64,000 nucleotides of DNA from Candidatus Bathyarchaeota archaeon (GTDB taxonomy: Archaea > Thermoproteota > Bathyarchaeia > 40CM-2-53-6), in NCBI GenBank assembly GCA_005888755.1, contig VBBQ01000027.1, positions 30,868 to 94,867 on the forward strand. The letters run 5' to 3'. The stretch's first letter is position 1. Every line of letters begins with the position of its first letter. The notes under the pieces are model-generated. The model saw only the letters and a list, made by a program, of their open reading frames with translations, was not told the origin of the DNA and did no database searches. Below are positions 1 to 64,000 of this stretch, piece by piece. The translations under genes were made by a program, and so were the position numbers.

Positions 1-1500
1 AGGAAAGAGGTCATCGAATCGATTGCTGACGCCATTCGAAAGACGCCTGGGGTAACGCTCCTCGATGTGGAATCCAACTCTGATCACAACAGGTCCGTGA
101 TAAGCTTCGTCGGCGAGCCGGGGCCCGTGAAGGACGCTGCTCTAGCTGCTAGCCAAAAGGCGATTGAGCTGATCGACCTGAGACATCACAAGGGAGAGCA
201 TCCAAGAATGGGCGCGGTCGATGTTGTTCCTTTCGTGCCGTTGTCCGGCGTAACCATTGACGACTGCGTTTCGCTAGCCCGTTCTTTCGGGCAAGAGTTT
301 GCCGAGAAATTTCACGTGCCTGTTTTCCTCTATGAGGAAGCAGCGACTACCGCAGAAAGACGGAACCTCGCTGACGTCCGTGAAGGAGAGTTTGAAGGCC
401 TCCAAGACAAGATTGGCAAGGACCCGGCGAAGAAGCCGGACTTTGGTCCCGAGAAGATCCATCCCACTGCAGGCGCGACGGCTGTTGGAGCCCGAGAGAT
501 TCTGATAGCCTACAACGTAAACCTTGGGACAAGTGATCTAAACATCGCGAAGAAGATCGCCCACCAACTGCGAGCAAAAGATGGCGGGCTCTCGTTCGTA
601 AAGGCGCTCGGGTTCGAGCTGAAGGAGCGCGGAATAGTTCAGGTGTCGATGAACCTGACGAACTATCGCAAGAGCCAGTTGTTCAAGGCATACGAGCTGG
701 TCAAGCTCTTCGCTGATCGCTACGGCGTCCCAGTCGTAGGGAGCGAGGTGGTGGGGCTCGCACCTATGGATTCCCTCGTCGACTCAGCAGAGTTCTACTT
801 GCGACTGGAGAACTTTAGCCGAGACCAAGTCCTAGAGAGGAAACTCTTCGCTCCTACGCCTTCAACACTGACCGACCAGAGCCTGGCAATGTTCAGCGAG
901 GAAGTCGCGTCCAAAAAGGCCACCCCGGGGGGCGGAAGTGTCTCCGCATACATGGGAGCACTCGCCGCAGGACTTCTCTGCATGGTCGCCCGGATAACGC
1001 TGGGAAAGAAGGATCCCCCGCCCAGTGCAGAAAAACTCAACGAGGTGGTGAAGGAGGGTGAGGCTCTTCGCCAGAAACTTCTACGCCTTGTAGTGGAGGA
1101 CACTGAAGCCTTTGACCTGGTGATGAAAGCGTTCAAGCTCCCGAAGGACCAGCCTGAGACTCGGAAGAAGGCGATAGAAGAAGCAACCATCAAAGCATCT
1201 GAGATACCACTCTCAACACTCAACTGCTCAGTCAAAGTTCTAAGACTGGCTCACGAGGTCGCAGAGAAAGGGTCCACGAATGCATTGTCGGATGTCGTCA
1301 CCGCTGTCTCTTCGGCGCGTGCGGCCGTTGAAGGGGCCGCAAGCAATGTCTTGATCAACCTTGCAAGTCTTAGCGATCAAAAGTACGTGGAGAACATCTC
1401 AAGACAGGTCTCTGATCTTCGAAAGGAAGCTGCTCAGCTTGAGGAACGGGCTGGAAAGCTTGTCGAGTCTAGAATTAGGAATCCTAGGATTCCAGCCTGA
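1..1500 (+). CDS. ftcD: Bifunctional glutamate formimidoyltransferase / formimidotetrahydrofolate cyclodeaminase (5' end cut by window)
   Basis: The protein joins an N-terminal formiminotransferase domain (to about residue 300), which moves the formimino group of N-formiminoglutamate to tetrahydrofolate, to a C-terminal cyclodeaminase domain that releases ammonia and gives 5,10-methenyl-THF. These are late steps of histidine breakdown feeding one-carbon folate. Visible family signatures are DHNRSV near the start, HPRMGAVDVVPFVP, and GGGSVSAYMGALAAGL opening the cyclodeaminase part. A GTG lies at 67, but the frame is open to base 1 and the upstream codons read like the family N-terminus (ending TLLDVESN), so the true start is outside the window. 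The last 17 bases overlap the convergent HxlR gene. No other histidine-utilisation gene is visible. Confidence 0.93.
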   Translation, partial: RKEVIESIADAIRKTPGVTLLDVESNSDHNRSVISFVGEPGPVKDAALAASQKAIELIDLRHHKGEHPRMGAVDVVPFVPLSGVTIDDCVSLARSFGQEFAEKFHVPVFLYEEAATTAERRNLADVREGEFEGLQDKIGKDPAKKPDFGPEKIHPTAGATAVGAREILIAYNVNLGTSDLNIAKKIAHQLRAKDGGLSFVKALGFELKERGIVQVSMNLTNYRKSQLFKAYELVKLFADRYGVPVVGSEVVGLAPMDSLVDSAEFYLRLENFSRDQVLERKLFAPTPSTLTDQSLAMFSEEVASKKATPGGGSVSAYMGALAAGLLCMVARITLGKKDPPPSAEKLNEVVKEGEALRQKLLRLVVEDTEAFDLVMKAFKLPKDQPETRKKAIEEATIKASEIPLSTLNCSVKVLRLAHEVAEKGSTNALSDVVTAVSSARAAVEGAASNVLINLASLSDQKYVENISRQVSDLRKEAAQLEERAGKLVESRIRNPRIPA

Positions 1501-1837
1501 CAAGCCCTCCCATCTTGTCAGCCCAGACCATCAACGGAGCCACAAGGATTGTAAGCTCTCTACCCTCACTCGTTAGATGATACTCGACGCGCGGCGGTAT
1601 CTCGCGGAACGCCTCCCGCTCGATGAGGCCGGTTCGCTGAAGGTCTTTGAGAACCTCGGCGAGTGTCTTGGCGCTTATTCCTTTGAGCCGCCCTTGTAAT
1701 TGATTGAACCTCATGGTTCCATTGTTGCCAAGTTGGGCAAGCAAGCAAAGTGTCCACTTCTTACCTACGATATCGATGAGCCCTTTGCAGGGACAGGGAC
1801 AAACACAGCATGGTTCTCCTTCTACTAGCCTAACCAT
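1484..1837 (-). CDS. HxlR-family transcriptional regulator with Cys-rich N-terminus
   Basis: A 117-residue winged-helix protein of the HxlR/MarR-like group. The run from GLIDIVGKKWTLCLLAQL through RFNQLQGRLKGISAKTLAEVL to the Arg/Glu-rich wing is diagnostic. HxlR proteins bind DNA as dimers and often respond to thiol-reactive or redox signals. Here the N-terminus holds five closely spaced cysteines (residues 10, 11, 13, 15 and 17, as CCVCPCPC), far more than most members, suggesting metal binding or thiol sensing. It is divergent from a Cys-rich micro-ORF across 74-83 bp of DNA with inverted GTTAC half-sites, so it probably controls both itself and that ORF. The function is inferred from family and layout. 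Confidence 0.92.
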   Translation of the reverse strand: MVRLVEGEPCCVCPCPCKGLIDIVGKKWTLCLLAQLGNNGTMRFNQLQGRLKGISAKTLAEVLKDLQRTGLIEREAFREIPPRVEYHLTSEGRELTILVAPLMVWADKMGGLVRLES

Positions 1838-1838
1838 A

Positions 1839-1911
1839 GGGTTACCAAGTTACGTACCAGAAACTTGATTGCTTAAATACTTTGTAATAGTAACTAACGT
1901 TACTTACAGAG
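1839..1911. promoter_or_regulatory. Divergent promoter/operator between HxlR gene and Cys-rich micro-ORF
   Basis: The region holds a perfect inverted repeat AGTAACTAACGTTACT (1889-1904; 6-bp arms, 4-bp spacer). Two further GTTAC half-sites lie near 1840-1855, next to the HxlR start. A TATA-like stretch GCTTAAATACTT lies at 1871-1882 and reads as TATA-like on both strands. The inverted repeat lies about where transcription toward the micro-ORF would start, a natural place for an HxlR repressor. The operator role is inferred. Confidence 0.6.
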
Positions 1912-1920
1912 GTGAAGTAT

Positions 1921-1983
1921 TTGGACGATTGCTGCCCGTGTTGTTGCGGATGTTGCGGGCCAACTGCTAAGGGAACGCCTTAG
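1921..1983 (+). CDS. Cysteine-rich micropeptide (20 residues), candidate metal- or thiol-active peptide
   Basis: A 20-codon ORF starts with TTG at 1921, five bases after a strong Shine-Dalgarno (GAGGTGA, 1909-1915). An in-frame GTG at 1912 would add three residues. The peptide contains CCPCCCGCCG: seven cysteines in ten residues, with Pro and Gly between. A dense Cys block like this is typical of metal-thiolate peptides, but I do not recognise a named family. It is divergent from an HxlR regulator whose own N-terminus has a similar Cys-Pro motif (CCVCPCPC), and the two share an operator-like region. The good ribosome site, the codon-by-codon Cys pattern and the paired layout argue that it is real; its size makes chance possible. 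Confidence 0.55.
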   Translation: MDDCCPCCCGCCGPTAKGTP

Positions 1984-2173
1984 CCAAAGCCCTACAGCTT
2001 ATCGTATTATCGTTCCCTTTTTTCCTCTGAAACTGGCTCTCAAGGGTCGGATACGCCGAGAAAGACCGAACCGTAGCCTCCTTTGAGAGAACGGATTCGG
2101 AAATTCTACTTTCTCTCTGGATAGTAGCGAGTGAAAAACGACCTCGACAAGGTAAGACTCGGCCGATACTCAC

Positions 2174-2635
2174 TTGATGTCTGTTACTCGCCTTCTTCGA
2201 AAATTGAACCTTCGACCACGAACAAGTCCAGGGTCATTTGCATACTGTGATGCTCAGTCGGGTTCACATCTTCTGTTCCGATGGGATGGGTCTGGATTGA
2301 CGAAATCAGATGAGATTGTGCTCTTCGAAGAAGAAGGGCCTGGGTTTCAGCCGCTTCACATTCAAGGTCACCTAACGCGAGTTTTATTCATGATTCGGTC
2401 GGGTGATGTGATCGCAAAACTCGTTTGGGTAGTTCCTGAAGCTCGATGTCGCGATCTTGACAAGATCGTCTTTTCGTGGGTTCGAATGTGGGAAGCCGCG
2501 TTCGGTGGCAGATTTCCTCCGATCGAGTACAGGAGTGAGAACGGCTCATATCTTGGGTCCTTGGGAACGAGCCAGAATGCAAGACACCATTCAGGACCAC
2601 CATTAGCGAAGTCTGTTGACTTCGAAGAGCTATGA
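2174..2635 (+). CDS. Hypothetical protein, 153 aa
   Basis: An unrecognised soluble protein. The start is TTG 2174 or ATG 2177. It has no signal peptide or membrane segment. The middle (residues about 20-100) alternates short hydrophobic strands with charged turns, as in a small alpha/beta domain; the C-terminal 30 residues look disordered. It ends 10 bp before the convergent methyltransferase stop. The 190 bp upstream hold no other gene. Whether it is translated is uncertain. Confidence 0.45.
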   Translation: MMSVTRLLRKLNLRPRTSPGSFAYCDAQSGSHLLFRWDGSGLTKSDEIVLFEEEGPGFQPLHIQGHLTRVLFMIRSGDVIAKLVWVVPEARCRDLDKIVFSWVRMWEAAFGGRFPPIEYRSENGSYLGSLGTSQNARHHSGPPLAKSVDFEEL

Positions 2636-2644
2636 TGGAATAGT

Positions 2645-3400
2645 TTAGGCTTTACGGCCCGAGATGATCATCCAATCTGGAATTTCTAGCCCTTCTCTCA
2701 CAATACGAGTGCGGTGCTTCTTCCAGAACGAACTCTTGACGTGCCAGCTCTCGAAGAGATGTTCTGCCGCGCGGGCTCTTATGATCAGATTGCTCTTGAT
2801 CCTCTTGACCCGGATGTTTCGAAACTCCGCTCGCTCTAGTGTTGACACTACCTGGTCTGGTCTGGGAGAGAACCATTCCTTTGGCGGAGTCTTTGTCCAG
2901 ATCGGGTTGGTGTCAGCTTCTATCAACAATCTCTGGCGAGGGTTTCTGGGAGTGGGCGAGAGAAATGAATGGATCGTTAGGCCACCATGTCTCAGAACGC
3001 GGTAACACTCTGACAGAAACATGGATAGCTCGTAGGAATCGATCTCGGGCAGAAACTCACTCGATATCACCCCTGCGTACTTGTCGGAGAACTCGCCCCA
3101 TAGCCAGTCCAGATAATCCGCTACATGCACCTTGACCCGGCTCTTGAGCATCGCTCTGGATAGAGCCTTGGTCAACTGACTTAGAGTCCCTGCGTACGCG
3201 CCGCTGAATGTGTCCACGACATTGAATTGATGCTGGGGGAGAAGCTTCGCCAGTGGAATGGTCAGCTGGCCTTTTCCGCAACCAATCTCTGCGAGAACCC
3301 CACTCCTGTTGGGAACAAGCTTTGCGATCTCTCTCGCGAGGTCCTCGTATTGCCGAGCGTAGGCACTTTTCACTTCGCTTGGATCTTCAACGATCTCCAC
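2645..3400 (-). CDS. Class I SAM-dependent methyltransferase
   Basis: A 251-residue Rossmann-fold methyltransferase. SAM-binding motif I is AEIGCGKGQLTIPLA (about residues 37-51), followed by an acidic strand NVVDTFSG, a third motif VKVHVADYLDWL, and SEFLPEIDSY / CYRVLRHGGLTIHSFL in the motif IV-V area. The C-terminal part (RAEFRNIRVKRIKSNLIIRARAAEHLFESWHVK) is basic and may bind the substrate, which cannot be named. It is divergent from the AlkA-like glycosylase across about 95 bp. Confidence 0.85.
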   Translation of the reverse strand: MEIVEDPSEVKSAYARQYEDLAREIAKLVPNRSGVLAEIGCGKGQLTIPLAKLLPQHQFNVVDTFSGAYAGTLSQLTKALSRAMLKSRVKVHVADYLDWLWGEFSDKYAGVISSEFLPEIDSYELSMFLSECYRVLRHGGLTIHSFLSPTPRNPRQRLLIEADTNPIWTKTPPKEWFSPRPDQVVSTLERAEFRNIRVKRIKSNLIIRARAAEHLFESWHVKSSFWKKHRTRIVREGLEIPDWMIISGRKA

Positions 3401-3495
3401 CGTATCAATTCTCTCTTGCTTTCGCTTCGAAGAAGGTGCCCTCCGGCCTACCTAAGTAGGCAATCATACAATTTATTCTCGAAGAAGGGTCAAGA

Positions 3496-4395
3496 ATGGG
3501 GTTGTACTCCGAAGAGGGTTCACTCAGACCGACCCCACCTTTCGACTTTGCAAAGTCACTGGACTTTCTAGGAATGTTTCCACCTATGCGAGAAGACCAA
3601 ACTGTGAACGAGCTCTCCATGACCAAAGCAGTCCGGGTCGGAGGCCGACCCATAGTGTTCCAGCTAAAACCGACCGGAACAATCAAGATGCCCGGACTAA
3701 AGTATACCATGTTCGCGGAACGCCCTTTCTCCCGCGGACTAACGGAGGTGGTGATCGATAGGATCTCGTTCTTCCTCAGCCTTACTGATGATCTCGACCA
3801 GTTCTATCGCACAGCAATCAACGACGCCAACTTTGCGCCCACTCTTCAGAAGCTCTACGGGCTCCACCAGGTCAAATTCTTCACTCCGTTCGAATGCGCC
3901 TGCTGGGCGGTGCTTTCACAGCGGAACCAGTTGAGCGCGGCGCAGAAGGCGAAGCAGGCGTTGCTTGAGCGTTTCGGCACAGGCCTCGAGGTAAACGGTC
4001 ACCAGTACAGGGCGTTCCCGGAACCTAGCCAGCTAGGAGAAGCCTCCAAACAAGAGTTGAAGGGCCTAATCAGACATGAGCGTAGGGAAGAGTATCTAGG
4101 CGAAATAATCAAGGCGTTCAACAAGGTCGATGAGAGATTCCTGAGAACTGCCGACTATGACAAAGTTGAGGAATGGTTGAAGAATATCAGAGGCATAGGA
4201 GAGTTCTCCGCGAAACTCATTCTCCTAAGAGGTCTCGGCAGGATGGAGAAACTAGCAGTAGAGAAGCGATTGATCGCAGCAGCGGGCAAGGTCTACGGAA
4301 AACCAATGACAACTCAAAGACTTCATGTCATCGCGGAAAAATATGGGAAATGGAAGGGCTATTGGGCCTACTACCTAAGGACCGCGGGAGCTTAG
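3496..4395 (+). CDS. DNA-3-methyladenine glycosylase II-like (AlkA/HhH-GPD) protein
   Basis: A 299-residue base-excision repair glycosylase that would remove alkylated purines. The N-terminal AlkA-type beta domain (to about residue 110) is followed by the HhH-GPD helical domain. The tail NIRGIGEFSAKLILLRGLGR is the helix-hairpin-helix DNA clamp. The catalytic Asp of E. coli AlkA should lie about 12 residues after it, but this protein reads LAVEKRLIAAA, with Glu at that site. As I recall, Glu or no acid at this site also occurs in related AlkA-like subfamilies, so the exact chemistry is uncertain. The start ATG at 3496 gives a full-length protein. Confidence 0.85.
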   Translation: MGLYSEEGSLRPTPPFDFAKSLDFLGMFPPMREDQTVNELSMTKAVRVGGRPIVFQLKPTGTIKMPGLKYTMFAERPFSRGLTEVVIDRISFFLSLTDDLDQFYRTAINDANFAPTLQKLYGLHQVKFFTPFECACWAVLSQRNQLSAAQKAKQALLERFGTGLEVNGHQYRAFPEPSQLGEASKQELKGLIRHERREEYLGEIIKAFNKVDERFLRTADYDKVEEWLKNIRGIGEFSAKLILLRGLGRMEKLAVEKRLIAAAGKVYGKPMTTQRLHVIAEKYGKWKGYWAYYLRTAGA

Positions 4396-4423
4396 AATAT
4401 ACCGAGACCGCGTAACAGCAAAT

Positions 4424-5086
4424 CTAGGGAGTGTTTGAAATCGTGACACTCGTCAGGAACGGCAGAGGAGGTTTTGGTTGACAACATACGCCACTGGGCG
4501 GTGCCGGGTAAACTGGAACAACCCCGATCGCGTTGACCACGTCCATGCCGCTAATGACACGGCCGAACACGGTGTACTTCCCGTCAAGACTGGAGCTATT
4601 CTTGTCAACAAGATTGATGAAAAACTGGGTGCTACCACTGTTCGCTGCTCCCGTGTTCGCCATCGCCATATACCCAGCGTAGTTGTGAAGTGAACTCACT
4701 ATTTCGTCAGGTACTGTTGTACCCTGGTATTGTCCCCAAGTATTGTTGTTGCCTCCACCATTTTTTGTATTTTCATCTCCGGTCTGGACTACGAATCGCG
4801 CCTCGATTCTGTGCCAGACAAGATTGTTGTAAAAGCCGGATCTCGCTAGGTTCACAAAGTTGTTCACGGTAATCGGAGTTTGGCTGCGATAGAGCTCAAC
4901 CTCGAAAGTACCCTTCGAGGTATTGAGCGTAGCGTAGATGATGCCCGGAGGTAGCGACGAGACGTATGCGTACACTCCAACTGCTATGATTACGATGAGT
5001 ACGACAGCAAGTAGAAGATAGACTACTCCTCGTCTTTGCCTTTTGCGTGTTTTTTCGAGAACCTTACGTTTCTGGGCAGAGGGCAA
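4424..5086 (-). CDS. Membrane-anchored cyclophilin-type peptidyl-prolyl isomerase
   Basis: A 220-residue protein with a basic N-terminus, one hydrophobic anchor (VVYLLLAVVLIVIIAVGVYAYV, residues about 21-42) and an outside cyclophilin domain. Family motifs are FEVELYRSQTPITVNNFVNLARSGFYNN, WHRIEARFVVQTGDENTKNGGG, GYMAMANTGAANSGSTQFFINL and YTVFGRVISGMDVVNAI. It should speed proline isomerisation of exported proteins on the outer face of the membrane. In the motif where cyclophilins have FHRV, this protein has WHRI, with the Arg kept. It is convergent with the glycosylase gene. Confidence 0.93.
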   Translation of the reverse strand: MPSAQKRKVLEKTRKRQRRGVVYLLLAVVLIVIIAVGVYAYVSSLPPGIIYATLNTSKGTFEVELYRSQTPITVNNFVNLARSGFYNNLVWHRIEARFVVQTGDENTKNGGGNNNTWGQYQGTTVPDEIVSSLHNYAGYMAMANTGAANSGSTQFFINLVDKNSSSLDGKYTVFGRVISGMDVVNAIGVVPVYPAPPSGVCCQPKPPLPFLTSVTISNTP

Positions 5087-5156
5087 AGGGAACTCGCAAA
5101 GCTGTGAGATGGTCCGCTTGTTGAAATATGATTCGTTGAGAGCCCTTCCAGACGCT

Positions 5157-6278
5157 TCACAGAGCGAGCGATTGGTATTCTGTCACACATGGCGACCCGA
5201 CTGTCGCCCACAGTTTTCTTGCATACAGATCCATTACTATCGAGACTACTGTCTCGTATCTTTCATACTCTGGCAGTTTCATGTTTGAGTGACGACATAC
5301 CGATTCCGGCTTCCCATGGTGATCTCTCAACATGTTCTGTGCGCCAGCTAGACTCAGCTTTTGTCCCACTCGAACCGTTCCGTCTAAGAGCTTCTGAATT
5401 CTTCGATATCGTTGAAGCGTCGATAATCGTTCTTCGTCCAAGACCTGTCTTACGCCGAGTTTTCTAGGGTTGGAGAAATGGTTGGTGTGAGCGAGCGCTC
5501 CTCTATCTGGTCCGACTTCGCAGAGTGCTTCGGGCGCAGACTCGATATCGACGGCCTTTCCCAATCCCATTTTTTTCTGTTGTCCCACGATGAAGTTGGC
5601 TGAACAGTTCCTCTGGCCTTGGGCGATGACTTTGACTGCGCGTCCGAGTGTTTTCGAGCTGAGTATTTCCCAGCATCGTACGTGGAAGGGTTTCTTTAGC
5701 CGTGCCCAGTCGTCTTTGCTGGACACAATTCCGTTAATTAGCAAACCAACCCCTTCAGAGTTCAAACCGATCTTCCCTCCGACCACTCCTGCCTCTGTGA
5801 ACGACAAGACATCTGGGCCGTTTTCGTTTCTGACTTTTAGGAAGAGCCCTTTGACCTCTGGTATCCAGTCCCAGTTCTGCGCCATTATCAAATGTCCATT
5901 TTCGACTGCAGTCGGAAGCGCTGCGAAGGCTGTGCAACCGAAAGTCTTGGGTATAGGCTTGAGTCCAATCTTGGAGAACTGACTGTACATCAATTCGTAG
6001 CGAACGTTCAACGCGGTGATATCGAGAATTTCCTGACTCGAACCCGCGGCGACACCTTTCATCGTCTCAGCGTATTCTGGGCTAGCCTTGGTGATCACTT
6101 TCAGGAATTTTGCTGCTCGACTCAGGGCGACGTCATGTGAGAGTTCGGTTTCGCTTTGGAATCGGCGAAAGTAGATCTCTAGGTTGTGCTGGATTTCTGG
6201 ACGAGCCTTTTTTCCGTGCTTGTATCCTATCTGGTGTGGTGAGCCTTTGAGGGTTAGAACAGGGAGCTTCGTTTTCAT
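5157..6278 (-). CDS. Acyl-CoA:6-aminopenicillanate acyltransferase-like (peptidase C45 family) protein
   Basis: A 373-residue Ntn-hydrolase of the AAT/C45 family. The likely nucleophile Cys lies in FGCTAFAA (about residue 115), followed by the typical AQNWDW block and by GLNSEGVGLLINGI. In fungal AAT this Cys becomes the new N-terminus after self-cleavage between Gly and Cys, and the Gly-Cys bond is present here. The N-terminal HQIGYKHGKKARPEI also fits the family. Archaeal and bacterial members act on unknown amide substrates. Its start lies 6 bp from the stop of the upstream GNAT gene, so the two are probably one transcript. Confidence 0.88.
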   Translation of the reverse strand: MKTKLPVLTLKGSPHQIGYKHGKKARPEIQHNLEIYFRRFQSETELSHDVALSRAAKFLKVITKASPEYAETMKGVAAGSSQEILDITALNVRYELMYSQFSKIGLKPIPKTFGCTAFAALPTAVENGHLIMAQNWDWIPEVKGLFLKVRNENGPDVLSFTEAGVVGGKIGLNSEGVGLLINGIVSSKDDWARLKKPFHVRCWEILSSKTLGRAVKVIAQGQRNCSANFIVGQQKKMGLGKAVDIESAPEALCEVGPDRGALAHTNHFSNPRKLGVRQVLDEERLSTLQRYRRIQKLLDGTVRVGQKLSLAGAQNMLRDHHGKPESVCRHSNMKLPEYERYETVVSIVMDLYARKLWATVGSPCVTEYQSLAL

Positions 6279-6284
6279 TCCTAT

Positions 6285-7289
6285 CTATGCCAGGTTCTTC
6301 TCTAAGGTTATCCAGCCAACTTCTCGTTTGAAGCCGAGCTTCACGTTGATCCCGAGCATCGGTGCGTTGGTCGAGTCGTTCCAAGTCTTGAGCTTCTCGT
6401 ACTTGTGGCTTCTAGCGAACTCGATGACTTTGAGTTTCAAAGCAACCGCTATCCCTCGTCCCCGGTATTCTCGAATTACCCCTGTAAGTCCCTGATAGAG
6501 GCCTTTAGGATCCTTCTGAGCCTTCCACACCGTGCTCATCCCCACATAATTGTCACCGTCCTTGGCTATCATGTACCCTTGGGGAACCAAGTTGGGACTC
6601 TTCATCTCGAAAGCTGACCACTGCTCAAAGGAGACCGGCGTGAACTGTTCAGGTCGGGGAATGTCTTCTGAGACGGCTTGGACTAGAGCATGGAGTTTGC
6701 GATAACAATCGGGATCGCTCCTCATCTCATCAGCCAGTGTGACGTAGTGGATTCGATGCTGAGACGCCTTGTCCACGTATTTTTGGAAAACAGATAAGTT
6801 GACCGTGGCGGGGTTGAGACGTGACTCCCAGGCTCTCATCTTCTCGTGGAACCCTCGATTCGTTGCGAACTTGATTGGAAGGGGCATGTCCTCCCTAACA
6901 CCAGTCCATGCTGTTACAGCACCAAAATCCTTGAAGTCTTGCCTTAGTCGCTCGTAGAGTGCACTGCCTATTCCCTTCCTCTGATGTTGTGGATCGACCC
7001 AGATATCGAACCAGAGTTTCTTCGGATGATACATCCAGGGAACGTGTTGACACTGAGCGAACCCGACAGGTTCTAGGACATCCTTAGTAAGACAGGAGTA
7101 TCGTTTGAAATGGAATTTCGACCTGTCAAGACTTTCATCTTCAAACCTCCATTCCTCCGGCGTCCGATCGTAGTCGGGAAAGACCGAGCCGAAGATGTGG
7201 GCCAATTTCCCATAATGTTCCGACTTGAATTCTGTCAGTTCGATGGGGAGTGTCCACTGTCTCGACATGTTGAGTGTACTGGACCGCAA
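6285..7289 (-). CDS. Tandem GNAT acetyltransferase (two GNAT domains)
   Basis: A 334-residue protein with two GNAT folds. The first (residues about 17-140) has the acetyl-CoA loop DPQHQRKGIGSALYERL. The second (about 150-334) has GVIREYRGRGIAVALKLKVIEFA and ends LGFKREVGWITLEKNL. Tandem GNAT proteins include mycothiol-synthase-like enzymes, but most have unknown small-molecule or protein substrates. It leads a likely two-gene unit with the AAT-like gene 6 bp downstream. Confidence 0.9.
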   Translation of the reverse strand: MRSSTLNMSRQWTLPIELTEFKSEHYGKLAHIFGSVFPDYDRTPEEWRFEDESLDRSKFHFKRYSCLTKDVLEPVGFAQCQHVPWMYHPKKLWFDIWVDPQHQRKGIGSALYERLRQDFKDFGAVTAWTGVREDMPLPIKFATNRGFHEKMRAWESRLNPATVNLSVFQKYVDKASQHRIHYVTLADEMRSDPDCYRKLHALVQAVSEDIPRPEQFTPVSFEQWSAFEMKSPNLVPQGYMIAKDGDNYVGMSTVWKAQKDPKGLYQGLTGVIREYRGRGIAVALKLKVIEFARSHKYEKLKTWNDSTNAPMLGINVKLGFKREVGWITLEKNLA

Positions 7290-7343
7290 CCGATTAAACC
7301 TTTGTAAGACCCGTCACCGTCTTTCTAATCGGCGGAGATTACC

Positions 7344-7657
7344 TTGAGCGAGTCTATTCAGGATTGGATTCTTCAGCTCCCGAATGTCGCAAAAGCTCCT
7401 TACAGGTTTGGCGGGACAGAATTCTAGGTCCTAGGCCTCGAATTCATGCATTCTCATGAGCCAGCGTAATTTGACATCATGCTCTCCAAAGAGGATCAAG
7501 AGAGAGTGCTGAAGGAGGCCATGGCTGAGCCTCACCGGTTCGCGCCTCAAGCTGGATGGATCACGTTCAGGATCCGGTCAGAAAAGAGATGTTAAAGCGG
7601 CGAAGGAACTGATTCGCCTGGCCCATAGCAATGCGGAGAAGCTGATGGCGGCTCAGG
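7344..7657 (+). pseudogene. Decayed DUF5519 (luciferase-domain-like) gene
   Basis: From TTG 7344 the frame reads LPNVAKAPYRFGGTEF, then TAG at 7425, GLEFMHSHEPA, TAA at 7467, then AMAEPHRFAPQAGWITFRIR, then a frameshift near 7583 into DVKAAKELIRLAHSNAEKLM. This order (LPxV..HRFGGxEF, E/H-rich strand, AEPH...GWITFRIRSEKDV) matches the small DUF5519 family closely. Two in-frame stops plus a frameshift show a dead gene rather than one sequencing error. The 270 bp between it and the S53 gene hold nothing else I can recognise. Confidence 0.75.
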
Positions 7658-7933
7658 TGTCGTGGCGCGTCCAAAAGGAAGGGATAGCCTCCCATCTAGA
7701 TCTCTTCTGTTTGGACAAGGGGAGGAGCTTCTCGCCGATCCTTGGTTTAGCAAAAACCTGAGTACCTTACCCTCAGTCCGACAAAATGTCGTCAATGACG
7801 CGAGCACTATGCCCTCAAACTTGCTCGTCAGAACACGATAGCGATGTAGCTTCGTGCATCTTTGGAATGACGTGGTTTGCTGCCGACTGCCAAGTGTTAA
7901 ATAGATAAAACTCAAGCGTCGGGGGTCTTCGTT

Positions 7934-9862
7934 ATGTCATTACCGAGAATAGTTCTCGCACTGAGTGTTTTAGGATTGATTGTCTCGCTGAACGTTTCGT
8001 TTGGAGGCATGTTTGCTCAAGCAGCCAATTCTGGTCGGTCAACCCTCGTAGGGAGCGCACCCACATGGGCGAACAACAAGAATTACCTGGGTGCTGCCGA
8101 TCCGACTATTGACGTTGGTTTCCGGGTCTACCTCGGCTGGAATAACCCTTCGGCGGTTGAAGCTCTTGCCGGGGCCGTTTCCAACCCCAAGAGCCCATCG
8201 TATGGTCAATATCTGACACCTCAACAGTTCCGTCAGCAATTCGCTCCCTCACAATCACAGGTCGGCGCGGTTCAATCTTGGCTCAAGAGCCAAGGCTTCA
8301 CTGTCGAGTACACGCCGATGAACAATCATTATGTGTCGGCAGAGGGAACTGTTGCGCAAACGCAGGCCGCATTCGGCAACAGGTTCGGGATCTACAGCGT
8401 TGGTGGACTAAGCCTCAGGTCCCCATCCGCTGATGTTTCTATTCCCAGCTCCTTAGCAAACATCGTCACAGGTGTCATAGGCCTCGACGATAGCGTACAA
8501 TTTGTTCACATGGACAGTACTGTTGGAGACGCGCCTCCGCCACCTGCCTTCGTTAGCGCTCACCCGTGCTCATCGTACTGGGGACAGCTACAAGCTGTAG
8601 GTTTTACGAACCCGTATGGGCCAGGAACACTCCCGTTCGCGCCGTGCGGATACACCCCCCAGCAGGTCAAGGGTGCTTACGGTATCTCCGGGTATGATGG
8701 TTCAGGTCAGACGGTAGCGATTATCGACGCCTACGCAGCACCTACGATCGTCCAAGATACTAATCAGTGGTCGACCAATCGCGGGCTTCCGACACTTACA
8801 GCAAGCCAATTCGTTCAGATTGTCGCACCCGGAACTTACAACCATCCCGAGAAGGGGCTCGCACAGGATCCGCAGGGATGGTATGGCGAGGAGACGCTTG
8901 ACGTGGAAGCTGTTCACGGGATGGCGCCCGCTGCGACCATTGTTTTCATTGGCGCTCCCAACAACTTCCAAGACCTCGACGCGGCACTGAATCATGTTGT
9001 TGACCGACATCTAGCGTCGATTGTCACCAACTCGTACGGCTTCAATACCGAAATACTACCCGCGGGCTACATCAAGCCACAAGAGGATACGATTCTGCAA
9101 GGAGTGGTCGAAGGCATCGGAATCTACTTCTCCTCTGGCGACAACAGCGACGAGTCACTGGTGCAGGGCTATGTTACCACTGACTGGCCCGCCTCCAGCC
9201 CGTTTGTGACGGCAGTCGGAGGGACCAGTCTCGCAGCAGGCCCGTCGAACAATTACCTCTTTGAGACAGCTTGGGGAACAACTACGTCCTCATGGACTGG
9301 CACAACATGGTCCCCTACTCCGCCCGGCTCATGGTTGTACGGTTCAGGAGGAGGAGTCAGCCGCATCTTCGCAGAACCATCCTACCAAGTAGGTGTAGTG
9401 CCCAACTCGGTCTTCCAGGCTCAGGGACGCACCGGTCGAGCTGTGCCGGACATTTCGGCTGTCGGCGATCCCAACACGGGATATTTGATCGGAGAAACAC
9501 AGACATTCCCTAATGGCACAGTGGCGTACGCTGAATATCGTATCGGAGGGACCAGCCTATCGTCTCCGCTGGTCGCTGGAATCATGGCACTAGCAGACCA
9601 GGCTGCGGGCCACACACATGGGTTTGCCAACCCACTCTTCTACAGTCTCGCAGGCTCGATGGCTTTCACGGACGTCGTCAGCCCCGCCTCAACCGTCGCC
9701 GTGGTGCGGGCAAATTATGTGAACAGTATTGACGCGAGCGCGGGAGTTGTTTATCGTCTGCGAACCATGAACCAGAATCTGAGTCTCAAGTCTACACCAG
9801 GGTACGATGACGTGACCGGCTTAGGAACGCCAACCAGCTCGTTCCTGAACGCTCTCAAGTGA
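7934..9862 (+). CDS. Secreted S53 (sedolisin / pro-kumamolisin) serine-carboxyl peptidase
   Basis: A 642-residue preproprotein. A signal peptide (hydrophobic run IVLALSVLGLIVSLNVSF) is followed by a pro-domain (about residues 40-200, with SPSYGQYLTPQQFRQQF) and the catalytic domain. Catalytic Glu/Asp sit in GEETLDVEAVHG, the oxyanion Asp in YFSSGDNSDES, and the nucleophile Ser in GGTSLSSPLVAGIMALAD. The C-terminal Ca-binding region is YDDVTGLGTP. Sedolisins work best at acid pH, so the host may live in acidic surroundings and digest outside protein. A TATA-like stretch lies near 7895-7910, about 30 bp before the ATG. Confidence 0.95.
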   Translation: MSLPRIVLALSVLGLIVSLNVSFGGMFAQAANSGRSTLVGSAPTWANNKNYLGAADPTIDVGFRVYLGWNNPSAVEALAGAVSNPKSPSYGQYLTPQQFRQQFAPSQSQVGAVQSWLKSQGFTVEYTPMNNHYVSAEGTVAQTQAAFGNRFGIYSVGGLSLRSPSADVSIPSSLANIVTGVIGLDDSVQFVHMDSTVGDAPPPPAFVSAHPCSSYWGQLQAVGFTNPYGPGTLPFAPCGYTPQQVKGAYGISGYDGSGQTVAIIDAYAAPTIVQDTNQWSTNRGLPTLTASQFVQIVAPGTYNHPEKGLAQDPQGWYGEETLDVEAVHGMAPAATIVFIGAPNNFQDLDAALNHVVDRHLASIVTNSYGFNTEILPAGYIKPQEDTILQGVVEGIGIYFSSGDNSDESLVQGYVTTDWPASSPFVTAVGGTSLAAGPSNNYLFETAWGTTTSSWTGTTWSPTPPGSWLYGSGGGVSRIFAEPSYQVGVVPNSVFQAQGRTGRAVPDISAVGDPNTGYLIGETQTFPNGTVAYAEYRIGGTSLSSPLVAGIMALADQAAGHTHGFANPLFYSLAGSMAFTDVVSPASTVAVVRANYVNSIDASAGVVYRLRTMNQNLSLKSTPGYDDVTGLGTPTSSFLNALK

Positions 9863-9934
9863 TACAAGTCTCCAGCGATAGCCGACACCTTCATCCGAGT
9901 GCGTTCTCTCTATTGGCTCGCCTAATAGCGAGCG

Positions 9935-10592
9935 CTAGGGCTTTCCAAGTTTCACCAGAAAATGGGCACGATTTCCACCCTCTTCAACAGGAATCAACCT
10001 CTCTTCGAAGGTTACGATCTCGAATTCTCTGAAACAGAACTGGAGTTCTTGGCGCGGGAAGAAGTGATGAATTATTCCTCGCTCTTCTCCCTCAGTAAAA
10101 ACGTAGGTGTTGCGCTCCAGGCATCTTGCCGTTACCTTTTCTGAAATCTGCCGCGGACAGAGCCACGACGCAAGCAGAAGAACCCCTTCTCATCACTCGA
10201 TGAACCTCTCCGACCGCCTTCTTGATCTCGATCAGTTTGCCGTGGTGGAAAACGTTTGTACATACGACCCCATCGAAATAATTGTCCACGATCGGTAGCT
10301 CCCGCATCTCATGCTTGACGAGCGTGATATTGTCGATGGAAGCACTCTTCAAGCGACCTTCAAGGGTCTTGAGCGCTGTCTCCGAAACGTCAAGAACGAC
10401 AACCTGAAAGCCGGTCTTGCCTAGAAGTATAGAGTGTCGACCTGCTCCGCAGCCTAGGTCCAGAACCTTCTTGGCGCCTTCACGTTTCAAGTCTTCGGCG
10501 AAATTCACAACCACAGGGAGTGGTGGCGAAGTCTCCGCCCACCCCTCCTCTCTCCAGACAAGCTCCCAAGGATGAGTCCTGTTCGAACGCAT
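9935..10592 (-). pseudogene. Class I methyltransferase gene with one frameshift
   Basis: From ATG 10592 the frame reads RSNRTHPWELVW, the SAM motif VLDLGCGAGRHSILLG, FDGVVCTNVFHH and EVHRVMRRG, typical of small class I methyltransferases. After GNGK near 10115-10130 it ends early at 10092. The next frame continues smoothly as RNTYVFTEGEERGIIHHFF, PRQELQFCF, RLIPVEEGGNRAHFLVKLGK and stops at 9935-9937. The tail is the expected family C-terminus, so a single indel separates the two parts: a young mutation or a base-calling error. It lies 31 bp after the phosphodiesterase gene. Confidence 0.78.
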
Positions 10593-10623
10593 CAGCGTCA
10601 AGCCTTCCTGATTTACGACTACT

Positions 10624-11112
10624 TTACAGCCGGATGATTTCTCCACGAATCTCCTTGTCCACTGTCAGAATCCCGTAGGTTTTCTTTGTAGCGGGAAACT
10701 TTCCGGTTGCGCTGCCGGGGTTGAACCAGATAATACCGTCCCGGAAATCGTTCTTCGTTCGGTGGCTGTGTCCATGAATAATGGCCTGGACCCCGGGGAA
10801 CTTGGGCCTCAACCTCTGCTCCAAGGAGTGGGGAGAGCCTCCCTCAGCCGGATGGTTGACCCCGATCTTCAAATCCCCTACTTGGACGATGTCAATTGCC
10901 GGCAATTCTTTCCTTACATCTGGCCCATCGATATTGCCGTAGACACCTCTGAAGGGGCCGACCTTGCGCAATTCGTCAACCAGCCATTTGCCAGTGAAAT
11001 CCCCTGCGTGAATGATCATATCGGCGCCGGATATCTCGTCAAGGACTTGCCTGGGTAGGTTGTCGATAAAGTCAGTATGGGAATCGGAAATGACGACTAT
11101 TTTCACGATCAT
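10624..11112 (-). CDS. YfcE/MJ0936-type metallophosphoesterase
   Basis: A 162-residue phosphodiesterase with the full metal set: SDSHTD (D-x-H), HAGDFTG (GD), GNIDG (GNxD), the His of VNHPAEGG, and HGHSHRT (GHxH). MJ0936-like enzymes bind two metal ions (Mn or Ni) and cleave phosphodiesters such as bis-pNPP in vitro; their natural substrate is unclear. It lies 7 bp after the kinase-like gene and upstream of the frameshifted methyltransferase, so it may share their transcript. Confidence 0.92.
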   Translation of the reverse strand: MIVKIVVISDSHTDFIDNLPRQVLDEISGADMIIHAGDFTGKWLVDELRKVGPFRGVYGNIDGPDVRKELPAIDIVQVGDLKIGVNHPAEGGSPHSLEQRLRPKFPGVQAIIHGHSHRTKNDFRDGIIWFNPGSATGKFPATKKTYGILTVDKEIRGEIIRL

Positions 11113-11119
11113 TATCCCT

Positions 11120-12058
11120 CTATTTCAAGAGCGCTTGGGAGATCCTTTCCCGGTTTCGATGACTCCACAGGGCGGCTTTTGAAAATAGAGTCGGCCCATA
11201 ACCGTCCGCTTCCGACCGTTTCGCTCTATCCGGATCATTTCTCAGCATCCAAAGCACAAAGGCGAAATCATCCAAGAAACCAGCAGTCATCAGATCTGGA
11301 ATCAATGCAATATCTCCGTTGGACAAGGGATGATATTCCGTATATGACTGGAGGAATTGCTTTGCGGAATCTATGTCTAATTGATGCGTGACCCTCCTAT
11401 CTCTGCAGCAGTATTGCATCGTTACAGCAATATCTTTGACAACTGGATCGTTCGTTCCGCTGACGTGCTCGAAGTCAATAACCCCGGCTAGCTTGCCCTT
11501 TTTCCAGATCAGATTTTCGGAGATGAGGTCTCTGTGAATGGGATATAGCCTTGGTTTCTGGTGCGGACCGCCATCGAAGCCACGCAGTATCAGAATCATC
11601 TTTGCGGACTCCTCTAGGAAGGTACGCTCGTTCCGATTGATCTTGTCCTTTCGCAGAATTTCCGTTCTGTATTCTTCAATCTCCGTCAATGTGACAGTTC
11701 TGTTGTACAAGTCTGACGCTGGTTTTCCATTGTTGAGGGCTGATCGTTCTATCAGCAGGTGATACTCTGCCATCATCTTCGCGAGTTGTGCTAGACGCGA
11801 CTCGTCAAGTTTCTCAACGACACTCCCTTCGATAAATTTGTAGAGCCAATAGTATTGCCCTTGAACAGTTACGAATAAGCCACCTTTCGTAGTTGCAATG
11901 GCTGCCGGGATTTCGTATGGGAAACCAGCTTGCTTGAGATAGTCGAGGTAGGATAGTTCGAACTTCAGGTCGCGAGGGTTTCTGTGATGAGTATGAGAAA
12001 CCTGTCTTAGAACATATTTTCCCTGCGTTGTTCTAAGGATGAAATTGCGGTTAACCAC
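11120..12058 (-). CDS. APH / homoserine kinase II-like phosphotransferase (start unclear)
   Basis: A 312-residue kinase-fold protein with the aminoglycoside-phosphotransferase catalytic loop IHRDLISENLIW and the metal-binding DFE in GVIDFEHV. The N-lobe is GKYVLRQVSH. Homoserine kinase (ThrB type II) and choline/thiamine kinases share this fold; the substrate is not fixed. The canonical start is GTG 12058, but the same frame extends upstream for about 30 codons and encodes family-like sequence (AISAWDIGQVSACALAKQG) up to a stop, with no ATG, GTG or TTG. Either a start codon was lost or a non-standard one is used. It is about 95 bp from the upstream LLM gene. Confidence 0.82.
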   Translation of the reverse strand: MVNRNFILRTTQGKYVLRQVSHTHHRNPRDLKFELSYLDYLKQAGFPYEIPAAIATTKGGLFVTVQGQYYWLYKFIEGSVVEKLDESRLAQLAKMMAEYHLLIERSALNNGKPASDLYNRTVTLTEIEEYRTEILRKDKINRNERTFLEESAKMILILRGFDGGPHQKPRLYPIHRDLISENLIWKKGKLAGVIDFEHVSGTNDPVVKDIAVTMQYCCRDRRVTHQLDIDSAKQFLQSYTEYHPLSNGDIALIPDLMTAGFLDDFAFVLWMLRNDPDRAKRSEADGYGPTLFSKAALWSHRNRERISQALLK

Positions 12059-12152
12059 ACCCTGCTTGGCAAGTGCGCAGGCTGATACTTGACCAATGTC
12101 CCAAGCAGATATCGCGTCCCCGACTTCGCTGGGAATCTGCAGCCTGGTTATT

Positions 12153-13016
12153 CTAGTCCAGCCCTGAGTATGAGGGGATGATGTTCTTGGCGAATTCTCT
12201 CAGGTTGTCAAGATAGCCCGTACTTTGAATGGGTGCAATGTAGAATAGAGATCCGTCCTTTGCCGCTTTCTCCACATCCTGACTTACAGCTTTCAAGTCG
12301 AATTTTTGGTCCCGGTTTGCGACAGACCCGGCTGCAAAAGCTATCTTGTCCTCTCGGTGAAATCTTCGCGCCTCCTGCTTGACGATCGATCGTGCTTTCT
12401 CCGTCGGCACATGGACCCACGGCGGGATGTGGCAGATGTCGGAGTATTGGCCTGCGAGCCGCAGCATTCGTGTCCCGACGCCTCCGAACATAAGAGGCGG
12501 ATGGGGCTTCTGGACTGGTTTAGGATCCAGAATCGCTCCTTTCGCGTGGTAGTATTTTCCCTTGAACTCAACCTGTGGCTGGTGCCAGAGCTGGAGGATC
12601 AGCTCTACTCCCTCCTGTGTCTTGTCGACCCGTGTCTTCGAGTCGTCCCATGTGCTGTAGCCTTCGAATTCTGTCTGGGACCATCCGGCGCCGACGCCGA
12701 GGATTGCGCGTCCGGACGATAACACATCCATGGTAGCTACCATCTTGGCCAGCATTGCAGGTGGACGGAATGGGATCGGGGTGACGATGGTTCCAAGCTT
12801 GATTTTCTGGGTCTTGGCCGCAAGATAGGTAAGTGCGATCCAACTCTCCAAAGTCGAATCTTTCTGCGGCTGCCCGTACGATTCAGCCCACATGTAGTGA
12901 TCAGGGATCACAGCTCCCCAGAACCCTAGCTTGTCGGCAAGCTGAACCGCTTGATCTGTCAGGCTCCATCCATTGTACCAATTTCCCAATCCCGAAAGAA
13001 TGAACCTCAAACTCAA
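12153..13016 (-). CDS. LLM-class (F420-dependent) oxidoreductase
   Basis: A 287-residue bacterial-luciferase-like TIM barrel, similar to F420-dependent reductases and dehydrogenases. Family segments are GFWGAVIPDHYMW, LGTIVTPIPFRPPAMLAKMVATMDVLSSGRAILGVGAGW and KPHPPLMFGGVGTRMLRLAGQYSD. In archaea such proteins usually use coenzyme F420 rather than FMN. The substrate cannot be named. It is divergent from the P-loop kinase gene (57 bp), and transcription may continue into the kinase-like and phosphodiesterase genes. Confidence 0.9.
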   Translation of the reverse strand: MSLRFILSGLGNWYNGWSLTDQAVQLADKLGFWGAVIPDHYMWAESYGQPQKDSTLESWIALTYLAAKTQKIKLGTIVTPIPFRPPAMLAKMVATMDVLSSGRAILGVGAGWSQTEFEGYSTWDDSKTRVDKTQEGVELILQLWHQPQVEFKGKYYHAKGAILDPKPVQKPHPPLMFGGVGTRMLRLAGQYSDICHIPPWVHVPTEKARSIVKQEARRFHREDKIAFAAGSVANRDQKFDLKAVSQDVEKAAKDGSLFYIAPIQSTGYLDNLREFAKNIIPSYSGLD

Positions 13017-13073
13017 TCCTGCTGTTAGAACTCTTGCAGCTATTTATTTCAACCCAGAAAGAATGCCTCTGGA

Positions 13074-13604
13074 ATGAAACTCGTCTTCATCTATGGACCC
13101 TCAGCATCAGGCAAGCTGACCGTCGCAACTGAATTGGCAAAGCTGACAGGGTTCAACCTTTTCGACAATCACATATCGATCCAGTTTGTCCGGTCTAATT
13201 TCGAGTTTGGAACAAAGACCTTCTGGCGCCTCACGGGCAAGTATCGACTGGAGATGTTAGAAGAGGCCGCGAAAGAGGGAATTGACGTAATTTTCACGTT
13301 TGTCTATAGTAGAGGCGAGGACGACCGGTTCGTGAAACATGTGGTCAGAATGATCAGATCGCATGGGCAAGTATGTTTTGTACGACTCTACTGCGAGCGG
13401 AAAGAATTGGTAAGGCGTGTGAAGGCGAATCAAAGGAGAAGGATGGGAAAAGTGAGTAGCGAGAAAATCCTGATTGACTTGTTTCGGAGACACTCTCTCA
13501 ACTCAGGAATCCCATTTCATAGTAGTTTAAGTATAGATACTGCAAATCGAAATCCAGGGAATGTTGCAAGATCGATAGCGCGACGTTACAGGCTATCTTC
13601 GTAA
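13074..13604 (+). CDS. Small P-loop kinase-like NTPase
   Basis: A 176-residue protein opening with a Walker A motif GPSASGKLTV (residues 8-17), then FNLFDNHIS and a predicted strand VIFTFVYSRG. It resembles shikimate/gluconate-kinase-type small-molecule kinases: a DNH motif after the P-loop and a basic lid region (VRRVKANQRRRMGKVSSEK). The substrate is unknown. The C-terminus SIDTANRNPGNVARSIARRY is the usual closing helix of this class. Confidence 0.82.
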   Translation: MKLVFIYGPSASGKLTVATELAKLTGFNLFDNHISIQFVRSNFEFGTKTFWRLTGKYRLEMLEEAAKEGIDVIFTFVYSRGEDDRFVKHVVRMIRSHGQVCFVRLYCERKELVRRVKANQRRRMGKVSSEKILIDLFRRHSLNSGIPFHSSLSIDTANRNPGNVARSIARRYRLSS

Positions 13605-13652
13605 CACGGTTACAGCAGGTTTGGGCACAAAATGCCGACAGAGAGAAGCGGG

Positions 13653-14924
13653 CTAGGACTTCAGTTCTCGCAATAATTGTTTCGCGATGGTAAGTCTCTG
13701 AATGTCGTTGGTGCCTTCGTAGGTCTTGATTATCTGCGAGTCTCGCAGAAACCGTTCTACAGGATATTCTGTAGCAACCCCATAACCGCCGTGAATCATC
13801 ATTGCTAGCAACGACAGTTTTTCCGCTGCCTCAGTTGAAGTAACCTTGGCGATGGACGATGCTTTTACGAAGTCCTTTCCCTGATCCTTCAATGACGCGG
13901 CCCAGTAAGTCAACAAACGTGCTGTGTGAAGGCCCATAGCCATCTCCGCGAGCTTGTACTGTACTTGTTGAAATTCGATCAACGGCGTCTCAAAACTGGT
14001 CCGGGTCTGCGCGTAGCTTATGGCCGCTTCATATGCGGCCTGACAGATTCCGACGCCCTGTGCAGCAACGTCGATCCTGCCGCGGTCATATGTCTTTACC
14101 CCGACATAGAAGCCGTCGCCCTCATTCCCTAGTAGATTGTCCTTGGGAACTTTTACGTGATCTAGAACTAGCTCTGATGGTTGCGAGCCGCGTAATCCTA
14201 TTGTCTCGATCTTGCTTGCTGCATGGAATCCTTCAGTTCCTCTCTCTACCAGAAACGCGCTTAGGCCTTTGTGCCTTTTCTCTCTACTCGGGGCCGGGCT
14301 TGTCCTCGCGAAGATCAGGTAGAGATCAGCAATCTCGCCATTTGTAATGAAGGTCTTTCGTCCTGATATCTCCCAGTGTGTCCCGTGAAGTTTTGCTGTG
14401 GACTTGATTCCTGCTACATCTGATCCTGCGCCGGGTTCGGTCATGGCGTGTGCCCCGATCTTCTCGCCTGCGACCATCGGGACGAGGTAGCGTTTCTTCT
14501 GCTCCTCTGTCCCCCACTCGTTCAAGGGTTCAGAAACAAGATGGCTGGCAACGAAGACTGTCGAGCATGCGGCTGAGACGCGGGCCAATTCCTCGAGTGC
14601 GATAACCATCGATAGTAGATCGGCACCTAGCCCGCCATATTCTTCCTTGTAGGTAATCGCGGTGAGTCCAAGCTTCGCGATCTGGTTGAGCAGTTCCCTG
14701 GGAATGTGGTTCTTCCGATCAATCTCCGCTGCTATCGGCCGGATCTGTTTCTCGGCAAAATCACGGATCGTATTGCGCAAACTCTCATGGTCAGGAGTCA
14801 GCTTCACTTCATAATCGGCCGAACGTGGAAGAATGGTACTCGTCAATGCGAACAGATACTCGGAGCGATTGGGAGCCTGTCGTTCCTTTAAACTTTGAAA
14901 CCCAAGGAGATCCTCATTTTGCAT
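13653..14924 (-). CDS. Acyl-CoA dehydrogenase
   Basis: An FAD flavoprotein of 423 residues that oxidises acyl-CoA to trans-2-enoyl-CoA. The N-terminal helical domain begins near KLTPDHESLRNTIRDFAEKQ (about residue 41); the preceding 40 residues may be an over-long start. Signatures are AMTEPGAGSDVAGI (FAD/acyl-CoA site), RKTFITNG, YDRGRIDVAAQGVG, and the catalytic-Glu region ending TKTYEGTNDIQRLTIAKQLL, where the Glu of YEGT is the general base. It points to fatty-acid or branched-chain amino-acid breakdown. No other beta-oxidation gene is in the window. Confidence 0.95.
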   Translation of the reverse strand: MQNEDLLGFQSLKERQAPNRSEYLFALTSTILPRSADYEVKLTPDHESLRNTIRDFAEKQIRPIAAEIDRKNHIPRELLNQIAKLGLTAITYKEEYGGLGADLLSMVIALEELARVSAACSTVFVASHLVSEPLNEWGTEEQKKRYLVPMVAGEKIGAHAMTEPGAGSDVAGIKSTAKLHGTHWEISGRKTFITNGEIADLYLIFARTSPAPSREKRHKGLSAFLVERGTEGFHAASKIETIGLRGSQPSELVLDHVKVPKDNLLGNEGDGFYVGVKTYDRGRIDVAAQGVGICQAAYEAAISYAQTRTSFETPLIEFQQVQYKLAEMAMGLHTARLLTYWAASLKDQGKDFVKASSIAKVTSTEAAEKLSLLAMMIHGGYGVATEYPVERFLRDSQIIKTYEGTNDIQRLTIAKQLLRELKS

Positions 14925-15083
14925 GCTAGAACCGCACCTCAGTTTTTGCTGGCTCTTTCTAGCGCTAGGAAAAGTGTCTAATAATGGGTATTTTCGAGAC
15001 TGTCACCAGTATCCACCTCGTGAAACATTGGACGCTCTTAGAATGCTCTTGAATCCGGGACTGAACTCTTAGGAGATACTGGA

Positions 15084-16040
15084 TTGTCTGTGCCTTCTAT
15101 TGAAGCTGTAAATCTGTCAAAACGATACGGCTCGTTTTCCGCGTTATCCAATCTCAACCTCAAGATTGAAGGCTCGAAATGCGTCGGCTTCCTCGGGCCA
15201 AACGGAGCCGGAAAGACAACTACTCTGAAGCTCTTCACCGATATGATTAGAGCAACCGAGGGAAAGGCCCTAATCAACGGAGTCTCGGTGCACGAGAACA
15301 AGAAGAAGGCTCTCGCTCCCGTCGGATCACTAATCGAGAGCCCAGAGATCTATCCCGCTCTAACCCCAAGAGAAGCGCTCTCTATGGTCGCAGAAATCAG
15401 GGGAATGCCCCGTTCAGAGCGGAAGAGGAAGATCGAAAAAGTAGTTGCAGAAGTAAAGATGGAAGAATGGCTGGACAAGAAGGTCGGAAAATTCTCCAAA
15501 GGAATGAAACAGCGGATCAACATATCCGCAGCCCTCCTATCAGAGCCCGAAATCCTCCTACTGGATGAGCCCAGCACAGGGCTCGACCCTAGAGGAATGT
15601 CCGAGGTTAGAGAGATCGTGAAATCGCTGAAACAGAAGAACCGGCTCATCTTCATGAGCTCCCATCTCCTGAACGAGGTTTCTGACATATGCGACGAGGT
15701 CGCGATGATCGACCATGGGAAACTCCTTGTCTATGACAAGCTTAGCAACGTTGTGTCGCGGTTCTCCGGAGCCGATGGAGGCGCAATCATCATCGACGTG
15801 GGATTATCCAGGGAAATAGATGACCAAACAGTGAGCGGGACCATATCCTCTTTCCCCGGCGTAGTGTCCGCGGAAAAACTGGAAGGAAAGAACTTACGAT
15901 TGCACTTCTCGGGTGGCATAGAAAACCAAGAAAAACTTCTCTCAGACCTTGTAATGATGAAAATCGGCTTGATTAGCTTCCACCCATCCTCATCAGCGCT
16001 CGAGGACACGTACCTGAATCTGATCAAGGCAACACTGTGA
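15084..16040 (+). CDS. ABC transporter ATP-binding protein (ABC-2 exporter)
   Basis: A 318-residue ATPase with Walker A GPNGAGKTTT, Q-like loop LIESPEIYPALT, signature FSKGMKQRINISAALL (SKGMK in place of LSGGQ, common in ABC-2 exporters), Walker B ILLLDEPSTGLDPRG and the switch His SSHLLNEV. The C-terminal about 90 residues are an accessory domain of the CcmA/NatA type. The TTG start at 15084 fits the family N-terminus. The permease gene follows at 8 bp. Confidence 0.94.
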   Translation: MSVPSIEAVNLSKRYGSFSALSNLNLKIEGSKCVGFLGPNGAGKTTTLKLFTDMIRATEGKALINGVSVHENKKKALAPVGSLIESPEIYPALTPREALSMVAEIRGMPRSERKRKIEKVVAEVKMEEWLDKKVGKFSKGMKQRINISAALLSEPEILLLDEPSTGLDPRGMSEVREIVKSLKQKNRLIFMSSHLLNEVSDICDEVAMIDHGKLLVYDKLSNVVSRFSGADGGAIIIDVGLSREIDDQTVSGTISSFPGVVSAEKLEGKNLRLHFSGGIENQEKLLSDLVMMKIGLISFHPSSSALEDTYLNLIKATL

Positions 16041-16047
16041 GAAGCAC

Positions 16048-16911
16048 GTGAGCAAGCCCTCTCTCAAATCGGTCGGGCCCGTAGCAGTGCCTAGTCTCCC
16101 AACGAGCATTGCTCAAGTAGGAACGATCACCAAATACGAGCTGCTGAACTATTTCAGATCGAGAAGGTTCTTCGTCCTTCTGATAATCGGGATAGTGATC
16201 AGTGCAATTTTCACAGCGGTAGTAGGGTACTACGGGATTACCTACCTGAATCTGACATCAGCTTTAGGATTCTACTCCTTCTGGTGGGGCAACTCCATAA
16301 CTTTGGTCGTCATACTCTCAGGAATATTTTTTGGGGGAGACGCAATTTCTGGAGAGTTCCAGAACAAGACAGGCTATTTCCTGGTAGGGAACCCCTTGCG
16401 CCGATCCTCCATCTACATCGGCAAATGGATTGCCGCGCTGACAGCATCATTGATCATATTTGCGATCTATGCCGCAATTGCGGTAGGCAATGGTATCTAC
16501 TATTTCGGCACAAGCATACCTTACCAGTTCGGCGATTCTCTCGTCTTCTCAGTGCTCTATCTGGTTGCCGTGCTCGGGTTCACCTTCTTCTTCAGCTCGC
16601 TTTTCAAGAGCAGCTCAATGTCCATTCTTGTCACCGCAATCCTGTTTCTATTTGCCTTCTCGCTCATCGAGCTGATAGTGTCAAGGCTTGCGCAGATTGA
16701 ACCATGGTTTATCATCACGTATGGCGCAGGGATAATTGGCAACGTGCTGATGGATCCATATCCGTTAACTCAGAGCACTAGAGGACCCGGGGGAAGGGAG
16801 GTCTCAACTTTCGCCGTGAGCATTCCTCAGGGGATCGCGATACTCGTTGGTTACTTCGTTATCACCGCCGTAATCGGCCTTCTACTCTTTGAGAGAAAGG
16901 AATTCACCTAA
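16048..16911 (+). CDS. ABC-2 type permease
   Basis: A 287-residue membrane protein with a GTG start, about six hydrophobic segments (near residues 42-65, 85-105, 130-155, 165-190, 195-215 and 260-282) and the ABC-2 pattern TKYELLNYFRSRRFFVLL before the first segment. It lies 8 bp after its ATPase partner and should form an export complex with it. The cargo is unknown. No substrate-binding protein is present, which agrees with an exporter. Confidence 0.92.
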   Translation: MSKPSLKSVGPVAVPSLPTSIAQVGTITKYELLNYFRSRRFFVLLIIGIVISAIFTAVVGYYGITYLNLTSALGFYSFWWGNSITLVVILSGIFFGGDAISGEFQNKTGYFLVGNPLRRSSIYIGKWIAALTASLIIFAIYAAIAVGNGIYYFGTSIPYQFGDSLVFSVLYLVAVLGFTFFFSSLFKSSSMSILVTAILFLFAFSLIELIVSRLAQIEPWFIITYGAGIIGNVLMDPYPLTQSTRGPGGREVSTFAVSIPQGIAILVGYFVITAVIGLLLFERKEFT

Positions 16912-17041
16912 ACGAGTCCAAACGCCTGGCCTGAAATCTCAAACTAGCCAATTCCGGCTTGGCCCGGATTGCATCCGATGCCCAGACAATTTTAGTAGTT
17001 CTAGCTCAAGACCCCGAAACACTTGGTCGTGGCACCCCTAA

Positions 17042-17168
17042 TGGGGCGGGTGGGATTTGAACCCACGATCACTGGTGCCCGAGACCAGTATTTGTCTGAG
17101 CCGGTAGTTGCTGCCGGCTCTCTTAGACCAAGCTGTCCCCACAGGTGAGTGGTCTGGACCACCGCCCC
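17042..17168 (-). tRNA. tRNA-Pro (CGG), probably intron-containing
   Basis: Read on the minus strand, the acceptor arms GGGGCGG (17168-17162) and CCGCCCC (17049-17043) pair perfectly. The T-arm is GTGGG-TTCAAAT-CCCAC, and the anticodon arm is CTGGT-CTCGGGC-ACCAG with anticodon CGG. The discriminator is A and CCA is not encoded. The 71 bases between the acceptor and anticodon arms are about 53 too many for a D-arm. They contain GTCC, AGCTTGGTC and two extra hairpins (one GAGCCGG/CCGGCTC), suggesting one or two introns in the D-arm region. I could not fix the splice sites. Confidence 0.85.
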
Positions 17169-17207
17169 TGCCGTGTGCCTCAATTCAATGATTCAAAATG
17201 CTTTGGG

Positions 17208-17293
17208 TCGACCACTAGTCAGGCTAGGCATGATTGACCATACCTTACGAAGTAAGCTCAAGGAATTGCTTACTTGACTGCACTAGTGGGGTC
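17208..17293. other. Nested inverted repeat / candidate structured RNA element
   Basis: Outer arms CCACTAGT (17212-17219) and ACTAGTGG (17282-17289) pair perfectly and extend through CAG/CTG with one bulged base. Inside lies a second perfect 8-bp stem, AAGTAAGC (17250-17257) and GCTTACTT (17268-17275), with a 10-base loop. It sits between the tRNA-Pro gene and the end of the small RHH-like gene. It could be an RNA fold, a terminator or a protein-binding site. Confidence 0.45.
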
Positions 17294-17342
17294 CTTAACT
17301 CGACGTACGTGACTCGATGTACTGTCTTCGAAGGAAATCGCG

Positions 17343-17516
17343 TTATTTCGATTGCTTTCGGTCGGATGGGGTTTTCTTGTGTCCGTTGAAGTATGTCCGT
17401 ACTAGGCGTTCGAAGAAGATGCTGAATCCCCCTGTCCTACCATAGTAGACTTTGTCAACTTCCTGCCTAACCAGCTGTTCCGCTTCGGACGACAAAGAGA
17501 TCATCACTTTGCCCAT
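17343..17516 (-). CDS. Small ribbon-helix-helix-like protein (57 aa)
   Basis: A 57-codon ORF from ATG 17516 to TAA 17343. The N-terminal strand GKVMISLSSEAEQLVRQEV followed by a helix and FSIFFERLVRTYF matches the short ribbon-helix-helix pattern (strand, helix, turn with Gly, helix) of archaeal regulators and antitoxins. The C-terminal tail is Lys-rich. No toxin-like partner lies next to it. It could bind DNA as a dimer. Confidence 0.65.
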   Translation of the reverse strand: MGKVMISLSSEAEQLVRQEVDKVYYGRTGGFSIFFERLVRTYFNGHKKTPSDRKQSK

Positions 17517-17622
17517 GGTATCTCTAGACTACCAGAGATAGCTCTGGGCCGTTTTATGCTTATCCCCTGCAACCGCATCCTTTGGGCAAAGGATAAGAGC
17601 GAGAACGCGGAAATTTTCGCGT

Positions 17623-17937
17623 CTACGCGAGTTTCTGCAATAGTCTAGCGACTGCTGTTAACGCGACGACCGCTCCCACAGCTAGGCCTAACTGATCGTT
17701 GAGGGCCAGGGCAAGCACTGCTGTGACGCTTCCCGCGATGAAGTCTCGAAAAAGTCCCTTGCTCTTGTCAGAAGTGTCGAGCACATCTGAACCGAGAACG
17801 AGTAGGAGGATCAAAAAGTACACTGGTTCTTGGCTAATCGCGTTGGCGATGACGAAGCTGGCTACCCAAGCCGCCGACTCGGCCACAGGACGTAGGGCCG
17901 GTCGTAGTTCTGCCAGCTTGTACGAGAGATCGCTCAT
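17623..17937 (-). CDS. Small membrane protein, 104 aa
   Basis: An unrecognised protein with three likely membrane segments (around residues 22-35, 38-52 and 65-98, the last perhaps two short helices) and short charged loops such as SDVLDTSDKSKG. Hydrophobic runs ILLLVLG and AVLALALN are plain membrane helices. Hypothetical; no neighbour suggests a role. Confidence 0.6.
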   Translation of the reverse strand: MSDLSYKLAELRPALRPVAESAAWVASFVIANAISQEPVYFLILLLVLGSDVLDTSDKSKGLFRDFIAGSVTAVLALALNDQLGLAVGAVVALTAVARLLQKLA

Positions 17938-18153
17938 GTTGAATGGTCATTAGGTTAGGATAGAAAAGGCGACCCGACTTTTTCTACTGCGTCCCAGTCC
18001 AGCAATAAAAATGTCAATCCTGCATGATGAGACTCAGACCCAAACGCGAGTCCCAGAACGACTGTAGAAGAAGAGCATGGGCAAAGAGCCAAGTACGAAC
18101 CGCGGCCGTTCTCTGGTATCTTAGCAACGGTCAAAATCTATGAAGCGATGCCC

Positions 18154-18578
18154 ATGTCTCCAGGAATGGACCAGTCTGAGATTGACATATTTCTAGCTCG
18201 TGGCAAGACCCCACTCCGACTCGGAACCACCGACTCCAAGGGCGAACCCATCATACACCCAATATGGTACCACTATGCGAACAAAAAAAATCTACCTCAT
18301 GAGCAATAAGAACACCGTAAAAGAACCAGAACAAGACGGTCTACTTTTCGGTCGACACGGACGCGATGCCCAACAAAGGAGTGAAAAGGAACCGCCACTA
18401 TCATCAAGGATCCAGGGAAGGCATTATCGATATCAGAAAAAATTGTAGCGAAGTATCGAGGCGATCCCAAAGCAGCATGGCAAAGAACATTCTAGATGAG
18501 GTCAAGAAGGGCTCAGAAGTCTTGGTCGAGATAACCCCGCACTTCTCGACGTGGGACTACACAAAATCGAAATTCTAG
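18154..18578 (+). pseudogene. Decayed pyridoxamine 5'-phosphate oxidase-family (PNPOx-like) gene
   Basis: ATG 18154 opens a clear PNPOx-like N-terminus (DQSEIDIFLARGKTPLRLGT, then GEPIIHPIWYHY) that breaks at an A8 run near 18281. The next frame gives KIYLMSNKNTVK, then another frame VYFSVDTDAMPNKGVK, then another TATIIKDPGKALSISEKIVA, and finally NILDEVKKGSEVLVEITPH to the stop at 18578. Read together these are one flavin-binding split-barrel protein of about 140 residues cut by at least four frameshifts. The number of lesions argues for a dead gene, perhaps worsened by base errors. Confidence 0.8.
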
Positions 18579-18606
18579 CCCACCGATTGTGAGCCTCCCG
18601 AAAGGC

Positions 18607-20043
18607 TCAGACAATCTCAATGAGGTCGAGGGACGGATATCCTTTGTCGAAGTTGAAAGTGGCCCCGTGAATATGCGTGAAAGGCTTCACGCCGTAGATC
18701 AGTAAATGACCGTTCCAGCTTTGGATTTTTATGTGATAGTCGGCTTGTCTAAGAAACTCCTCGCGCACCTTAGTGTTCCGGGATGATATGCCGATGCTGA
18801 AGGCGCCTTCGTCCCTCAAGCCCTCTCCCACCTCGGTAAAGCCAGGAAGAGTCAGGTCTTCCCCGTAGACCTGAACGAGCTTGTCGAAGTTCATGGTCAA
18901 CATCATACCGGACGACGCTTCTTTCAAAGCATTCCATGCCTTGTAGAACTCGGCCAAATCGCTCATCAGCTGGCCCCTCATTTTTAACCTCCAAGTCTTC
19001 GATGGCAATTGTGGGTTGAACTCCGCTATCCGGACCCTCTCCGCTAGAGCTTTGTCGCCTACGTAGGGCCTCAATGCCTCTGCCGAGGATTCCGAACTGA
19101 AGGTTCCCGTTGAAACACTGAAGCAAGCACCGCCCTGGCTTATGAAATTGGACCGAATCATGTTGATCAACAACCTCAGCGACTGCGGGGACACATTGCT
19201 CTCTGTATCGATCATGAAGAAAGAGCCCTTTCGGACCCCGCCGCCCCCCAGCAGTTGGTCGAGTTCTCTACTCCCTGTAGAGAAGTGGGTTTCGGTGTGT
19301 GGGACTTTCTCTGGACTTCTCACTATGGCTGGCGGGCCGTTTTCGTATTCTTCGTCCAAGAACGTGAACCTTCCTTTTTCCAAAGAGAATGGGAAGTATT
19401 GGCTCTGGACTCTGAATCCTCTTAGCTTGTCTATTCCGAGGGACCTGATTCTTCTACCGTCTAGCTCGTTCTGTTCAAGGGTTACGACTCCATCGACCAG
19501 GTAGCCGAGGTTGTCGGCCCGTTCTGCCTCGCTTACGAGGATCACGCTCACTTTTGTCTGATCTAGTTCGGACATGATGGCTGACTCAAGCATTTTGCGC
19601 CCTTCGGGCGTGGCGTTTCTCAACGCTCCCTCCCAGCTATCTACAACGAGGATTGATTTCTGTTTGGCTTGTTTCAGGCGTACGATCTTCGAGAAGACAC
19701 TGTCGGTGTCGGAGCCTCGGAGGTCGTGGAATTCGTCATTCCAGCTTGCCTTTGAGGATCTTCCTGACATAGAATCGATAACTTCATCGATCCAGGGAAA
19801 CTGTATGCGCAGCTTGACGGGTGAGACCCTACTTGACGCGTAGACTCTGTGTGAGTCACCAATTGCATTCAATATCTCAAACGCGAGAGTTGTCTTTCCG
19901 GTTCCGGGGGCTCCTTGTATGAGCAGGACGTTTCCTGGAACTTCTAGAAACTCCAAGAACATATTCATCATAGGGGACGATGTTGCACGGACTACAGAGG
20001 ATTCGAGAGCTTGAGGATCAGGTTTTGTCCCCGAGGCTATCAA
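18607..20043 (-). CDS. KaiC/RadA-like ATPase with degenerate second domain (GvpD-like)
   Basis: A 478-residue protein with an N-terminal RecA-type domain: Walker A QGAPGTGKTTLAFEIL (about residues 40-53) and Walker B KSILVVDSWEGAL. The second half begins FSTGSRELDQLLGGGGVRKG, a KaiC-like opening, but its P-loop is replaced by SFFMIDTESNVSP and lacks the GK[ST], so this copy cannot bind ATP normally. The active-plus-inactive KaiC layout resembles GvpD and other archaeal signalling ATPases. Substrate and partners are unknown. The convergent PNPOx pseudogene ends just before its stop. Confidence 0.82.
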   Translation of the reverse strand: MIASGTKPDPQALESSVVRATSSPMMNMFLEFLEVPGNVLLIQGAPGTGKTTLAFEILNAIGDSHRVYASSRVSPVKLRIQFPWIDEVIDSMSGRSSKASWNDEFHDLRGSDTDSVFSKIVRLKQAKQKSILVVDSWEGALRNATPEGRKMLESAIMSELDQTKVSVILVSEAERADNLGYLVDGVVTLEQNELDGRRIRSLGIDKLRGFRVQSQYFPFSLEKGRFTFLDEEYENGPPAIVRSPEKVPHTETHFSTGSRELDQLLGGGGVRKGSFFMIDTESNVSPQSLRLLINMIRSNFISQGGACFSVSTGTFSSESSAEALRPYVGDKALAERVRIAEFNPQLPSKTWRLKMRGQLMSDLAEFYKAWNALKEASSGMMLTMNFDKLVQVYGEDLTLPGFTEVGEGLRDEGAFSIGISSRNTKVREEFLRQADYHIKIQSWNGHLLIYGVKPFTHIHGATFNFDKGYPSLDLIEIV

Positions 20044-20221
20044 ACTATTTCATCGTATATCGGTAGGGGTTGTGAAAGATTTCAAGAATTTGTCTCCTTT
20101 GTGATGTTCGGTGGGGAACCAATGTGATTGTTATGTCGCGTTGACCCTCCACATGATAGTAAGTCGGTAGACCCTAGGCCTCAAAGCCTATAGAGTGACA
20201 CATGATAATGGGCAGGTAACG

Positions 20222-20467
20222 GTGCCAAAACTCAAGTTCAGCAAGGACTACCTTCAACGATTGACGAAACCTGTTCCAAAGAAAGACCCGAACACGCGGG
20301 CGACAGCATCGACTGAGACTTTATCAGAACCGCGGCATCCCAGGGGGTTTCAACAATACTGCGCCACCTGCGGAAAAGACCAGCTCTTCAACGTCGATAC
20401 GTTAGGCTGGAAAACTTGCACGGTCTGCAGACGTACCGCACCGGACAGAAGCCAGAGCCCAATCTAA
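20222..20467 (+). CDS. Small zinc-ribbon protein (about 81 aa)
   Basis: From GTG 20222 (in-frame GTG also at 20195) the protein has a basic N-terminus and a C-terminal zinc ribbon, CATCGKDQLFNVD...TCTVC (CxxC, 19 residues, CxxC), as in single-ribbon nucleic-acid-binding proteins. The upstream 150 bp contain a small inverted repeat TAGGC..GCCTA. The function is unknown. Confidence 0.6.
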   Translation: MPKLKFSKDYLQRLTKPVPKKDPNTRATASTETLSEPRHPRGFQQYCATCGKDQLFNVDTLGWKTCTVCRRTAPDRSQSPI

Positions 20468-20545
20468 CCTAGGCATACATAGCGCCAAACGTGGTTCAAG
20501 TACAATTTTTTAAACAGGATAAGGAGAGGAAAGACTTGGTTCTTC

Positions 20546-22789
20546 TTGCAGCGATCCTACGAACGTTTCAGTTCGGACGTTCTGGATGCTGCTTCTGCTC
20601 CTGTTAGGCTGCACATTCTCAAGCTCTTGGTTTCCAAAGGTCCTCTCCCCTATACTGAGATCATGTACGAAGCGAAGTTGGACCCCGTGCGGGATGCCGG
20701 AAAGTTCGTCTATCACCTCAAAACCCTTCGCAAAGCCAGCTTGGTGGCGATCGAAAAAGGCACAAAAAAGTACAACATAACAGACCTCGGCAAGATTCTA
20801 GTCGAATTCTCACGCGACCTGGAAGAATGGATTGCCGTCAAGAGAGGCCGCCTCTTCGTTCGAACCTCCAAGATGACGATAGAAGAATTTGACCGGACTC
20901 GAATTGCCTCGTCACTTGTCACTGAGGCGAGTATGCCTCAGAGCCTAGCCGACGAGATTGCCGCTGAAGCTGAAGAAAGACTCCTACGCTTTGGAACTAC
21001 GTACCTAACCGCTCCCCTGGTCCGCGAACTCGTCAACACGATCCTCGTCGAAAGAAAACTCGAAGAGTATCGTCACAAACTAACCCGACTTGGACTCCCC
21101 GTCAACGACGTAACAGTCCTCCTAAAAGAGGCGGGACAGAAACACCTTGACTCTGATTGGGTCCAATCATCCGCTGGAGCCGCGGTAACCGAAGAATACG
21201 TTCTGCTCAACAGCCTCCCAAGACAGCTGGTCGACGCGCACTTCTCAGGACAAATCCACCTAGAAGACGCAGAATCATGGACCCTCAAACCAAGCATCTT
21301 CTCACATGACCCACGCCCTTTCTTCCGAAAAGGATTACCCGGATCGCAACCGCCTGTCTCGTTCGAAAGTGCTCTAGGAACACTCCTCCGATTGGCCAGG
21401 GTGACCAAAGGACACGTGTCCGGGGACCAAGTTTTTGATCATGTGAACATCTTACTAGCACCATTCATCAAGGGTGTCCCGAGTCAAAGAGTCCAAGAAG
21501 CAGTCCGACTCTTTCTCTCGCAACTAAACTGGGATGGTTTCTCAAACATTCTTCCTTTCCGATCCACCGTGAGTCTCGACCGAACCGCCCCCAATATCCT
21601 TGAGCAGTCTGACGCGATTGGCCCCAACGGCAAGAGAGAAGGGAGGTACGGAGACTATGCTCCTGAAGCTGAAGAATTACTCCGCACTATGATCGATGCA
21701 GCTCGGGAAATTGCTCAGGATAATCCGCTTGTTAATCCCTCGATCAACCTGAGACTCGACCGCGACAAACTTTCCGAGCCCGACGGGCTTCTCTCAATGA
21801 TCCAGGAGACCTCTTTGAGATATTCGTTCATAAATTATCTCATACAAAGTCCGGGAGAATCTTACACCGTTTCTTCGGACGGGTGCATGTTTGTGACTGA
21901 TAGCATGGGCGATGTCGCTAGAGGAGCGCTGATCGGAACGGTTCAAGTCAACTTACCACGAATAGCCTATGAGTCAACAGGAAAAGACGAGCGGTTTTTC
22001 CAAGGCGTTACGACTGCTGTGGACGAGGCGCTGAGGGCCCTGGAGATTCGCGGACAAGCCATTCAGGAGCGAATGAGAGAGGGACTTCTGCCGTTACTAT
22101 CATGGCAAGCAGATGGGAGCGCGTATTATGGAGCACAACCCATGGCGGAAGTAAGCCTCCTCGGACTAAACGAGTCAGTGAAGCATCACATGAAGAAAGA
22201 TGTGGACAACAAGGACTCTCTCGTCTTTATGAAAAAAATCATCGAGACAGCGAGACGTACCATTTCAGAAAGCGACTCTCGTAAGCTTAGAATTCGAGTC
22301 GGGCTCCATCCCTCTCCGGAAGCATCATCTAGGCTCGCGAGCATCGACGCTGAAAAGTATGGTTTTTCCACCATCGTGTATCAAGGGTCCAAACGATATC
22401 CCTACTACACAGACGTCCCCGTGATCCCGCTTACACAGAAGATCCCCTTCTCTTCACGTGCCTCTCTTGAGGGAGAAGTTCATAGATTCCTCGACGGAGG
22501 ATCAATCCTGCCACTCCTGATGGGAGAAAAATCAACGACTGTAGGCTTGACAAAAGCCTGCCAACTGCTCGGACAATCGGGAGTCAAAGACTTCACATTT
22601 TCCAAGACCTTGTCTCGATGCCAATCGTGTTATCACGTAGACACAGGCGTCCAGACAAAATGCTCGAAATGCAACTCAGACAAGCTAACGGTCATCGCAA
22701 AGTACGCTGGTAGACTGATGCCCATCGACCTATGGACAGAGTCGAGGAGAAGAGACCTGGACAGAATTGCAGCGTATGATTTCGCATGA
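20546..22789 (+). CDS. NrdD-like protein with N-terminal HTH and ATP-cone
   Basis: A 747-residue protein. Residues about 10-95 form an ArsR-like winged helix (SAPVRLHILKLLVSKGPLPY, then KFVYHLKTLRKASLVAIEKG). Residues about 105-205 are an ATP-cone. The rest resembles class III ribonucleotide reductase (VDAHFSGQIHLEDAESW; MIQETSLRYSFINYL). The C-terminus has the zinc knuckle CQSC(692)...CSKC(709) followed by IAKYAGRLMPIDLW, where true NrdD has RVxGY. The Gly (722) is kept but Arg, Val and Tyr are changed. I also see no clear NrdD thiyl-Cys motif. It may be a divergent reductase or an inactive, nucleotide-sensing DNA-binding paralogue. SD GGAGAGG lies 16 bp before the TTG start. Confidence 0.75.
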   Translation: MQRSYERFSSDVLDAASAPVRLHILKLLVSKGPLPYTEIMYEAKLDPVRDAGKFVYHLKTLRKASLVAIEKGTKKYNITDLGKILVEFSRDLEEWIAVKRGRLFVRTSKMTIEEFDRTRIASSLVTEASMPQSLADEIAAEAEERLLRFGTTYLTAPLVRELVNTILVERKLEEYRHKLTRLGLPVNDVTVLLKEAGQKHLDSDWVQSSAGAAVTEEYVLLNSLPRQLVDAHFSGQIHLEDAESWTLKPSIFSHDPRPFFRKGLPGSQPPVSFESALGTLLRLARVTKGHVSGDQVFDHVNILLAPFIKGVPSQRVQEAVRLFLSQLNWDGFSNILPFRSTVSLDRTAPNILEQSDAIGPNGKREGRYGDYAPEAEELLRTMIDAAREIAQDNPLVNPSINLRLDRDKLSEPDGLLSMIQETSLRYSFINYLIQSPGESYTVSSDGCMFVTDSMGDVARGALIGTVQVNLPRIAYESTGKDERFFQGVTTAVDEALRALEIRGQAIQERMREGLLPLLSWQADGSAYYGAQPMAEVSLLGLNESVKHHMKKDVDNKDSLVFMKKIIETARRTISESDSRKLRIRVGLHPSPEASSRLASIDAEKYGFSTIVYQGSKRYPYYTDVPVIPLTQKIPFSSRASLEGEVHRFLDGGSILPLLMGEKSTTVGLTKACQLLGQSGVKDFTFSKTLSRCQSCYHVDTGVQTKCSKCNSDKLTVIAKYAGRLMPIDLWTESRRRDLDRIAAYDFA

Positions 22790-22890
22790 CAAACCAAGCG
22801 TCCGGCAACTCACGAGACAATTTGGCTAGAGGCGACTCAGTCGAGTTTGTCTCATCGACCGTTTGACAACGCGGTCTAGGAAGCATAGCT

Positions 22891-23344
22891 TTGACGGAAA
22901 TCCGAGTTGGTTCTAAGAGGCCGTTCAGAACAGGTCTACTGACGGGCATTCTCGCGATCGTAGTCGTTCTCGGAATCCAGCTCGTCTTTCTCAGAGAACT
23001 ATCAGTTTTCAACACGACACTCGGGCTCTGGGTCCTAGCCCCCGTTACAGTGGCAAAGAAACGCCTTCCTGCAATCAACCGAGGACACACGATTCATTAT
23101 CACCCCGATCAATGGTACTTTGACTTGGGCCGCTGTTCGCCTTGTTGAAATTTACAATAGCGCTTCTCAGAACCTCGCAGGTCTCTACATCGCCCCTGCC
23201 GGGGCCAATACTGGCCAGATCTACCTGATCAGGTTCCCTGAGGGAACAGGTTTTGACAACTTGAACAGCAAATCCATTGGGGCCGCGATTACGGTTGTAG
23301 CCGACACCAGCACAACCCCCTACACAGCCTTGAGCATTCAATGA
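22891..23344 (+). pseudogene. Single-pass membrane protein gene split by a frameshift
   Basis: Frame 1 from TTG 22891 gives a basic N-terminus and one membrane helix (LTGILAIVVVLGIQLVFL), then TTLGLWVLAPVTVAKK. Near 23055-23070 the sense moves to the +1 frame: FLQSTEDTRFIITPINGT, WAAVRLVEIYNSASQNLAGL and on to stop 23344. The outside part alternates strands and turns and reads as a small beta domain. A one-base change in CAAAGAAACG would rejoin it. The parent family is not recognised. Confidence 0.55.
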
Positions 23345-23369
23345 GTCGGTAGAAAAAACCGTCCAGATC

Positions 23370-24299
23370 TTAGAGGGCTCCGAACACCAAGCCAAGCAAA
23401 CCCATTCTTAGCACGACGCCATTCCCGACCTGAGGGAAATATTTCGCGTGACTCGTCGAGTCAACACTAGAGTCTATTTCATCCACTCTCGGCAACGGAT
23501 GCATCACAATCGAACTCTTCTTCGCTCGTGCCAACTCGTCCGATGTCAGTCGGTAGGACCCCTTGACCTTCTCGTACTCAGCTAGATCCCCAAATCGTTC
23601 TTTCTGGACTCTCGTCATGTAGATCACATCCAATTCTTTCAGATGCTGCTGCAACGATGTGGTTTCTTCGACATCTATTTTCTTCGAGACCTCTTCCAAG
23701 ACCTCTTTCCTCATCTTCAGAATCTCAGGAGAGATGAGGACTAGTCTCACCTTGTATTTCGCGAGCGCGTACGCGAGCGAGTGAACTGTCCGTCCGTATC
23801 GGAGGTCCCCGATTAGCCCTATCGTAATGCCATCGATGGCCCCAAGCTCCTTCCTGATTGTGTACAAGTCGAGCAATGCCTGGGTAGGATGCTCCTCCGC
23901 TCCTGAGCCCGCATTAATCACGGGGACCCTAGAGAACTCCGCAGCCATTCTCGCCGCCCCTTCTAGCGGGTGCCTTACCACAAGCACATCAGCATAGTTC
24001 TCGACAACACGTACGGTATCTGCAAGGTTCTCACCCTTCTCGACAGACGTTCCCTTCGTCTCTGCAAATCCGAGAGCGGTCCCACCGAGCCTCGTCATCG
24101 CGGACTCAAAGCTCAACTTTGTACGCGTGCTCGGTTCGTAGAATAGAGTCGCCATTATCTTCCCATGAAGCATATCCGACCCAGTCTTCATGAGAGGCTC
24201 CATGACTTGGGCCATGTCCAGAATCTGGTCGATCTCTAATCGGGAGAGGTCGCGGACGGAAACCATGTCTCTGCCAACAAAGTTAGATGTGGGCGACAT
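23370..24299 (-). CDS. pyrB: Aspartate carbamoyltransferase catalytic chain
   Basis: A 309-residue enzyme joining carbamoyl phosphate to aspartate in pyrimidine synthesis. Motifs: FYEPSTRTKLSFESA (carbamoyl-phosphate site), HPTQALLDLYTI, GDLRYGRTVHSLAYALAKY and the Asp-binding loop MHPLPRVDEID. It is full length (E. coli PyrB 311). The regulatory chain pyrI lies about 10 kb away at 34.3 kb rather than next to it, although many archaea pair them. It is divergent from a receiver-like gene. Confidence 0.97.
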   Translation of the reverse strand: MSPTSNFVGRDMVSVRDLSRLEIDQILDMAQVMEPLMKTGSDMLHGKIMATLFYEPSTRTKLSFESAMTRLGGTALGFAETKGTSVEKGENLADTVRVVENYADVLVVRHPLEGAARMAAEFSRVPVINAGSGAEEHPTQALLDLYTIRKELGAIDGITIGLIGDLRYGRTVHSLAYALAKYKVRLVLISPEILKMRKEVLEEVSKKIDVEETTSLQQHLKELDVIYMTRVQKERFGDLAEYEKVKGSYRLTSDELARAKKSSIVMHPLPRVDEIDSSVDSTSHAKYFPQVGNGVVLRMGLLGLVFGAL

Positions 24300-24355
24300 T
24301 CCAATTACAAGCTGAATCGAGGAGTCCTATAACTATCTTCAGAAGCGATGGAACG

Positions 24356-24721
24356 ATGACTGTTCAAGTTCTTGCGATAACGTCAGACCTGTTTCTGCAA
24401 TCGAGAATCACGGAGGTATCAAAGTCGCTGGGTGCGAGCGCCAAGCTGGTAACAACCGAGGAAGACTTGCTTAGACAGGCCAACTCGAACCATCCGAACT
24501 TGGTCATCCTCGACCTAACCGCGTCAGAGTATGACCCATTCTCGTGTGCCCAGAAATTGAAGGCTATGGCCTCTTCACCAAAGATACTGGGCATATTCCC
24601 CCACATCAGAGCAGACCTCAAGCTGAAAGCTGAGAAGGTAATGATTGATTACATTGTTCCCAACTCAGGGTTCCTCAAGACCCTGAAGAGTCTACTAGAG
24701 AAAGAGGTCAGGACCAGGTGA
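24356..24721 (+). CDS. Receiver-like (CheY-fold) protein, degenerate
   Basis: From ATG 24356 a 121-residue alpha/beta protein: VQVLAITSD, LVILDLTASEYDPFSC (position of the phospho-Asp strand) and PKILGIFPHI, then YIVPNSGFLKTLKSLLEKE at the end. This is the response-regulator order, with DL in the expected phospho-Asp strand, but the acidic pocket is not complete (no DD pair at the first strand). It may not be phosphorylated. It overlaps the next gene by 4 bases (GTGA), so they are translationally coupled. Confidence 0.65.
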   Translation: MTVQVLAITSDLFLQSRITEVSKSLGASAKLVTTEEDLLRQANSNHPNLVILDLTASEYDPFSCAQKLKAMASSPKILGIFPHIRADLKLKAEKVMIDYIVPNSGFLKTLKSLLEKEVRTR

Positions 24722-25191
24722 GCTGGATCGTCAAAGACCTATGGGACACGCTGGACAAGCGTCGCGGAGAATACGAGAGTCTTTGGCGAGATCGTACACT
24801 GCGGGCGTTTGAAATCATCAACTGGATTGCCAGCGAAGTAAGCGAACGCTGGGGTGTTCTCATACAGATCAACTTTCCACCAGGCCAGGAAAGACCGGAA
24901 GCCACAGGTATCGGCCATAGAAACGTGAGCATTCTAGTAGACAAGAACCGGAAGAAATTGGAAACAATAACACAGGACGATGTCAAGCGAGCAATTCAAC
25001 TGTTAAACCCTCAGTCTTTCGATCCGGCCCGTTTCGGCCACGAAGGATTCAGGGCGAATCTTTCCACGGGACGCATCGACTGTTTGCCGAGCGGGATCCA
25101 TCTATGGTGCGACATTACACCAGAGGTCTTGGAGTTCCTCGACTGGATATTCGTCAACGGTTACCGGCTGAGATCCGAGTCTCATGCTTAG
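24718..25191 (+). CDS. Hypothetical protein coupled to the receiver-like gene (157 aa)
   Basis: GTG 24718 overlaps the upstream stop. The protein is soluble, Trp-rich near the N-terminus (SWIVKDLWDTLDKRRGEYESLW) and ends in LWCDITPEVLEFLDWIFVNG. I do not recognise a family. The overlap suggests it works with the receiver-like protein. It is convergent with the next gene (4-bp overlap). Confidence 0.65.
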   Translation: MSWIVKDLWDTLDKRRGEYESLWRDRTLRAFEIINWIASEVSERWGVLIQINFPPGQERPEATGIGHRNVSILVDKNRKKLETITQDDVKRAIQLLNPQSFDPARFGHEGFRANLSTGRIDCLPSGIHLWCDITPEVLEFLDWIFVNGYRLRSESHA

Positions 25192-25526
25192 GAAACCGGC
25201 ATGAGCTTCTTACCTAGTCTTCTCTCAATGTCCATCTTCGCCCGCCTCAACTGCCTTGCCCGCTTTAGTAGCTCGATAAGATAATCGAGGTCGACTATTG
25301 GGCGCAGGGCTGTATACTCCCAAGGAGTCTTGTTAATCTCGTCAGGAAAGATCATGTATCCGTTAGGATAGTGAGTCAGCAGTATCCCCGTTGGATCGGT
25401 TTCTAGGACCTTGGAAAACTCGCGTAGGGTGTATCCTGCTTTCTTGAGCTGTTCCAGCGCTCTATCGAGCTCGTCGCTGGCCCTCTCCAGCTCGGCAAAC
25501 ATCTCTCCACGGTCGCCATCTCCCAT
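25188..25526 (-). CDS. Hypothetical helical protein (112 aa)
   Basis: The N-terminal helix is heptad-like (FAELERASDELDRALEQLKK). A middle segment with strands (GILLTHYPNGYMIFPDEINK) and a basic C-terminal helix (LLKRARQLRRAKMDIERRLG) follow. It has no membrane segment or cysteine. Not recognised. It could be a small coiled-coil dimer. Confidence 0.6.
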   Translation of the reverse strand: MGDGDRGEMFAELERASDELDRALEQLKKAGYTLREFSKVLETDPTGILLTHYPNGYMIFPDEINKTPWEYTALRPIVDLDYLIELLKRARQLRRAKMDIERRLGKKLMPVS

Positions 25527-25683
25527 AGAATATCCGCTCTACGACCCTTTGTTCGCGAGAAACGGGGCTCGCGGCGGGCATAAGCGTTCTTTAACCCGGA
25601 CACCCTCTCGCCCGAAACAAGAACCGCTTCGCATGAAGAAGAGTGACCAAGCCAAAGGGCCGAGGAACCTGGACACATTGCGA

Positions 25684-27651
25684 TCAGCCGTTCGGGTTTG
25701 AACTGGCCTCAGATCGTCTCCGAGTCAGGACAAGTTTCCATAGGATGAGGGCTCCTCCAACAATCGCGGCTAGCATTGGTCCAACGTACCCTGCCAGAAA
25801 GAAGCCGAGGGGCGATGCGTTCTGACTTATCCATAATTGGAAGAAATAATTGGACTGGTATTCGTTGGAGATGGCAACGAGCAAGGCCACTGTGATCGCG
25901 AACTGCGCGATAATTACGGCGCTCACGGCTTGTGATGTTTCGCGACTGCCAGCTCTCTGGACAACAGTGGCCTTCGCGGCCTGGGCCGATTTCGGGTTAG
26001 GGATGAGCAGTGAGCTGATTGCTCCCAGCGAGACGAAGATGCCGGCCGTGAAAGCTGCCCAGCGCGTTCCTTGCGTAATCGCGTCATAAAGGATCGAAAG
26101 TACGACTGGTGCATTCCGACCAAAGCTGGCGATGAAGGATGGGTCGATTCCGCCAGAGAGTCCTGAATTGAAGGCAGCCACCAGTACGGCCCTTTGTTGG
26201 ATGCTGAAGTTAGCGGTACTCACCGCGAGGTCGGCCACTCCAACTGCGGATATTTGGGCTACCAATACTGCGCCGATTACCGCAATTCCGAAGGCTGAGC
26301 CGATCTGTCTGACGGTATTGTTGGCGCCAGAGCCCACCCCGGCTTTCTGCCAAGGTATACTCTGCAACACAGTACTCGTGAGCTGGCTAATAGCTAGACC
26401 AACCCCCGCGCCATAGATGACGAGAATGGGGTACAGGTAGTAGACGGGATTGTCAACGCTGATTATCTGGGACAGACTGAAGAGCGCAATGGCTTCAAGG
26501 ATCATGCCTGTGGTGACAATCCACTTGGGTCCGAACCTAGTTGCTAGTACTCCGGCTACTGGTGCAAAGATGAAGACTGAGATGGCCATTGGCAGGAATG
26601 TGAGTCCGGCATTGAACGCGGATAGTCCCTTGACTGTCTGCAGGAATATTGAGATGATGAATACTGCTCCGAATTCGCCCATGGCAACGATTGTTACGGT
26701 GAAGAGGCCGTACCTGAAGCCCTTGAATCTGAGGAGGCTGAAGTCAAAGAGAGGGACCCTCCCGCTTCTCAGTCGACGGATCTCGTAGAAAGTAAACAGG
26801 GATAGTAGAACAAGCCCGGTTATGATCGCAACCAAGGGAAGGGAAACGGGGTTTGAGATCGACCATGATAGGCCTGCTACGCCGAATTCACTTGCAGGAA
26901 CAATCCACCCGTAGGTTTGAGCTTCGATAAACCCGAACAGTAGACTGGCCAGACCTACCGTGATGAGGACCAGCCCGGCATAGTCTGCGGTGTACTTAGG
27001 ATCCTTGAACCGGGTCTCCTTGATCGCGAATAAAGCCCCGACCAAGGCTGTGATCCCTATTGGGATGTTGATGAAGAATGCCCATCGCCAAGTAAGAGTG
27101 GGGTCACTCGTGAAGTAGCCTCCCAAGACTGGTCCCAGAACTGCAGCTGCGCCCGCTGTTGCGCCCCATATTCCGAAAGCGACACTGCGTGCTTTGCCGG
27201 TGAAAGTGGTTGTCAGGATTGACAGGGTGGAGGGCGAGGCCATCGCTGCCCCGAATCCTTGTATTACCCGGCCCACAAGGATCTGGGTTAGATTCTGTGA
27301 GAATCCATCGATGATGGATCCGGCAATAAACAGGGAGATTCCGCTGATGAAGATCCGTTTTCTGCCGAACTCATCGATTAGTTTTCCCCAGGTGAGAAGG
27401 AACGATCCGAAGATCAGAGCGTAGAGTGAGGTGATCCATTCCAGGTCCTTTAGCGAGATCCCGAAGTCTTTCTGGATTTGGTACTGAGCGACAATCACTA
27501 TCGTTGCGTCAATCACGATTATTGCGAGGGAGAGGCTCAGGACGAGCAGAATGAGAAGCTGCTTTCGCTCGATCTTGGCCGATCCTGTAGTTGACGCTGG
27601 AGCGCCTCCCGGTGCCGCGCCAGATGGTTTGGTCTGGCTCTCTCCTGACAT
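25684..27651 (-). CDS. MFS multidrug exporter (DHA2 family, 14 TM)
   Basis: A 655-residue transporter with about 14 hydrophobic helices and long hydrophilic tails. DHA2 motifs: LEWITSLYALIFGSFLLTWGKL, GKLIDEFGRKRIFISG (motif A) and the motif C-like region TAGAAAVLGPVLGGYFT. Export of drugs or metabolites by proton antiport is the family role. It is divergent from PPK2 with a 70-bp shared promoter region. Two extra C-terminal segments (AVIIAQFAITVALLVAI and FFLAGYVGPMLAAIVGGALI) lie past the usual end. Confidence 0.93.
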   Translation of the reverse strand: MSGESQTKPSGAAPGGAPASTTGSAKIERKQLLILLVLSLSLAIIVIDATIVIVAQYQIQKDFGISLKDLEWITSLYALIFGSFLLTWGKLIDEFGRKRIFISGISLFIAGSIIDGFSQNLTQILVGRVIQGFGAAMASPSTLSILTTTFTGKARSVAFGIWGATAGAAAVLGPVLGGYFTSDPTLTWRWAFFINIPIGITALVGALFAIKETRFKDPKYTADYAGLVLITVGLASLLFGFIEAQTYGWIVPASEFGVAGLSWSISNPVSLPLVAIITGLVLLSLFTFYEIRRLRSGRVPLFDFSLLRFKGFRYGLFTVTIVAMGEFGAVFIISIFLQTVKGLSAFNAGLTFLPMAISVFIFAPVAGVLATRFGPKWIVTTGMILEAIALFSLSQIISVDNPVYYLYPILVIYGAGVGLAISQLTSTVLQSIPWQKAGVGSGANNTVRQIGSAFGIAVIGAVLVAQISAVGVADLAVSTANFSIQQRAVLVAAFNSGLSGGIDPSFIASFGRNAPVVLSILYDAITQGTRWAAFTAGIFVSLGAISSLLIPNPKSAQAAKATVVQRAGSRETSQAVSAVIIAQFAITVALLVAISNEYQSNYFFQLWISQNASPLGFFLAGYVGPMLAAIVGGALILWKLVLTRRRSEASSNPNG

Positions 27652-27721
27652 TGAAAAGGGCCCTCACATGTTAGGGGTACTCAAACATTCCCGTAAACGA
27701 GGGACGATCAAAGTATGAGGC

Positions 27722-28585
27722 GTGAAACATCTAAGAACTCGTCCGGAGAGGCAACGTCTCAGCTTGCCAAAGGATCTTCACACGGGCCGCTATAGAATTG
27801 AGCCGGGACAAGAAGTTCATCTGAGTGACTTCGACCCGAACGATACTTCTGGTTTCGAGGGAAAAGATGAAGATGAACAGAGAGAATCGAAGAAACTCAA
27901 CGAGAGACTTAGACGGCTTCAGGAGACGCTGTATGCAGGGCATGAACAGAAAGTTCTAGTTGTTCTGCAAGCCATGGATACCGGCGGCAAAGACGGCGTC
28001 ATCAACCGAGTCTTTCAAGGAGTCAACCCGCAAGGGGTCCGCGTCGCACACTTCAAAGAGCCTACGCCAGACGAGCTTGATCATGGTTTCTTGTGGCGAG
28101 AGCACAAACAAGTGCCTGGAAACGGCGAGCTCACTATTTTCAACCGTAGCCATTACGAGGGCGTCCTCATTGAGAGAGTTCACAAGATCGTTCCAGAGAA
28201 GGTTTGGAATCATCGGTACAGGCAGATCAACGATTTCGAGCGGCTACTCTCTGAAGAGGATACTACAATCCTGAAGTTCTATCTGCATATTGACAAGGAT
28301 GAGCAGAAGAAAAGGCTGCAACAGCGCTTAGACGATCCTTCCAAGCGGTGGAAGTTCAGTGGTGACGACCTTCCTGAGCGGAAATTCTGGAATGAGTACA
28401 TGAAGGCGTACGAGGATGCTCTGAACAAGACCAGCACGGAATGGGCTCCTTGGTATTTCATACCCGCCAACCACAAATGGTACAGGGACCTTGAGGTCTC
28501 CCGGATAATCGTGAAAGCGATGGAAAAGATGAACCTGCACTATCCAAAGACGAAGCTGAGTCCGAAGTCGATAGCAATAGAATGA
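27722..28585 (+). CDS. ppk2: Polyphosphate kinase 2
   Basis: A 287-residue PPK2-family kinase that moves phosphate between polyphosphate and nucleotides. Walker A is MDTGGKDGVI (about residues 78-87), Walker B-like NRSHYEGVL, and the lid region FYLHIDKDEQKKRLQQRLDDP. It is the single-domain PPK2 type, usually using polyP to phosphorylate ADP or GDP, or AMP. Subclass (I, II or III) cannot be set from sequence alone. A PiT phosphate transporter and an AbrB-PhoU regulator are in the same window. Confidence 0.95.
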   Translation: MKHLRTRPERQRLSLPKDLHTGRYRIEPGQEVHLSDFDPNDTSGFEGKDEDEQRESKKLNERLRRLQETLYAGHEQKVLVVLQAMDTGGKDGVINRVFQGVNPQGVRVAHFKEPTPDELDHGFLWREHKQVPGNGELTIFNRSHYEGVLIERVHKIVPEKVWNHRYRQINDFERLLSEEDTTILKFYLHIDKDEQKKRLQQRLDDPSKRWKFSGDDLPERKFWNEYMKAYEDALNKTSTEWAPWYFIPANHKWYRDLEVSRIIVKAMEKMNLHYPKTKLSPKSIAIE

Positions 28586-28686
28586 TCAGTTAGATCATCT
28601 GCCAAGAAATTAGTCTCGAACGGAGAAGAGAGCTAGGGCAATGTCATCAGTGATCGCCGATTAGAGAATTTCCTGGTGTGGCGAGA

Positions 28687-29604
28687 TTATTTGCCGGTGA
28701 CTGTTATGGAACCGTTTGTGGTTGCCAGGTTGACAACTGCGCTTCCAGTGCCAACTGTAGCGGTAGCGTGATTGGTGAGTTGGACACCTAGCCCTGTACT
28801 GGAGATGGTACCGTTTGTTGTGTTAGGTGTAATCTTGAAGGAGGCTACAGCAGGCAGTATCAGATTTACGTTCCCGTTCGTCGTTGTCACCACATAAGAC
28901 CCGCTTAGTGACAGCGTTGATAGGTCCATTGTTACGCTTCCGTTTGTCATGGTCACGGTTGCACTCCCACATGCAGCGCATGTGAGGTTGATGCTTCCGT
29001 TCGTGTCCGTTACAGTCGTGCTTGTGGCAGTGATACCGGAGGCAGTAATGGCTCCATTGGTGTCGGTAATGGTGAGGCTGGTTGCACTAATACTTGAGAT
29101 TTGGAGGTCGCCGTTCACGGTCACGATCTGTACAGTGTTGAACTGGTAAGAGGCCGGCTCGTAGACGTGAATGTCCACTGTGTAAGTTGCGCCGAAGAAG
29201 AAGCTGCTGCTCACTGGAAATATTGCCTGGAAGACAATGCTCCCGCTAGAGTTCGACTCGACAAACGTGATGACATCGGGAGATGAACCGAACCCTCTGG
29301 CCGTGACAGTCCCATTAATCATCAAATATGCCTGGGACCAGGTCGAGGTGGTGACTCCGCCGTTTGTGTTTGAGACCGTCATCGAGGACGGGTTGCTACT
29401 ACTCTGAGACACTGGGGTTGTGTATGGCGTGAAATTCTTCTTAGTAACCGAAAGAGATGGACCGAGGAACAAGGATCCTGCCACGATTGCAACAACCGCG
29501 CCAACGACTACAACTAGAATGGCGATAACGAGCACTGTACGGCTAAAGCCGGGCTTCTTGGCCCCTCCAACCGGAACAGGAGCCCCATTGATTGTCATCG
29601 ACAT
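28687..29604 (-). CDS. Membrane-anchored surface protein with repeated TNG strands (DUF4097-like)
   Basis: A 305-residue protein. A short inside N-terminus is followed by one membrane helix (TVLVIAILVVVVGAVVAIVAGSLFLG), then an outside Ser/Thr/Asn-rich domain. From about residue 170 the pattern 'TxTNGxI/VxxxG/S' recurs about every 20 residues (TITDTNGAITASGI, TVTDTNGSINLTC, TMTNGSVTMDL, TTTNGNVNLILP, NTTNGTISSTG, TTNGSITVTG). This is the parallel beta-helix-like repeat of DUF4097 adhesin-like proteins. Many Asn-X-Ser/Thr sites suit S-layer-type glycosylation. Confidence 0.75.
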   Translation of the reverse strand: MSMTINGAPVPVGGAKKPGFSRTVLVIAILVVVVGAVVAIVAGSLFLGPSLSVTKKNFTPYTTPVSQSSSNPSSMTVSNTNGGVTTSTWSQAYLMINGTVTARGFGSSPDVITFVESNSSGSIVFQAIFPVSSSFFFGATYTVDIHVYEPASYQFNTVQIVTVNGDLQISSISATSLTITDTNGAITASGITATSTTVTDTNGSINLTCAACGSATVTMTNGSVTMDLSTLSLSGSYVVTTTNGNVNLILPAVASFKITPNTTNGTISSTGLGVQLTNHATATVGTGSAVVNLATTNGSITVTGK

Positions 29605-29660
29605 GAGCTCTTAGCGAGGAGGCTCGTCAGCAGCTTTCTTAAGCTTCCCGCCGTCATAGC

Positions 29661-29734
29661 CCTGTCCAAAAAAAGCATACTTTTCTCGATCCCCGGGGTG
29701 GTCGATTTTTCCGCGCCCCTTCCTTCGTGAAAAC
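29661..29734 (-). repeat. Dispersed G/C-rich hairpin repeat, copy C (reverse orientation)
   Basis: On the minus strand: TTTTCACGAAGG, then GGGGCGCGG, AAAAATCGACCACCCCGGGG, ATCGAGAAAA and a T-rich tail. It matches copies at 46377 and 56176. It lies between the DUF4097-like gene start and hflX. The CCCC/GGGG core can form a short hairpin. Not coding. Confidence 0.75.
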
Positions 29735-29889
29735 TCGCCGAATCCACCGTTCGCCGGCGCTCCTGCCCATCATTCCTTCCTCCATGCCGTCTTTTACCAC
29801 AATTCCCTGAACCGGTTGCCCATAGAGGCCCGCATAGGGCACGGGGCCTTCAAATAATCGCGAACCATGATTCTAGGGGTAAGTCTTCT

Positions 29890-31035
29890 GTGATGCGGAC
29901 CCTTGTAGCAGAATGTAAGATTCCCTCGGCTCCCTCCCGGTATGAGGAGGTTGAGACCATGGCCGAGAGCATAGGCTACGAGGTAGTCGACACCATCGTC
30001 CAGCATCGTAAGAACCTCCATCACACCTACTGCATCGGACCCGGAAAGCTGGAAGAGATCAAGATGCTCGTTGCCGAGAATGATATCGAAGCCGTCGTCT
30101 TCGCCAACACCCTCCCCAGCGCCCAAATCTTCAAGATCCAGCGGGTCCTCGGCGGAACAGAGATCAAAGTCATCGACCGCAACCTCCTGATCCTCGAAGT
30201 GTTCGACAAGCGCGCAATGACGAAAGAGGCGAAACTACAGATCGCACTCGCCAAACTCCGCTATACCTTCTCCTGGGGCAGAGAATTCCTCAGACTCGAA
30301 GGCATCCTAGGCGGACAAGTAGGCTGGAGCGGACCCGGAGACTATCCCTACCACGATTACGAGAGGACAGCCAAGAAACGGATCGCGAACATGGAAAAAG
30401 AGCTCCGAGATGTCTACTCGAAAAAGACCCTTCTCCGAGACCACCGACGCGAGCGAGGCTTCCCTATAGTAGCACTAGCAGGCTATACACAGAGCGGAAA
30501 AACCACGTTCTTCAACCGCATGTCTGCCGAACACAAGGACACTGGCTTAGGACCCTTTACCACGTTGTCCACCTTCGCGAGAAGAATCGACCAGAACAAT
30601 GGTGGTGATAATTTCAGCTTCATACTCATCGACTCCATCGGGTTCATCGAGGATATGCATCCAACAATCCTCAAAGCATTCAACACGACTCTCGGCGAGA
30701 TATCGAACGCTGACCTAATCCTCCTATTCGTCGACGTCAGCGAGGACCTTGAGTCAATCTTCAGAAAGCTCAACGCCTCGAAAGAGATTCTCAAGAAGAT
30801 AGCAGCTAAAGTACCCCTGGTCATCTGCGCAAACAAGACAGACCGTTCCAGTGACTTGCAACTAGAAGAGGGGAAGAAATTGATCTCCCGAACGTTCGAA
30901 GGAGTTCCACTCATCGAGCTAAGCGCGCTCAAGGGAATCAATACCGAAGCGGTTGTGAAAGAGGCCTATCATCACCTCAACGGGTCCGCCTCCCCTACAC
31001 CTAGTAGCTCTCTAGAGCTACACTCCTCTCCATAG
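29890..31035 (+). CDS. hflX: GTPase HflX
   Basis: A 381-residue ribosome-associated GTPase. The N-terminal HflX domain (about 1-190; ANTLPSAQIFKIQR, VIDRNLLILEVFDKRA and RFTFSWGRE-like RYTFSWGREFL) is followed by the G domain: G1 GYTQSGKTTFFN, G3 DSIGFIEDMHP, G4 NKTD and G5 SALKG. In archaea HflX binds the large subunit and splits stressed ribosomes, by analogy. It leads the plus-strand run hflX - AbrB/PhoU - DP1 with short gaps of about 60-70 bp. Confidence 0.95.
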   Translation: MMRTLVAECKIPSAPSRYEEVETMAESIGYEVVDTIVQHRKNLHHTYCIGPGKLEEIKMLVAENDIEAVVFANTLPSAQIFKIQRVLGGTEIKVIDRNLLILEVFDKRAMTKEAKLQIALAKLRYTFSWGREFLRLEGILGGQVGWSGPGDYPYHDYERTAKKRIANMEKELRDVYSKKTLLRDHRRERGFPIVALAGYTQSGKTTFFNRMSAEHKDTGLGPFTTLSTFARRIDQNNGGDNFSFILIDSIGFIEDMHPTILKAFNTTLGEISNADLILLFVDVSEDLESIFRKLNASKEILKKIAAKVPLVICANKTDRSSDLQLEEGKKLISRTFEGVPLIELSALKGINTEAVVKEAYHHLNGSASPTPSSSLELHSSP

Positions 31036-31094
31036 TAGATCCCGAGAAATCCTAAAATTCTTCAATGCCATCAGTTGGAGATGGGATGTTCTAA

Positions 31095-32063
31095 GTGGAA
31101 TTACGGAAACTTCAGCGAACACCAGACGGAACCTTCCTAGTCACCATACCGAAAGCATGGGCCAAACGCGTCGGACTAGACCAAGGGTCCGTCGTTTCCT
31201 ACGAGGAACGACAAGACGGAAGACTCCTCCTCTCACCCAGAATTGATGAGGAGAGACCGCCCCTCGAAGTCATACTGGAAGCATCTCCCTTCGTCAGACG
31301 AGAGATCATTGAACGATACCTTCTCGGATACGACATAATCCGCATCCAATCCAAAGACAGCCTTTCCCCCGAAACAAGGGACGAGGTGCGGAAAACCACA
31401 AAACGACTCGTAGGTCTGGAGGTGTTGGAAGAGGACGCGAAGAAGATCGTCTTACAATGTCTAATGGAGCCATCTCTCCTAAACCCCGAGCGCATCCTCA
31501 GACGGCTCGAAATGCTATCCATGCCCATGCAAATAGACGCGGTCCAAGCCTTTGTCGAATCCAACACCGAACTAGCCAACGGAGTAGTTGAGAGAGATGA
31601 AGAGGTCGACAGATGGTACTTCCTCTTGGTCCGACTAGTCAGAGCCGCGATCGCCGACACATACCTGCTTGAGAAGATCAAAGTCTCCTCAGTCGATTGC
31701 CTAGACTTCCGTCTCCTGGCAAGCTACATCGAGACATTCGCCGACTACGCAGTAACCGTAGCCGAGAACACCCAGGACAAGGTTCCTGTTCCAAAGGAAC
31801 AACAGATCCTATTCCAGAAGATCGGAGCCTCAGTAAATACAATGTACAAAGACGCCGTCGGATCTGTTCTCTCACGAGACCTCAAACTGGCCTCATCTGT
31901 AAGTCCGAGGTTCAAAGAGACCAAGAAGATACTTGCCGAGGCTGAGACAAGTATCGCGAAAGCCCCGCGTCCCATGGTAAACCACCTCGTCGCCGCACTC
32001 ATAGCCCTGAACAGAATGTGCGAAGTCTCCGTTGACATATCTGACCTCACCATAACAAGATAG
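31095..32063 (+). CDS. AbrB-PhoU phosphate-uptake regulator-like protein
   Basis: A 322-residue protein. The N-terminal SpoVT/AbrB DNA-binding arm (LRKLQRTPDGTFLVTIPKAWAKRVGLDQGS) is joined to a helical PhoU-like domain (about 100-322). Archaeal proteins of this type are thought to sense phosphate and control pst/phoU genes. A PiT transporter and PPK2 are elsewhere in the window. The start is GTG/TTG-type at 31095. The downstream DP1 gene may be cotranscribed. Confidence 0.88.
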   Translation: MELRKLQRTPDGTFLVTIPKAWAKRVGLDQGSVVSYEERQDGRLLLSPRIDEERPPLEVILEASPFVRREIIERYLLGYDIIRIQSKDSLSPETRDEVRKTTKRLVGLEVLEEDAKKIVLQCLMEPSLLNPERILRRLEMLSMPMQIDAVQAFVESNTELANGVVERDEEVDRWYFLLVRLVRAAIADTYLLEKIKVSSVDCLDFRLLASYIETFADYAVTVAENTQDKVPVPKEQQILFQKIGASVNTMYKDAVGSVLSRDLKLASSVSPRFKETKKILAEAETSIAKAPRPMVNHLVAALIALNRMCEVSVDISDLTITR

Positions 32064-32130
32064 GCAGCGAAATCGCGATAACCGGATAAGCCGCCACCAC
32101 ACGCTAGATAGGTTCTAGAAGGGTCGCCTG

Positions 32131-33639
32131 ATGTCGGAGGAGAGGAGGAAAGCAATCGGCACCATACTGGAAGCAGGCTTCCAGATGGAAAGCGACGCCT
32201 TCAAGGCCCTAATGGAGGTCAGCAGCGCTGGCCGGTTGGACCCTCTCGTCAAAGAGGTCCTTCGAGTCGCCGGAACCGTGGAGCCGCGGCCCGCGTCGAT
32301 TAGCAGAGACCTAGTTCTCAGGGCCGCCGAACATTTGGACATTTCTGGAAAGAATATGGAGACAGATCAGTCTGGCCTAGGGCACGGACGCCGTTTTGCT
32401 GAAGACCTCGAATCTAGACTCGAAGTTGTCTCGGACCCTACGGGTAAGCTCGGAACCACTGGCTCGTTCGATGATTTTCTCCGCTACTTCAGAAGCCGTT
32501 TCGATAAGATGAGCTTGCTCTTCAGACAGAGAATGGACACCCGAAACGCCGGTACCATTTCCGACGCATTGTCAGGCGGGTCAAATGGGCGAGGCCAGTT
32601 CATCTGCATGGTCCTCGACAAGAGAGAGAAAGGCGACCGGATATTTCTGACCGTTGACGACTATGAAGATGAAGCCACAGTCCTCGTTGGACAGCAGAAC
32701 CCTACACAGTATGAGATTGCGAGAAAGATAGTTAGAGACCAAGTCATCTACATCCAAGCACGAAAAAGCGCAGGTCCTCTACTCGTTGCCGAGAACATTG
32801 TTCTCCCGGAGATTCCGGATAGAAAGCCGGCCCACGCCAACGACGAGATCTATGCAACACTAATATCGGACGTTCATGTTGGGAGCAAAGTCTTTCTCGA
32901 GGACGAGTTCCGCCGAGTTCTAAGCTGGTTGAAAGGCGATATCGGAACTCCCAACCAGCGTGAGGTCGCCGAGAGAGTGAAGTATGTTCTGATCGGGGGC
33001 GACCTTGTCGACGGGATCGGAGTCTACCCTCGCCAAGAGGTGGACCTAGCTGTTCCAGACATCTACGAACAGTACAGGTTGGCAGCCAAGTTCGTCAGCG
33101 AGATCCCAGAGTACATGGATGTGGTCTTGATACCCGGGAACCACGATGCTGTACGCCAGGCCTTACCGCAGCCCGCCATCCCGAAAGATTTCGCGGGACC
33201 CGTATATGACTCACGGAAGATTACCTCGCTAGGAGATCCGGCCGAGGTTCGCTTGCACGGAGTCCACTTTCTACTCTACCATGGGACCAGCCTGATGGAT
33301 ATTCTGAGCGGGGTCCCTGGCCTTGACTATCAACGTCCCGTGGAGGTCATGGAGTATCAACTTCGAGCCCGGCACCTATCACCAGAGTATGGGAAGATGA
33401 CGCCTATTGGTCCCGAGCAGGAGGATTTCCTGGTGGTGGAACGGGTCCCGGACGTTTTCACGTCCGGACACATTCACGTCTCAGGTGCAGGCGTTTACAG
33501 GGGAACAACAATAGTGAACAGCGGCGCGTGGCAAGGACAGACAGACTACCAGAAACGAATGGGGTTAATCCCGAAGCCTGGAATTCTTCCCGTCGTTAAC
33601 CTGAAGACTCTCGAGGTCAAGATGATCAACTTCCAGTGA
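32131..33639 (+). CDS. polB: DNA polymerase D small subunit (DP1)
   Basis: A 502-residue small subunit of archaeal family D replicative polymerase. It has an N-terminal helical part, an OB-fold region (FICMVLDKREKGDRIFLTVDDYED) and a C-terminal calcineurin-like phosphoesterase domain with the exonuclease metal residues intact: SDVHVGS, GGDLVDGIG, PGNHDAVRQ, YHGTS and SGHIHVSG. It should give 3'-5' proofreading. The large subunit DP2 is not in the window. DP1 points away from Crenarchaeota. Confidence 0.95.
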   Translation: MSEERRKAIGTILEAGFQMESDAFKALMEVSSAGRLDPLVKEVLRVAGTVEPRPASISRDLVLRAAEHLDISGKNMETDQSGLGHGRRFAEDLESRLEVVSDPTGKLGTTGSFDDFLRYFRSRFDKMSLLFRQRMDTRNAGTISDALSGGSNGRGQFICMVLDKREKGDRIFLTVDDYEDEATVLVGQQNPTQYEIARKIVRDQVIYIQARKSAGPLLVAENIVLPEIPDRKPAHANDEIYATLISDVHVGSKVFLEDEFRRVLSWLKGDIGTPNQREVAERVKYVLIGGDLVDGIGVYPRQEVDLAVPDIYEQYRLAAKFVSEIPEYMDVVLIPGNHDAVRQALPQPAIPKDFAGPVYDSRKITSLGDPAEVRLHGVHFLLYHGTSLMDILSGVPGLDYQRPVEVMEYQLRARHLSPEYGKMTPIGPEQEDFLVVERVPDVFTSGHIHVSGAGVYRGTTIVNSGAWQGQTDYQKRMGLIPKPGILPVVNLKTLEVKMINFQ

Positions 33640-33938
33640 CCATACCAAAGCCCTCTTGGGATCTAAGAGTGACTTCGCGCTCTACATCCGGAAGCCAGAG
33701 CAACCGCAACCCCCCCACCACTCTTTCCACTGCAACTCCTCGACTTACTTTGGGTTTGGATTTTTTGTTTTGGAAAAACTTACTGGCAAGGTTAACTGGG
33801 CTTCTAATTATTTATGCAGACCTGTACATTTTTGTCCACTAATCTGTCCCTAAGTTTGTACGAGACAGTTGGTTAAGGAGTCTTAATGTCGGTCTCACAG
33901 ATCTCCATAGGAAGGAGAGGGGTACGGGTCTGGAGCGA
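33640..33938. other. Non-coding stretch after DP1
   Basis: No credible gene. It has a C-rich run near 33709-33716, an A/T-rich TATA-like stretch (CTAATTATTTATGC) near 33803-33820, and a duplicated CGACTAGT near 33936-33955 at the YjbQ remnant stop. It may be a transcript end and a new promoter. Confidence 0.4.
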
Positions 33939-34212
33939 CTAGTCGCCGACTAGTTGAACAACGATGGTTCTGTCTCTCGGTCTAATGTCCAGTTCCAGAA
34001 AGACGATTTGTTGCAAGGTTCCATCATGCCACCGATTCTCGTGTTCGTAGGGCGCGTCCTTTGGTGCAAGTCTTTCGAGGGCTAGGGGAAAGTCGGTTAG
34101 AAGTCCAGGCTCATATTCGATCGTGGTTAGGGCTCCTGTTGATCCGGGCACGAACAAGGTAGCGAATCCATCTTTCAGCCTTGAGGATTCGACTATTCTA
34201 CAGGCAAGGAAT
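33939..34212 (-). pseudogene. YjbQ/UPF0047-family remnant with internal deletion
   Basis: The frame reads VESSRLKDGFATLFVPGST, ALTTIEYEPGLLTDFPLALE, YEHENRWHDG, then TLQQIVFLELDIRPRDRT to the stop. Intact YjbQ proteins have about 27-30 residues between HDG and the WQQIV strand, including the NGHSH metal-binding His and the glycine-rich turn. Here they are gone, and the N-terminal ~40 residues are also missing behind a stop codon. So it is not functional. It overlaps the pyrI upstream region. Confidence 0.75.
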
Positions 34213-34252
34213 TAAGAATGAAACCTGTCCCTCGGCTGACAGGTTCAATGTC

Positions 34253-34726
34253 TTGTCCAAAGGAACTGGCCCAAAAGAGCTCTACGTGAAGAAGATCCGT
34301 AACGGTACAGTGATCGACCACATTCTGGCCGGTCATGCTTTGGACGTGCTCAAGATTCTCGGAATACACGGGGGTGAGGGACACATCGTGAGTGTGGCGA
34401 TGAATGTGATCTCGAAGAAGCAGATCAAGAAGGACATTGTCAAGGTCGAGAATAGAGAGCTCAAACCCGGTGAAGTGGACAAGATAGCATTGATAGCGCC
34501 CAGCGCGACCATCAGCATTATTCGAGACTATGAGGTGGCTGAGAAGACAAGGGTTAAGCTGCCTGAGTCTATCAGGGGAATTGTTCGTTGTTCAAATCCT
34601 GCGTGTGTTTCGAATGCTGAGCCTGTTGAGCCAAAGTTCAGTGTGGAAAGACAGGACCCTCTTCGGCTCCGCTGCTACTATTGTGTTCGGATAATGGAGA
34701 AGACCGATGTTCTCAAACAGTTCTAG
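34253..34726 (+). CDS. pyrI: Aspartate carbamoyltransferase regulatory chain
   Basis: The N-terminal nucleotide-binding domain begins ELYVKKIRNGTVIDHILAGH. The C-terminal zinc domain has C-x5-C (CSNPAC) and CYYC, the four zinc Cys that dock PyrB. TTG 34253 gives 157 residues (E. coli PyrI 153). An upstream in-frame start exists but would run into the YjbQ remnant. PyrI gives CTP/ATP control of PyrB, whose gene lies near 23.4-24.3 kb on the other strand. Confidence 0.95.
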   Translation: MSKGTGPKELYVKKIRNGTVIDHILAGHALDVLKILGIHGGEGHIVSVAMNVISKKQIKKDIVKVENRELKPGEVDKIALIAPSATISIIRDYEVAEKTRVKLPESIRGIVRCSNPACVSNAEPVEPKFSVERQDPLRLRCYYCVRIMEKTDVLKQF

Positions 34727-35393
34727 CAGTGAACTCTCACCGATCGAGCAGGAAAAAGCGGTTAAAGAGCTACAGGCACTCTACGGAGAGAGACGCGATG
34801 CTATTCAGAAGCGTCTGCGAGAGTTCAAAGAGATTCTCGATCGCAATGACGATGATGTATTCGCTGAACTATGCTTCTGTCTCCTGACACCACAGTCGTC
34901 CGCGAAAACCTGCTGGGCCGCAGTGTCCCGACTGAAAGAACGAAGCCTTCTCCTGAAAGGAGAGGCTAACGAGATTCAACCGCAACTAAACGACGTCCGG
35001 TTCGGTGACAGCAAGGCGAAGTATATTGTTGAGGCTAGACACTTGTTCACCAAAGATGGGAAGCTCTACCTCAAATCCCATCTTTCCAGCTTCGCTAACC
35101 TGTTCGAGTTGAGAGAGTGGATGGCGGAGAACGTGAAGGGATTGGGGTACAAGGAAGCCAGCCATTTTCTCCGGAATATAGGGCTCGGGGAGGAATTTGC
35201 TATTCTTGACAGGCATATTCTGCGAAACCTCAAGAGAATGGAGGTTATCTCTGAGGTGCCGGTCTCGATCACGAAGAAGCGTTATCTTGAGATAGAGGAG
35301 AAGCTTCGTCGTTTCTCGCGTGACATACGAATACCGTTGGCCGATCTTGATCTCTTGTTCTGGTCGCGTGAAACAGGCTGGATATTCAAGTAG
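34707..35393 (+). CDS. ogg: 8-oxoguanine DNA glycosylase/AP lyase (archaeal Ogg2 type)
   Basis: A 228-residue HhH-GPD enzyme that removes 8-oxoguanine and cuts the abasic site. The HhH motif is NVKGLGYKEASHFLRNIG, with the Lys of GYKEA as Schiff-base Lys and the Asp of AILDRHILRNL as the catalytic acid. ATG 34707 overlaps the pyrI end by 20 bases. It is probably in one transcript with pyrI and atpF-like downstream. Confidence 0.93.
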   Translation: MFSNSSSSELSPIEQEKAVKELQALYGERRDAIQKRLREFKEILDRNDDDVFAELCFCLLTPQSSAKTCWAAVSRLKERSLLLKGEANEIQPQLNDVRFGDSKAKYIVEARHLFTKDGKLYLKSHLSSFANLFELREWMAENVKGLGYKEASHFLRNIGLGEEFAILDRHILRNLKRMEVISEVPVSITKKRYLEIEEKLRRFSRDIRIPLADLDLLFWSRETGWIFK

Positions 35394-35404
35394 GTAGATG
35401 AATT

Positions 35405-35725
35405 ATGGGGAAAATTGGTGTCATCGCGGACAAGGAGACAGCGATATACTTCAAGCTCGGTGGGGTCAAGAACAGCTGGGTTGTGAAATCCGAAGACGAG
35501 GCTGTGAAGACATTTGAAGACATCAAGAGCAAACAGACCGTCTCCCTCGTCATCGTTACAGACACTGTCTTCGACTGGATCAAGGACAAGGTTGGACAAG
35601 GGAAGAAGGAAATCGAGCTGCCACTGGTTGTATCGATTCCAACAAGGCGCGGCGGCAAGTCCCAGGTTGACCTACTAGCTGATCTGATCAAGAGAACTGT
35701 AGGCGTGGAAATCAGGGTACAATAG
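35405..35725 (+). CDS. atpF: A-type ATP synthase subunit F
   Basis: A 106-residue protein with the V/A-ATPase subunit F fold: IGVIADKETAIYFKLGGVKN, VSLVIVTDTVFDWIKD, and LPLVVSIPTRRGG near the end, then a C-terminal helix. Subunit F sits on the central stalk and tunes ATP hydrolysis. It is normally in the atp operon. Here it follows ogg by 11 bp, with no other ATPase gene in the window. Confidence 0.88.
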   Translation: MGKIGVIADKETAIYFKLGGVKNSWVVKSEDEAVKTFEDIKSKQTVSLVIVTDTVFDWIKDKVGQGKKEIELPLVVSIPTRRGGKSQVDLLADLIKRTVGVEIRVQ

Positions 35726-35756
35726 GAATCACCGGTAAAATCGCCCATTATCAGCC

Positions 35757-35981
35757 CTAATCTCGAATCTGGTAGGTCCACTTAACAACCCGCCAAGATT
35801 CACTGGGCCAGTCGGGTTTTTCGCCGAGGCGTCCGAGCCTGTATTGTGCCCTGATCAGCCGGACTCGCCCGGGATCCCTACCAGTCAGGCAGTGTTCTAG
35901 AAATAAGGGAGTCTTAGCGACTCGACCTCGCGTCGGGTAAGAGGTTTCCGCGGACCCCTGTAAAAGTAAACCACGGGCCAA
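35757..35981 (-). CDS. Possible small basic protein (74 aa)
   Basis: TTG 35981 to TAG 35757. The C-terminal half is Arg/Trp-rich and looks designed (GRVRLIRAQYRLGRLGEKPD and SESWRVVKWTYQIRD). The N-terminal half is less convincing, and no good ribosome site is seen. Unrecognised. It may be a small nucleic-acid-binding protein, or a shadow frame. Convergent with atpF. Confidence 0.35.
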   Translation of the reverse strand: MARGLLLQGSAETSYPTRGRVAKTPLFLEHCLTGRDPGRVRLIRAQYRLGRLGEKPDWPSESWRVVKWTYQIRD

Positions 35982-36375
35982 TGATCGAGTTTTTGGTTCG
36001 TCCAGTTGAAATCATTGTACGAGAACCCTTAATCTCGACGGAGTTTTCGTACAACATTGTTTCGACAGGAACGGTACGTACTTCTCAGAATAAAAGGGGA
36101 TGCCTTTTACCAATCTTCACTAATCAGGGGGAAACGGGTTTTGGTCAGTCATTCCCATTTTTGAGGCTTGCTCTCGCCTGCATTTGCGCTTTGGATGTCA
36201 CAACCGAGACAATCCCCCGTTCTCAATCCCTCCATCCAGGTTCCATTTAGGGGACGGAAGAGTGGGGAGTGCGACCTACAGGATAGATTCGTAAGAACCG
36301 GACGGACGCGGAATCCGAGCTGACACGTTAAGATCGAATTCTTGGGTTGTTGCTGGCTGGAAAGAGCCGAACGGC
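35982..36375. other. Non-coding stretch with inverted repeat
   Basis: No gene seen. It contains the inverted repeat at 36015-36054 and otherwise mixed sequence up to the FG-GAP-like gene's stop. Confidence 0.4.
36015..36054. repeat. 12-bp inverted repeat with 16-bp spacer
   Basis: TTGTACGAGAAC (36015-36026) and GTTTTCGTACAA (36043-36054) are inverse complements apart from one base. The spacer contains CCTTAATCTCGACG. It may be a hairpin or a dimeric-regulator site. Confidence 0.5.
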
Positions 36376-37626
36376 TTAGGGCTGATTCACGTTGGAACCA
36401 GAGTCGTCTTGGCTGGGACCGCCATCTCTCGAGAAGATGTAGACAGCGCCTGCCCATAATTGTCCGTTCACGGCTTGGCAAGGAGCTCCCGCGAACACGC
36501 GATCTTTGGATGAGTCGACTTCATTTCCAAGACAGCCGAAGCTTCCCGAAACTCCAGTTTCCGGGCTAGCCAGTGTGCTCTTCAATTTTCCTGATTCCGC
36601 GCCGAAGACGTAGACTCGACCGGCGGTAGTTGTGCTGACAGGGTCGTAGGGAGCCCCCACGATCAAACTGTTACCCGCAAGCGTGATGGAACGTCCGAAG
36701 CCATCTGACGAGTTAGGGACTAGAGCGTTAGTGTTAGGGCTGGTGAAATTCTTGACAGGCGCACCTGTCGCTAAATCGAAGACGTAGACCCTACCAAAGA
36801 ACGTAACCCCGTCCACGGTCTCGAATGGAGACCCGACAAACGCCCGGTCATCCTTCACAGCAACGGAAGATCCAAAGTAAGACACCAATGGTGAGTTGGG
36901 CGAAACTAGAGTACTAACCAGCGCGCCGGTTGAGATATTGAACACATACGCTCGGCCGGAGAGTTGGTTCTCTGCGGGAGCGCCAACGATGACATGGTCG
37001 TCTGCAATATTGACCCTGGCCCCAAAAGCGCCGCCAAAGTTGGATCTATCTCCAACAGGATTCGGAGTAGCTAGATTCATGATTTCCGTCCCTGTCCGTA
37101 TGTCAAGGACGTGAACACGTCCAGCCTGCACACCATCCACCATCTCAAAGGGGGCTCCGACGGCCAAGAGTCCGTCCGCCACATCTACAGCCCTCCCAAA
37201 ATCTCCCAAGTGCTCGGGGCTAGTACTCAAAAGCGTCTTTAGCAGTGCACCAGTTCCGAGGTTGAAGATGTAGACTCGGCCGGCACTGCCAACCCCGTTG
37301 ACAGTCTCTCCTGGAGCACCAACAAACAGAAGGCTGCCCGATATCTCGACAGACCAGCCAAACTCTCCTCCTGACTGGCTGACGCTCGGACTAACGAGTG
37401 TCCTAATCAGAGACCCACTGACGCCATCATACAGTAAGACTTCTCCCTGCTGTCCGTTGTACAAAGAGTCGCCGACTGCCAAAAAGCCGTTTGCAGCGTC
37501 TATAGTTCCTCCGAACATATCGTATGATGCGGGGTTGGAGTTGTGAATAATGATAACAGAGGAGGAAGCTGGAGACGCGACCATCAAGAAGCTGAGAAGG
37601 AGTACAGAAACAACCGTGACGCTCAT
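36376..37626 (-). CDS. Secreted FG-GAP / beta-propeller repeat protein
   Basis: A 416-residue protein with a signal peptide (VTVVSVLLLSFLMVASPASS), then about seven repeats of roughly 50 residues: 'FG..V.......LLVGAP.E...G...GRVYIFNLGTGALLKTL'. This is the FG-GAP (integrin-alpha-like) propeller pattern. The repeats read GEFGWSVEIS, GDFGRAVDVA, GAFGARVNIA, SYFGSSVAVK and DGFGRSITLA. A surface binding or matrix role is likely. Confidence 0.85.
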   Translation of the reverse strand: MSVTVVSVLLLSFLMVASPASSSVIIIHNSNPASYDMFGGTIDAANGFLAVGDSLYNGQQGEVLLYDGVSGSLIRTLVSPSVSQSGGEFGWSVEISGSLLFVGAPGETVNGVGSAGRVYIFNLGTGALLKTLLSTSPEHLGDFGRAVDVADGLLAVGAPFEMVDGVQAGRVHVLDIRTGTEIMNLATPNPVGDRSNFGGAFGARVNIADDHVIVGAPAENQLSGRAYVFNISTGALVSTLVSPNSPLVSYFGSSVAVKDDRAFVGSPFETVDGVTFFGRVYVFDLATGAPVKNFTSPNTNALVPNSSDGFGRSITLAGNSLIVGAPYDPVSTTTAGRVYVFGAESGKLKSTLASPETGVSGSFGCLGNEVDSSKDRVFAGAPCQAVNGQLWAGAVYIFSRDGGPSQDDSGSNVNQP

Positions 37627-37898
37627 CTAATCATCCATCGAATAACGAAGGCTCCGCGCAGATATAGCTGCCGATTAGCAACGAATCACAAAGCCTCAAC
37701 CCGAAGCGTTCCTATGCGCTCCATCGCTGGATAGCCAAAGAAACAAGCCAAGACGCGCAAGCCTTTGCGGGAATTAGCGGCTTGAAACGACTCGAACCAC
37801 AACGTTTAGTGGATTCGTGTATTCCACACGAAATTCTCGACGCGAACCCTTAATTCCACTGGAAGCCGGCTCGCAGAAAACCGGACCGGTCTCAGATT

Positions 37899-39146
37899 TT
37901 GTCGCAACAGGGTTTAGATCTGATCTTCGAAAGAGTCCTTTCCGGAGGAGAAGTCTTCCGCGACAGAAACCTCCTCAGACACGACTACATGCCCGCAACA
38001 CTTCCACACAGGGAAGAGCAGATCCGCCGACTAGGATCAGTGCTCGCTCCCGCCCTAACGAAAGATCGAGTCTCAAACCTTTTCGCCTATGGCAAAACTG
38101 GCACCGGAAAAACAATCGTGACCAAGTTTGTCCTCGATCGTCTACAGCGAAAAGCTCGCGAACATGGACGAGCACTTGACACGAGCTACGTCAACTGCCG
38201 TCTCTCAGGAACAAACTACAGAGTCATCGCCGACCTCTGCCGCTCTCTCGGTCGAGAAGTCCCGTTTACTGGATTAGCAGTCGGTGAGCTCCTGGACCGG
38301 TTCAGAAGCGCCCTCCAATCACGCGGCTCCGCCTTCCTCGTCGTCCTAGACGAAATAGACGCGCTAGTGAAAAGGAGCGAGGACGACAGCCTACTCTACG
38401 AGTTGACGAGGATAAACGAGAAGCTGACGGACGGCTGGATCGGGCTTATAGGAATCTCCAACGATCTCCACTTCAAAGACTTCCTCGACCCGAGAGTACT
38501 CAGCTCGCTGGGAGAGGAAGAGGTAGTGTTCAAACCATACTCATCAGACGAACTATACGACATTCTAAAGGAACGAGCACAGCTCGCCTTCCGCTCCGGA
38601 GTTCTCGATCAAGGCGCTCTCCACTTGTGCGCGGCCCTGGCCGCGGGAGAACACGGTGATGCACGCCGCGCGCTCGATCTCCTCAGAGTGGCCGCTGAGA
38701 TCGCCGAGAGATCCCGCGAGCTAAAGGTAGTGGAGAATCATGTTCGTGAAGCGCAACAGAAAGTTGAACATGACCGCGTCACGGAGGCCCTGTCATCCCT
38801 TCCCCTCCACTCACGAATCCTCCTAATCTCCGTAATGCAATTGGAGAATACACGGAGAGAAAGCTCTGTCACAGGCGACGTCTACGAGGTATACCGAGAA
38901 CTATGCGCAGCAGGGTCCGTGGAACCCCTCACCCAGAGAAGGGTCAGCGGGCTGCTCAACGAGCTAGATATCATGGGCGTCCTAAACGCGCGCGTAGTAA
39001 GCTTCGGAAGATACGGTCGCACAAAGAAGATCCGGCTAGGCGTAGAATCTCGGTCAGTAACCGCATCCTTCAACCAGGACGAGATGGTTCGAGGACTGCT
39101 TAGCTATGCTCCACGGAGCGTCCTCAAACATCAAACCAGCCTCTAG
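37899..39146 (+). CDS. cdc6: Orc1/Cdc6 replication initiator
   Basis: A 415-residue AAA+ origin-binding protein. Walker A is AYGKTGTGKTIV, Walker B VVLDEIDALV, sensor 1 IGLIGISND and sensor 2 EHGDARRALDLLR. A C-terminal winged helix follows (about 310-415). The opening RVLSGGEVFRDRNLLRHDYM and LPHREEQIRRL is typical. The 50 bp upstream hold TTCCACTGGAAG (37853-37864), an imperfect ORB-like core that may allow self-control. DUF99 overlaps its 3' end. Confidence 0.95.
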   Translation: MSQQGLDLIFERVLSGGEVFRDRNLLRHDYMPATLPHREEQIRRLGSVLAPALTKDRVSNLFAYGKTGTGKTIVTKFVLDRLQRKAREHGRALDTSYVNCRLSGTNYRVIADLCRSLGREVPFTGLAVGELLDRFRSALQSRGSAFLVVLDEIDALVKRSEDDSLLYELTRINEKLTDGWIGLIGISNDLHFKDFLDPRVLSSLGEEEVVFKPYSSDELYDILKERAQLAFRSGVLDQGALHLCAALAAGEHGDARRALDLLRVAAEIAERSRELKVVENHVREAQQKVEHDRVTEALSSLPLHSRILLISVMQLENTRRESSVTGDVYEVYRELCAAGSVEPLTQRRVSGLLNELDIMGVLNARVVSFGRYGRTKKIRLGVESRSVTASFNQDEMVRGLLSYAPRSVLKHQTSL

Positions 39147-39702
39147 ATGCGTTGGAATAGATGACGGCCCCTTTCCACCGAAAACAGATGACAAGGTCAG
39201 ATATGCTCCTTTCATAGCAGTCTGGCTGAAAGGAGCGCATCTACAACAGCTCAGAACCCACTGGATCACAGTTGACGGACTAGATGCAACCAGAAAAGCA
39301 CAGCTTCTCCTCAAAGACTCCAGGGACATTCCCATTTTGTTGTCAGGTGTAACGTTTGGCGGGTTCAACCTCATCGACCCCTGGAAGATCCAAAAGATGA
39401 CCAAGGCGCCAGTAATCGCGGTCATCGGATCCCGACCCGATAACAGGGCTGTGAAGCGTGCCCTGTCCAGACACTTTCCCGATTGGAAGCAACGATGGGA
39501 TCTGGTTAAGTCGCTGGGATCTCTACACCGCGTTCGAACGATGGCTGGTGAAGGTCCCGTGTTCTTTGAACGGTTCGGCTGTTCGACTCATGAGGCAGGA
39601 TTGATTTTGAAGAGTTGGGCCTTCGTCTCCCGGGTTCCTGAGCCGTTGCGAGTTGCGGGGATTCTTGCTAGAGGTCTGTTTTCTCCGAAACCTTCAGTGT
39701 AG
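39106..39702 (+). CDS. DUF99 family protein (endonuclease dU-like)
   Basis: A 198-residue protein that overlaps the cdc6 end by about 40 bases. DUF99 signatures: CVGIDDGPFPP, ITVDGLDATRKAQLLL, SGVTFGGFNLIDPWKI and PVIAVIGSRPDNRAVKRAL. A DUF99 member has been described as endonuclease dU, cutting DNA at deoxyuridine, but most members are untested. Its coupling to cdc6 suits a DNA-maintenance role. Confidence 0.88.
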   Translation: MLHGASSNIKPASRCVGIDDGPFPPKTDDKVRYAPFIAVWLKGAHLQQLRTHWITVDGLDATRKAQLLLKDSRDIPILLSGVTFGGFNLIDPWKIQKMTKAPVIAVIGSRPDNRAVKRALSRHFPDWKQRWDLVKSLGSLHRVRTMAGEGPVFFERFGCSTHEAGLILKSWAFVSRVPEPLRVAGILARGLFSPKPSV

Positions 39703-39746
39703 GCTTCTAGGTTACAGGAGGCTTTAGTCGTCCCGTTGAGGTTGCT

Positions 39747-39980
39747 GTGGACAGTCAACGGAAAACTCATGGATTTTACCTTGGTGAGTCTAGCGTGACG
39801 GGGAAAAAAACTAATCGCGAGAACCAGCTTAACGACTACTTCCGTAGACGGTGTTGCAACTACGAGAACTTCGCCTGCGATCGGGTCTGGGAATGCGCAT
39901 TGTGCGCACGCCAGTCGGTGAAGATTGAGCCGATAATGGATGAGATTGAGTCGACTACTTTGACAACTCGGAAGAGGTGA
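39747..39980 (+). CDS. Small Cys-containing protein (77 aa)
   Basis: GTG 39747 to TGA 39980, ending inside the ribosome site of the next small gene. It has a Cys cluster (RRRCCNYENFACDRVWECALCARQ) that could hold a metal. Unrecognised. The tight spacing to the following coiled-coil gene suggests a pair. Confidence 0.45.
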   Translation: MDSQRKTHGFYLGESSVTGKKTNRENQLNDYFRRRCCNYENFACDRVWECALCARQSVKIEPIMDEIESTTLTTRKR

Positions 39981-39985
39981 ATTGA

Positions 39986-40207
39986 ATGGAGACTTTGAGA
40001 GAAGAAGAGGTTCTGCGGCTTGAGGAGGCGCTACTGAAGAAGATGGAAGAAAGGCTAACCCCACTAATGGAGCAGGCTGCACGCGACGCGGCAAGAATGG
40101 CAATGCAGAGACTGCGTTTGGACATGATGGCTCATATCAGCAGGCACGAGGAGACTATTCAGCGACTGGCAAAGGCTGCGCTGGCCGCCGAGCACATTCC
40201 AAGATAG
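39986..40207 (+). CDS. Small coiled-coil protein (73 aa)
   Basis: ATG 39986 follows GAGGTGA by a good spacing. The protein is almost all helix: LREEEVLRLEEALLKKMEER then MEQAARDAARMAMQRLRLDM, with heptad-like hydrophobics. No cysteine. Probably oligomeric. The role is unknown; its neighbour upstream is a Cys-rich small protein. Confidence 0.6.
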   Translation: METLREEEVLRLEEALLKKMEERLTPLMEQAARDAARMAMQRLRLDMMAHISRHEETIQRLAKAALAAEHIPR

Positions 40208-40318
40208 ATACCTGTCCCTCGCCATTACGACCGATCAAAACTACGGCTCCTAGTTGTTGCGGATAAGGCTCGAACGAGTCCGATTGTTCCCTACCGCTCT
40301 TCGCCGTCCGTCAGTCAT

Positions 40319-41425
40319 CTATGCATTCTTGCACGTCGGGCAGAGCGGAATCTTGTTCACAATCCCCTTTGTAACAACACAGTCCGTGCAGAGGGGTTTG
40401 CGACATGAACTGCACATTCGTTCGTGTTCCGCACAAATAGTCCCCCCGCAGACTTCGCAGATCGCTCTGGGCTTATGATCACAAAGCGAGCATTTCTGAG
40501 TGTCATCCCAGATCATTTTTCCAGTAGCCGCTTGGAGAATCTTTCGGTAGGACTTGCCTGCGGCTAGCATCTCAACAGTAACAATCGGAATGTGCAGCAA
40601 TTGAACGCCAGTTACCGTCAGCTCGTCGCGACCACTGAGAATCTCGTTGGTCTTGGCTCGGATCATATCTTCGGTAACCCCAGCAGGCGCGACTGTGACC
40701 GTATTCTTCATCTCAAGCTCCGGAGGCAACTTGGGCATGGACCCCGTTGATGATTCTATCTCGAGGCAATCGACAAAAAACCCCGTTGACGGGAGATCCT
40801 CAACGTGCCCTTCGAAAAGGGCGGCATCGCAGACGCGCCCATCTACTCCGTCGAACACGACTACTCCCTGAGCTAGTTTCTTTCGTCCATCATCGATCTG
40901 GAAGCTGGAGAAGAAGTACGGTCGAAATTCAAGCCTAGGCATGGATGACAGCTTGAGGAAGGTGCCATTCACCAGACCATGAGCCAGGATTCGAGATGCT
41001 GCGGCCCTAGCGACCGGCAGCGTCCCGGGAACCTTGTGTCTCTCTGGGGCCTTGATGCTTTCAACTCTCTCTTTCAGCTTGGCGAGGTCCCAGAGCTCAA
41101 CGCCAAGTTTGCGTGCCATGAATTCCGCGTTTCCCCCGAACCCTCTGGGAGAAACGTAGATTCCGCTCTGAATACCTAAACTCTTCAGGCGCGCCGCGAA
41201 CTTCTCGACCTCTCGACCGTCAACCTGATTGGTTCCCTCCCAGCACTCGAAAGCAACCCTTTGCACTTTCTTGCCTTTCTTTCTAGATGCGAGAATGTCC
41301 ACAAAGTAGCTCGGTGAATCGCCGGTCTGTGCGTTCTTTTCCACTTCGAAACCTTCGACTCTGCAAACGTCACAGACCATATCCACTACAAAGTTGCCTG
41401 ATTCTGCTCTTGCATTCGTGGTCAT
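40319..41425 (-). CDS. Restriction endonuclease-like (Mrr-type) protein with C-terminal zinc ribbons
   Basis: A 368-residue protein from ATG 41425. The N-terminus (about 10-110) has the PD-(D/E)xK-like order YFVDILASRKKGKKVQRVAFECWEG, then GIYVSPRGFGGNAEFMARKL, as in Mrr/McrA-type endonuclease folds. The C-terminus has at least four CxxC pairs (CSLCDHK, CEVCGG, CSSC, CPTC) and His, forming zinc knuckles like a B-box. The middle is unrecognised. It may be a DNA- or RNA-targeting nuclease of a defence system or a repair protein. No methylase neighbour is present. Confidence 0.72.
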   Translation of the reverse strand: MTTNARAESGNFVVDMVCDVCRVEGFEVEKNAQTGDSPSYFVDILASRKKGKKVQRVAFECWEGTNQVDGREVEKFAARLKSLGIQSGIYVSPRGFGGNAEFMARKLGVELWDLAKLKERVESIKAPERHKVPGTLPVARAAASRILAHGLVNGTFLKLSSMPRLEFRPYFFSSFQIDDGRKKLAQGVVVFDGVDGRVCDAALFEGHVEDLPSTGFFVDCLEIESSTGSMPKLPPELEMKNTVTVAPAGVTEDMIRAKTNEILSGRDELTVTGVQLLHIPIVTVEMLAAGKSYRKILQAATGKMIWDDTQKCSLCDHKPRAICEVCGGTICAEHERMCSSCRKPLCTDCVVTKGIVNKIPLCPTCKNA

Positions 41426-41548
41426 GTGAGACCCGCTTGTATTCAATTCGGAGGTGTGAAAATTGCGGAATAAGCGTGATGTAACCTAGCACGGTTGCTA
41501 CGCGTGAGCTAAGCAAGGCTCAATAGCGATGGATACAAAACCGTATCC

Positions 41549-42040
41549 ATGGAGAATTTGGACGTCTTCAAAGGCTGGCACGAGAGAACGCGCTCGGCCA
41601 TCGATGAAACGCTTGGCGATCGAATACTCTTAGCGCTATTACAGCGTAGCAATCTGACTAGAATACAGTTCGAAGCGCTTCTCGTAGACCAGTTTGGTCA
41701 TGATATGGCGAACAAACGGCTAACAAGGAATGATATGGCTCTATTACGGAGAGATAAAAGAGGAATTAGCCGTGGATCGTTCAACAGAACCCTAAAACAG
41801 GCAAGAGAAAACGTTGTCGAGGCCATTCACACCGTCCTGCTCCTCGGCTATAGCGGCCTGACTGAGTCTCCAAGTATCGCCCCATTTCTGGAAGCATCAG
41901 AGCGCCTCAAGAGTCAAACCTCCCAACTCCGAGACTCAGCGCAAAACAATCAAGAATTCTATTTGAGAACGGTGGAGTCGATAATTGACGATTTAGATCA
42001 GGCATTTAGGGCAATGTTCGGTAGAAACCGTGACACGTGA
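41549..42040 (+). CDS. Hypothetical helical protein (163 aa)
   Basis: A soluble, helix-rich protein with no membrane segment: GWHERTRSAIDETLGDRILL, RNDMALLRRDKRGISRGSFN and SIIDDLDQAFRAMFG. A Lys/Arg patch (LLRRDKRGISR) could contact nucleic acid. It lies just before the palindrome cluster and in line with the HTH gene at 42297. Not recognised. Confidence 0.65.
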   Translation: MENLDVFKGWHERTRSAIDETLGDRILLALLQRSNLTRIQFEALLVDQFGHDMANKRLTRNDMALLRRDKRGISRGSFNRTLKQARENVVEAIHTVLLLGYSGLTESPSIAPFLEASERLKSQTSQLRDSAQNNQEFYLRTVESIIDDLDQAFRAMFGRNRDT

Positions 42041-42292
42041 CGTCACACAAGTGATTGTGCATCATGCATATCACGCGTCATATCTGCGCGAAGAACGGCG
42101 GAACGCAACACATCTGGATCGAGAACAGGCAGGACTGCCGTATCATGCCCTTGACGTCATGACGCAACAGAAAAGTCACGCCTTTCGTCACCCGTGATGG
42201 GGTTACGGTGAAACCTGGCGTCACAACAGTTAGTGTTAAATGCGTTTGTCGAGTTCAACGTGACGTCACGGCTCCGGAGAGCGTGATATCAC
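42037..42292. promoter_or_regulatory. Cluster of TGACGTCA-type palindromes
   Basis: Perfect palindromes GTGACGTCAC (42037-42046), TGACGTCA (42152-42159), CGTGACGTCACG (42259-42270) and GTGATATCAC (42283-42292), plus many GTCAC/GTGAC and CGTCA/TGACG half-sites (near 42072, 42174, 42185, 42218). They fill the gap before the HTH gene, the last one ending 4 bases before its ATG. Such iterated sites usually bind a regulator or a partition/replication protein. Confidence 0.6.
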
Positions 42293-42296
42293 AGAA

Positions 42297-42974
42297 ATGC
42301 TGGGGATTAGGAAACGGCCGAGCGATGCCAGTACCGATTCTTCATCTGAAAACTATGACGTTGCAAAGCTGTTCTTTGATACCTTCTCGAAAAGGCTCGG
42401 TTCCTTCGAGACGAGTTTGAAGGACTTAGCTGTTGAGGTTGGAAGGCTCAAGACTTCGGGGGATCAGTCCAAGTTATCTGATTTGGTATTACTGGAGCGT
42501 CTCCAAAAAACTGAGAGGCTGTTGGGCGAATCTCTAAACTGGATTAAGCAGATCGCTGATACAGTTCTCCAGGCTCCGCAGCCAACCGCTTTGACCAGTA
42601 GGGTGGTTGGAGAGGTTCCTGAGGTGGTAAGATCTGTTCCGCAATCGGCTGTGAATCAGTCTTCGATCCGTACGGACCCTTCAGTTGTCCAACCGGGTTC
42701 TTTGAACTCGATCACGACCCCTACTGAGCTTCAGGTTCTAACTCTTCTGGCGAACCAGGGACCAAAGTCGGCCCCGGAAATAGGAAAGCTTGTCGGGCGT
42801 TCAAGGGAACATACGGCTCGCCTGATGAAGAAGCTGTTCGATGAGGGATTCGTTCGGCGAGACCAGACTCGGATTCCGTTTCGGTATTCGACTGTTGAGC
42901 GTGTGAAGCAGAGCTTCACGAGGCCTGAAGGGAAGGACGAGGAGCGAGAGAAGGTTTCTGCTCCTCAAGCTTGA
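42297..42974 (+). CDS. MarR-like winged-helix protein with N-terminal coiled coil
   Basis: A 225-residue protein. The N-terminal part has helical, heptad-rich stretches (FFDTFSKRLGSFETSLKDLA; LLERLQKTERLLGESLNWIK), a Pro/Ser linker, and a C-terminal winged helix (ELQVLTLLANQGPKSAPEIGKLVGRSREHTARLMKKLFD). ATG 42297 directly follows the palindrome array, so it may be its own regulator. It overlaps the convergent 42916 gene by 59 bp. Confidence 0.75.
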   Translation: MLGIRKRPSDASTDSSSENYDVAKLFFDTFSKRLGSFETSLKDLAVEVGRLKTSGDQSKLSDLVLLERLQKTERLLGESLNWIKQIADTVLQAPQPTALTSRVVGEVPEVVRSVPQSAVNQSSIRTDPSVVQPGSLNSITTPTELQVLTLLANQGPKSAPEIGKLVGRSREHTARLMKKLFDEGFVRRDQTRIPFRYSTVERVKQSFTRPEGKDEEREKVSAPQA

Positions 42975-43341
42975 CACGGTATACTAGGCAGAGTTTTTCC
43001 TGTTCTCTCTCAAGAATTCCTCGATCAGCTAATCGCGTTAGATACGTGGATACCGTGCTCAACAGTATCTTCTCCTTAAACGTCGTTTCGAACGCCTTTC
43101 TCGCTTCGGTTGAGGTGAAGCTTCTCCCTCTTAGCTGGGACATGATCATGCTCGCAAGCCTGTCGAATTTTCTGGGAGAGAGCCCGAGAGCGGTCGCCGA
43201 CGCCTGAGGTGTTCCCGACATCAACTCAACCATGTCGAGTATTTTGCTCACCTTTTCTTTTGTCACGGGACCGTCGATAGCGATGGAATGTCTTACTCCG
43301 TCTGTGTCGTAGAATTCCATCTTCAATCGGCGTGGTCTCAT
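42916..43341 (-). CDS. Winged-helix regulator (141 aa)
   Basis: A helical N-terminus is followed by an HTH (SFTSTEARKAFETTFKEKIL; VSTYLTRLADRGILEREQEK). The N-terminal part MEFYDTDGVRHSIAIDG looks like a small beta element. It is the gene closest to the ORB-like box. The function is inferred from fold only. Confidence 0.72.
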   Translation of the reverse strand: MRPRRLKMEFYDTDGVRHSIAIDGPVTKEKVSKILDMVELMSGTPQASATALGLSPRKFDRLASMIMSQLRGRSFTSTEARKAFETTFKEKILLSTVSTYLTRLADRGILEREQEKLCLVYRVKLEEQKPSLAPRPSLQAS

Positions 43342-43468
43342 ATCTATTTTTCCTCGGGAAGAACTGGGGGCTTCACAGTTCGCAGTTCACATGTAGAAAA
43401 AGGCTCACGCATCATGATTCGCGTCAGATGTGAATGTTTGGATGATTGATCTTGGCAGGTTCCATAGG

Positions 43469-43490
43469 CTCCAGTGGAAACGGAGGGGTC
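43469..43490 (+). promoter_or_regulatory. ORB-like origin recognition box
   Basis: CCAGTGGAAACGGAGGGG at 43471-43488, with flanking CT and TC, fits the archaeal Orc1/Cdc6 origin recognition box (CCAGTGGAAAC...GGGG) almost base for base. A short inverted repeat TTCAC..GTGAA follows at 43501-43515. I found no second clear ORB nearby, so origin status is unproven. Confidence 0.55.
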
Positions 43491-43605
43491 TCCGGACTAT
43501 TTCACAAGTAGTGAAGCCATTCTGGAACTAAGATCGGAATAGTGAGCCCGACAGCACGTCGTTTGCGGTTGCAACCGTTGTTCTACGGGTTGTGAAGATG
43601 CCCGC

Positions 43606-46218
43606 TCAAGGTTTTGCCAGGCTTGGGGTATCAGTGACTTTGTCAGGTCCTGCTTGCGGAGGTGCGGCTGGAGGAGTGGTTTGAGGTTCTGCCGGCGTGT
43701 TGACCCATGGTTCAGGTTTCTTCTTTCGATGTCTACCAACAAGCCTCAAGGTCTCAATGACCGGTGTGAGGAGAAGGGGAAGTAGGAGAAGATAGGAGTA
43801 AGGTTGAAGGTCGGTGAAGGTTCTAGTAAACTGCGTCCAGGGTCCGCTTGATGACGAGATTAGAGGCTTCTCCGTGGTAATCGAGTATTGTATCTTTGTT
43901 CCGTTTGGTGCCTGCCAGACAAAATCTGCCGATGCCGGTGATAGAACGTAGATGCCGCTGCTTTTCGTGGTCGCCGTATATCTGAGAGATTGTGTCTGGC
44001 CTGGAGGGAAGCTGGCGAACTGGCCGGTTTGTATGCCGCCGGGCGAGAGCTGGAGAGTCTTCTGATACGCGGACGGCCCCTGGTCGTCGGTTACGTTGAG
44101 ATTGGTGACGGTCACGTTGTCGAGGTTCTGGATCATGACAACCACGTCGTGGCTGGTCCCCAGGGGTCCGCTTGACGGGGTCACGGTTTTCTGTACGGTT
44201 ATGTTTGGGGCGAATGGATAGGTGAAGTTCGCGGCAAAATCTGCTCTAGGCGTGATTGTGGCATTGTAGATGTATGTCGCGGTGAGGTTGTCGTAGAGCG
44301 GGTTGTAGGGCGGGGTTAGGCCGAGCGGACTGTATAGGATTGTTCCGCGTTGAAAACTGATGGAGACGATGGACGCGTTAGAATTGGTGTCTCCTACGAT
44401 TCCGGTTTGGAATCCTAGGAGTGTTTTGAGGCTGAGATTGTGTTGTCCGGCTTTGTAGAATTCTCGCGGATACTGGGTGTTGAGCAGGAAACTGAAGGCT
44501 CGGGTCGGGGTAGTGTTGAGTGGTGGTGGGAGGCTTATTGTTGCGAGGCCTATCGCCGCAAAGTATTGTGTGTTTTGTAGGCTGACTGGGCTGGCGAGGG
44601 TTGAGAAGCTTGAGCCGGGTAGAAGCCCAAGGACGCGTGTGAGGGCATCGTTGTTTGTGAGTTCGGGGTCGGGCGCGTAGATGGTGATTGCACTCCCTCC
44701 ATAAGGAATGGCGAAGGCTTTGGTGAACTGAACGCCTAGTGCTTGGGAGAACTGGGCTGCGACGTTATCGGATTCTCCCCGTGTTGTGGCTGGGTCTCCT
44801 GTGTAGAATGTGATCAGGGCGGGTTGTGAGAATAGTCCGAGGATGAAACTTGGGATGCCGAGGAAAGAGTTGGCGCCCAGGGGTTGTGCGTAGTTGTTGT
44901 CGATTATGAAGATTGAGAGGTTGTTTCCGGCGTAGTTGTTGTCGAGGACTAGGCCTTTGCTTGAGAGGTCTAGGTTGGTCATTCGCAGGCTCGCGCTAGG
45001 GGCGCCGAGCATGTCTAGTCCGATGGCGAGGTTTTGCTGGTATGGGCCGCTTGGTGGGGCTTGGATTATTGTTGAGGATTGGGTTGTGTGTGGGTTTGGG
45101 ATGAAAAGGAGGATTGCGAGTGTGAGTAGAAGGATTCCCTTCTTTGGTATGGTGTTCTGTGGAAGGGCGGGTTTCTTTGTCTTGATCACTCTCCAGAAAG
45201 TTTTGAGGACGAAGACGTCTCCTTGCCAGAAGAGGCTGGCGGCGCGGCCAGAGATTGTGGCTACGGCGAAGACCAGGCCGGCGTTTCTGATCATTGTCAG
45301 GACTATGTCTTGGATGACCAGCTGGCTTGTTGGGGATGATTCTTGCATCAGGATGGGGATTAGGTCTCCTGCGACAGGTCCGGTGGTGGCGCTTATGATC
45401 GAGAAGCCTGGTGGTGGAGGTGGAACGTTGGATAGGGCTGAGAGGTTGGTGTTCTGGTAGATTGCGAGGGCTGCGAGTCCTAGTGCGCCTAGAGCGGAGA
45501 GGAATACTGTCATGCCGACTAGGAAGCCTCGCCGTATTTTTCCGCCGGCGATTAGGCCGCCTAGGAAGCCGGCGAAGGTCCAGAGGTAGAGTAGTGGTGG
45601 GTAGGTTAGTGGGTTGGTGAAGACGAGGAAAAGGGCTACGATCATCGTGTTGAAGTGGACTCCGAGTACTGGGGAGAGCCAGTCGCTTACTTCTCGGAGG
45701 CCAGGTGATAGCTGGGTGTAGCCGATGTAGAGGACGAGGAGGTATGCTGCGATCCATCCGAGGTATCGGCCGAGGAATATTCCCTCGCTTGGGCGTGGGA
45801 GGAGGTAGACTGTTTTGGGATCGTCCGAGGTTCGTTTGACCATTATGTCGCCTATCCGGGTGTAGAGGTAGAGGTAGAGGATGCCGGGTAGTACGCCGCC
45901 AAGTATGCATCCGAGGATGGCGGTGGTGAATGTGCTGCTGCGGGCTTTCTTGAACTGTCGCTCGGCTATTTCTTCTCTTATCCGGCTGCCTTTGCGTGAG
46001 ACTATGACCGAGCCGATTGCGAGGACTAAGAGAGCGACTGGTATGGTCTGGTAGGCGAGGATTCCTGGGACCCATGTGGGGAGGGTGGCTATGATCAGGG
46101 TGGTGAACAGGATTCCGAGGGCACGGGTGAGGCTGATGGAGATTTGGGCGACTGTGGCTGCTCGACGGATCTCGACCGGAGCGTCTTTCAGGGCCATATA
46201 TGGCAGAGGCTGGGCCAC
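43606..46218 (-). CDS. Large membrane protein with outside beta domain (870 aa)
   Basis: The N-terminal about 380 residues hold eight or more hydrophobic segments (for example LFTTLIIATLPTWVPGIL, TTAILGCILGGVLPGILYLY and FVFAVATISG-type stretches). One more near 350-365 leads to a long outside part rich in Asn/Thr/Gly, including a DUF11/CARDB-like NITVQKTVTPSSGPLGTSHD. A last membrane helix (YSYLLLLPLLLTPVIETLRL) and a Pro-rich inside tail end it. Not recognised. Perhaps a surface assembly or sensing protein. Confidence 0.75.
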   Translation of the reverse strand: MAQPLPYMALKDAPVEIRRAATVAQISISLTRALGILFTTLIIATLPTWVPGILAYQTIPVALLVLAIGSVIVSRKGSRIREEIAERQFKKARSSTFTTAILGCILGGVLPGILYLYLYTRIGDIMVKRTSDDPKTVYLLPRPSEGIFLGRYLGWIAAYLLVLYIGYTQLSPGLREVSDWLSPVLGVHFNTMIVALFLVFTNPLTYPPLLYLWTFAGFLGGLIAGGKIRRGFLVGMTVFLSALGALGLAALAIYQNTNLSALSNVPPPPPGFSIISATTGPVAGDLIPILMQESSPTSQLVIQDIVLTMIRNAGLVFAVATISGRAASLFWQGDVFVLKTFWRVIKTKKPALPQNTIPKKGILLLTLAILLFIPNPHTTQSSTIIQAPPSGPYQQNLAIGLDMLGAPSASLRMTNLDLSSKGLVLDNNYAGNNLSIFIIDNNYAQPLGANSFLGIPSFILGLFSQPALITFYTGDPATTRGESDNVAAQFSQALGVQFTKAFAIPYGGSAITIYAPDPELTNNDALTRVLGLLPGSSFSTLASPVSLQNTQYFAAIGLATISLPPPLNTTPTRAFSFLLNTQYPREFYKAGQHNLSLKTLLGFQTGIVGDTNSNASIVSISFQRGTILYSPLGLTPPYNPLYDNLTATYIYNATITPRADFAANFTYPFAPNITVQKTVTPSSGPLGTSHDVVVMIQNLDNVTVTNLNVTDDQGPSAYQKTLQLSPGGIQTGQFASFPPGQTQSLRYTATTKSSGIYVLSPASADFVWQAPNGTKIQYSITTEKPLISSSSGPWTQFTRTFTDLQPYSYLLLLPLLLTPVIETLRLVGRHRKKKPEPWVNTPAEPQTTPPAAPPQAGPDKVTDTPSLAKP

Positions 46219-46376
46219 GCGTCCCTCATCTCGGAAGGACGTTTCCGAGAATCCGTGAAGAAAGGGGTTCTGATACCAGGGTTACACGTTCGAAAGCGCA
46301 TGCTATGGGCAGGTTCGAGCGGTCTTACGAAGCAAGAAGGCACTGGTAGGAGCCCGTGAGCGTGGGAAACTCAGCG

Positions 46377-46431
46377 TTTCACGAAGGGCGGGGCGCGGGA
46401 AAATCAGCCACCCCCGGGGGGTCGCATAATA
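46377..46431 (+). repeat. Dispersed G/C-rich hairpin repeat, copy A
   Basis: TTTCACGAAGGGCGGGGCGC, then GGGAAAATCAGCCACCCCC, then GGGGGGTCGCATAATA. It matches copies B (56176) and C (29661, reversed). The CCCCC/GGGGG core gives a strong short stem. It lies upstream of the large membrane-protein gene. Confidence 0.75.
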
Positions 46432-46890
46432 GTTAGCGAAAAAGAAAGTTTACGGGAAAAAATAGTTGGGACAAAAGAAAAGTTACGAATCAAACGCGTA
46501 TGTCGAACCATTGGAAAGCGATCTGACGCTTCTCATGCGGGCCGACGGGACTACTCGTGAAGGTTGCCCTAGGGATCCAATTTTTCTTGGATGTTGTTTC
46601 TGTCTGGCTGGATTCTGGCCTGTTTCTTGAGGACGGGTTGGCATTCGGCTTGTCTGGCTGCTGTCGATCCCCCGTGGATTCGCCTTGGGTTAGCGTGGAA
46701 AGTTGGGTTTTGGAAAACGTGGATCCGGATTCGTGATCAGGGCTGATTATGGGCGATTTTTTTCCGCAAAGTAATCGGACTAGGGTCGAGGGGTCTTTCC
46801 AGCCCGCCAAGTCGAATGCCTGCCGAGCCAAGGGAGAAGAGAGAAAGAGCCGGACTAACAGGACATGAGAGGGCGGCGGGTCCAGCAAAA
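46432..46890. other. Non-coding stretch
   Basis: No convincing gene. Long open frames on both strands lack start signals and family features. A/G-rich sequence 46432-46485 follows copy A. Confidence 0.45.
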
Positions 46891-47136
46891 ATGAGATTTC
46901 GCTGGAAGTATCTCGAAGCTCTCGGGGGCATTCTAACCTTCTTCGGAACGCTAGCAATTCTCCCCGGATGCCCGTATTTCATCCTGTTCGCCTACGGCCC
47001 ATGCGTTTTATCATCGTCTGAAGCGCAGACAGGGCTTGTCGTGGCTACTACAGGGGCTGTTCTAATCTTGGTAGGGGAAGTTGCCTGTCGCAAGAAGCCT
47101 ACTCCAAAACCTCCCCTAGGAGAGAACCCTTTGTGA
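46891..47136 (+). CDS. Small membrane protein (81 aa)
   Basis: From ATG 46891: RFRWKYLEALGGILTFFGTL, then a second helix TGLVVATTGAVLILVGEVAC and a basic Pro-rich tail (RKKPTPKPPLGENPL). Two membrane segments with a short outside loop holding two Cys (CPYFILFAYGPCV). Unrecognised. Confidence 0.5.
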   Translation: MRFRWKYLEALGGILTFFGTLAILPGCPYFILFAYGPCVLSSSEAQTGLVVATTGAVLILVGEVACRKKPTPKPPLGENPL

Positions 47137-47289
47137 ACCGGGATTCGGGGTGCTACTTCGAGCTGGTTATTTCCTTCCACGTGGACCCGCAAAAGCGACA
47201 GTCATGGTACCTGAAAGCAGCGTTAGATTCAGGTCCTGGAAAGATACAGGGGCTAATACTTCCGCAAACAGGACAGGTATGACTCATTT

Positions 47290-47676
47290 CTACTGTCTCG
47301 CTTCCGGGCTTGCCTGTGCCAGACGGCTAGGACTTAGCGCATGGTCGATCCGTTGCCTGTAGGCAGAAGCAGGATAGGCGCCTATTAGACTGTCCCTGAC
47401 TGTTCCATTCTCGAACAGCATACTCGTTGGTATGCTCATGATATCATATTTCATCGCCAGTTGCTGATTATTGTCGACGTTGATCTTGACGAACTTGACC
47501 TTGCCCGCATACTCTTCCGACAGGGCTGCGATGGTAGGCGCGATCATATTGCAGGGTCCACACCAGTCAGCATAGAAGTCGACGAACACTGGAACCTCAG
47601 ATTGGAGGACCGTCGAATCGAAATCGGTCTCGTTAACCGGAATCACTTTCTCGTTACTTACTGCTTGTTTGTTCAT
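47290..47676 (-). CDS. trxA: Thioredoxin
   Basis: A 128-residue thioredoxin with the active site DWCGPCNMIAPTI and the cis-Pro IPTSMLFENG. It reduces protein disulphides in the cytosol. The promoter holds the 18-bp element shared with the small gene at 48190, with TATA near -26 and little or no leader. So it appears to be controlled together with the ArsR/MFS genes, suggesting oxidative or metal stress. Confidence 0.95.
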   Translation of the reverse strand: MNKQAVSNEKVIPVNETDFDSTVLQSEVPVFVDFYADWCGPCNMIAPTIAALSEEYAGKVKFVKINVDNNQQLAMKYDIMSIPTSMLFENGTVRDSLIGAYPASAYRQRIDHALSPSRLAQASPEARQ

Positions 47677-47700
47677 ACACCCATGATCGGGCTGGTCTGG

Positions 47701-47718
47701 ATATAAACGTATTGATGA
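47701..47718 (-). promoter_or_regulatory. ArsR-type promoter element of trxA
   Basis: On the minus strand TCATCAATACGTTTATAT, identical to 48149-48166 on the plus strand. It contains the TATA-like TTTATAT about 25 bases before the trxA ATG. Confidence 0.65.
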
Positions 47719-47825
47719 ACATCTATATGATTAGCTTAGACAGGATCATCGAACGAGACAACTAGTCGGGGTGCATAGATACATATCGACATGTTAATAC
47801 GCACGCTGGGCAATAGAGATGGGTA

Positions 47826-48134
47826 ATGAAGCTCGCAACCGAAGAATTTGACAGGATCAGCAAGGCCCTAGCGGACCCTCAGCGCCGAGAGATTCTCCAG
47901 AAGCTTGTCGCAAGAAGGATGAACTGCTCAGACGTTCACGCCATGTTCAACGTCTCACAGCCCACCGTGTCCCACCATCTGAAAGAACTCGCTATCGCAG
48001 GGATCCTTGATAAGGAGAAACAAGGCCAGTTCTGCTTCTACCAGGTGAAGGCAGAGGTATTGTCCGCGTACGTAGCAGAGCTGCAGAAACGCTTAGGCGT
48101 GGGAGCAATAGCAGTTGCTCCGAGAATGAAGTAA
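47826..48134 (+). CDS. ArsR-family transcriptional regulator
   Basis: A 102-residue winged helix: RISKALADPQRREILQKLVA, then MFNVSQPTVSHHLKELAIAG and GILDKEKQGQFCFYQVKAEV. ArsR/SmtB members repress metal or oxidant genes until a ligand binds. Only two Cys are visible (NCSD and FCFY), so the sensing site is unclear. It lies between two copies of the 18-bp promoter element and likely controls both sides. Confidence 0.9.
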   Translation: MKLATEEFDRISKALADPQRREILQKLVARRMNCSDVHAMFNVSQPTVSHHLKELAIAGILDKEKQGQFCFYQVKAEVLSAYVAELQKRLGVGAIAVAPRMK

Positions 48135-48148
48135 GCGCGCATAGACGC

Positions 48149-48166
48149 TCATCAATACGTTTATAT
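48149..48166 (+). promoter_or_regulatory. ArsR-type promoter element of the small gene/MFS unit
   Basis: TCATCAATACGTTTATAT, an exact copy of the trxA element, with TATA about 28 bases before ATG 48190. A looser relative (TGTTAATACG) lies before arsR near 47790-47805. Confidence 0.65.
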
Positions 48167-48189
48167 GTTTACCGCACACGTAGGCTTGC

Positions 48190-48390
48190 ATGTCTGAACA
48201 TTCAGAGCCTCACGAATCATTACACCTGACAGTCGTGCAGGAATCAGCTAAGAACTACCACTTATTCCTCCATAAGAGAAAAGATCTAACGGAGAAGAAG
48301 TCAATCATCTCCAAACTCAGAAGAATTCTAACTGAAGAGGATCCAGTTGAGCAGAGTCCACGTCCAGCGGACACTGCAGGATTCAACTAA
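48190..48390 (+). CDS. Small hypothetical protein (66 aa) upstream of MFS
   Basis: ATG 48190 with a near-leaderless promoter. Charged, soluble: YHLFLHKRKDLTEKKSIISK. No Cys. It lies 29 bp before the MFS gene and is probably in its transcript. Unrecognised. Confidence 0.6.
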   Translation: MSEHSEPHESLHLTVVQESAKNYHLFLHKRKDLTEKKSIISKLRRILTEEDPVEQSPRPADTAGFN

Positions 48391-48419
48391 GACTACAGAA
48401 TTTATTCAGTGAAACGGGC

Positions 48420-49895
48420 ATGGAACAACTAGTTATCGAGAAGAGCGAAGACGCTCTCGCTCAGGCCGCGCCTCTCGTCAAAACTCGCACTCGACTAATT
48501 CTCGCCCTAATCATTACCGCAGGGTTCCTCGACGTCATAGACTTCTCAATCGTCCAAGTGGCTCTACCCACCATACAGACGGAACTAGTCGTCTCGCTAG
48601 CGGAAAGTCAGTGGATCATAGCAGCGTACGGGCTAACTCTGGCAGGGTTCCTACTACTCAGCGGCAGAGCAGGAGACATCTATGGTCAAAAGAAACTGTT
48701 CGTCTTCGGAATAGTCTTGTTTACCGTCGCATCCTTTACCGGGGGATTGGCCCCATCCCTTCTCTCGCTGATCATATCCAGGGCCATTCAGGGTATAGGA
48801 GCAGCGATCTCGACTGCCACAGCCTTCGCGATCCTCGTAACGACCTTCCCCGAAGGAAGGGAGAGAAACCGTGCCCTTGGCATCTTCGTCTCCGTACTAT
48901 CCGCAGGCTTCGCAGCCGGATCCATCTCCGGAGGCATCCTCACCAGCGCTTTCGGCTGGAGATCAGTCCTCTTCGTCAACGTCCCCATCGGCACAGTTGC
49001 AGCCATACTCTCCCAGAAGTATCTAGCAAATAATCCCGGACGAGCCATGGACAAACACCTGGATCTACCAGGGGCGCTGTCCGTGACCAGCGGGCTAATA
49101 CTCCTCGTGTACGCATTGACAAACGCTGCAAACGCTGGCTTTACGTCCATCCAGACCGTCCTACCACTCGGGCTCGGTGCTTTAGTCCTGGCGGGGTTCG
49201 TGGCAATAGAATATCGATCAAAGTCCCCTCTGATGCCCTTAGCGTTCCTCCGCCGCGGCACAGTCTTTACCGCGAACGTTCTCGCTCTGATACTGACCTC
49301 CTCCGCTGGAGGAGTGGTCTTCTTACTGACGATCTATCTCCAGCGAGTATCGGGCTACTTGCCATTAGCTGCAGGGCTGGAATTCGTCCCGGCTGCACTG
49401 ATATTCTTTTTTGTGGGAGGCTGGGGCTCGTCCTGGCTCGTAAACCGTCTTGGCTTGAGACAGGTTTTGGTAATCTCGATGATGCTCATTACCTTGGGCT
49501 CTGCTCTGCTAACCCAGATCTCAGTCACTAGCGGATACTTCGGAATATTGCCTGGGATGGTTATCTGGTCGCTTGGGGCGAGCATTGGTTTTCCGGCTCT
49601 GAACATTGCCGCACTGGCCGGGACACAGCGCGGCGAAGAGGGACTGGCGTCAGGGATAATTGGTACGTCTCAGCGAGTCGGCTTTCCACTTGGCCTCGCC
49701 ATACTGCTGACTATAGCAACTGTCACGGACCCGCCGCCAGCTGGGGCTGCGAGCCAGTTAGGATCATTGACAGGCGTGGTCACCGGGTTCCAGTATGCAT
49801 TCCTCGCCTCCACAATCATCAGCGCAATAGGACTGCTGATCGCTTTACGTGTCAAGAATCCGAGAATGAGGGTTGAAAGACCAATCTTCAGCTAG
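48420..49895 (+). CDS. MFS exporter (DHA2-like, 14 TM)
   Basis: A 491-residue transporter with about 14 helices. Motif A is SGRAGDIYGQKKLFVFG, and the motif C-like region is FAAGSISGGILTSAFGWRSV. A drug or metabolite exporter by family, probably induced with trxA through the ArsR-type element. It has a shorter C-terminus than the 655-residue MFS at 25.7 kb. Confidence 0.93.
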   Translation: MEQLVIEKSEDALAQAAPLVKTRTRLILALIITAGFLDVIDFSIVQVALPTIQTELVVSLAESQWIIAAYGLTLAGFLLLSGRAGDIYGQKKLFVFGIVLFTVASFTGGLAPSLLSLIISRAIQGIGAAISTATAFAILVTTFPEGRERNRALGIFVSVLSAGFAAGSISGGILTSAFGWRSVLFVNVPIGTVAAILSQKYLANNPGRAMDKHLDLPGALSVTSGLILLVYALTNAANAGFTSIQTVLPLGLGALVLAGFVAIEYRSKSPLMPLAFLRRGTVFTANVLALILTSSAGGVVFLLTIYLQRVSGYLPLAAGLEFVPAALIFFFVGGWGSSWLVNRLGLRQVLVISMMLITLGSALLTQISVTSGYFGILPGMVIWSLGASIGFPALNIAALAGTQRGEEGLASGIIGTSQRVGFPLGLAILLTIATVTDPPPAGAASQLGSLTGVVTGFQYAFLASTIISAIGLLIALRVKNPRMRVERPIFS

Positions 49896-49933
49896 AAGCA
49901 GTTTGTGATGCATCGAGAAGGCCCGTCACATAT

Positions 49934-50422
49934 CTAGTCTTTGCTCTTGGTGTTCAGAATGCTGGAAACGTAGTCCATGAAGGGCTTGTCGTACATTCCT
50001 TCCGAGCTTCGATGAACGTCCTTGAACATTGGATGTTTTGCTATGGCTTCTAGGAAAGCGGACCATTGATTCCAGGTTTCTCTGTCAATCCACTTTCTCC
50101 TATAGAGGAGATGCGTTCTCTCGAAAAGTCCGTAAAGTAGGACGATATAGTTTCGAACTGTCATCTCATCTGCGGAGAGTGATGCCATGGTCGAATTTGG
50201 ATTGATGGCCCTTGCCATGTCGATTTGTAACTTGCTGAGTTCAGGCTTTTCCAGAACCAATCTTATCGCGTCTGTATAATCATCTAGGATCTTCTGATAC
50301 GCAGCTTCTTTGGTGGCATTGTTTTGGGTTCGAAACGACATTATGAAAATAACCAGCGTAAGCGTCAAAACAGTGGTTTGCGCGATAGTGCTGAACACTA
50401 TCGGGTCAGTTATGTCAGTCAA
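49934..50422 (-). CDS. Single-pass membrane protein (162 aa)
   Basis: One membrane helix near the N-terminus (FSTIAQTTVLTLTLVIFIMS), then a helical inside part with Trp-rich segments (KWIDRETWNQWSAFLEAIAK). Resembles small DUF4760-type bacterial proteins in layout, but not surely. Convergent with the MFS gene. Confidence 0.65.
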   Translation of the reverse strand: MTDITDPIVFSTIAQTTVLTLTLVIFIMSFRTQNNATKEAAYQKILDDYTDAIRLVLEKPELSKLQIDMARAINPNSTMASLSADEMTVRNYIVLLYGLFERTHLLYRRKWIDRETWNQWSAFLEAIAKHPMFKDVHRSSEGMYDKPFMDYVSSILNTKSKD

Positions 50423-50662
50423 ATGCTAAGGGTCCCTACTTGATATTCCCATCCATCATCAACATCCAACAAATGTCTCAGCATTAGTTCGCTAGTTCAC
50501 GAGGACTTGCCATGCGTCTTTTCTTAAAAGAATAGCCGTGTCGGTATCGGAGAAATCTGATACAATCGTTGAACGCCTGACCTGATATTTCATTATCCTA
50601 GTTCTGCCTTGCTCAAGTAGCGCGCAGCGGAAAAACGAAAGGGTCTCTCGATTCGTGGTCTA

Positions 50663-50840
50663 GCCTCGCTTTGTCCAAGGGTTCAGCAAATGGGTCTATC
50701 GGCTAACACTGGCGAGATGGTACTACAACTATGCGTGGGGCTGGGTCATAGGATACTTTCTCAGCACCTTCACGATGATCGTAACGATCTACTATCTGAT
50801 ACCCGGTTTGCGTGATCTGGTCTCGTTTCCATTATTTCTC
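50663..50840 (+). pseudogene. Membrane protein fragment without start codon
   Basis: After a stop at about 50660 the frame reads FSKWVYRLTLARWYYNYAWG, WVIGYFLSTFTMIVTIYYLI and PGLRD with no ATG, GTG or TTG before residue ~40. It reads like the first helix of a membrane protein. Sense is lost near 50830, where the nitronate monooxygenase fragment begins in another frame. Confidence 0.5.
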
Positions 50841-51219
50841 GGGGGCTCCGGGATCGGAGGCTCATCCTCAATACCAGAAAGCTCTGTTCTATGCGGAGCC
50901 CGAGGACACTATTGTTACGGAGGTGTTCTCAGAAAACTGGCCGAACGCGCCCCACCGGGTTTTGCGGTCGAGCGTCGAGGCTGCTCAAGCGTTCAAGGGA
51001 GAGATCGTGGGACAACGCAGGCTCAATGCCAGTGGGGAAATGGCCCCGGCGAAGCGGTTCGAGTCCTGCGTAGTGACGCGGGACACTACCGGGACACTAG
51101 AGGCCATGCCCCACTGGGCTGGAGAATCAGTTGCTAGCGTCAAGAAAATCCAGCCAGCGGCAGAGCTCATAAACGAGCTTGTCTCAGAAGCGGAGATACT
51201 CTTGCACCATTGGAAATGA
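50830..51219 (+). pseudogene. Nitronate monooxygenase-like C-terminal fragment
   Basis: From about 50840 the frame reads SEAHPQYQKALFYAEPEDTI and VTEVFSENWPNAPHRVLRSS, then ESVASVKKIQPAAELINELV. This is the C-terminal third of 2-nitropropane dioxygenase/nitronate monooxygenase-family flavoproteins. The FMN-binding barrel is missing. Fused to an unrelated membrane fragment, so a remnant of a rearrangement. Confidence 0.6.
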
Positions 51220-51303
51220 GACTCCGCAGCTAAGCTGGTCCCGTGGAAATATGTCCCTGTCCTAAACCCTATTATCGCATACTAGTTCTCGCAGATTCCA
51301 ATA

Positions 51304-52377
51304 ATGCTGCGAAGGCTTCACATAGGCACATTCCGCCCGGCCTTGTCCTTCATTGGTCTATTATCATTCATAACCAGCTTCTTCGGGTCACGACTTTTCG
51401 CGACACTCAATCCGACAATTGTGATCCAACAGCAGGGAATCCACTTTCACCATTTCTGGTACGGGATAGCTCTGATGGGGATTGCCGGATGGCTTGCGAT
51501 CACTTGGAAGAGCGAGAGGCTCGACCGGGCCTACGCGGTCATGTACGGTCTCGGAGCCGGATTCATCGGCGACGAGGTCGGACTCCTACTTACCCTCGGC
51601 AACTACCAGTCTGAGCTAACCTATGATTTCTTCATCGGAGCAATCTCGTCTGCTACACTGCTTCTGTTGGTCATCAGGTATCGTGTCGTCCTGAAGAGAG
51701 AGGTGTCGTATCTGATGACCCGTGAAGGGCTGGCCCTTTTGGGCGTGTTCGTTACAGGATTTTCTCTCATTCTCTTTGCTTTCGGGTCGTTGAGTTTTGG
51801 AACACCTCTCGCGCTTGTCGGAATCGTCGTTATTCTGAGAGAGGTGTTAGTGAAGCACGACACCGTTCTTGAAGGTAGAATGCCTAGAGGTGTCTCCTTC
51901 ATAGCGGCCTTGTCCATTCTCGGTGGAGCAAACCTCATACTTGCTGGAGTCGGAAACATTCTCTTTCCACCAGTCATCAATACGTCTGACTTTGCTGGAA
52001 TAGGCCTCCCGGCTGGAACTGTTGCATTAATCTCAACAATCTTCTTACTTCTTGCCTTCGTCGCATTGGCTCTCGGCTCTCTCAAGATTCTGGCGGGGCT
52101 GGTGCTCCGGACGGGCAAGAGCTGGGTTTGGAGTCTTGGAATAGCAACAAGCATATCTTCGATTTTCCTGGACGCATCCTCGCTGGGGGCGAGTCCTGAA
52201 TTGCTTTCTGGATTGCTCACAGGGAACGGTATCGAGTTTCCGACATCCATCATCGCGATTATCTATCTTACGAGACCGTATGTGAAAGCCTTCTACAGAA
52301 AGACACCCGCTCAGGTCCAAGGCATCGGCTTGCCACATTCCACCAACTTGAGTGTGGAAGCTAGTTCTAGGGGTTGA
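51304..52377 (+). CDS. Polytopic membrane protein (357 aa)
   Basis: About 9-10 hydrophobic segments. A conserved-looking N-terminal part is GIHFHHFWYGIALMGIAGWL and GAGFIGDEVGLLLTLGNY; the HxHH could bind metal or heme. No transporter family recognised. The C-terminus is short and charged. Convergent with the propeller protein gene. Confidence 0.75.
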   Translation: MLRRLHIGTFRPALSFIGLLSFITSFFGSRLFATLNPTIVIQQQGIHFHHFWYGIALMGIAGWLAITWKSERLDRAYAVMYGLGAGFIGDEVGLLLTLGNYQSELTYDFFIGAISSATLLLLVIRYRVVLKREVSYLMTREGLALLGVFVTGFSLILFAFGSLSFGTPLALVGIVVILREVLVKHDTVLEGRMPRGVSFIAALSILGGANLILAGVGNILFPPVINTSDFAGIGLPAGTVALISTIFLLLAFVALALGSLKILAGLVLRTGKSWVWSLGIATSISSIFLDASSLGASPELLSGLLTGNGIEFPTSIIAIIYLTRPYVKAFYRKTPAQVQGIGLPHSTNLSVEASSRG

Positions 52378-52457
52378 TCGTTGCCGGAAGAATTCCGGAA
52401 CGTGGACTTCCCTAGTGGCCTGAAGAAAAAGAAAGGGGATTGAGAGCGTGGGGACGT

Positions 52458-54545
52458 TTAGGAGAGGCTGACCTTGAAGATTTGGCCTGGGCTCTGGAAC
52501 GTGCCAAAGTAGGCAAATCCAGCCATTGGATCGATGGCAGCACTGCCAAGGAAGTCATTGTTGGACGTGGAAGCCGATCCGACCTCGGTCAGAGTTGACA
52601 GTTGGACTTTTACTATGAAACCATTAGCGCCGAAGTAGGCGAAGCCGGTGGAAATATTGATGACAGCGGATCCTAGGAAGGGTTCAAAGAAGTTGAGTGT
52701 CAGAGATCCGACTTCGCTGAAGGTCGCGAGGCTGATCTTCACCACAACACCTGGTGCGTCAAGGGTTCCGAAGTAGGCGAAACCTGACGAGGGGTCTATT
52801 ACAGCTGATGCGGGTTGGTCTTCTCCTGGGTTCAGAGTTAGAGAGGACACTTCAGTCAGGTCGGACGTTTTCACCTTGACAATTACGCCCGGGAAGTCTG
52901 CTGTCCCAAAATAGACGAAACCTGAACCAACGTCTATGACGGCACTAACGGGGGAGTCCTCTCCCGGCGCGAGGCTTACTGCTCCAATGCGAGTAAAGTC
53001 AGAGAGCCTTACCTTGACTACCATGCCGGGAAATGTTCCTGTGCCGAAATAGGCGAAACCGTTTGTAGTGTCGATGGCGGCTACGCACGGAAGGTTCTCG
53101 CCCGGGTTGAGAGTCAGTTCCGCTACGCGCGTGAAGTCAGAGAGCCGGATCTTCAATATCTTGCCTGGCATGGTTCCAGCTCCGAAGTAAGCGAAGCCAT
53201 TGGCTTGATCGATGACCGCGGAGCACAAGTTGCCTTCGCCTGGGTTTAGGAGTAATGTTCCAACTTTAGTGAAGTCGGAGAGTCTTATCTTCGTGATCGC
53301 ACCAGTTATGTTGCCTGTTCCGAAAGCGGATGCTCCGGTACCGAAGTAGACGAAGCCTCCTGCTGGATCGAGGACTGCTGAGGAGAGATACTCTTCTCCT
53401 TGCTGAAGCTTCAGGGTTCCGGCTCGGCTCATGTTGGAGAGCTTGACTTTTATGACGAAACTTGGGGACGTGTATGTTGAGAAGTAGGCGAAGGTTCCAC
53501 CTGAAGCCTCAATGTCGATTACGCTGCCCGCGGAGAGAAAGAGGAGCGTTTCGTATGGGGCAAGTGTCAGTGTGCTATCGCGCTTGAAATTTGAGAGGTT
53601 TATTTTGATGATCTCGGACGGTGAGGCTGCAGTTCCGGTCGCGAAGAGCGCGGAACCTTCTGATGTGTCGATTACTGCCGAGTTGACGTCGCCTTCCGTC
53701 GGGCCTAGGGTCAAGTTTCCGGTTATGGTAAGGTCTGAGAGACGTATTCTGAGGATCGATGCTGGGGCTCCAAGGGTTCCCCAGTAAGAGAGTCCATTGG
53801 CCGGGTCGATGAGAGGGGTTGGTCCGAGTGGTTGTCCGATAGTGAGCGAAGAGGCAAGTGTGAAGTTTGAGAGTCTGATCTTGTAGATGAACGCAGGTGA
53901 ATTTGAGGTCGAGAAATAGGCAAAACCGTTAGTCGTATCGATGGTCGATCCGAAGAGGCCGAATCTTGCGTTTGGAAGAGCTAGGGCGTCCACCTTGGTG
54001 AAGTCAGATAGTCGGATTTTCACGACGACTCCGGCGCCGAAATCTCCAAAATATGCGAAGCCGTTGGCTGTGTCAATGACTGCGGTTGTAAAACCAAGTC
54101 CTCTAAACGGCCTTGCAGATAAGGAAGCTACTTCAGTCAAGTCCGAGAGTCTGACCTTCACTATTATTCCAGTGAAAAAGCTGCCGAAATAAGCGAACCC
54201 GTTGACAGTGTCTATGACCGCTGCGGAAAGGAATTCCTCACGCGGCTGCAGTACAAGGGCTCCAACTCGCGTGAAATCTGAAAGTCGAACTTTTACTATT
54301 ATTCCCGGACTTGTGTCGGCAGCAAAATATGCGAAGCCGTGAGCGCTGTCGATCAGCGCGGAGAACGAGTTGTCATCTCCCCTAGGGAGGGTTATCGATC
54401 CGACTACTGTCTGGCCTGCAACAGCCGGGATTGCTACGAACTCTGATACTGAAATGACTCCGACGACGATGATGATCCTGAGGAGTAAGCGAGCAAGTCT
54501 TCGTGTCTCACCCCATGTTTGGTTTACTTGATATATCTCAGTCAT
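52458..54545 (-). CDS. Secreted/anchored beta-propeller repeat protein
   Basis: From ATG 54545 (an upstream in-frame start at 54596 adds 17 residues) the protein has an N-terminal hydrophobic segment (LLLRIIIVVGVISVSEFVAI), then about 15 repeats of 40-45 residues with the pattern 'SAVIDTANGFAYFGT...PG.VVKVRLSDFT.VG.LTL.PGE'. Each repeat has an Asp-containing strand AVID and a closing KIRLSD. This is the surface-layer/NHL-like propeller seen in some archaea. It would form one or two propellers outside the cell. Confidence 0.82.
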   Translation of the reverse strand: MTEIYQVNQTWGETRRLARLLLRIIIVVGVISVSEFVAIPAVAGQTVVGSITLPRGDDNSFSALIDSAHGFAYFAADTSPGIIVKVRLSDFTRVGALVLQPREEFLSAAVIDTVNGFAYFGSFFTGIIVKVRLSDLTEVASLSARPFRGLGFTTAVIDTANGFAYFGDFGAGVVVKIRLSDFTKVDALALPNARFGLFGSTIDTTNGFAYFSTSNSPAFIYKIRLSNFTLASSLTIGQPLGPTPLIDPANGLSYWGTLGAPASILRIRLSDLTITGNLTLGPTEGDVNSAVIDTSEGSALFATGTAASPSEIIKINLSNFKRDSTLTLAPYETLLFLSAGSVIDIEASGGTFAYFSTYTSPSFVIKVKLSNMSRAGTLKLQQGEEYLSSAVLDPAGGFVYFGTGASAFGTGNITGAITKIRLSDFTKVGTLLLNPGEGNLCSAVIDQANGFAYFGAGTMPGKILKIRLSDFTRVAELTLNPGENLPCVAAIDTTNGFAYFGTGTFPGMVVKVRLSDFTRIGAVSLAPGEDSPVSAVIDVGSGFVYFGTADFPGVIVKVKTSDLTEVSSLTLNPGEDQPASAVIDPSSGFAYFGTLDAPGVVVKISLATFSEVGSLTLNFFEPFLGSAVINISTGFAYFGANGFIVKVQLSTLTEVGSASTSNNDFLGSAAIDPMAGFAYFGTFQSPGQIFKVSLS

Positions 54546-54833
54546 TTTCCCGACAGCCTCAGACAGTAGTTGACATAAGCTTTCCCAATTCCCCAAAGAA
54601 TCTGGGCCTCTACGGGTATCTAATGCCAGCTTTAATCCACTGAGCCCAGTTTTCGGAATATTTTTATGAAAAACTCGTCGGCAGTTCTAAGTCTCTGGGA
54701 CGAGGTATCGCTGCACTAACATCGTCGGTCGGCCAGCTGAATCTGGAAAAACTGAAAAAGGGTAGCCAGTCTCGTTAATGTTTTCTTCAGGTGTTTTATT
54801 GTCCGCGTTCTGGCTGGACGGAGATTGTTCAGG

Positions 54834-55259
54834 TCAACCGTTGAAGAGCGGGATCAGGGGCGTTGCTAACATGCTGAAGAGAAGAATCGCTAGAACGGTT
54901 GCCGTGAGATAGACAAACCTCCTGTCTTTCTCGGCCGCAAATAGGAACAGGGAAAGCGCAACTCTGGCCACGGGAGTCGCGAGAAGGACCAGGAAGCCTA
55001 GCTGTATTATCGATGAGGGGTCGAGAGATGTGAGTCCCGAGGATATGCTGGAAAGGCTGACAGGGAAGCTGCCATGGGGAATCAGGACTGGATTGTATGC
55101 GAGATATGCGGACGTGTTATCCAGGGAGTGATTCGTGAGGAACAGTACTGTTCCGATCGCAATTATGACGCCGGAGAGAACGACGCCAGTCTTCAGTACA
55201 ATTCCGAGGATGCGATTCATCGAATTAGGATCTCTAAGGTTCATCGTATCGTGCTCCAC
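54834..55259 (-). CDS. DUF1634 membrane protein
   Basis: A 141-residue membrane protein with three helices (VVLSGVIIAIGTVLFLT, IIQLGFLVLLATPVARVALS and LTATVLAILLFSMLATPLIP). The LLATPVARVA run is the DUF1634 signature. DUF1634 genes usually lie next to TauE/SafE permeases, as here (21-bp gap), and may be a partner subunit. Confidence 0.88.
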   Translation of the reverse strand: MEHDTMNLRDPNSMNRILGIVLKTGVVLSGVIIAIGTVLFLTNHSLDNTSAYLAYNPVLIPHGSFPVSLSSISSGLTSLDPSSIIQLGFLVLLATPVARVALSLFLFAAEKDRRFVYLTATVLAILLFSMLATPLIPLFNG

Positions 55260-55280
55260 GTGGTCTGGTCTTGCATCTGA

Positions 55281-56117
55281 TCAGAATCCTAGCGCTCTGA
55301 GTATCATCTCGATGGCGGACCCTGCTAGGACTAGTGCGAAGATCTTTCTGACCGCCGTGTTCCGGGCTTTGACAAGGAGACGTGTTCCGATGGATGCTCC
55401 GATGAGGATGCCTAGAGCGACCGGGGCGGTTATCAGCGGGTTGACGTCTCCCCGTGCGAAGTATATTCCGGCGCTCGCGGCGGCGGTGACTCCGATCATG
55501 AAGTTGGAGGTCGTTGTGGAGACTTTCATCGGAAGTTTCATTGCGAGGTCCATGGAGAGAACCTTGAACGTCCCGCTTCCTATGCCGAGAAGACCGGAGA
55601 TCAACCCGGCCACGAGCATGCCTGCAAGACCTTTTCCGGGGCTTGTTGCATTGTACTCGATCTTCCTACCATCGCGCTCGACATAGTCGCCTCGGAGGTT
55701 GAGTTTCTTCGCGAGTCCCTTCAACTCCTGTTTTGTTGGATACTCTTCGCCTATCTTGCGTACGAGGGGTACGAGGGATAAGATCAGTATGGTTCCGAAG
55801 ATGGCTTCGAGTATCGTAGCGCTGAGGTATGCGGCGATGGCCGCGCCGATTATGGCGCCCGTAGTTGTGCCGGTTTCGAGGAACATACCGATTCTCAGGT
55901 TAGTTATCCGATCCTTGACATAAGTGGCCGCGGCGCCGCTGGAGGTTGCTATTATCGAGACGATGCTCGCTCCAATGGCATAGTGTATGTCTACGCCCAG
56001 GAAGAGTGTGAGAATCGGGATCACGATCAGGCCTCCGCCGATGCCGACGATGGAGCCCAGGGCGCCGGCTGCGATGGAGGCGAGGAACAGTGTCAGGAAG
56101 AATAGGATTACAATCAT
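55281..56117 (-). CDS. TauE/SafE family sulfite/anion exporter
   Basis: A 278-residue permease with about 8 helices and the two TauE repeats: GALGSIVGIGGGLIVIPIL near the N-terminus and AGLISGLLGIGSGTFKVLSM in the second half. The family moves sulfite, sulfoacetate or other organosulfur anions. DUF1634 follows. A charged loop of about 40 residues (IGEEYPTKQELKGLAKKLNL) sits between the halves. Confidence 0.92.
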   Translation of the reverse strand: MIVILFFLTLFLASIAAGALGSIVGIGGGLIVIPILTLFLGVDIHYAIGASIVSIIATSSGAAATYVKDRITNLRIGMFLETGTTTGAIIGAAIAAYLSATILEAIFGTILILSLVPLVRKIGEEYPTKQELKGLAKKLNLRGDYVERDGRKIEYNATSPGKGLAGMLVAGLISGLLGIGSGTFKVLSMDLAMKLPMKVSTTTSNFMIGVTAAASAGIYFARGDVNPLITAPVALGILIGASIGTRLLVKARNTAVRKIFALVLAGSAIEMILRALGF

Positions 56118-56175
56118 TTGGCAACGGGTCGGGCGTATGGTTTCCTAATTAAGCCACAGCACCGCTGGACCTGTG

Positions 56176-56254
56176 ATTTCACGAAGGGCGGGCACGGGAA
56201 AATCGACCACCCCAGAGGGGTCGCTATGAAAAAGAATGCTTATTTTTTGGATGG
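56176..56254 (+). repeat. Dispersed G/C-rich hairpin repeat, copy B
   Basis: ATTTCACGAAGGGCGGGCAC, GGGAAAATCGACCACCCC, AGAGGGGTCGC, then a tail AAAAAGAATGCTTATTTTTT. Matches copy C also in the tail (ATGCTT then T-run, GGA). Its tail overlaps the end of the broken GNAT gene. Confidence 0.75.
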
Positions 56255-57166
56255 TCGTACGTTTTTTGCAGCTGGAGACATTCGGCTTCTATCTTCCCGC
56301 CTGATTTGAGGTAGAGAAGTGAACCGGGTGCAAGGTGGTCAAGGAGGGCCAGTTTGTAGACCTTCATCCTCTTCTGGTGTAGCCGTTGCGCCTCGCGAGT
56401 GATGGCGTTCATGAGGGCTGATCCGATCCTCTTTTCACGGAACTTTGGAAGCACGTACGCTCCGTTGAATCTAGCTTCACCGGACCCGTAGGCGTCGGGC
56501 CGGAGAATGGCTAGCCCTACTAGTTTCTCGTCAAGGAAGGCTCCCATCCAACCGGGCTCCGTGCCAACGGACTTTTGACCCAGCTCCTGAGCTCTTCCGG
56601 TCCGCCCTGTTCTTCAATCCACCAGTCCCAATAGGGACGATGCCCTTCAACCCATACTTGTACTGCCTCGTTCGCATGTTCCTTCGACAGTTCCTCGGTC
56701 CGAACATTGCGGTGCTCTGTCGGCTGCTCGATTAGCTCCCAGCCGATCCTGATTGATCTCCTGACGGGTTCAAAGCCGGCATTCTTGTAGACGTCGACGT
56801 AGGGTTGAATGGCCGGAACGAACGCACTCAAGGATTCTGCGTGGTTCGACTCTGCATAATGTCTCGCCTTATAGACAAGGTTCTGCGCCAGTGGAACCCT
56901 CGAGTCTCCATTCTTCACCGCAAGGTATCTGATCTCATGCCAGTTCTTGCGGGGGAGATTTCGAAGACCAACGCACCCAATAGCCGAACCGTTCTTCTCG
57001 GCAATGAAAGATCCTTCATGGTTGAAGTAGGGTCCTGTTATCTCGGCCTTAGTCGCGGAAGATATTCTAGTAATCCGGAGGAATTTTTTAGAAGTTCGAG
57101 GAATGTCTTTTCGTCTCCAGGTCGAAAATTTCTAACCGTTACTTCGGGCATTTCCTGAGTCTGCAT
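56224..57166 (-). pseudogene. GNAT acetyltransferase gene with two frameshifts
   Basis: ATG 57166 gives MPEVTVRNFRPGDEKTFLEL, broken near 57045-57060. The next frame continues ITGPYFNHEGSFIAEKNGSA, IRYLAVKNGDSRVPLAQNLV, then breaks near 56575-56590. The third frame ends with the GNAT core MGAFLDEKLVGLAILRPDAY, YVLPKFREKRIGSALMNAI. Together a double-GNAT-like protein of about 310 residues. Two lesions make a dead gene likely, though base errors cannot be ruled out. Confidence 0.75.
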
Positions 57167-57245
57167 AATGCTCGCGGTCTAATCGGATGTGTTCCATGAT
57201 AATAAGCGAGCCGCTAACGTATCGTGGTTTGAGGTAGGGGTGTTT

Positions 57246-58148
57246 ATGGTCGAAGTAGCCGCTGGAACGGGGCGAAAAAACAAGCTTCCAGACTTTGACA
57301 TCATCTGGGATTACGACCATCCAGGCGCTAGTGAGAGAAGGTTCCGCGAACTTCTTCCCGCGGCACTGGACTCGAGAGACCTCCCGTACCTTTCGCAGCT
57401 TCTCACTCAGGTCGCGAGGGCGGAAGGGTTACAACGAAAATTCGATGCTGCTCATAAGACTCTGGATCGCGTTCAAAAGGCACTCGCCACCACAGACGAT
57501 AGGACGAGGGTCCGGTATCTGCTTGAGCGTGGAAGGGTTTTCAATTCTTCGGGAAAGCGGGACGATTCCCGGCCGTTGTTCCTTGAAGCACTAGATATTG
57601 CAATCAAGTCCAAAGACGACTTCTTTGCCGTAGACGCCGCGCACATGATGGCGATAGTCGAGCCGACCGAGAAACAGTTGCAGTGGAACCTGAAGGCGCT
57701 AGATCTTGCTGAGAATTCCGCTGATGAAAAGGCGAGGAAATGGAAGGGCAGCCTCTACAACAACATTGGCTGGACCTATTTCGAGCAACGACAATTCGAA
57801 GAATCCCTGCTCATGTTCGAAAAGGCTCTAGACTTCCAGCAACAACAGGGCGATCCAAACAAGATCATGATAGCAAGGTGGTGTGTTGCCAAGACTCTCC
57901 GGATGATGGATCACACCGAAGAGGCTCTGGAAATGCAGCGAGACTTGCATGAGCAATATCAAGCGGCTGGCAAGAGGAGCGGATATGTCTACGAGGAGAT
58001 TGCAGAATGCCTGACGGTAATGGGCGAAGAGCAAGAGGCTCAGGGATGGTTCGCAGCAGCCTACGAGGAACTCTCAAGGGATCCCCGGCTCGCAACCGAG
58101 CAAGACAGGCTTAGCCGGCTCAAAGAACTAGGAAGAGTTGGCGGCTAA
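57246..58148 (+). CDS. TPR-repeat protein
   Basis: From ATG 57246 (an earlier in-frame start exists at 57189) a 300-residue helical protein with about 6 TPR-like units, for example NNIGWTYFEQRQFEESLLMF and VAKTLRMMDHTEEALEMQRD, and AECLTVMGEEQEAQGWFAAA. A protein-binding scaffold. It lies 23 bp before the phosphate transporter gene. Confidence 0.8.
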   Translation: MVEVAAGTGRKNKLPDFDIIWDYDHPGASERRFRELLPAALDSRDLPYLSQLLTQVARAEGLQRKFDAAHKTLDRVQKALATTDDRTRVRYLLERGRVFNSSGKRDDSRPLFLEALDIAIKSKDDFFAVDAAHMMAIVEPTEKQLQWNLKALDLAENSADEKARKWKGSLYNNIGWTYFEQRQFEESLLMFEKALDFQQQQGDPNKIMIARWCVAKTLRMMDHTEEALEMQRDLHEQYQAAGKRSGYVYEEIAECLTVMGEEQEAQGWFAAAYEELSRDPRLATEQDRLSRLKELGRVGG

Positions 58149-58171
58149 GAAACGTCCGGAAGTTCGAATCT

Positions 58172-59152
58172 TTGATACTGTCATACGAGGAATTGGGACT
58201 CGCGGCTCTGTTCGCTCTGGCCTTCGCTAACGGGGCCAACGATGCAGGGAAGAGTGTGGCATCGTTGATGATGCCGGGACCGTCAGGTTCTCCTCCAAAG
58301 CGCAAGCCGCTGATCTGGGGAGGAGTCTTCACTGGTATTGGAAGCGTTGCGGCGATTCTGATCTCAGGCAGGCTGTTCTCTGTCTTTACACCTCAGAGTC
58401 TTCTACGGACGACCCCTGGGTATTCTTTCGTTCTCGCCGCACTTGCTGGTGCGACGTTGTGGATTCTTGTGGCGACCGTTGTCCGGTTGCCGGTTTCTTC
58501 AACCCACGCTATTGTGGGCGCTATGGTGTTGCTAGGAGTCTATGCATTTGGAACGTCGGGGGTGCAATGGGGTTTCTTGTTCTACAGAGTCGTGTTGCCT
58601 TTGGCAGGGGGACCCATAGCTGCGCTAGCGGCAGTCTATTTTCTCGATCGGGTGACACGGCGGACGGCGGCACCTGGTAAAGAGAGACCTCGGCTGATGC
58701 GTGTGGCTCACTGGGGGTCAGGGGCGGCGACGGCTTTTGCGAGGGGAATCAATGATGCTCCGAAGATGGCGGCTCTCGGATCATTCTTCCTCCTCGCGAA
58801 TCCTTCTGAGGCAGCTTGGGTTCCCTATTCGGTCGTTGCGGTGGCGGTGTTCTTCGGCTCGCTCGCGTTGGGCCATCGGGTGGTGGTTACTGCGATAGGC
58901 AAGCATGCTCCGCTGGACCAAGTTCAGAAGTCGAAAGCTGGCGCCGCCACGGCCCTAGTGGTGTCGGCAGGAGCCTTTCTAGGGGCACCCATGTCCACGA
59001 CCCAGGTTCACGAGGGCTCGAGCGCGGGGATCGGCGGACGCAGAAAGATCATCGCGTCCACATTGGGAAGAATGCTGCTGCCCTGGCTAGTGACCTTGCC
59101 TGGCGCAGGCATCTTCGCTATCGCAGTGTCGTATCTAGGAACAATGATCTAG
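58172..59152 (+). CDS. pit: PiT-family inorganic phosphate transporter
   Basis: A 326-residue permease with about 9-10 helices and the paired PiT motifs: FANGANDAGKSVASLMMPG near the N-terminus and FARGINDAPKMAALGSFFLL in the second half. It carries phosphate (or metal phosphate) with protons or sodium. No PhoU-like gene is adjacent; an AbrB-PhoU gene lies at 31.1 kb. Confidence 0.93.
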   Translation: MILSYEELGLAALFALAFANGANDAGKSVASLMMPGPSGSPPKRKPLIWGGVFTGIGSVAAILISGRLFSVFTPQSLLRTTPGYSFVLAALAGATLWILVATVVRLPVSSTHAIVGAMVLLGVYAFGTSGVQWGFLFYRVVLPLAGGPIAALAAVYFLDRVTRRTAAPGKERPRLMRVAHWGSGAATAFARGINDAPKMAALGSFFLLANPSEAAWVPYSVVAVAVFFGSLALGHRVVVTAIGKHAPLDQVQKSKAGAATALVVSAGAFLGAPMSTTQVHEGSSAGIGGRRKIIASTLGRMLLPWLVTLPGAGIFAIAVSYLGTMI

Positions 59153-59250
59153 TGAGAACACACATTTCTCTCGCGTCTTCTTCCGGAGAACTCATGAGCC
59201 TGTAAGGCCCGACGATAACGAACCTATGGATAGGGGAGCCGCACCGATAC

Positions 59251-59708
59251 TTGAAATCCAAGAGGGTCGTCCTTGGCATCACCGTCCTATTCTTAACAAG
59301 CCTGACATTCACCCCCCTAGCGAGGGCCGAGCTGACCCAAGGGACACTCGTGGACCATTTCGATGAGACACGTTCCGGTCTCACATGCTTAGACCCCAGG
59401 CCACGGGCTCGGGAACGTTTTCCGGCACCGACGTGATCCATTTCACGCAAAACTCCCGCACCTACTACCGGGAACAGACTGCAACTGAGAACTTCAACTA
59501 TACCATGCCGAATGGGATCGTGTTCTCAGGCCACGACACATTCCACGCGACACTTCGTATGGTCAGCGGGGTTGTAGTCACGAGAATAGCCTCGTGGAAC
59601 GGAGAGGCTCAAGGAAGCGATGGGACCTTGATAGCTTGGAGCATCCTCATGGTCTCGAACGGAGGAAACGTATTACAAGACCAATACGTATGTGGGCCGC
59701 CCTCCTAG
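59251..59708 (+). pseudogene. Secreted protein gene with one frameshift
   Basis: The first frame gives a signal peptide (VVLGITVLFLTSLTFTPLARA) and LTQGTLVDHFDETRSGLTCL. In the CCCC run near 59393 sense moves frame and continues QATGSGTFSGTDVIHFTQNS, RTYYREQTATENFNYTMPNG to the stop at 59708. One extra C would restore about 152 residues. The outside part is a small beta-rich domain. Family not recognised. Confidence 0.6.
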
Positions 59709-60121
59709 GTTCTCCGCAATAATAGCATCGCAAAAGCCGTCTCATGCCAGGGACCAGACTTCTCTACAGGAATCGACTGATCCTTACGACTAACCCCTTT
59801 TGAAGCCCAGGTTCTCGGTACGCCTAAGCCATCCAATCACAAATAGATTTAGGCATCTCTTCGAGCTGCGACGAGGGACTAGGCGGTGTGCCTTTGCTTC
59901 CCGTGGCAATCGGTCCGGGGGGGAAGAGGCTATTTACAACTAAAGCTGATTTGTCGCCGGAAAAGCCTTTAGACTTACAGCTCCGGCGCCCTGCAAGTCC
60001 GCTATCGACCGCGTGCCCATTGCGACAAACTGGACAGACCAAAATAATAGCCTCAACGTCCCCCGGTAGAAGTCAATATGATTCTAGGCACGGGATTTCT
60101 TACCCAAGTAGGATGGGGAAG
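59709..60121. other. Mostly non-coding stretch
   Basis: A weak frame on the minus strand, about 60060 to 59824, reads VCPVCRNGHAVDSGL then GRRSCKSKGFSGDKSALVVN. The CPxC motif suggests a decayed zinc protein, but start and end are not convincing. Nothing else seen. Confidence 0.3.
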
Positions 60122-62110
60122 CTAGGCGGTTTCTTGGACTTCCACGGGCGGGAGTACGGGCTTTCCTGTTGCCGTGTCTAGGTTTTCTATCGTGACCGGC
60201 TCTATCGGATCGGCGAAAGGAAACCTGAATATTTTCGAATAGAAGTACAGTTCAGCCTCAAAGGATCTCTTGATGTTCTCTGCTCGCCGGAAGCCATGCT
60301 GCTCCCATTCGTAGGCGATGTAGGCTACGGGGAGGCCCTTCGCCCTCACTGCTTCGAAGATCTTCTCAGACTGGTCTGGAGGGACAACCTTGTCCTCAAG
60401 TCCTTGGAACAGGATTAGAGCGGAATTCATTCCCTCAAAGTGGTATATCGGTGATCTCGCCCGATAGATGTCTCGGCGTTCGGGGTAGGGTCCGACTAGC
60501 TTGTCGAGGTATCGGGACTCGAACTTGTGGGTGTCTTTGGCTAGTAGTTCGAGGTCGCTGACGCCGAAGTAGCTTGCTCCCGCCTTGAATGTGTTCGTGA
60601 AGGCAAGGGCGCAGAGGGTCGTGTAGCCGCCTGCGCTTCCTCCTCGGATCCCAAGTCTCTCTCCATCCGCTTCTCCGCGATTGACGAGGTATCGGGTGGC
60701 GTTGACGCAGTCTTGGACGTCGACTATTCCCCAGTTGTCGTTGAGTCTCTGGCGATAGTCTCTGCCATATCCTGTGCTGCCGCCGTAGTTGACGTCTACG
60801 ACTCCGATTCCGCGGCTTGTCCAGTATTGTATCTCGTATCGGAGAGTGGACGGGCTGAAGCTGGTGGGACCACCATGGCTTACAACAAGGAGAGGCGGCC
60901 TTTCACCCTCGGGTGCTTCGTATTCAGGGTTCTTAGGAGGGTAGAAGAAGGCGAACCCGGTTCGTCCGTTCTCTGTGGGAAACTCTATCGAGTTCGGGAT
61001 GGAAAGGTATTCTTTGCTGACTGTGATTTCCCGTGACCGGTGTAGGATCTCCGTCTCTTTGGTTGAGAGGTCTATCTGTACTATGGACGAGGGTTCGGTG
61101 GCCGATCCCCCGATGAGGAAGACTATTCCGTTTTTCTCAGCCAGATTGCCCCAAAGAATCTGGTTGACAGGTGTCTCAATGGGTCTGATTGTTTTCTTTG
61201 TTGGGTTGAGGCTGGCTAGATGCCAGAGCCCGTCCTTCGTATAGGCACAGATAATTTGGTTTGAAGAGTCGAAGACGAAGGTGCGGGATCCGAACCCCCA
61301 CTGGGGGAGGCCGAATTCAGCTTCCATCGGATAGAGCGGGTCAATCTGGTTGTGGTGCTGGCGATAGAGGTTCCACCATCCTGACCGGTCGGAGCTGAAG
61401 CATAGCGTGCCATCCGGTGACCATTCGGGCTGGTAGATGGATTCTTCCAATCCCCCGGCCACCTTCTCGCGCTTCTCCAGAGAACCGTCGGGTTTGACAA
61501 TGGCAACCCAGACCTCCGTCCCATCCCATGGCATGTTGGGATGATTCCATGTAAGCCAGGCGAGCTTGGACCCGTCGTGGTTTAGGCGTGGTGTTGAGTA
61601 GAAGTCGTTTCCGGAGACGAGAATCTTGCCTTCGCCTCCTTTCTCGATGTCCAGGCTGACGATGGTGGTGACGGCTTGCGGGGTCTTGGGAGTATGATCT
61701 TCGCGGACGGATATGATGCGGTTTCTACGGTGGTCGATGATACCATCGGCGTATCTCATGTCGACTGGAGGAGTTATGGGCCTGGGATCTGAGCCTGGGT
61801 CCTGACGGTACAGACGCTGGTCTGTATAATTGGAAAAATAGACTGTTCCGTTATGGACAAGGTAGCATCCGCCTCCGTACTCGTGAACTCGTGTCCGGGA
61901 ACTGAAGCCTGGCGGAGTAATATCCGTCAGCGTGCCATCTGGTTTTCTCTGGACGATGACGTTCCTGCCCTTGTCGGCCGGGCGAAGCTCGTTCCAGTAA
62001 ACATCATCGCCATCAACTCTGAGCTCGTCGAGTACAACATATGTTGAAGCGAGCAGGTCTGCAGTAATGGGTGATTTCCACGAGCCGTATGGAGCCACAT
62101 GTCTGGGCAT
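60122..62110 (-). CDS. S9 family prolyl oligopeptidase-like peptidase
   Basis: From ATG 62110 a 662-residue enzyme with an N-terminal seven-blade propeller (about 1-400, with DGTLCFSSDRSGWWNLYRQ) and a C-terminal alpha/beta hydrolase. Nucleophile Ser in GIRGGSAGGYTTLCA, Asp in GLEDKVVPPDQS, His in WEQHGFRRAENI. It cuts short peptides, likely in the cytosol since no signal peptide is seen. An upstream TTG (62182) would add 24 poorly conserved residues. Confidence 0.93.
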   Translation of the reverse strand: MPRHVAPYGSWKSPITADLLASTYVVLDELRVDGDDVYWNELRPADKGRNVIVQRKPDGTLTDITPPGFSSRTRVHEYGGGCYLVHNGTVYFSNYTDQRLYRQDPGSDPRPITPPVDMRYADGIIDHRRNRIISVREDHTPKTPQAVTTIVSLDIEKGGEGKILVSGNDFYSTPRLNHDGSKLAWLTWNHPNMPWDGTEVWVAIVKPDGSLEKREKVAGGLEESIYQPEWSPDGTLCFSSDRSGWWNLYRQHHNQIDPLYPMEAEFGLPQWGFGSRTFVFDSSNQIICAYTKDGLWHLASLNPTKKTIRPIETPVNQILWGNLAEKNGIVFLIGGSATEPSSIVQIDLSTKETEILHRSREITVSKEYLSIPNSIEFPTENGRTGFAFFYPPKNPEYEAPEGERPPLLVVSHGGPTSFSPSTLRYEIQYWTSRGIGVVDVNYGGSTGYGRDYRQRLNDNWGIVDVQDCVNATRYLVNRGEADGERLGIRGGSAGGYTTLCALAFTNTFKAGASYFGVSDLELLAKDTHKFESRYLDKLVGPYPERRDIYRARSPIYHFEGMNSALILFQGLEDKVVPPDQSEKIFEAVRAKGLPVAYIAYEWEQHGFRRAENIKRSFEAELYFYSKIFRFPFADPIEPVTIENLDTATGKPVLPPVEVQETA

Positions 62111-62250
62111 TAGAAACACTCTCTCTGGTCTAGTGTCCCCGGAATAAGAGTGTACCTGACAGTGCAGCGACGCTCGCTCCAATCTAAGCTGGACCCCGGG
62201 TACAATCCGCTTAACTGGCTGAAACAGAAGGCAATCTACAGTGACGGCCT

Positions 62251-62988
62251 GTGGAGCCGACTGGGATCAAGATTCTTGATGATATTCTAGGGGGTGGGTT
62301 TCCCAGACCTTCCGCCGTCGGAATAACAGGCCCGGTTGGCAGCGGCAAGTCGACCCTCGTCAAGCAACTGGCAGCTGCTGCGCTGGAGCGCGACTTCAGG
62401 GTTGTATATTATGCGGTTGACGAGTCTGCTGAGGATGTGAGGGAGAGTATCGTGTCCTGGGGAGTAGATGTGAGCCGATACGAGTCTGAAGGTAGGCTCT
62501 CTTTTGTCGACATGTTCGCGCTGGGAGTTGAGAGGCTTGCAGACTCGTTTCCTACAGAGCAGCCTGAACAGATAGTCGATAGCACTATGAAGTTCTCTGA
62601 TCTCATCGCTCAGGGCCGAAGCTTCACGCTAAAACATCTGGGCAAGAAGACGATGGGGATCATGGACTCGCTGACACCCTTCTTTCTCATGATCGAGGCG
62701 AAGAAGGTCTTCCAGTATGGACAGGTTCTGAAGTATGCTACCCGGTTCGCGAAATCCATCGGCATCGCTACACTTCACACCAGTGTCTTGAACGAGACGA
62801 TAGAGAATGCAATGACAAATTTCGCCGACATCGTCATAGACATGGAGGGACGGAAGAATCCGCAAGGTATCAGTCATGGAGGGACCCTGAGACTTGTCAA
62901 GATGGGCAAAGCCCCTACTCCTCCAAGAGGCTACTATTACGAGATGACGCCGAAGGGAATAGACATCAGCACCGCACCAATGATATAG
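62251..62988 (+). CDS. KaiC/RadA-like ATPase (RAD55 family)
   Basis: A 245-residue single RecA-like domain: LDDILGGGFPRPSAVGITGP leading into Walker A GPVGSGKSTLVKQL (about residues 27-37), and a Walker B-like strand MGIMDSLTPFFLM. GTG 62251 gives the usual start. Many archaea carry several KaiC-like ATPases with unknown signalling roles. Different from the double-domain copy at 18.6 kb. Confidence 0.85.
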   Translation: MEPTGIKILDDILGGGFPRPSAVGITGPVGSGKSTLVKQLAAAALERDFRVVYYAVDESAEDVRESIVSWGVDVSRYESEGRLSFVDMFALGVERLADSFPTEQPEQIVDSTMKFSDLIAQGRSFTLKHLGKKTMGIMDSLTPFFLMIEAKKVFQYGQVLKYATRFAKSIGIATLHTSVLNETIENAMTNFADIVIDMEGRKNPQGISHGGTLRLVKMGKAPTPPRGYYYEMTPKGIDISTAPMI

Positions 62989-63019
62989 TAGTCAGTCTTT
63001 CTCCACCGTTGTAAGTTGT

Positions 63020-63290
63020 CTAGTCGAGATGTGCTCTCCTAGTCGTAAGCCGGTCATATTCTGACAGAGCATCGATTTCTATATCATACTGCGAAAAGTA
63101 ACGGGCCACATTTTCCAAGTCCCGACGTAGGGGTGGTCTGGCTTTCTCGAATTGTCGGTGTCGGTTGGGCCGGGACGAGAGGTCCACTGCCTGGGGGAAA
63201 TCAATGACGAAAATGCGGTCATGGTATTGAAGGCGAGGATTTCGTCGTCTAAGCAGACTGGAGATTGTGACGATGCACTGAGAATTCAAT
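63020..63290 (-). pseudogene. RIO-type protein kinase remnant
   Basis: The frame reads HDRIFVIDFPQAVDLSSRPN and PLRRDLENVARYFSQYDIEI, the C-lobe of RIO1/RIO2 kinases (metal-binding D of IDFPQAV). Just upstream another frame encodes DEILAFNT, like the catalytic DLSxxN loop, so a frameshift splits it. The N-lobe with the ATP-binding Lys is missing. RIO kinases act in small-subunit ribosome maturation; a full copy should exist elsewhere. Confidence 0.65.
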
Positions 63291-63410
63291 CAGGCTCATA
63301 GTGCCCAACCTCACAGGGAGGTCTCGGACTGGCGAATATTGGACCTTTCGATATGGAGTCAGCCTTTGAAATGGAAGAGTAAAAATAATCTGACCAAACA
63401 TGGAGTTCCC

Positions 63411-63895
63411 ATGCAAAAAATCACGCCGTTCCTGTGGTTCGATGAACAGGCAGAAGAAGCCGCGAAATTCTACACTTCCATTTTCAAGAATTCAAAGATT
63501 GGAAAGGTCAGCCGCTCTGGGAGAGAGGGATACGAGGTCCACGGGAAGAAAGCGGGAACCGTGATGACTGTGGAATTCGAAATCGATGGGCAAAAATCGT
63601 GGCGCTAAACGGTGGACCCCAGTTCAAGTTCACCGAGGCCGTATCGTTCGCCGTTGACTGCAAGACCCAAGAAGAAGTTGACGAGCTCTGGGAGAAGCTC
63701 ACGAAAGGTGGAGAAGAAAGCCAGTGCGGCTGGCTCAAGGACAGGTACGGTCTGTCGTGGCAGATCAATCCTACAGTCTTGGGTGAGATGTTGGCGGACA
63801 AGGACCCGAAGAAAGCGGGAAGGGTCATGGCCGCTATGCTCAAGATGAAGAAGATCGACATCAAGACCCTAAAGAAAGCATATGAGCAAGGATAA
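63411..63895 (+). pseudogene. PhnB-like (glyoxalase/VOC-fold) gene with one frameshift
   Basis: ATG 63411 gives MQKITPFLWFDEQAEEAAKF, YTSIFKNSKIGKVSR and EFEIDGQK, breaking near 63597. The next frame continues ALNGGPQFKFTEAVSFAVDC and WLKDRYGLSWQINPTVLGEM to the stop at 63895. This is the PhnB/3-demethylubiquinone methyltransferase-like VOC family, about 160 residues. One missing T in AAAAATCG would explain the break. Probably near-intact or a base error. Confidence 0.8.
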
Positions 63896-63978
63896 GCTTC
63901 CGAGAAAAAAAACCGCACTAAGTCGGCTGTTCCTTCCAGTCACCCTTTTATCAAGCCAAGACCAAATTGACTTCAACC

Positions 63979-64000
63979 ATGCAGTCCGTTACTAGCAAAG
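63979..64000 (+). CDS. Start of a gene running off the window
   Basis: ATG 63979 follows a TATA-like CTTTTATC by about 30 bases, the spacing of leaderless genes seen elsewhere here. Only seven codons are visible (MQSVTSK), so no product can be named. Confidence 0.35.

Follow-up and report, generated by a model that had tools for sequence, protein, structure and literature searches.

In the SmtB/SmtA divergon of Synechococcus, a zinc repressor and a metallothionein are encoded divergently, with inverted-repeat sites in the 100 bp that separate the two genes (PMC8790569). The archaeal locus described here has the same layout, a regulator and a small Cys-rich protein facing away from each other across inverted repeats. 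It differs in that the regulator belongs to the HxlR/DUF24 rather than the ArsR/SmtB family, and in that the predicted peptide has 17–35 residues and falls into no known metallothionein family. In length and number of Cys it is similar to the short fungal copper metallothioneins (Neurospora type), which have about 25 residues and seven Cys; the spacing of the Cys and the domain of life differ, and we claim no homology.

HxlR/DUF24 regulators (HxlR, YodB, HypR and QsrR) have a common fold, a common Pfam family and a Cys that precedes the Trp in the first long helix by 13 residues, and the archaeal regulator shares all three. In relatives with known function this Cys answers electrophiles, oxidants or formaldehyde; when the N-terminal Cys of B. 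subtilis HxlR is crosslinked, the protein changes shape and the preceding residues flip away (PMC7835342). The archaeal protein has additional Cys at positions 10, 11, 13 and 17, and its partner is a Cys micropeptide, not an enzyme or an oxidoreductase. Polycysteine leader ORFs of mycobacteria are also short and rich in Cys codons (PMC9031893); the micropeptide ORF, in contrast, is led by a Shine-Dalgarno site, has its own T-run and has no conserved downstream gene. In the open-licence literature we found no archaeal metallothionein of this type, no metal-sensing HxlR and no earlier description of the pair, which appears to be the most compact form of an archaeal switch for soft metals such as copper, one that is widespread and, it seems, undescribed.

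A Cys-rich micropeptide gene divergent from an HxlR regulator

The preliminary description had proposed a 20-codon ORF with a strong ribosome site, encoding the block CCPCCCGCCG, and a divergent HxlR protein with a Cys-rich N-terminus. Both are present in the window, that is, the whole 64 kb stretch of DNA analysed (Table 1). The ORF runs from a TTG at 1921 to a TAG at 1981–1983, with 5 nt between GAGGTGA and the start codon, and seven of its 20 residues, including those of the block, are Cys. Among ORFs of 15–40 aa on both strands of the window, it is the sole one with an RBS-like site and at least four Cys; standard gene finders tend to skip a peptide gene of this size. We infer that it is translated.

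Table 1. Features of the micropeptide–HxlR locus (window coordinates)
Feature	Position	Strand	Description
HxlR-family regulator	1484..1837	-	117 aa; N-terminal EGEPCCVCPCPC; PF01638 2.3e-24
Dyad A, presumed operator	1841..1853	.	GTTACCAAGTTAC; adjoins HxlR start
TATA box	1873..1880	.	TTAAATAC, conserved core AAATACTT; from alignment of 16 promoters; for the micropeptide, perhaps both directions
Dyad B, presumed operator	1889..1904	.	AGTAACTAACGTTACT; between TATA box and micropeptide RBS
Shine-Dalgarno site	1909..1915	+	GAGGTGA; GGTGAAG invariant in 16 genomes
Cys-rich micropeptide gene	1921..1983	+	20 aa MDDCCPCCCGCCGPTAKGTP; TTG start; positional homologues in 16/16 family genomes
T-run, probable archaeal terminator	2018..2023	+	3' of micropeptide ORF; from the sequence and relatives
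Accessory ORF	2174..2635	+	153 aa from TTG 2174; cassette entry in some relatives; outside core module

The peptide has one hallmark of metallothioneins, a very high Cys content with CC and CxC motifs, and nine family peptides searched up to E 10 gave no Pfam or NCBIfam match, metallothioneins included; nor do the micropeptides match DUF5320 (Pfam). Assignment to a known family through Pfam or NCBIfam was thus abandoned, as was an RNA element at the locus, since Rfam gave no match over 1400–2300.

The regulator matches the Pfam HxlR family with 85.5 bits against a curated cut-off of 20.8. Its AlphaFold model, of moderate confidence (mean pLDDT 65.5) and with the Cys-rich end not resolved, has the winged-helix fold of HxlR, YodB and HypR, and the best PDB matches are 1z7u, YodB 5hs7, HxlR 7bzd and HypR 4a5n. 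The Cys-rich end consists of CCVCPCPC at residues 10–17, in which C10, C11, C13, C15 and C17 are invariant in the family alignment. Judged from its spacing to the Trp, C15 corresponds to Cys11 of B. subtilis HxlR and is the conserved Cys ahead of the first long helix that typifies HxlR/DUF24 proteins. The position of Lys13, used by HxlR in its response to formaldehyde (PMC7835342), is taken by Cys17. These genomes also encode HxlR paralogues, and no Cys-rich ORF lies divergent to any of them.

The micropeptide is conserved and lost together with the regulator

The window comes from a Bathyarchaeia genome. Fifteen other genomes of its family have an HxlR ortholog with the upstream side intact, giving 16 with our own; all are uncultured and metagenome-assembled, and the named close relatives are soil Candidatus Bathyarchaeota bins. 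The orthologs are 71–79% identical to the window HxlR. The preliminary description had suggested looking for a short ORF beside such genes, and it is there at every intact ortholog (16/16): a GGTGAAG site followed, in the same place, by an ORF of 17–35 aa with 6–8 Cys. A Cys-poor version occurs in none of the 16, and shuffled sequences would yield a Cys-rich ORF 0.1 times summed over the 16 loci. Conservation and shuffles together rule out a chance ORF. In the 17th genome (G015, 93% complete) the peptide is gone, and what is left of HxlR is a stop-bearing remnant of the C-terminal half (L195).

Length, spacing and tail of the peptide vary, and the Cys-Gly-rich block is constant; its Cys codons in the family are TGC (77) and TGT (32). 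One relative, G004, has CTG near the usual start position and an alternative GTG inside the RBS. Of 50 differences in five close pairs, 31 are at third codon positions (p 3e-5), a bias that protein-based alignment favours and that the gap-free pairs by themselves do not settle. A family-wide whole-genome profile search recovered peptides at this locus, displaced copies and one peptide at a contig end in G009, on a contig without HxlR, and none elsewhere. That the micropeptide gene is real and co-regulated with HxlR is well supported.

The joint presence and loss of two partners with similar Cys blocks could also mean that the micropeptide acts on HxlR itself, as a feedback inhibitor that gives metal to or takes it from the N-terminal Cys block, or binds the block. 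We consider this improbable: the peptide varies freely (17–35 aa) opposite an invariant HxlR block, a pattern that one would not expect of a specific contact between the two proteins.

The neighbourhood bears on two further readings. On the HxlR side, which is syntenic in most family genomes, the adjoining gene is FTCD; 3' of the micropeptide the gene varies from genome to genome and frequently lies in the opposite orientation, as does the nearest sizeable ORF in G007, G018 and G019. The Cys codon runs in a short ORF are the hallmark of leader peptides (PMC9031893), and the micropeptide ORF might be a Cys-responsive attenuator for a downstream gene, as are the mycobacterial polycysteine uORFs; G014 does have a same-strand gene closely downstream. 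Since the family loci have no conserved same-strand gene there, a cis-acting leader is very unlikely and the attenuator reading largely refuted; T-rich runs follow the ORF in most relatives, which also speaks against it. We give equally little credence to the idea that the ORF encodes a peptide to be modified or exported (a RiPP or metallophore precursor). Such a product would likewise be short and Cys-rich with a variable tail, but the family's peptides share no leader, and neither a modifying enzyme nor an exporter is conserved beside them.

With FTCD and variable genes as neighbours, the family locus has no metal gene beside it. CopD was dropped as a partner in the family because it is found in only 1 of 21 genomes. 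All 21 have matches to heavy-metal P-type ATPases, which in our own genome lie on other contigs and are therefore not informative about this locus in particular.

Paired dyads in the divergent promoter

The start codons of HxlR and the micropeptide are 83 bp apart, compared with about 100 bp in the SmtB/SmtA intergenic region, and the promoter between them is strongly conserved across the 16 genomes aligned. The four half-sites and the 16-bp inverted repeat claimed for it are real. GTTAC stands at 1841–1845, 1849–1853 and 1899–1903 and GTAAC at 1890–1894; the inverted repeat, dyad B, has a 4-bp spacer and 6-bp arms, too short to be listed by a general repeat search with a minimum arm length. 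GTWAC-N2..5-GTWAC dyads occur in 14 of the 16 family promoters (shuffle expectation 0.1) and are absent from the rest of the wider clade of CxC-type HxlRs described below. There, ACTAT-N4..10-ATAGT lies near the TATA box at 20 of 75 loci (0.3 in shuffles). As the motif differs between the family and the rest of the clade, the pairing seems to have outlasted a change of operator.

The perfect form GTAAC-N3-GTTAC has 0–3 sites per genome. About half of the sites in our own genome and 20 relatives lie in this promoter, and we presume from this distribution that the dyads are dedicated operators of the locus. With the other exact dyads scattered, we claim no wider regulon. One of them, at 13601–13613 of the window, looks incidental.

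CxC-type HxlRs are often paired with small Cys-rich proteins

More distant HxlR orthologs, from Bathyarchaeia, Nitrososphaerota, methanogens, Archaeoglobus and others, carry CxC instead of the CCxCxCPC block. Together with the family, itself a single branch (98/99), they form one supported archaeal clade (99/95), in a tree built on few columns and with a bootstrap that is not fully settled. We counted a locus as paired if it had an RBS-led divergent ORF 35–150 nt away, 15–95 aa long and with at least four Cys in the first 45 residues; partners that qualify may be Cys/His-rich. Pairs were found at 15/16 family loci, 25/69 other CxC-type loci and 1/67 remaining HxlR loci, against 0.1, 0.2 and 0.3 in shuffles. 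The difference between 25/69 and 1/67 is significant (Fisher p 7e-8) in counts that treat related loci as independent. Several of the CxC-type negatives (L141, L150, L157 and L161) miss solely on the RBS or with a count of three Cys.

The partners are diverse. Larger ones, such as MCCDCGCGSGHHGEGHHHEEGHERGHGRRFLTNAEKVEKLKSYAEELRKELTAVEEHIKELKS, combine a Cys/His block at the N-terminus with a coiled coil at the C-terminus; 9 of 23 of these divergent proteins match DUF5320, and only weakly (best 5e-4). Order-mates of the family have a different five-Cys protein, MCKGKCTHPEKLKGTPQDC..., and short forms outside the family appear at two loci, L145 (MCAECGCGCGGQAKKRIKSDKPKK) and L060 of the Caldarchaeales (MPIEKVRAEKEKKEDACWCGCGCCVTSISEKG). 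Given such short sequences, partners across the clade may be either homologous or repeatedly recruited. At four order-mate loci (L162, L165, L177 and L178) an HxlR with CNCLC stands beside a 41–50 aa five-Cys protein, MCKGKCTHPEKLKGTPQDCSEEQIRECHP..., that has no Pfam match. At L060, CRISPR-like direct repeats (CTTTCAATTCCTTTTTGGATTTCTG, at about 2470–2494, 2537–2561 and 3317–3341) flank the HxlR and micropeptide locus.

Where neighbours in the clade name a substrate, they are soft-metal or thiol genes. Divergent neighbours include CopD (L167, 2e-9), an HMA-containing P-type ATPase (L064), a P-type ATPase with an HMA-thioredoxin protein (L210), a YHS-domain protein (L041), and Rdx with an ACR3-like SBF permease and an ArsC-like LMWPc protein (L059 and L066); Thioredoxin_3 and DsbD_TM are also among them, and a cupredoxin is a neighbour in a more distant branch. 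Many CxC loci have divergent genes of other kinds that point to no metal; ABC-2 transporters, with no substrate named, are frequent among them. In many Bathyarchaeia and methanogens (L043, L047, L141, L144, L146, L214 and others) the Cys-rich ORF is followed by an ABC-2 ATPase and permease, an order that suggests an operon.

The Thioredoxin_3, Rdx and DsbD_TM neighbours would suit a module for thiol stress, in which the HxlR Cys block senses oxidants, quinones, aldehydes or other electrophiles, as YodB, HypR and HxlR do, and the induced micropeptide serves as a sacrificial polythiol. The regulator is an HxlR/DUF24 protein whose nearest relatives of solved structure sense redox state or electrophiles, and it has the canonical sensing Cys, C15. 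We regard this as a serious alternative, if an unlikely one. Clusters of CC and CxC with Gly-Pro spacers fit metal clusters better than simple scavenging; the CopD, HMA and P-type ATPase and ACR3/ArsC-like neighbours count against it as well, as does the replacement by Cys17 of the Lys13 position on which the formaldehyde response of HxlR draws (PMC7835342).

A candidate mechanism for soft-metal response

The reading we favour, and rate somewhat above even, is that HxlR responds to soft metal and represses both its own gene and that of a metallothionein-like micropeptide, in an archaeal analogue of the SmtB/SmtA divergon. An HxlR dimer would bind dyads A and B, at the expected start sites flanking the central TATA box, and repress both genes. 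A soft metal, most likely Cu(I) and possibly As(III) or another thiophilic ion, would bind the Cys cluster before helix 1 (residues 10–17); the metal-bound end would rearrange and the repressor leave the DNA. By bridging residues 10–17, the metal could use the movement seen in crosslinked B. subtilis HxlR. A short mRNA would then be made, and the 20-residue peptide translated from it would sequester the metal. Four observations count against this reading: no metal gene adjoins the family locus, the peptides fall into no Pfam or NCBIfam family, many CxC loci have divergent genes that point to no metal, and in HxlR relatives with known function the same Cys answers electrophiles, oxidants or formaldehyde.

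The preliminary description had imagined a small sensor/effector module. At the level of sequence this idea is supported, and it gains because related CxC HxlRs are often divergent from small Cys/His-rich proteins and lie near copper, arsenic or thiol genes. More tentatively, and with slightly less than even confidence, we suggest that HxlRs with an N-terminal CxC are an undescribed class of soft-metal sensors across Archaea, often encoded head-to-head with a small, rapidly evolving Cys(/His)-rich chelator whose gene annotation can miss. In the Bathyarchaeia family the chelator would have shrunk to a metallothionein of 17–35 residues and the sensor gained a five-Cys cluster.

If the divergon reading is right, archaea have a metallothionein divergon governed by a regulator family of its own, the locus illustrates how little sequence a useful metal-binding gene may need, and a CxC HxlR with a short divergent Cys-rich ORF offers a simple signature for locating missed genes in uncultured archaea. 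Cultured archaea such as Methanolobus vulcani and Methanohalophilus carry the larger version, which makes the proposal testable.

Recombination at the locus and the accessory ORF

Between our own genome and G002 (L008), 1800–2900 is about 94% identical and the flanks mostly 60–90%, which marks a recombination tract in which promoter, micropeptide and following ORF have travelled as a unit. G017 and G004 both have an additional segment between the promoter and the resident micropeptide; it comprises a new micropeptide and an ORF of 150–180 aa, and the resident survives downstream with its own RBS.

This orphan ORF (the accessory ORF of the window; reverse strand in L228; 723–1251 in L229) occurs in 6 of 256 genomes of the class, five times at this locus. 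Its structural model (pLDDT 74) has a weak likeness to restriction-endonuclease-like folds, with Z up to 8.5 for an RPB5-type subunit and 5–6.6 for EcoP15I, XisH, EndoMS and PaqCI. A broken copy adjoins the HxlR remnant of G015 (L195). In G012 a distant relative (L235) adjoins an apparent adenine DNA methylase gene, a neighbour that would fit a nuclease role for the orphan ORF.
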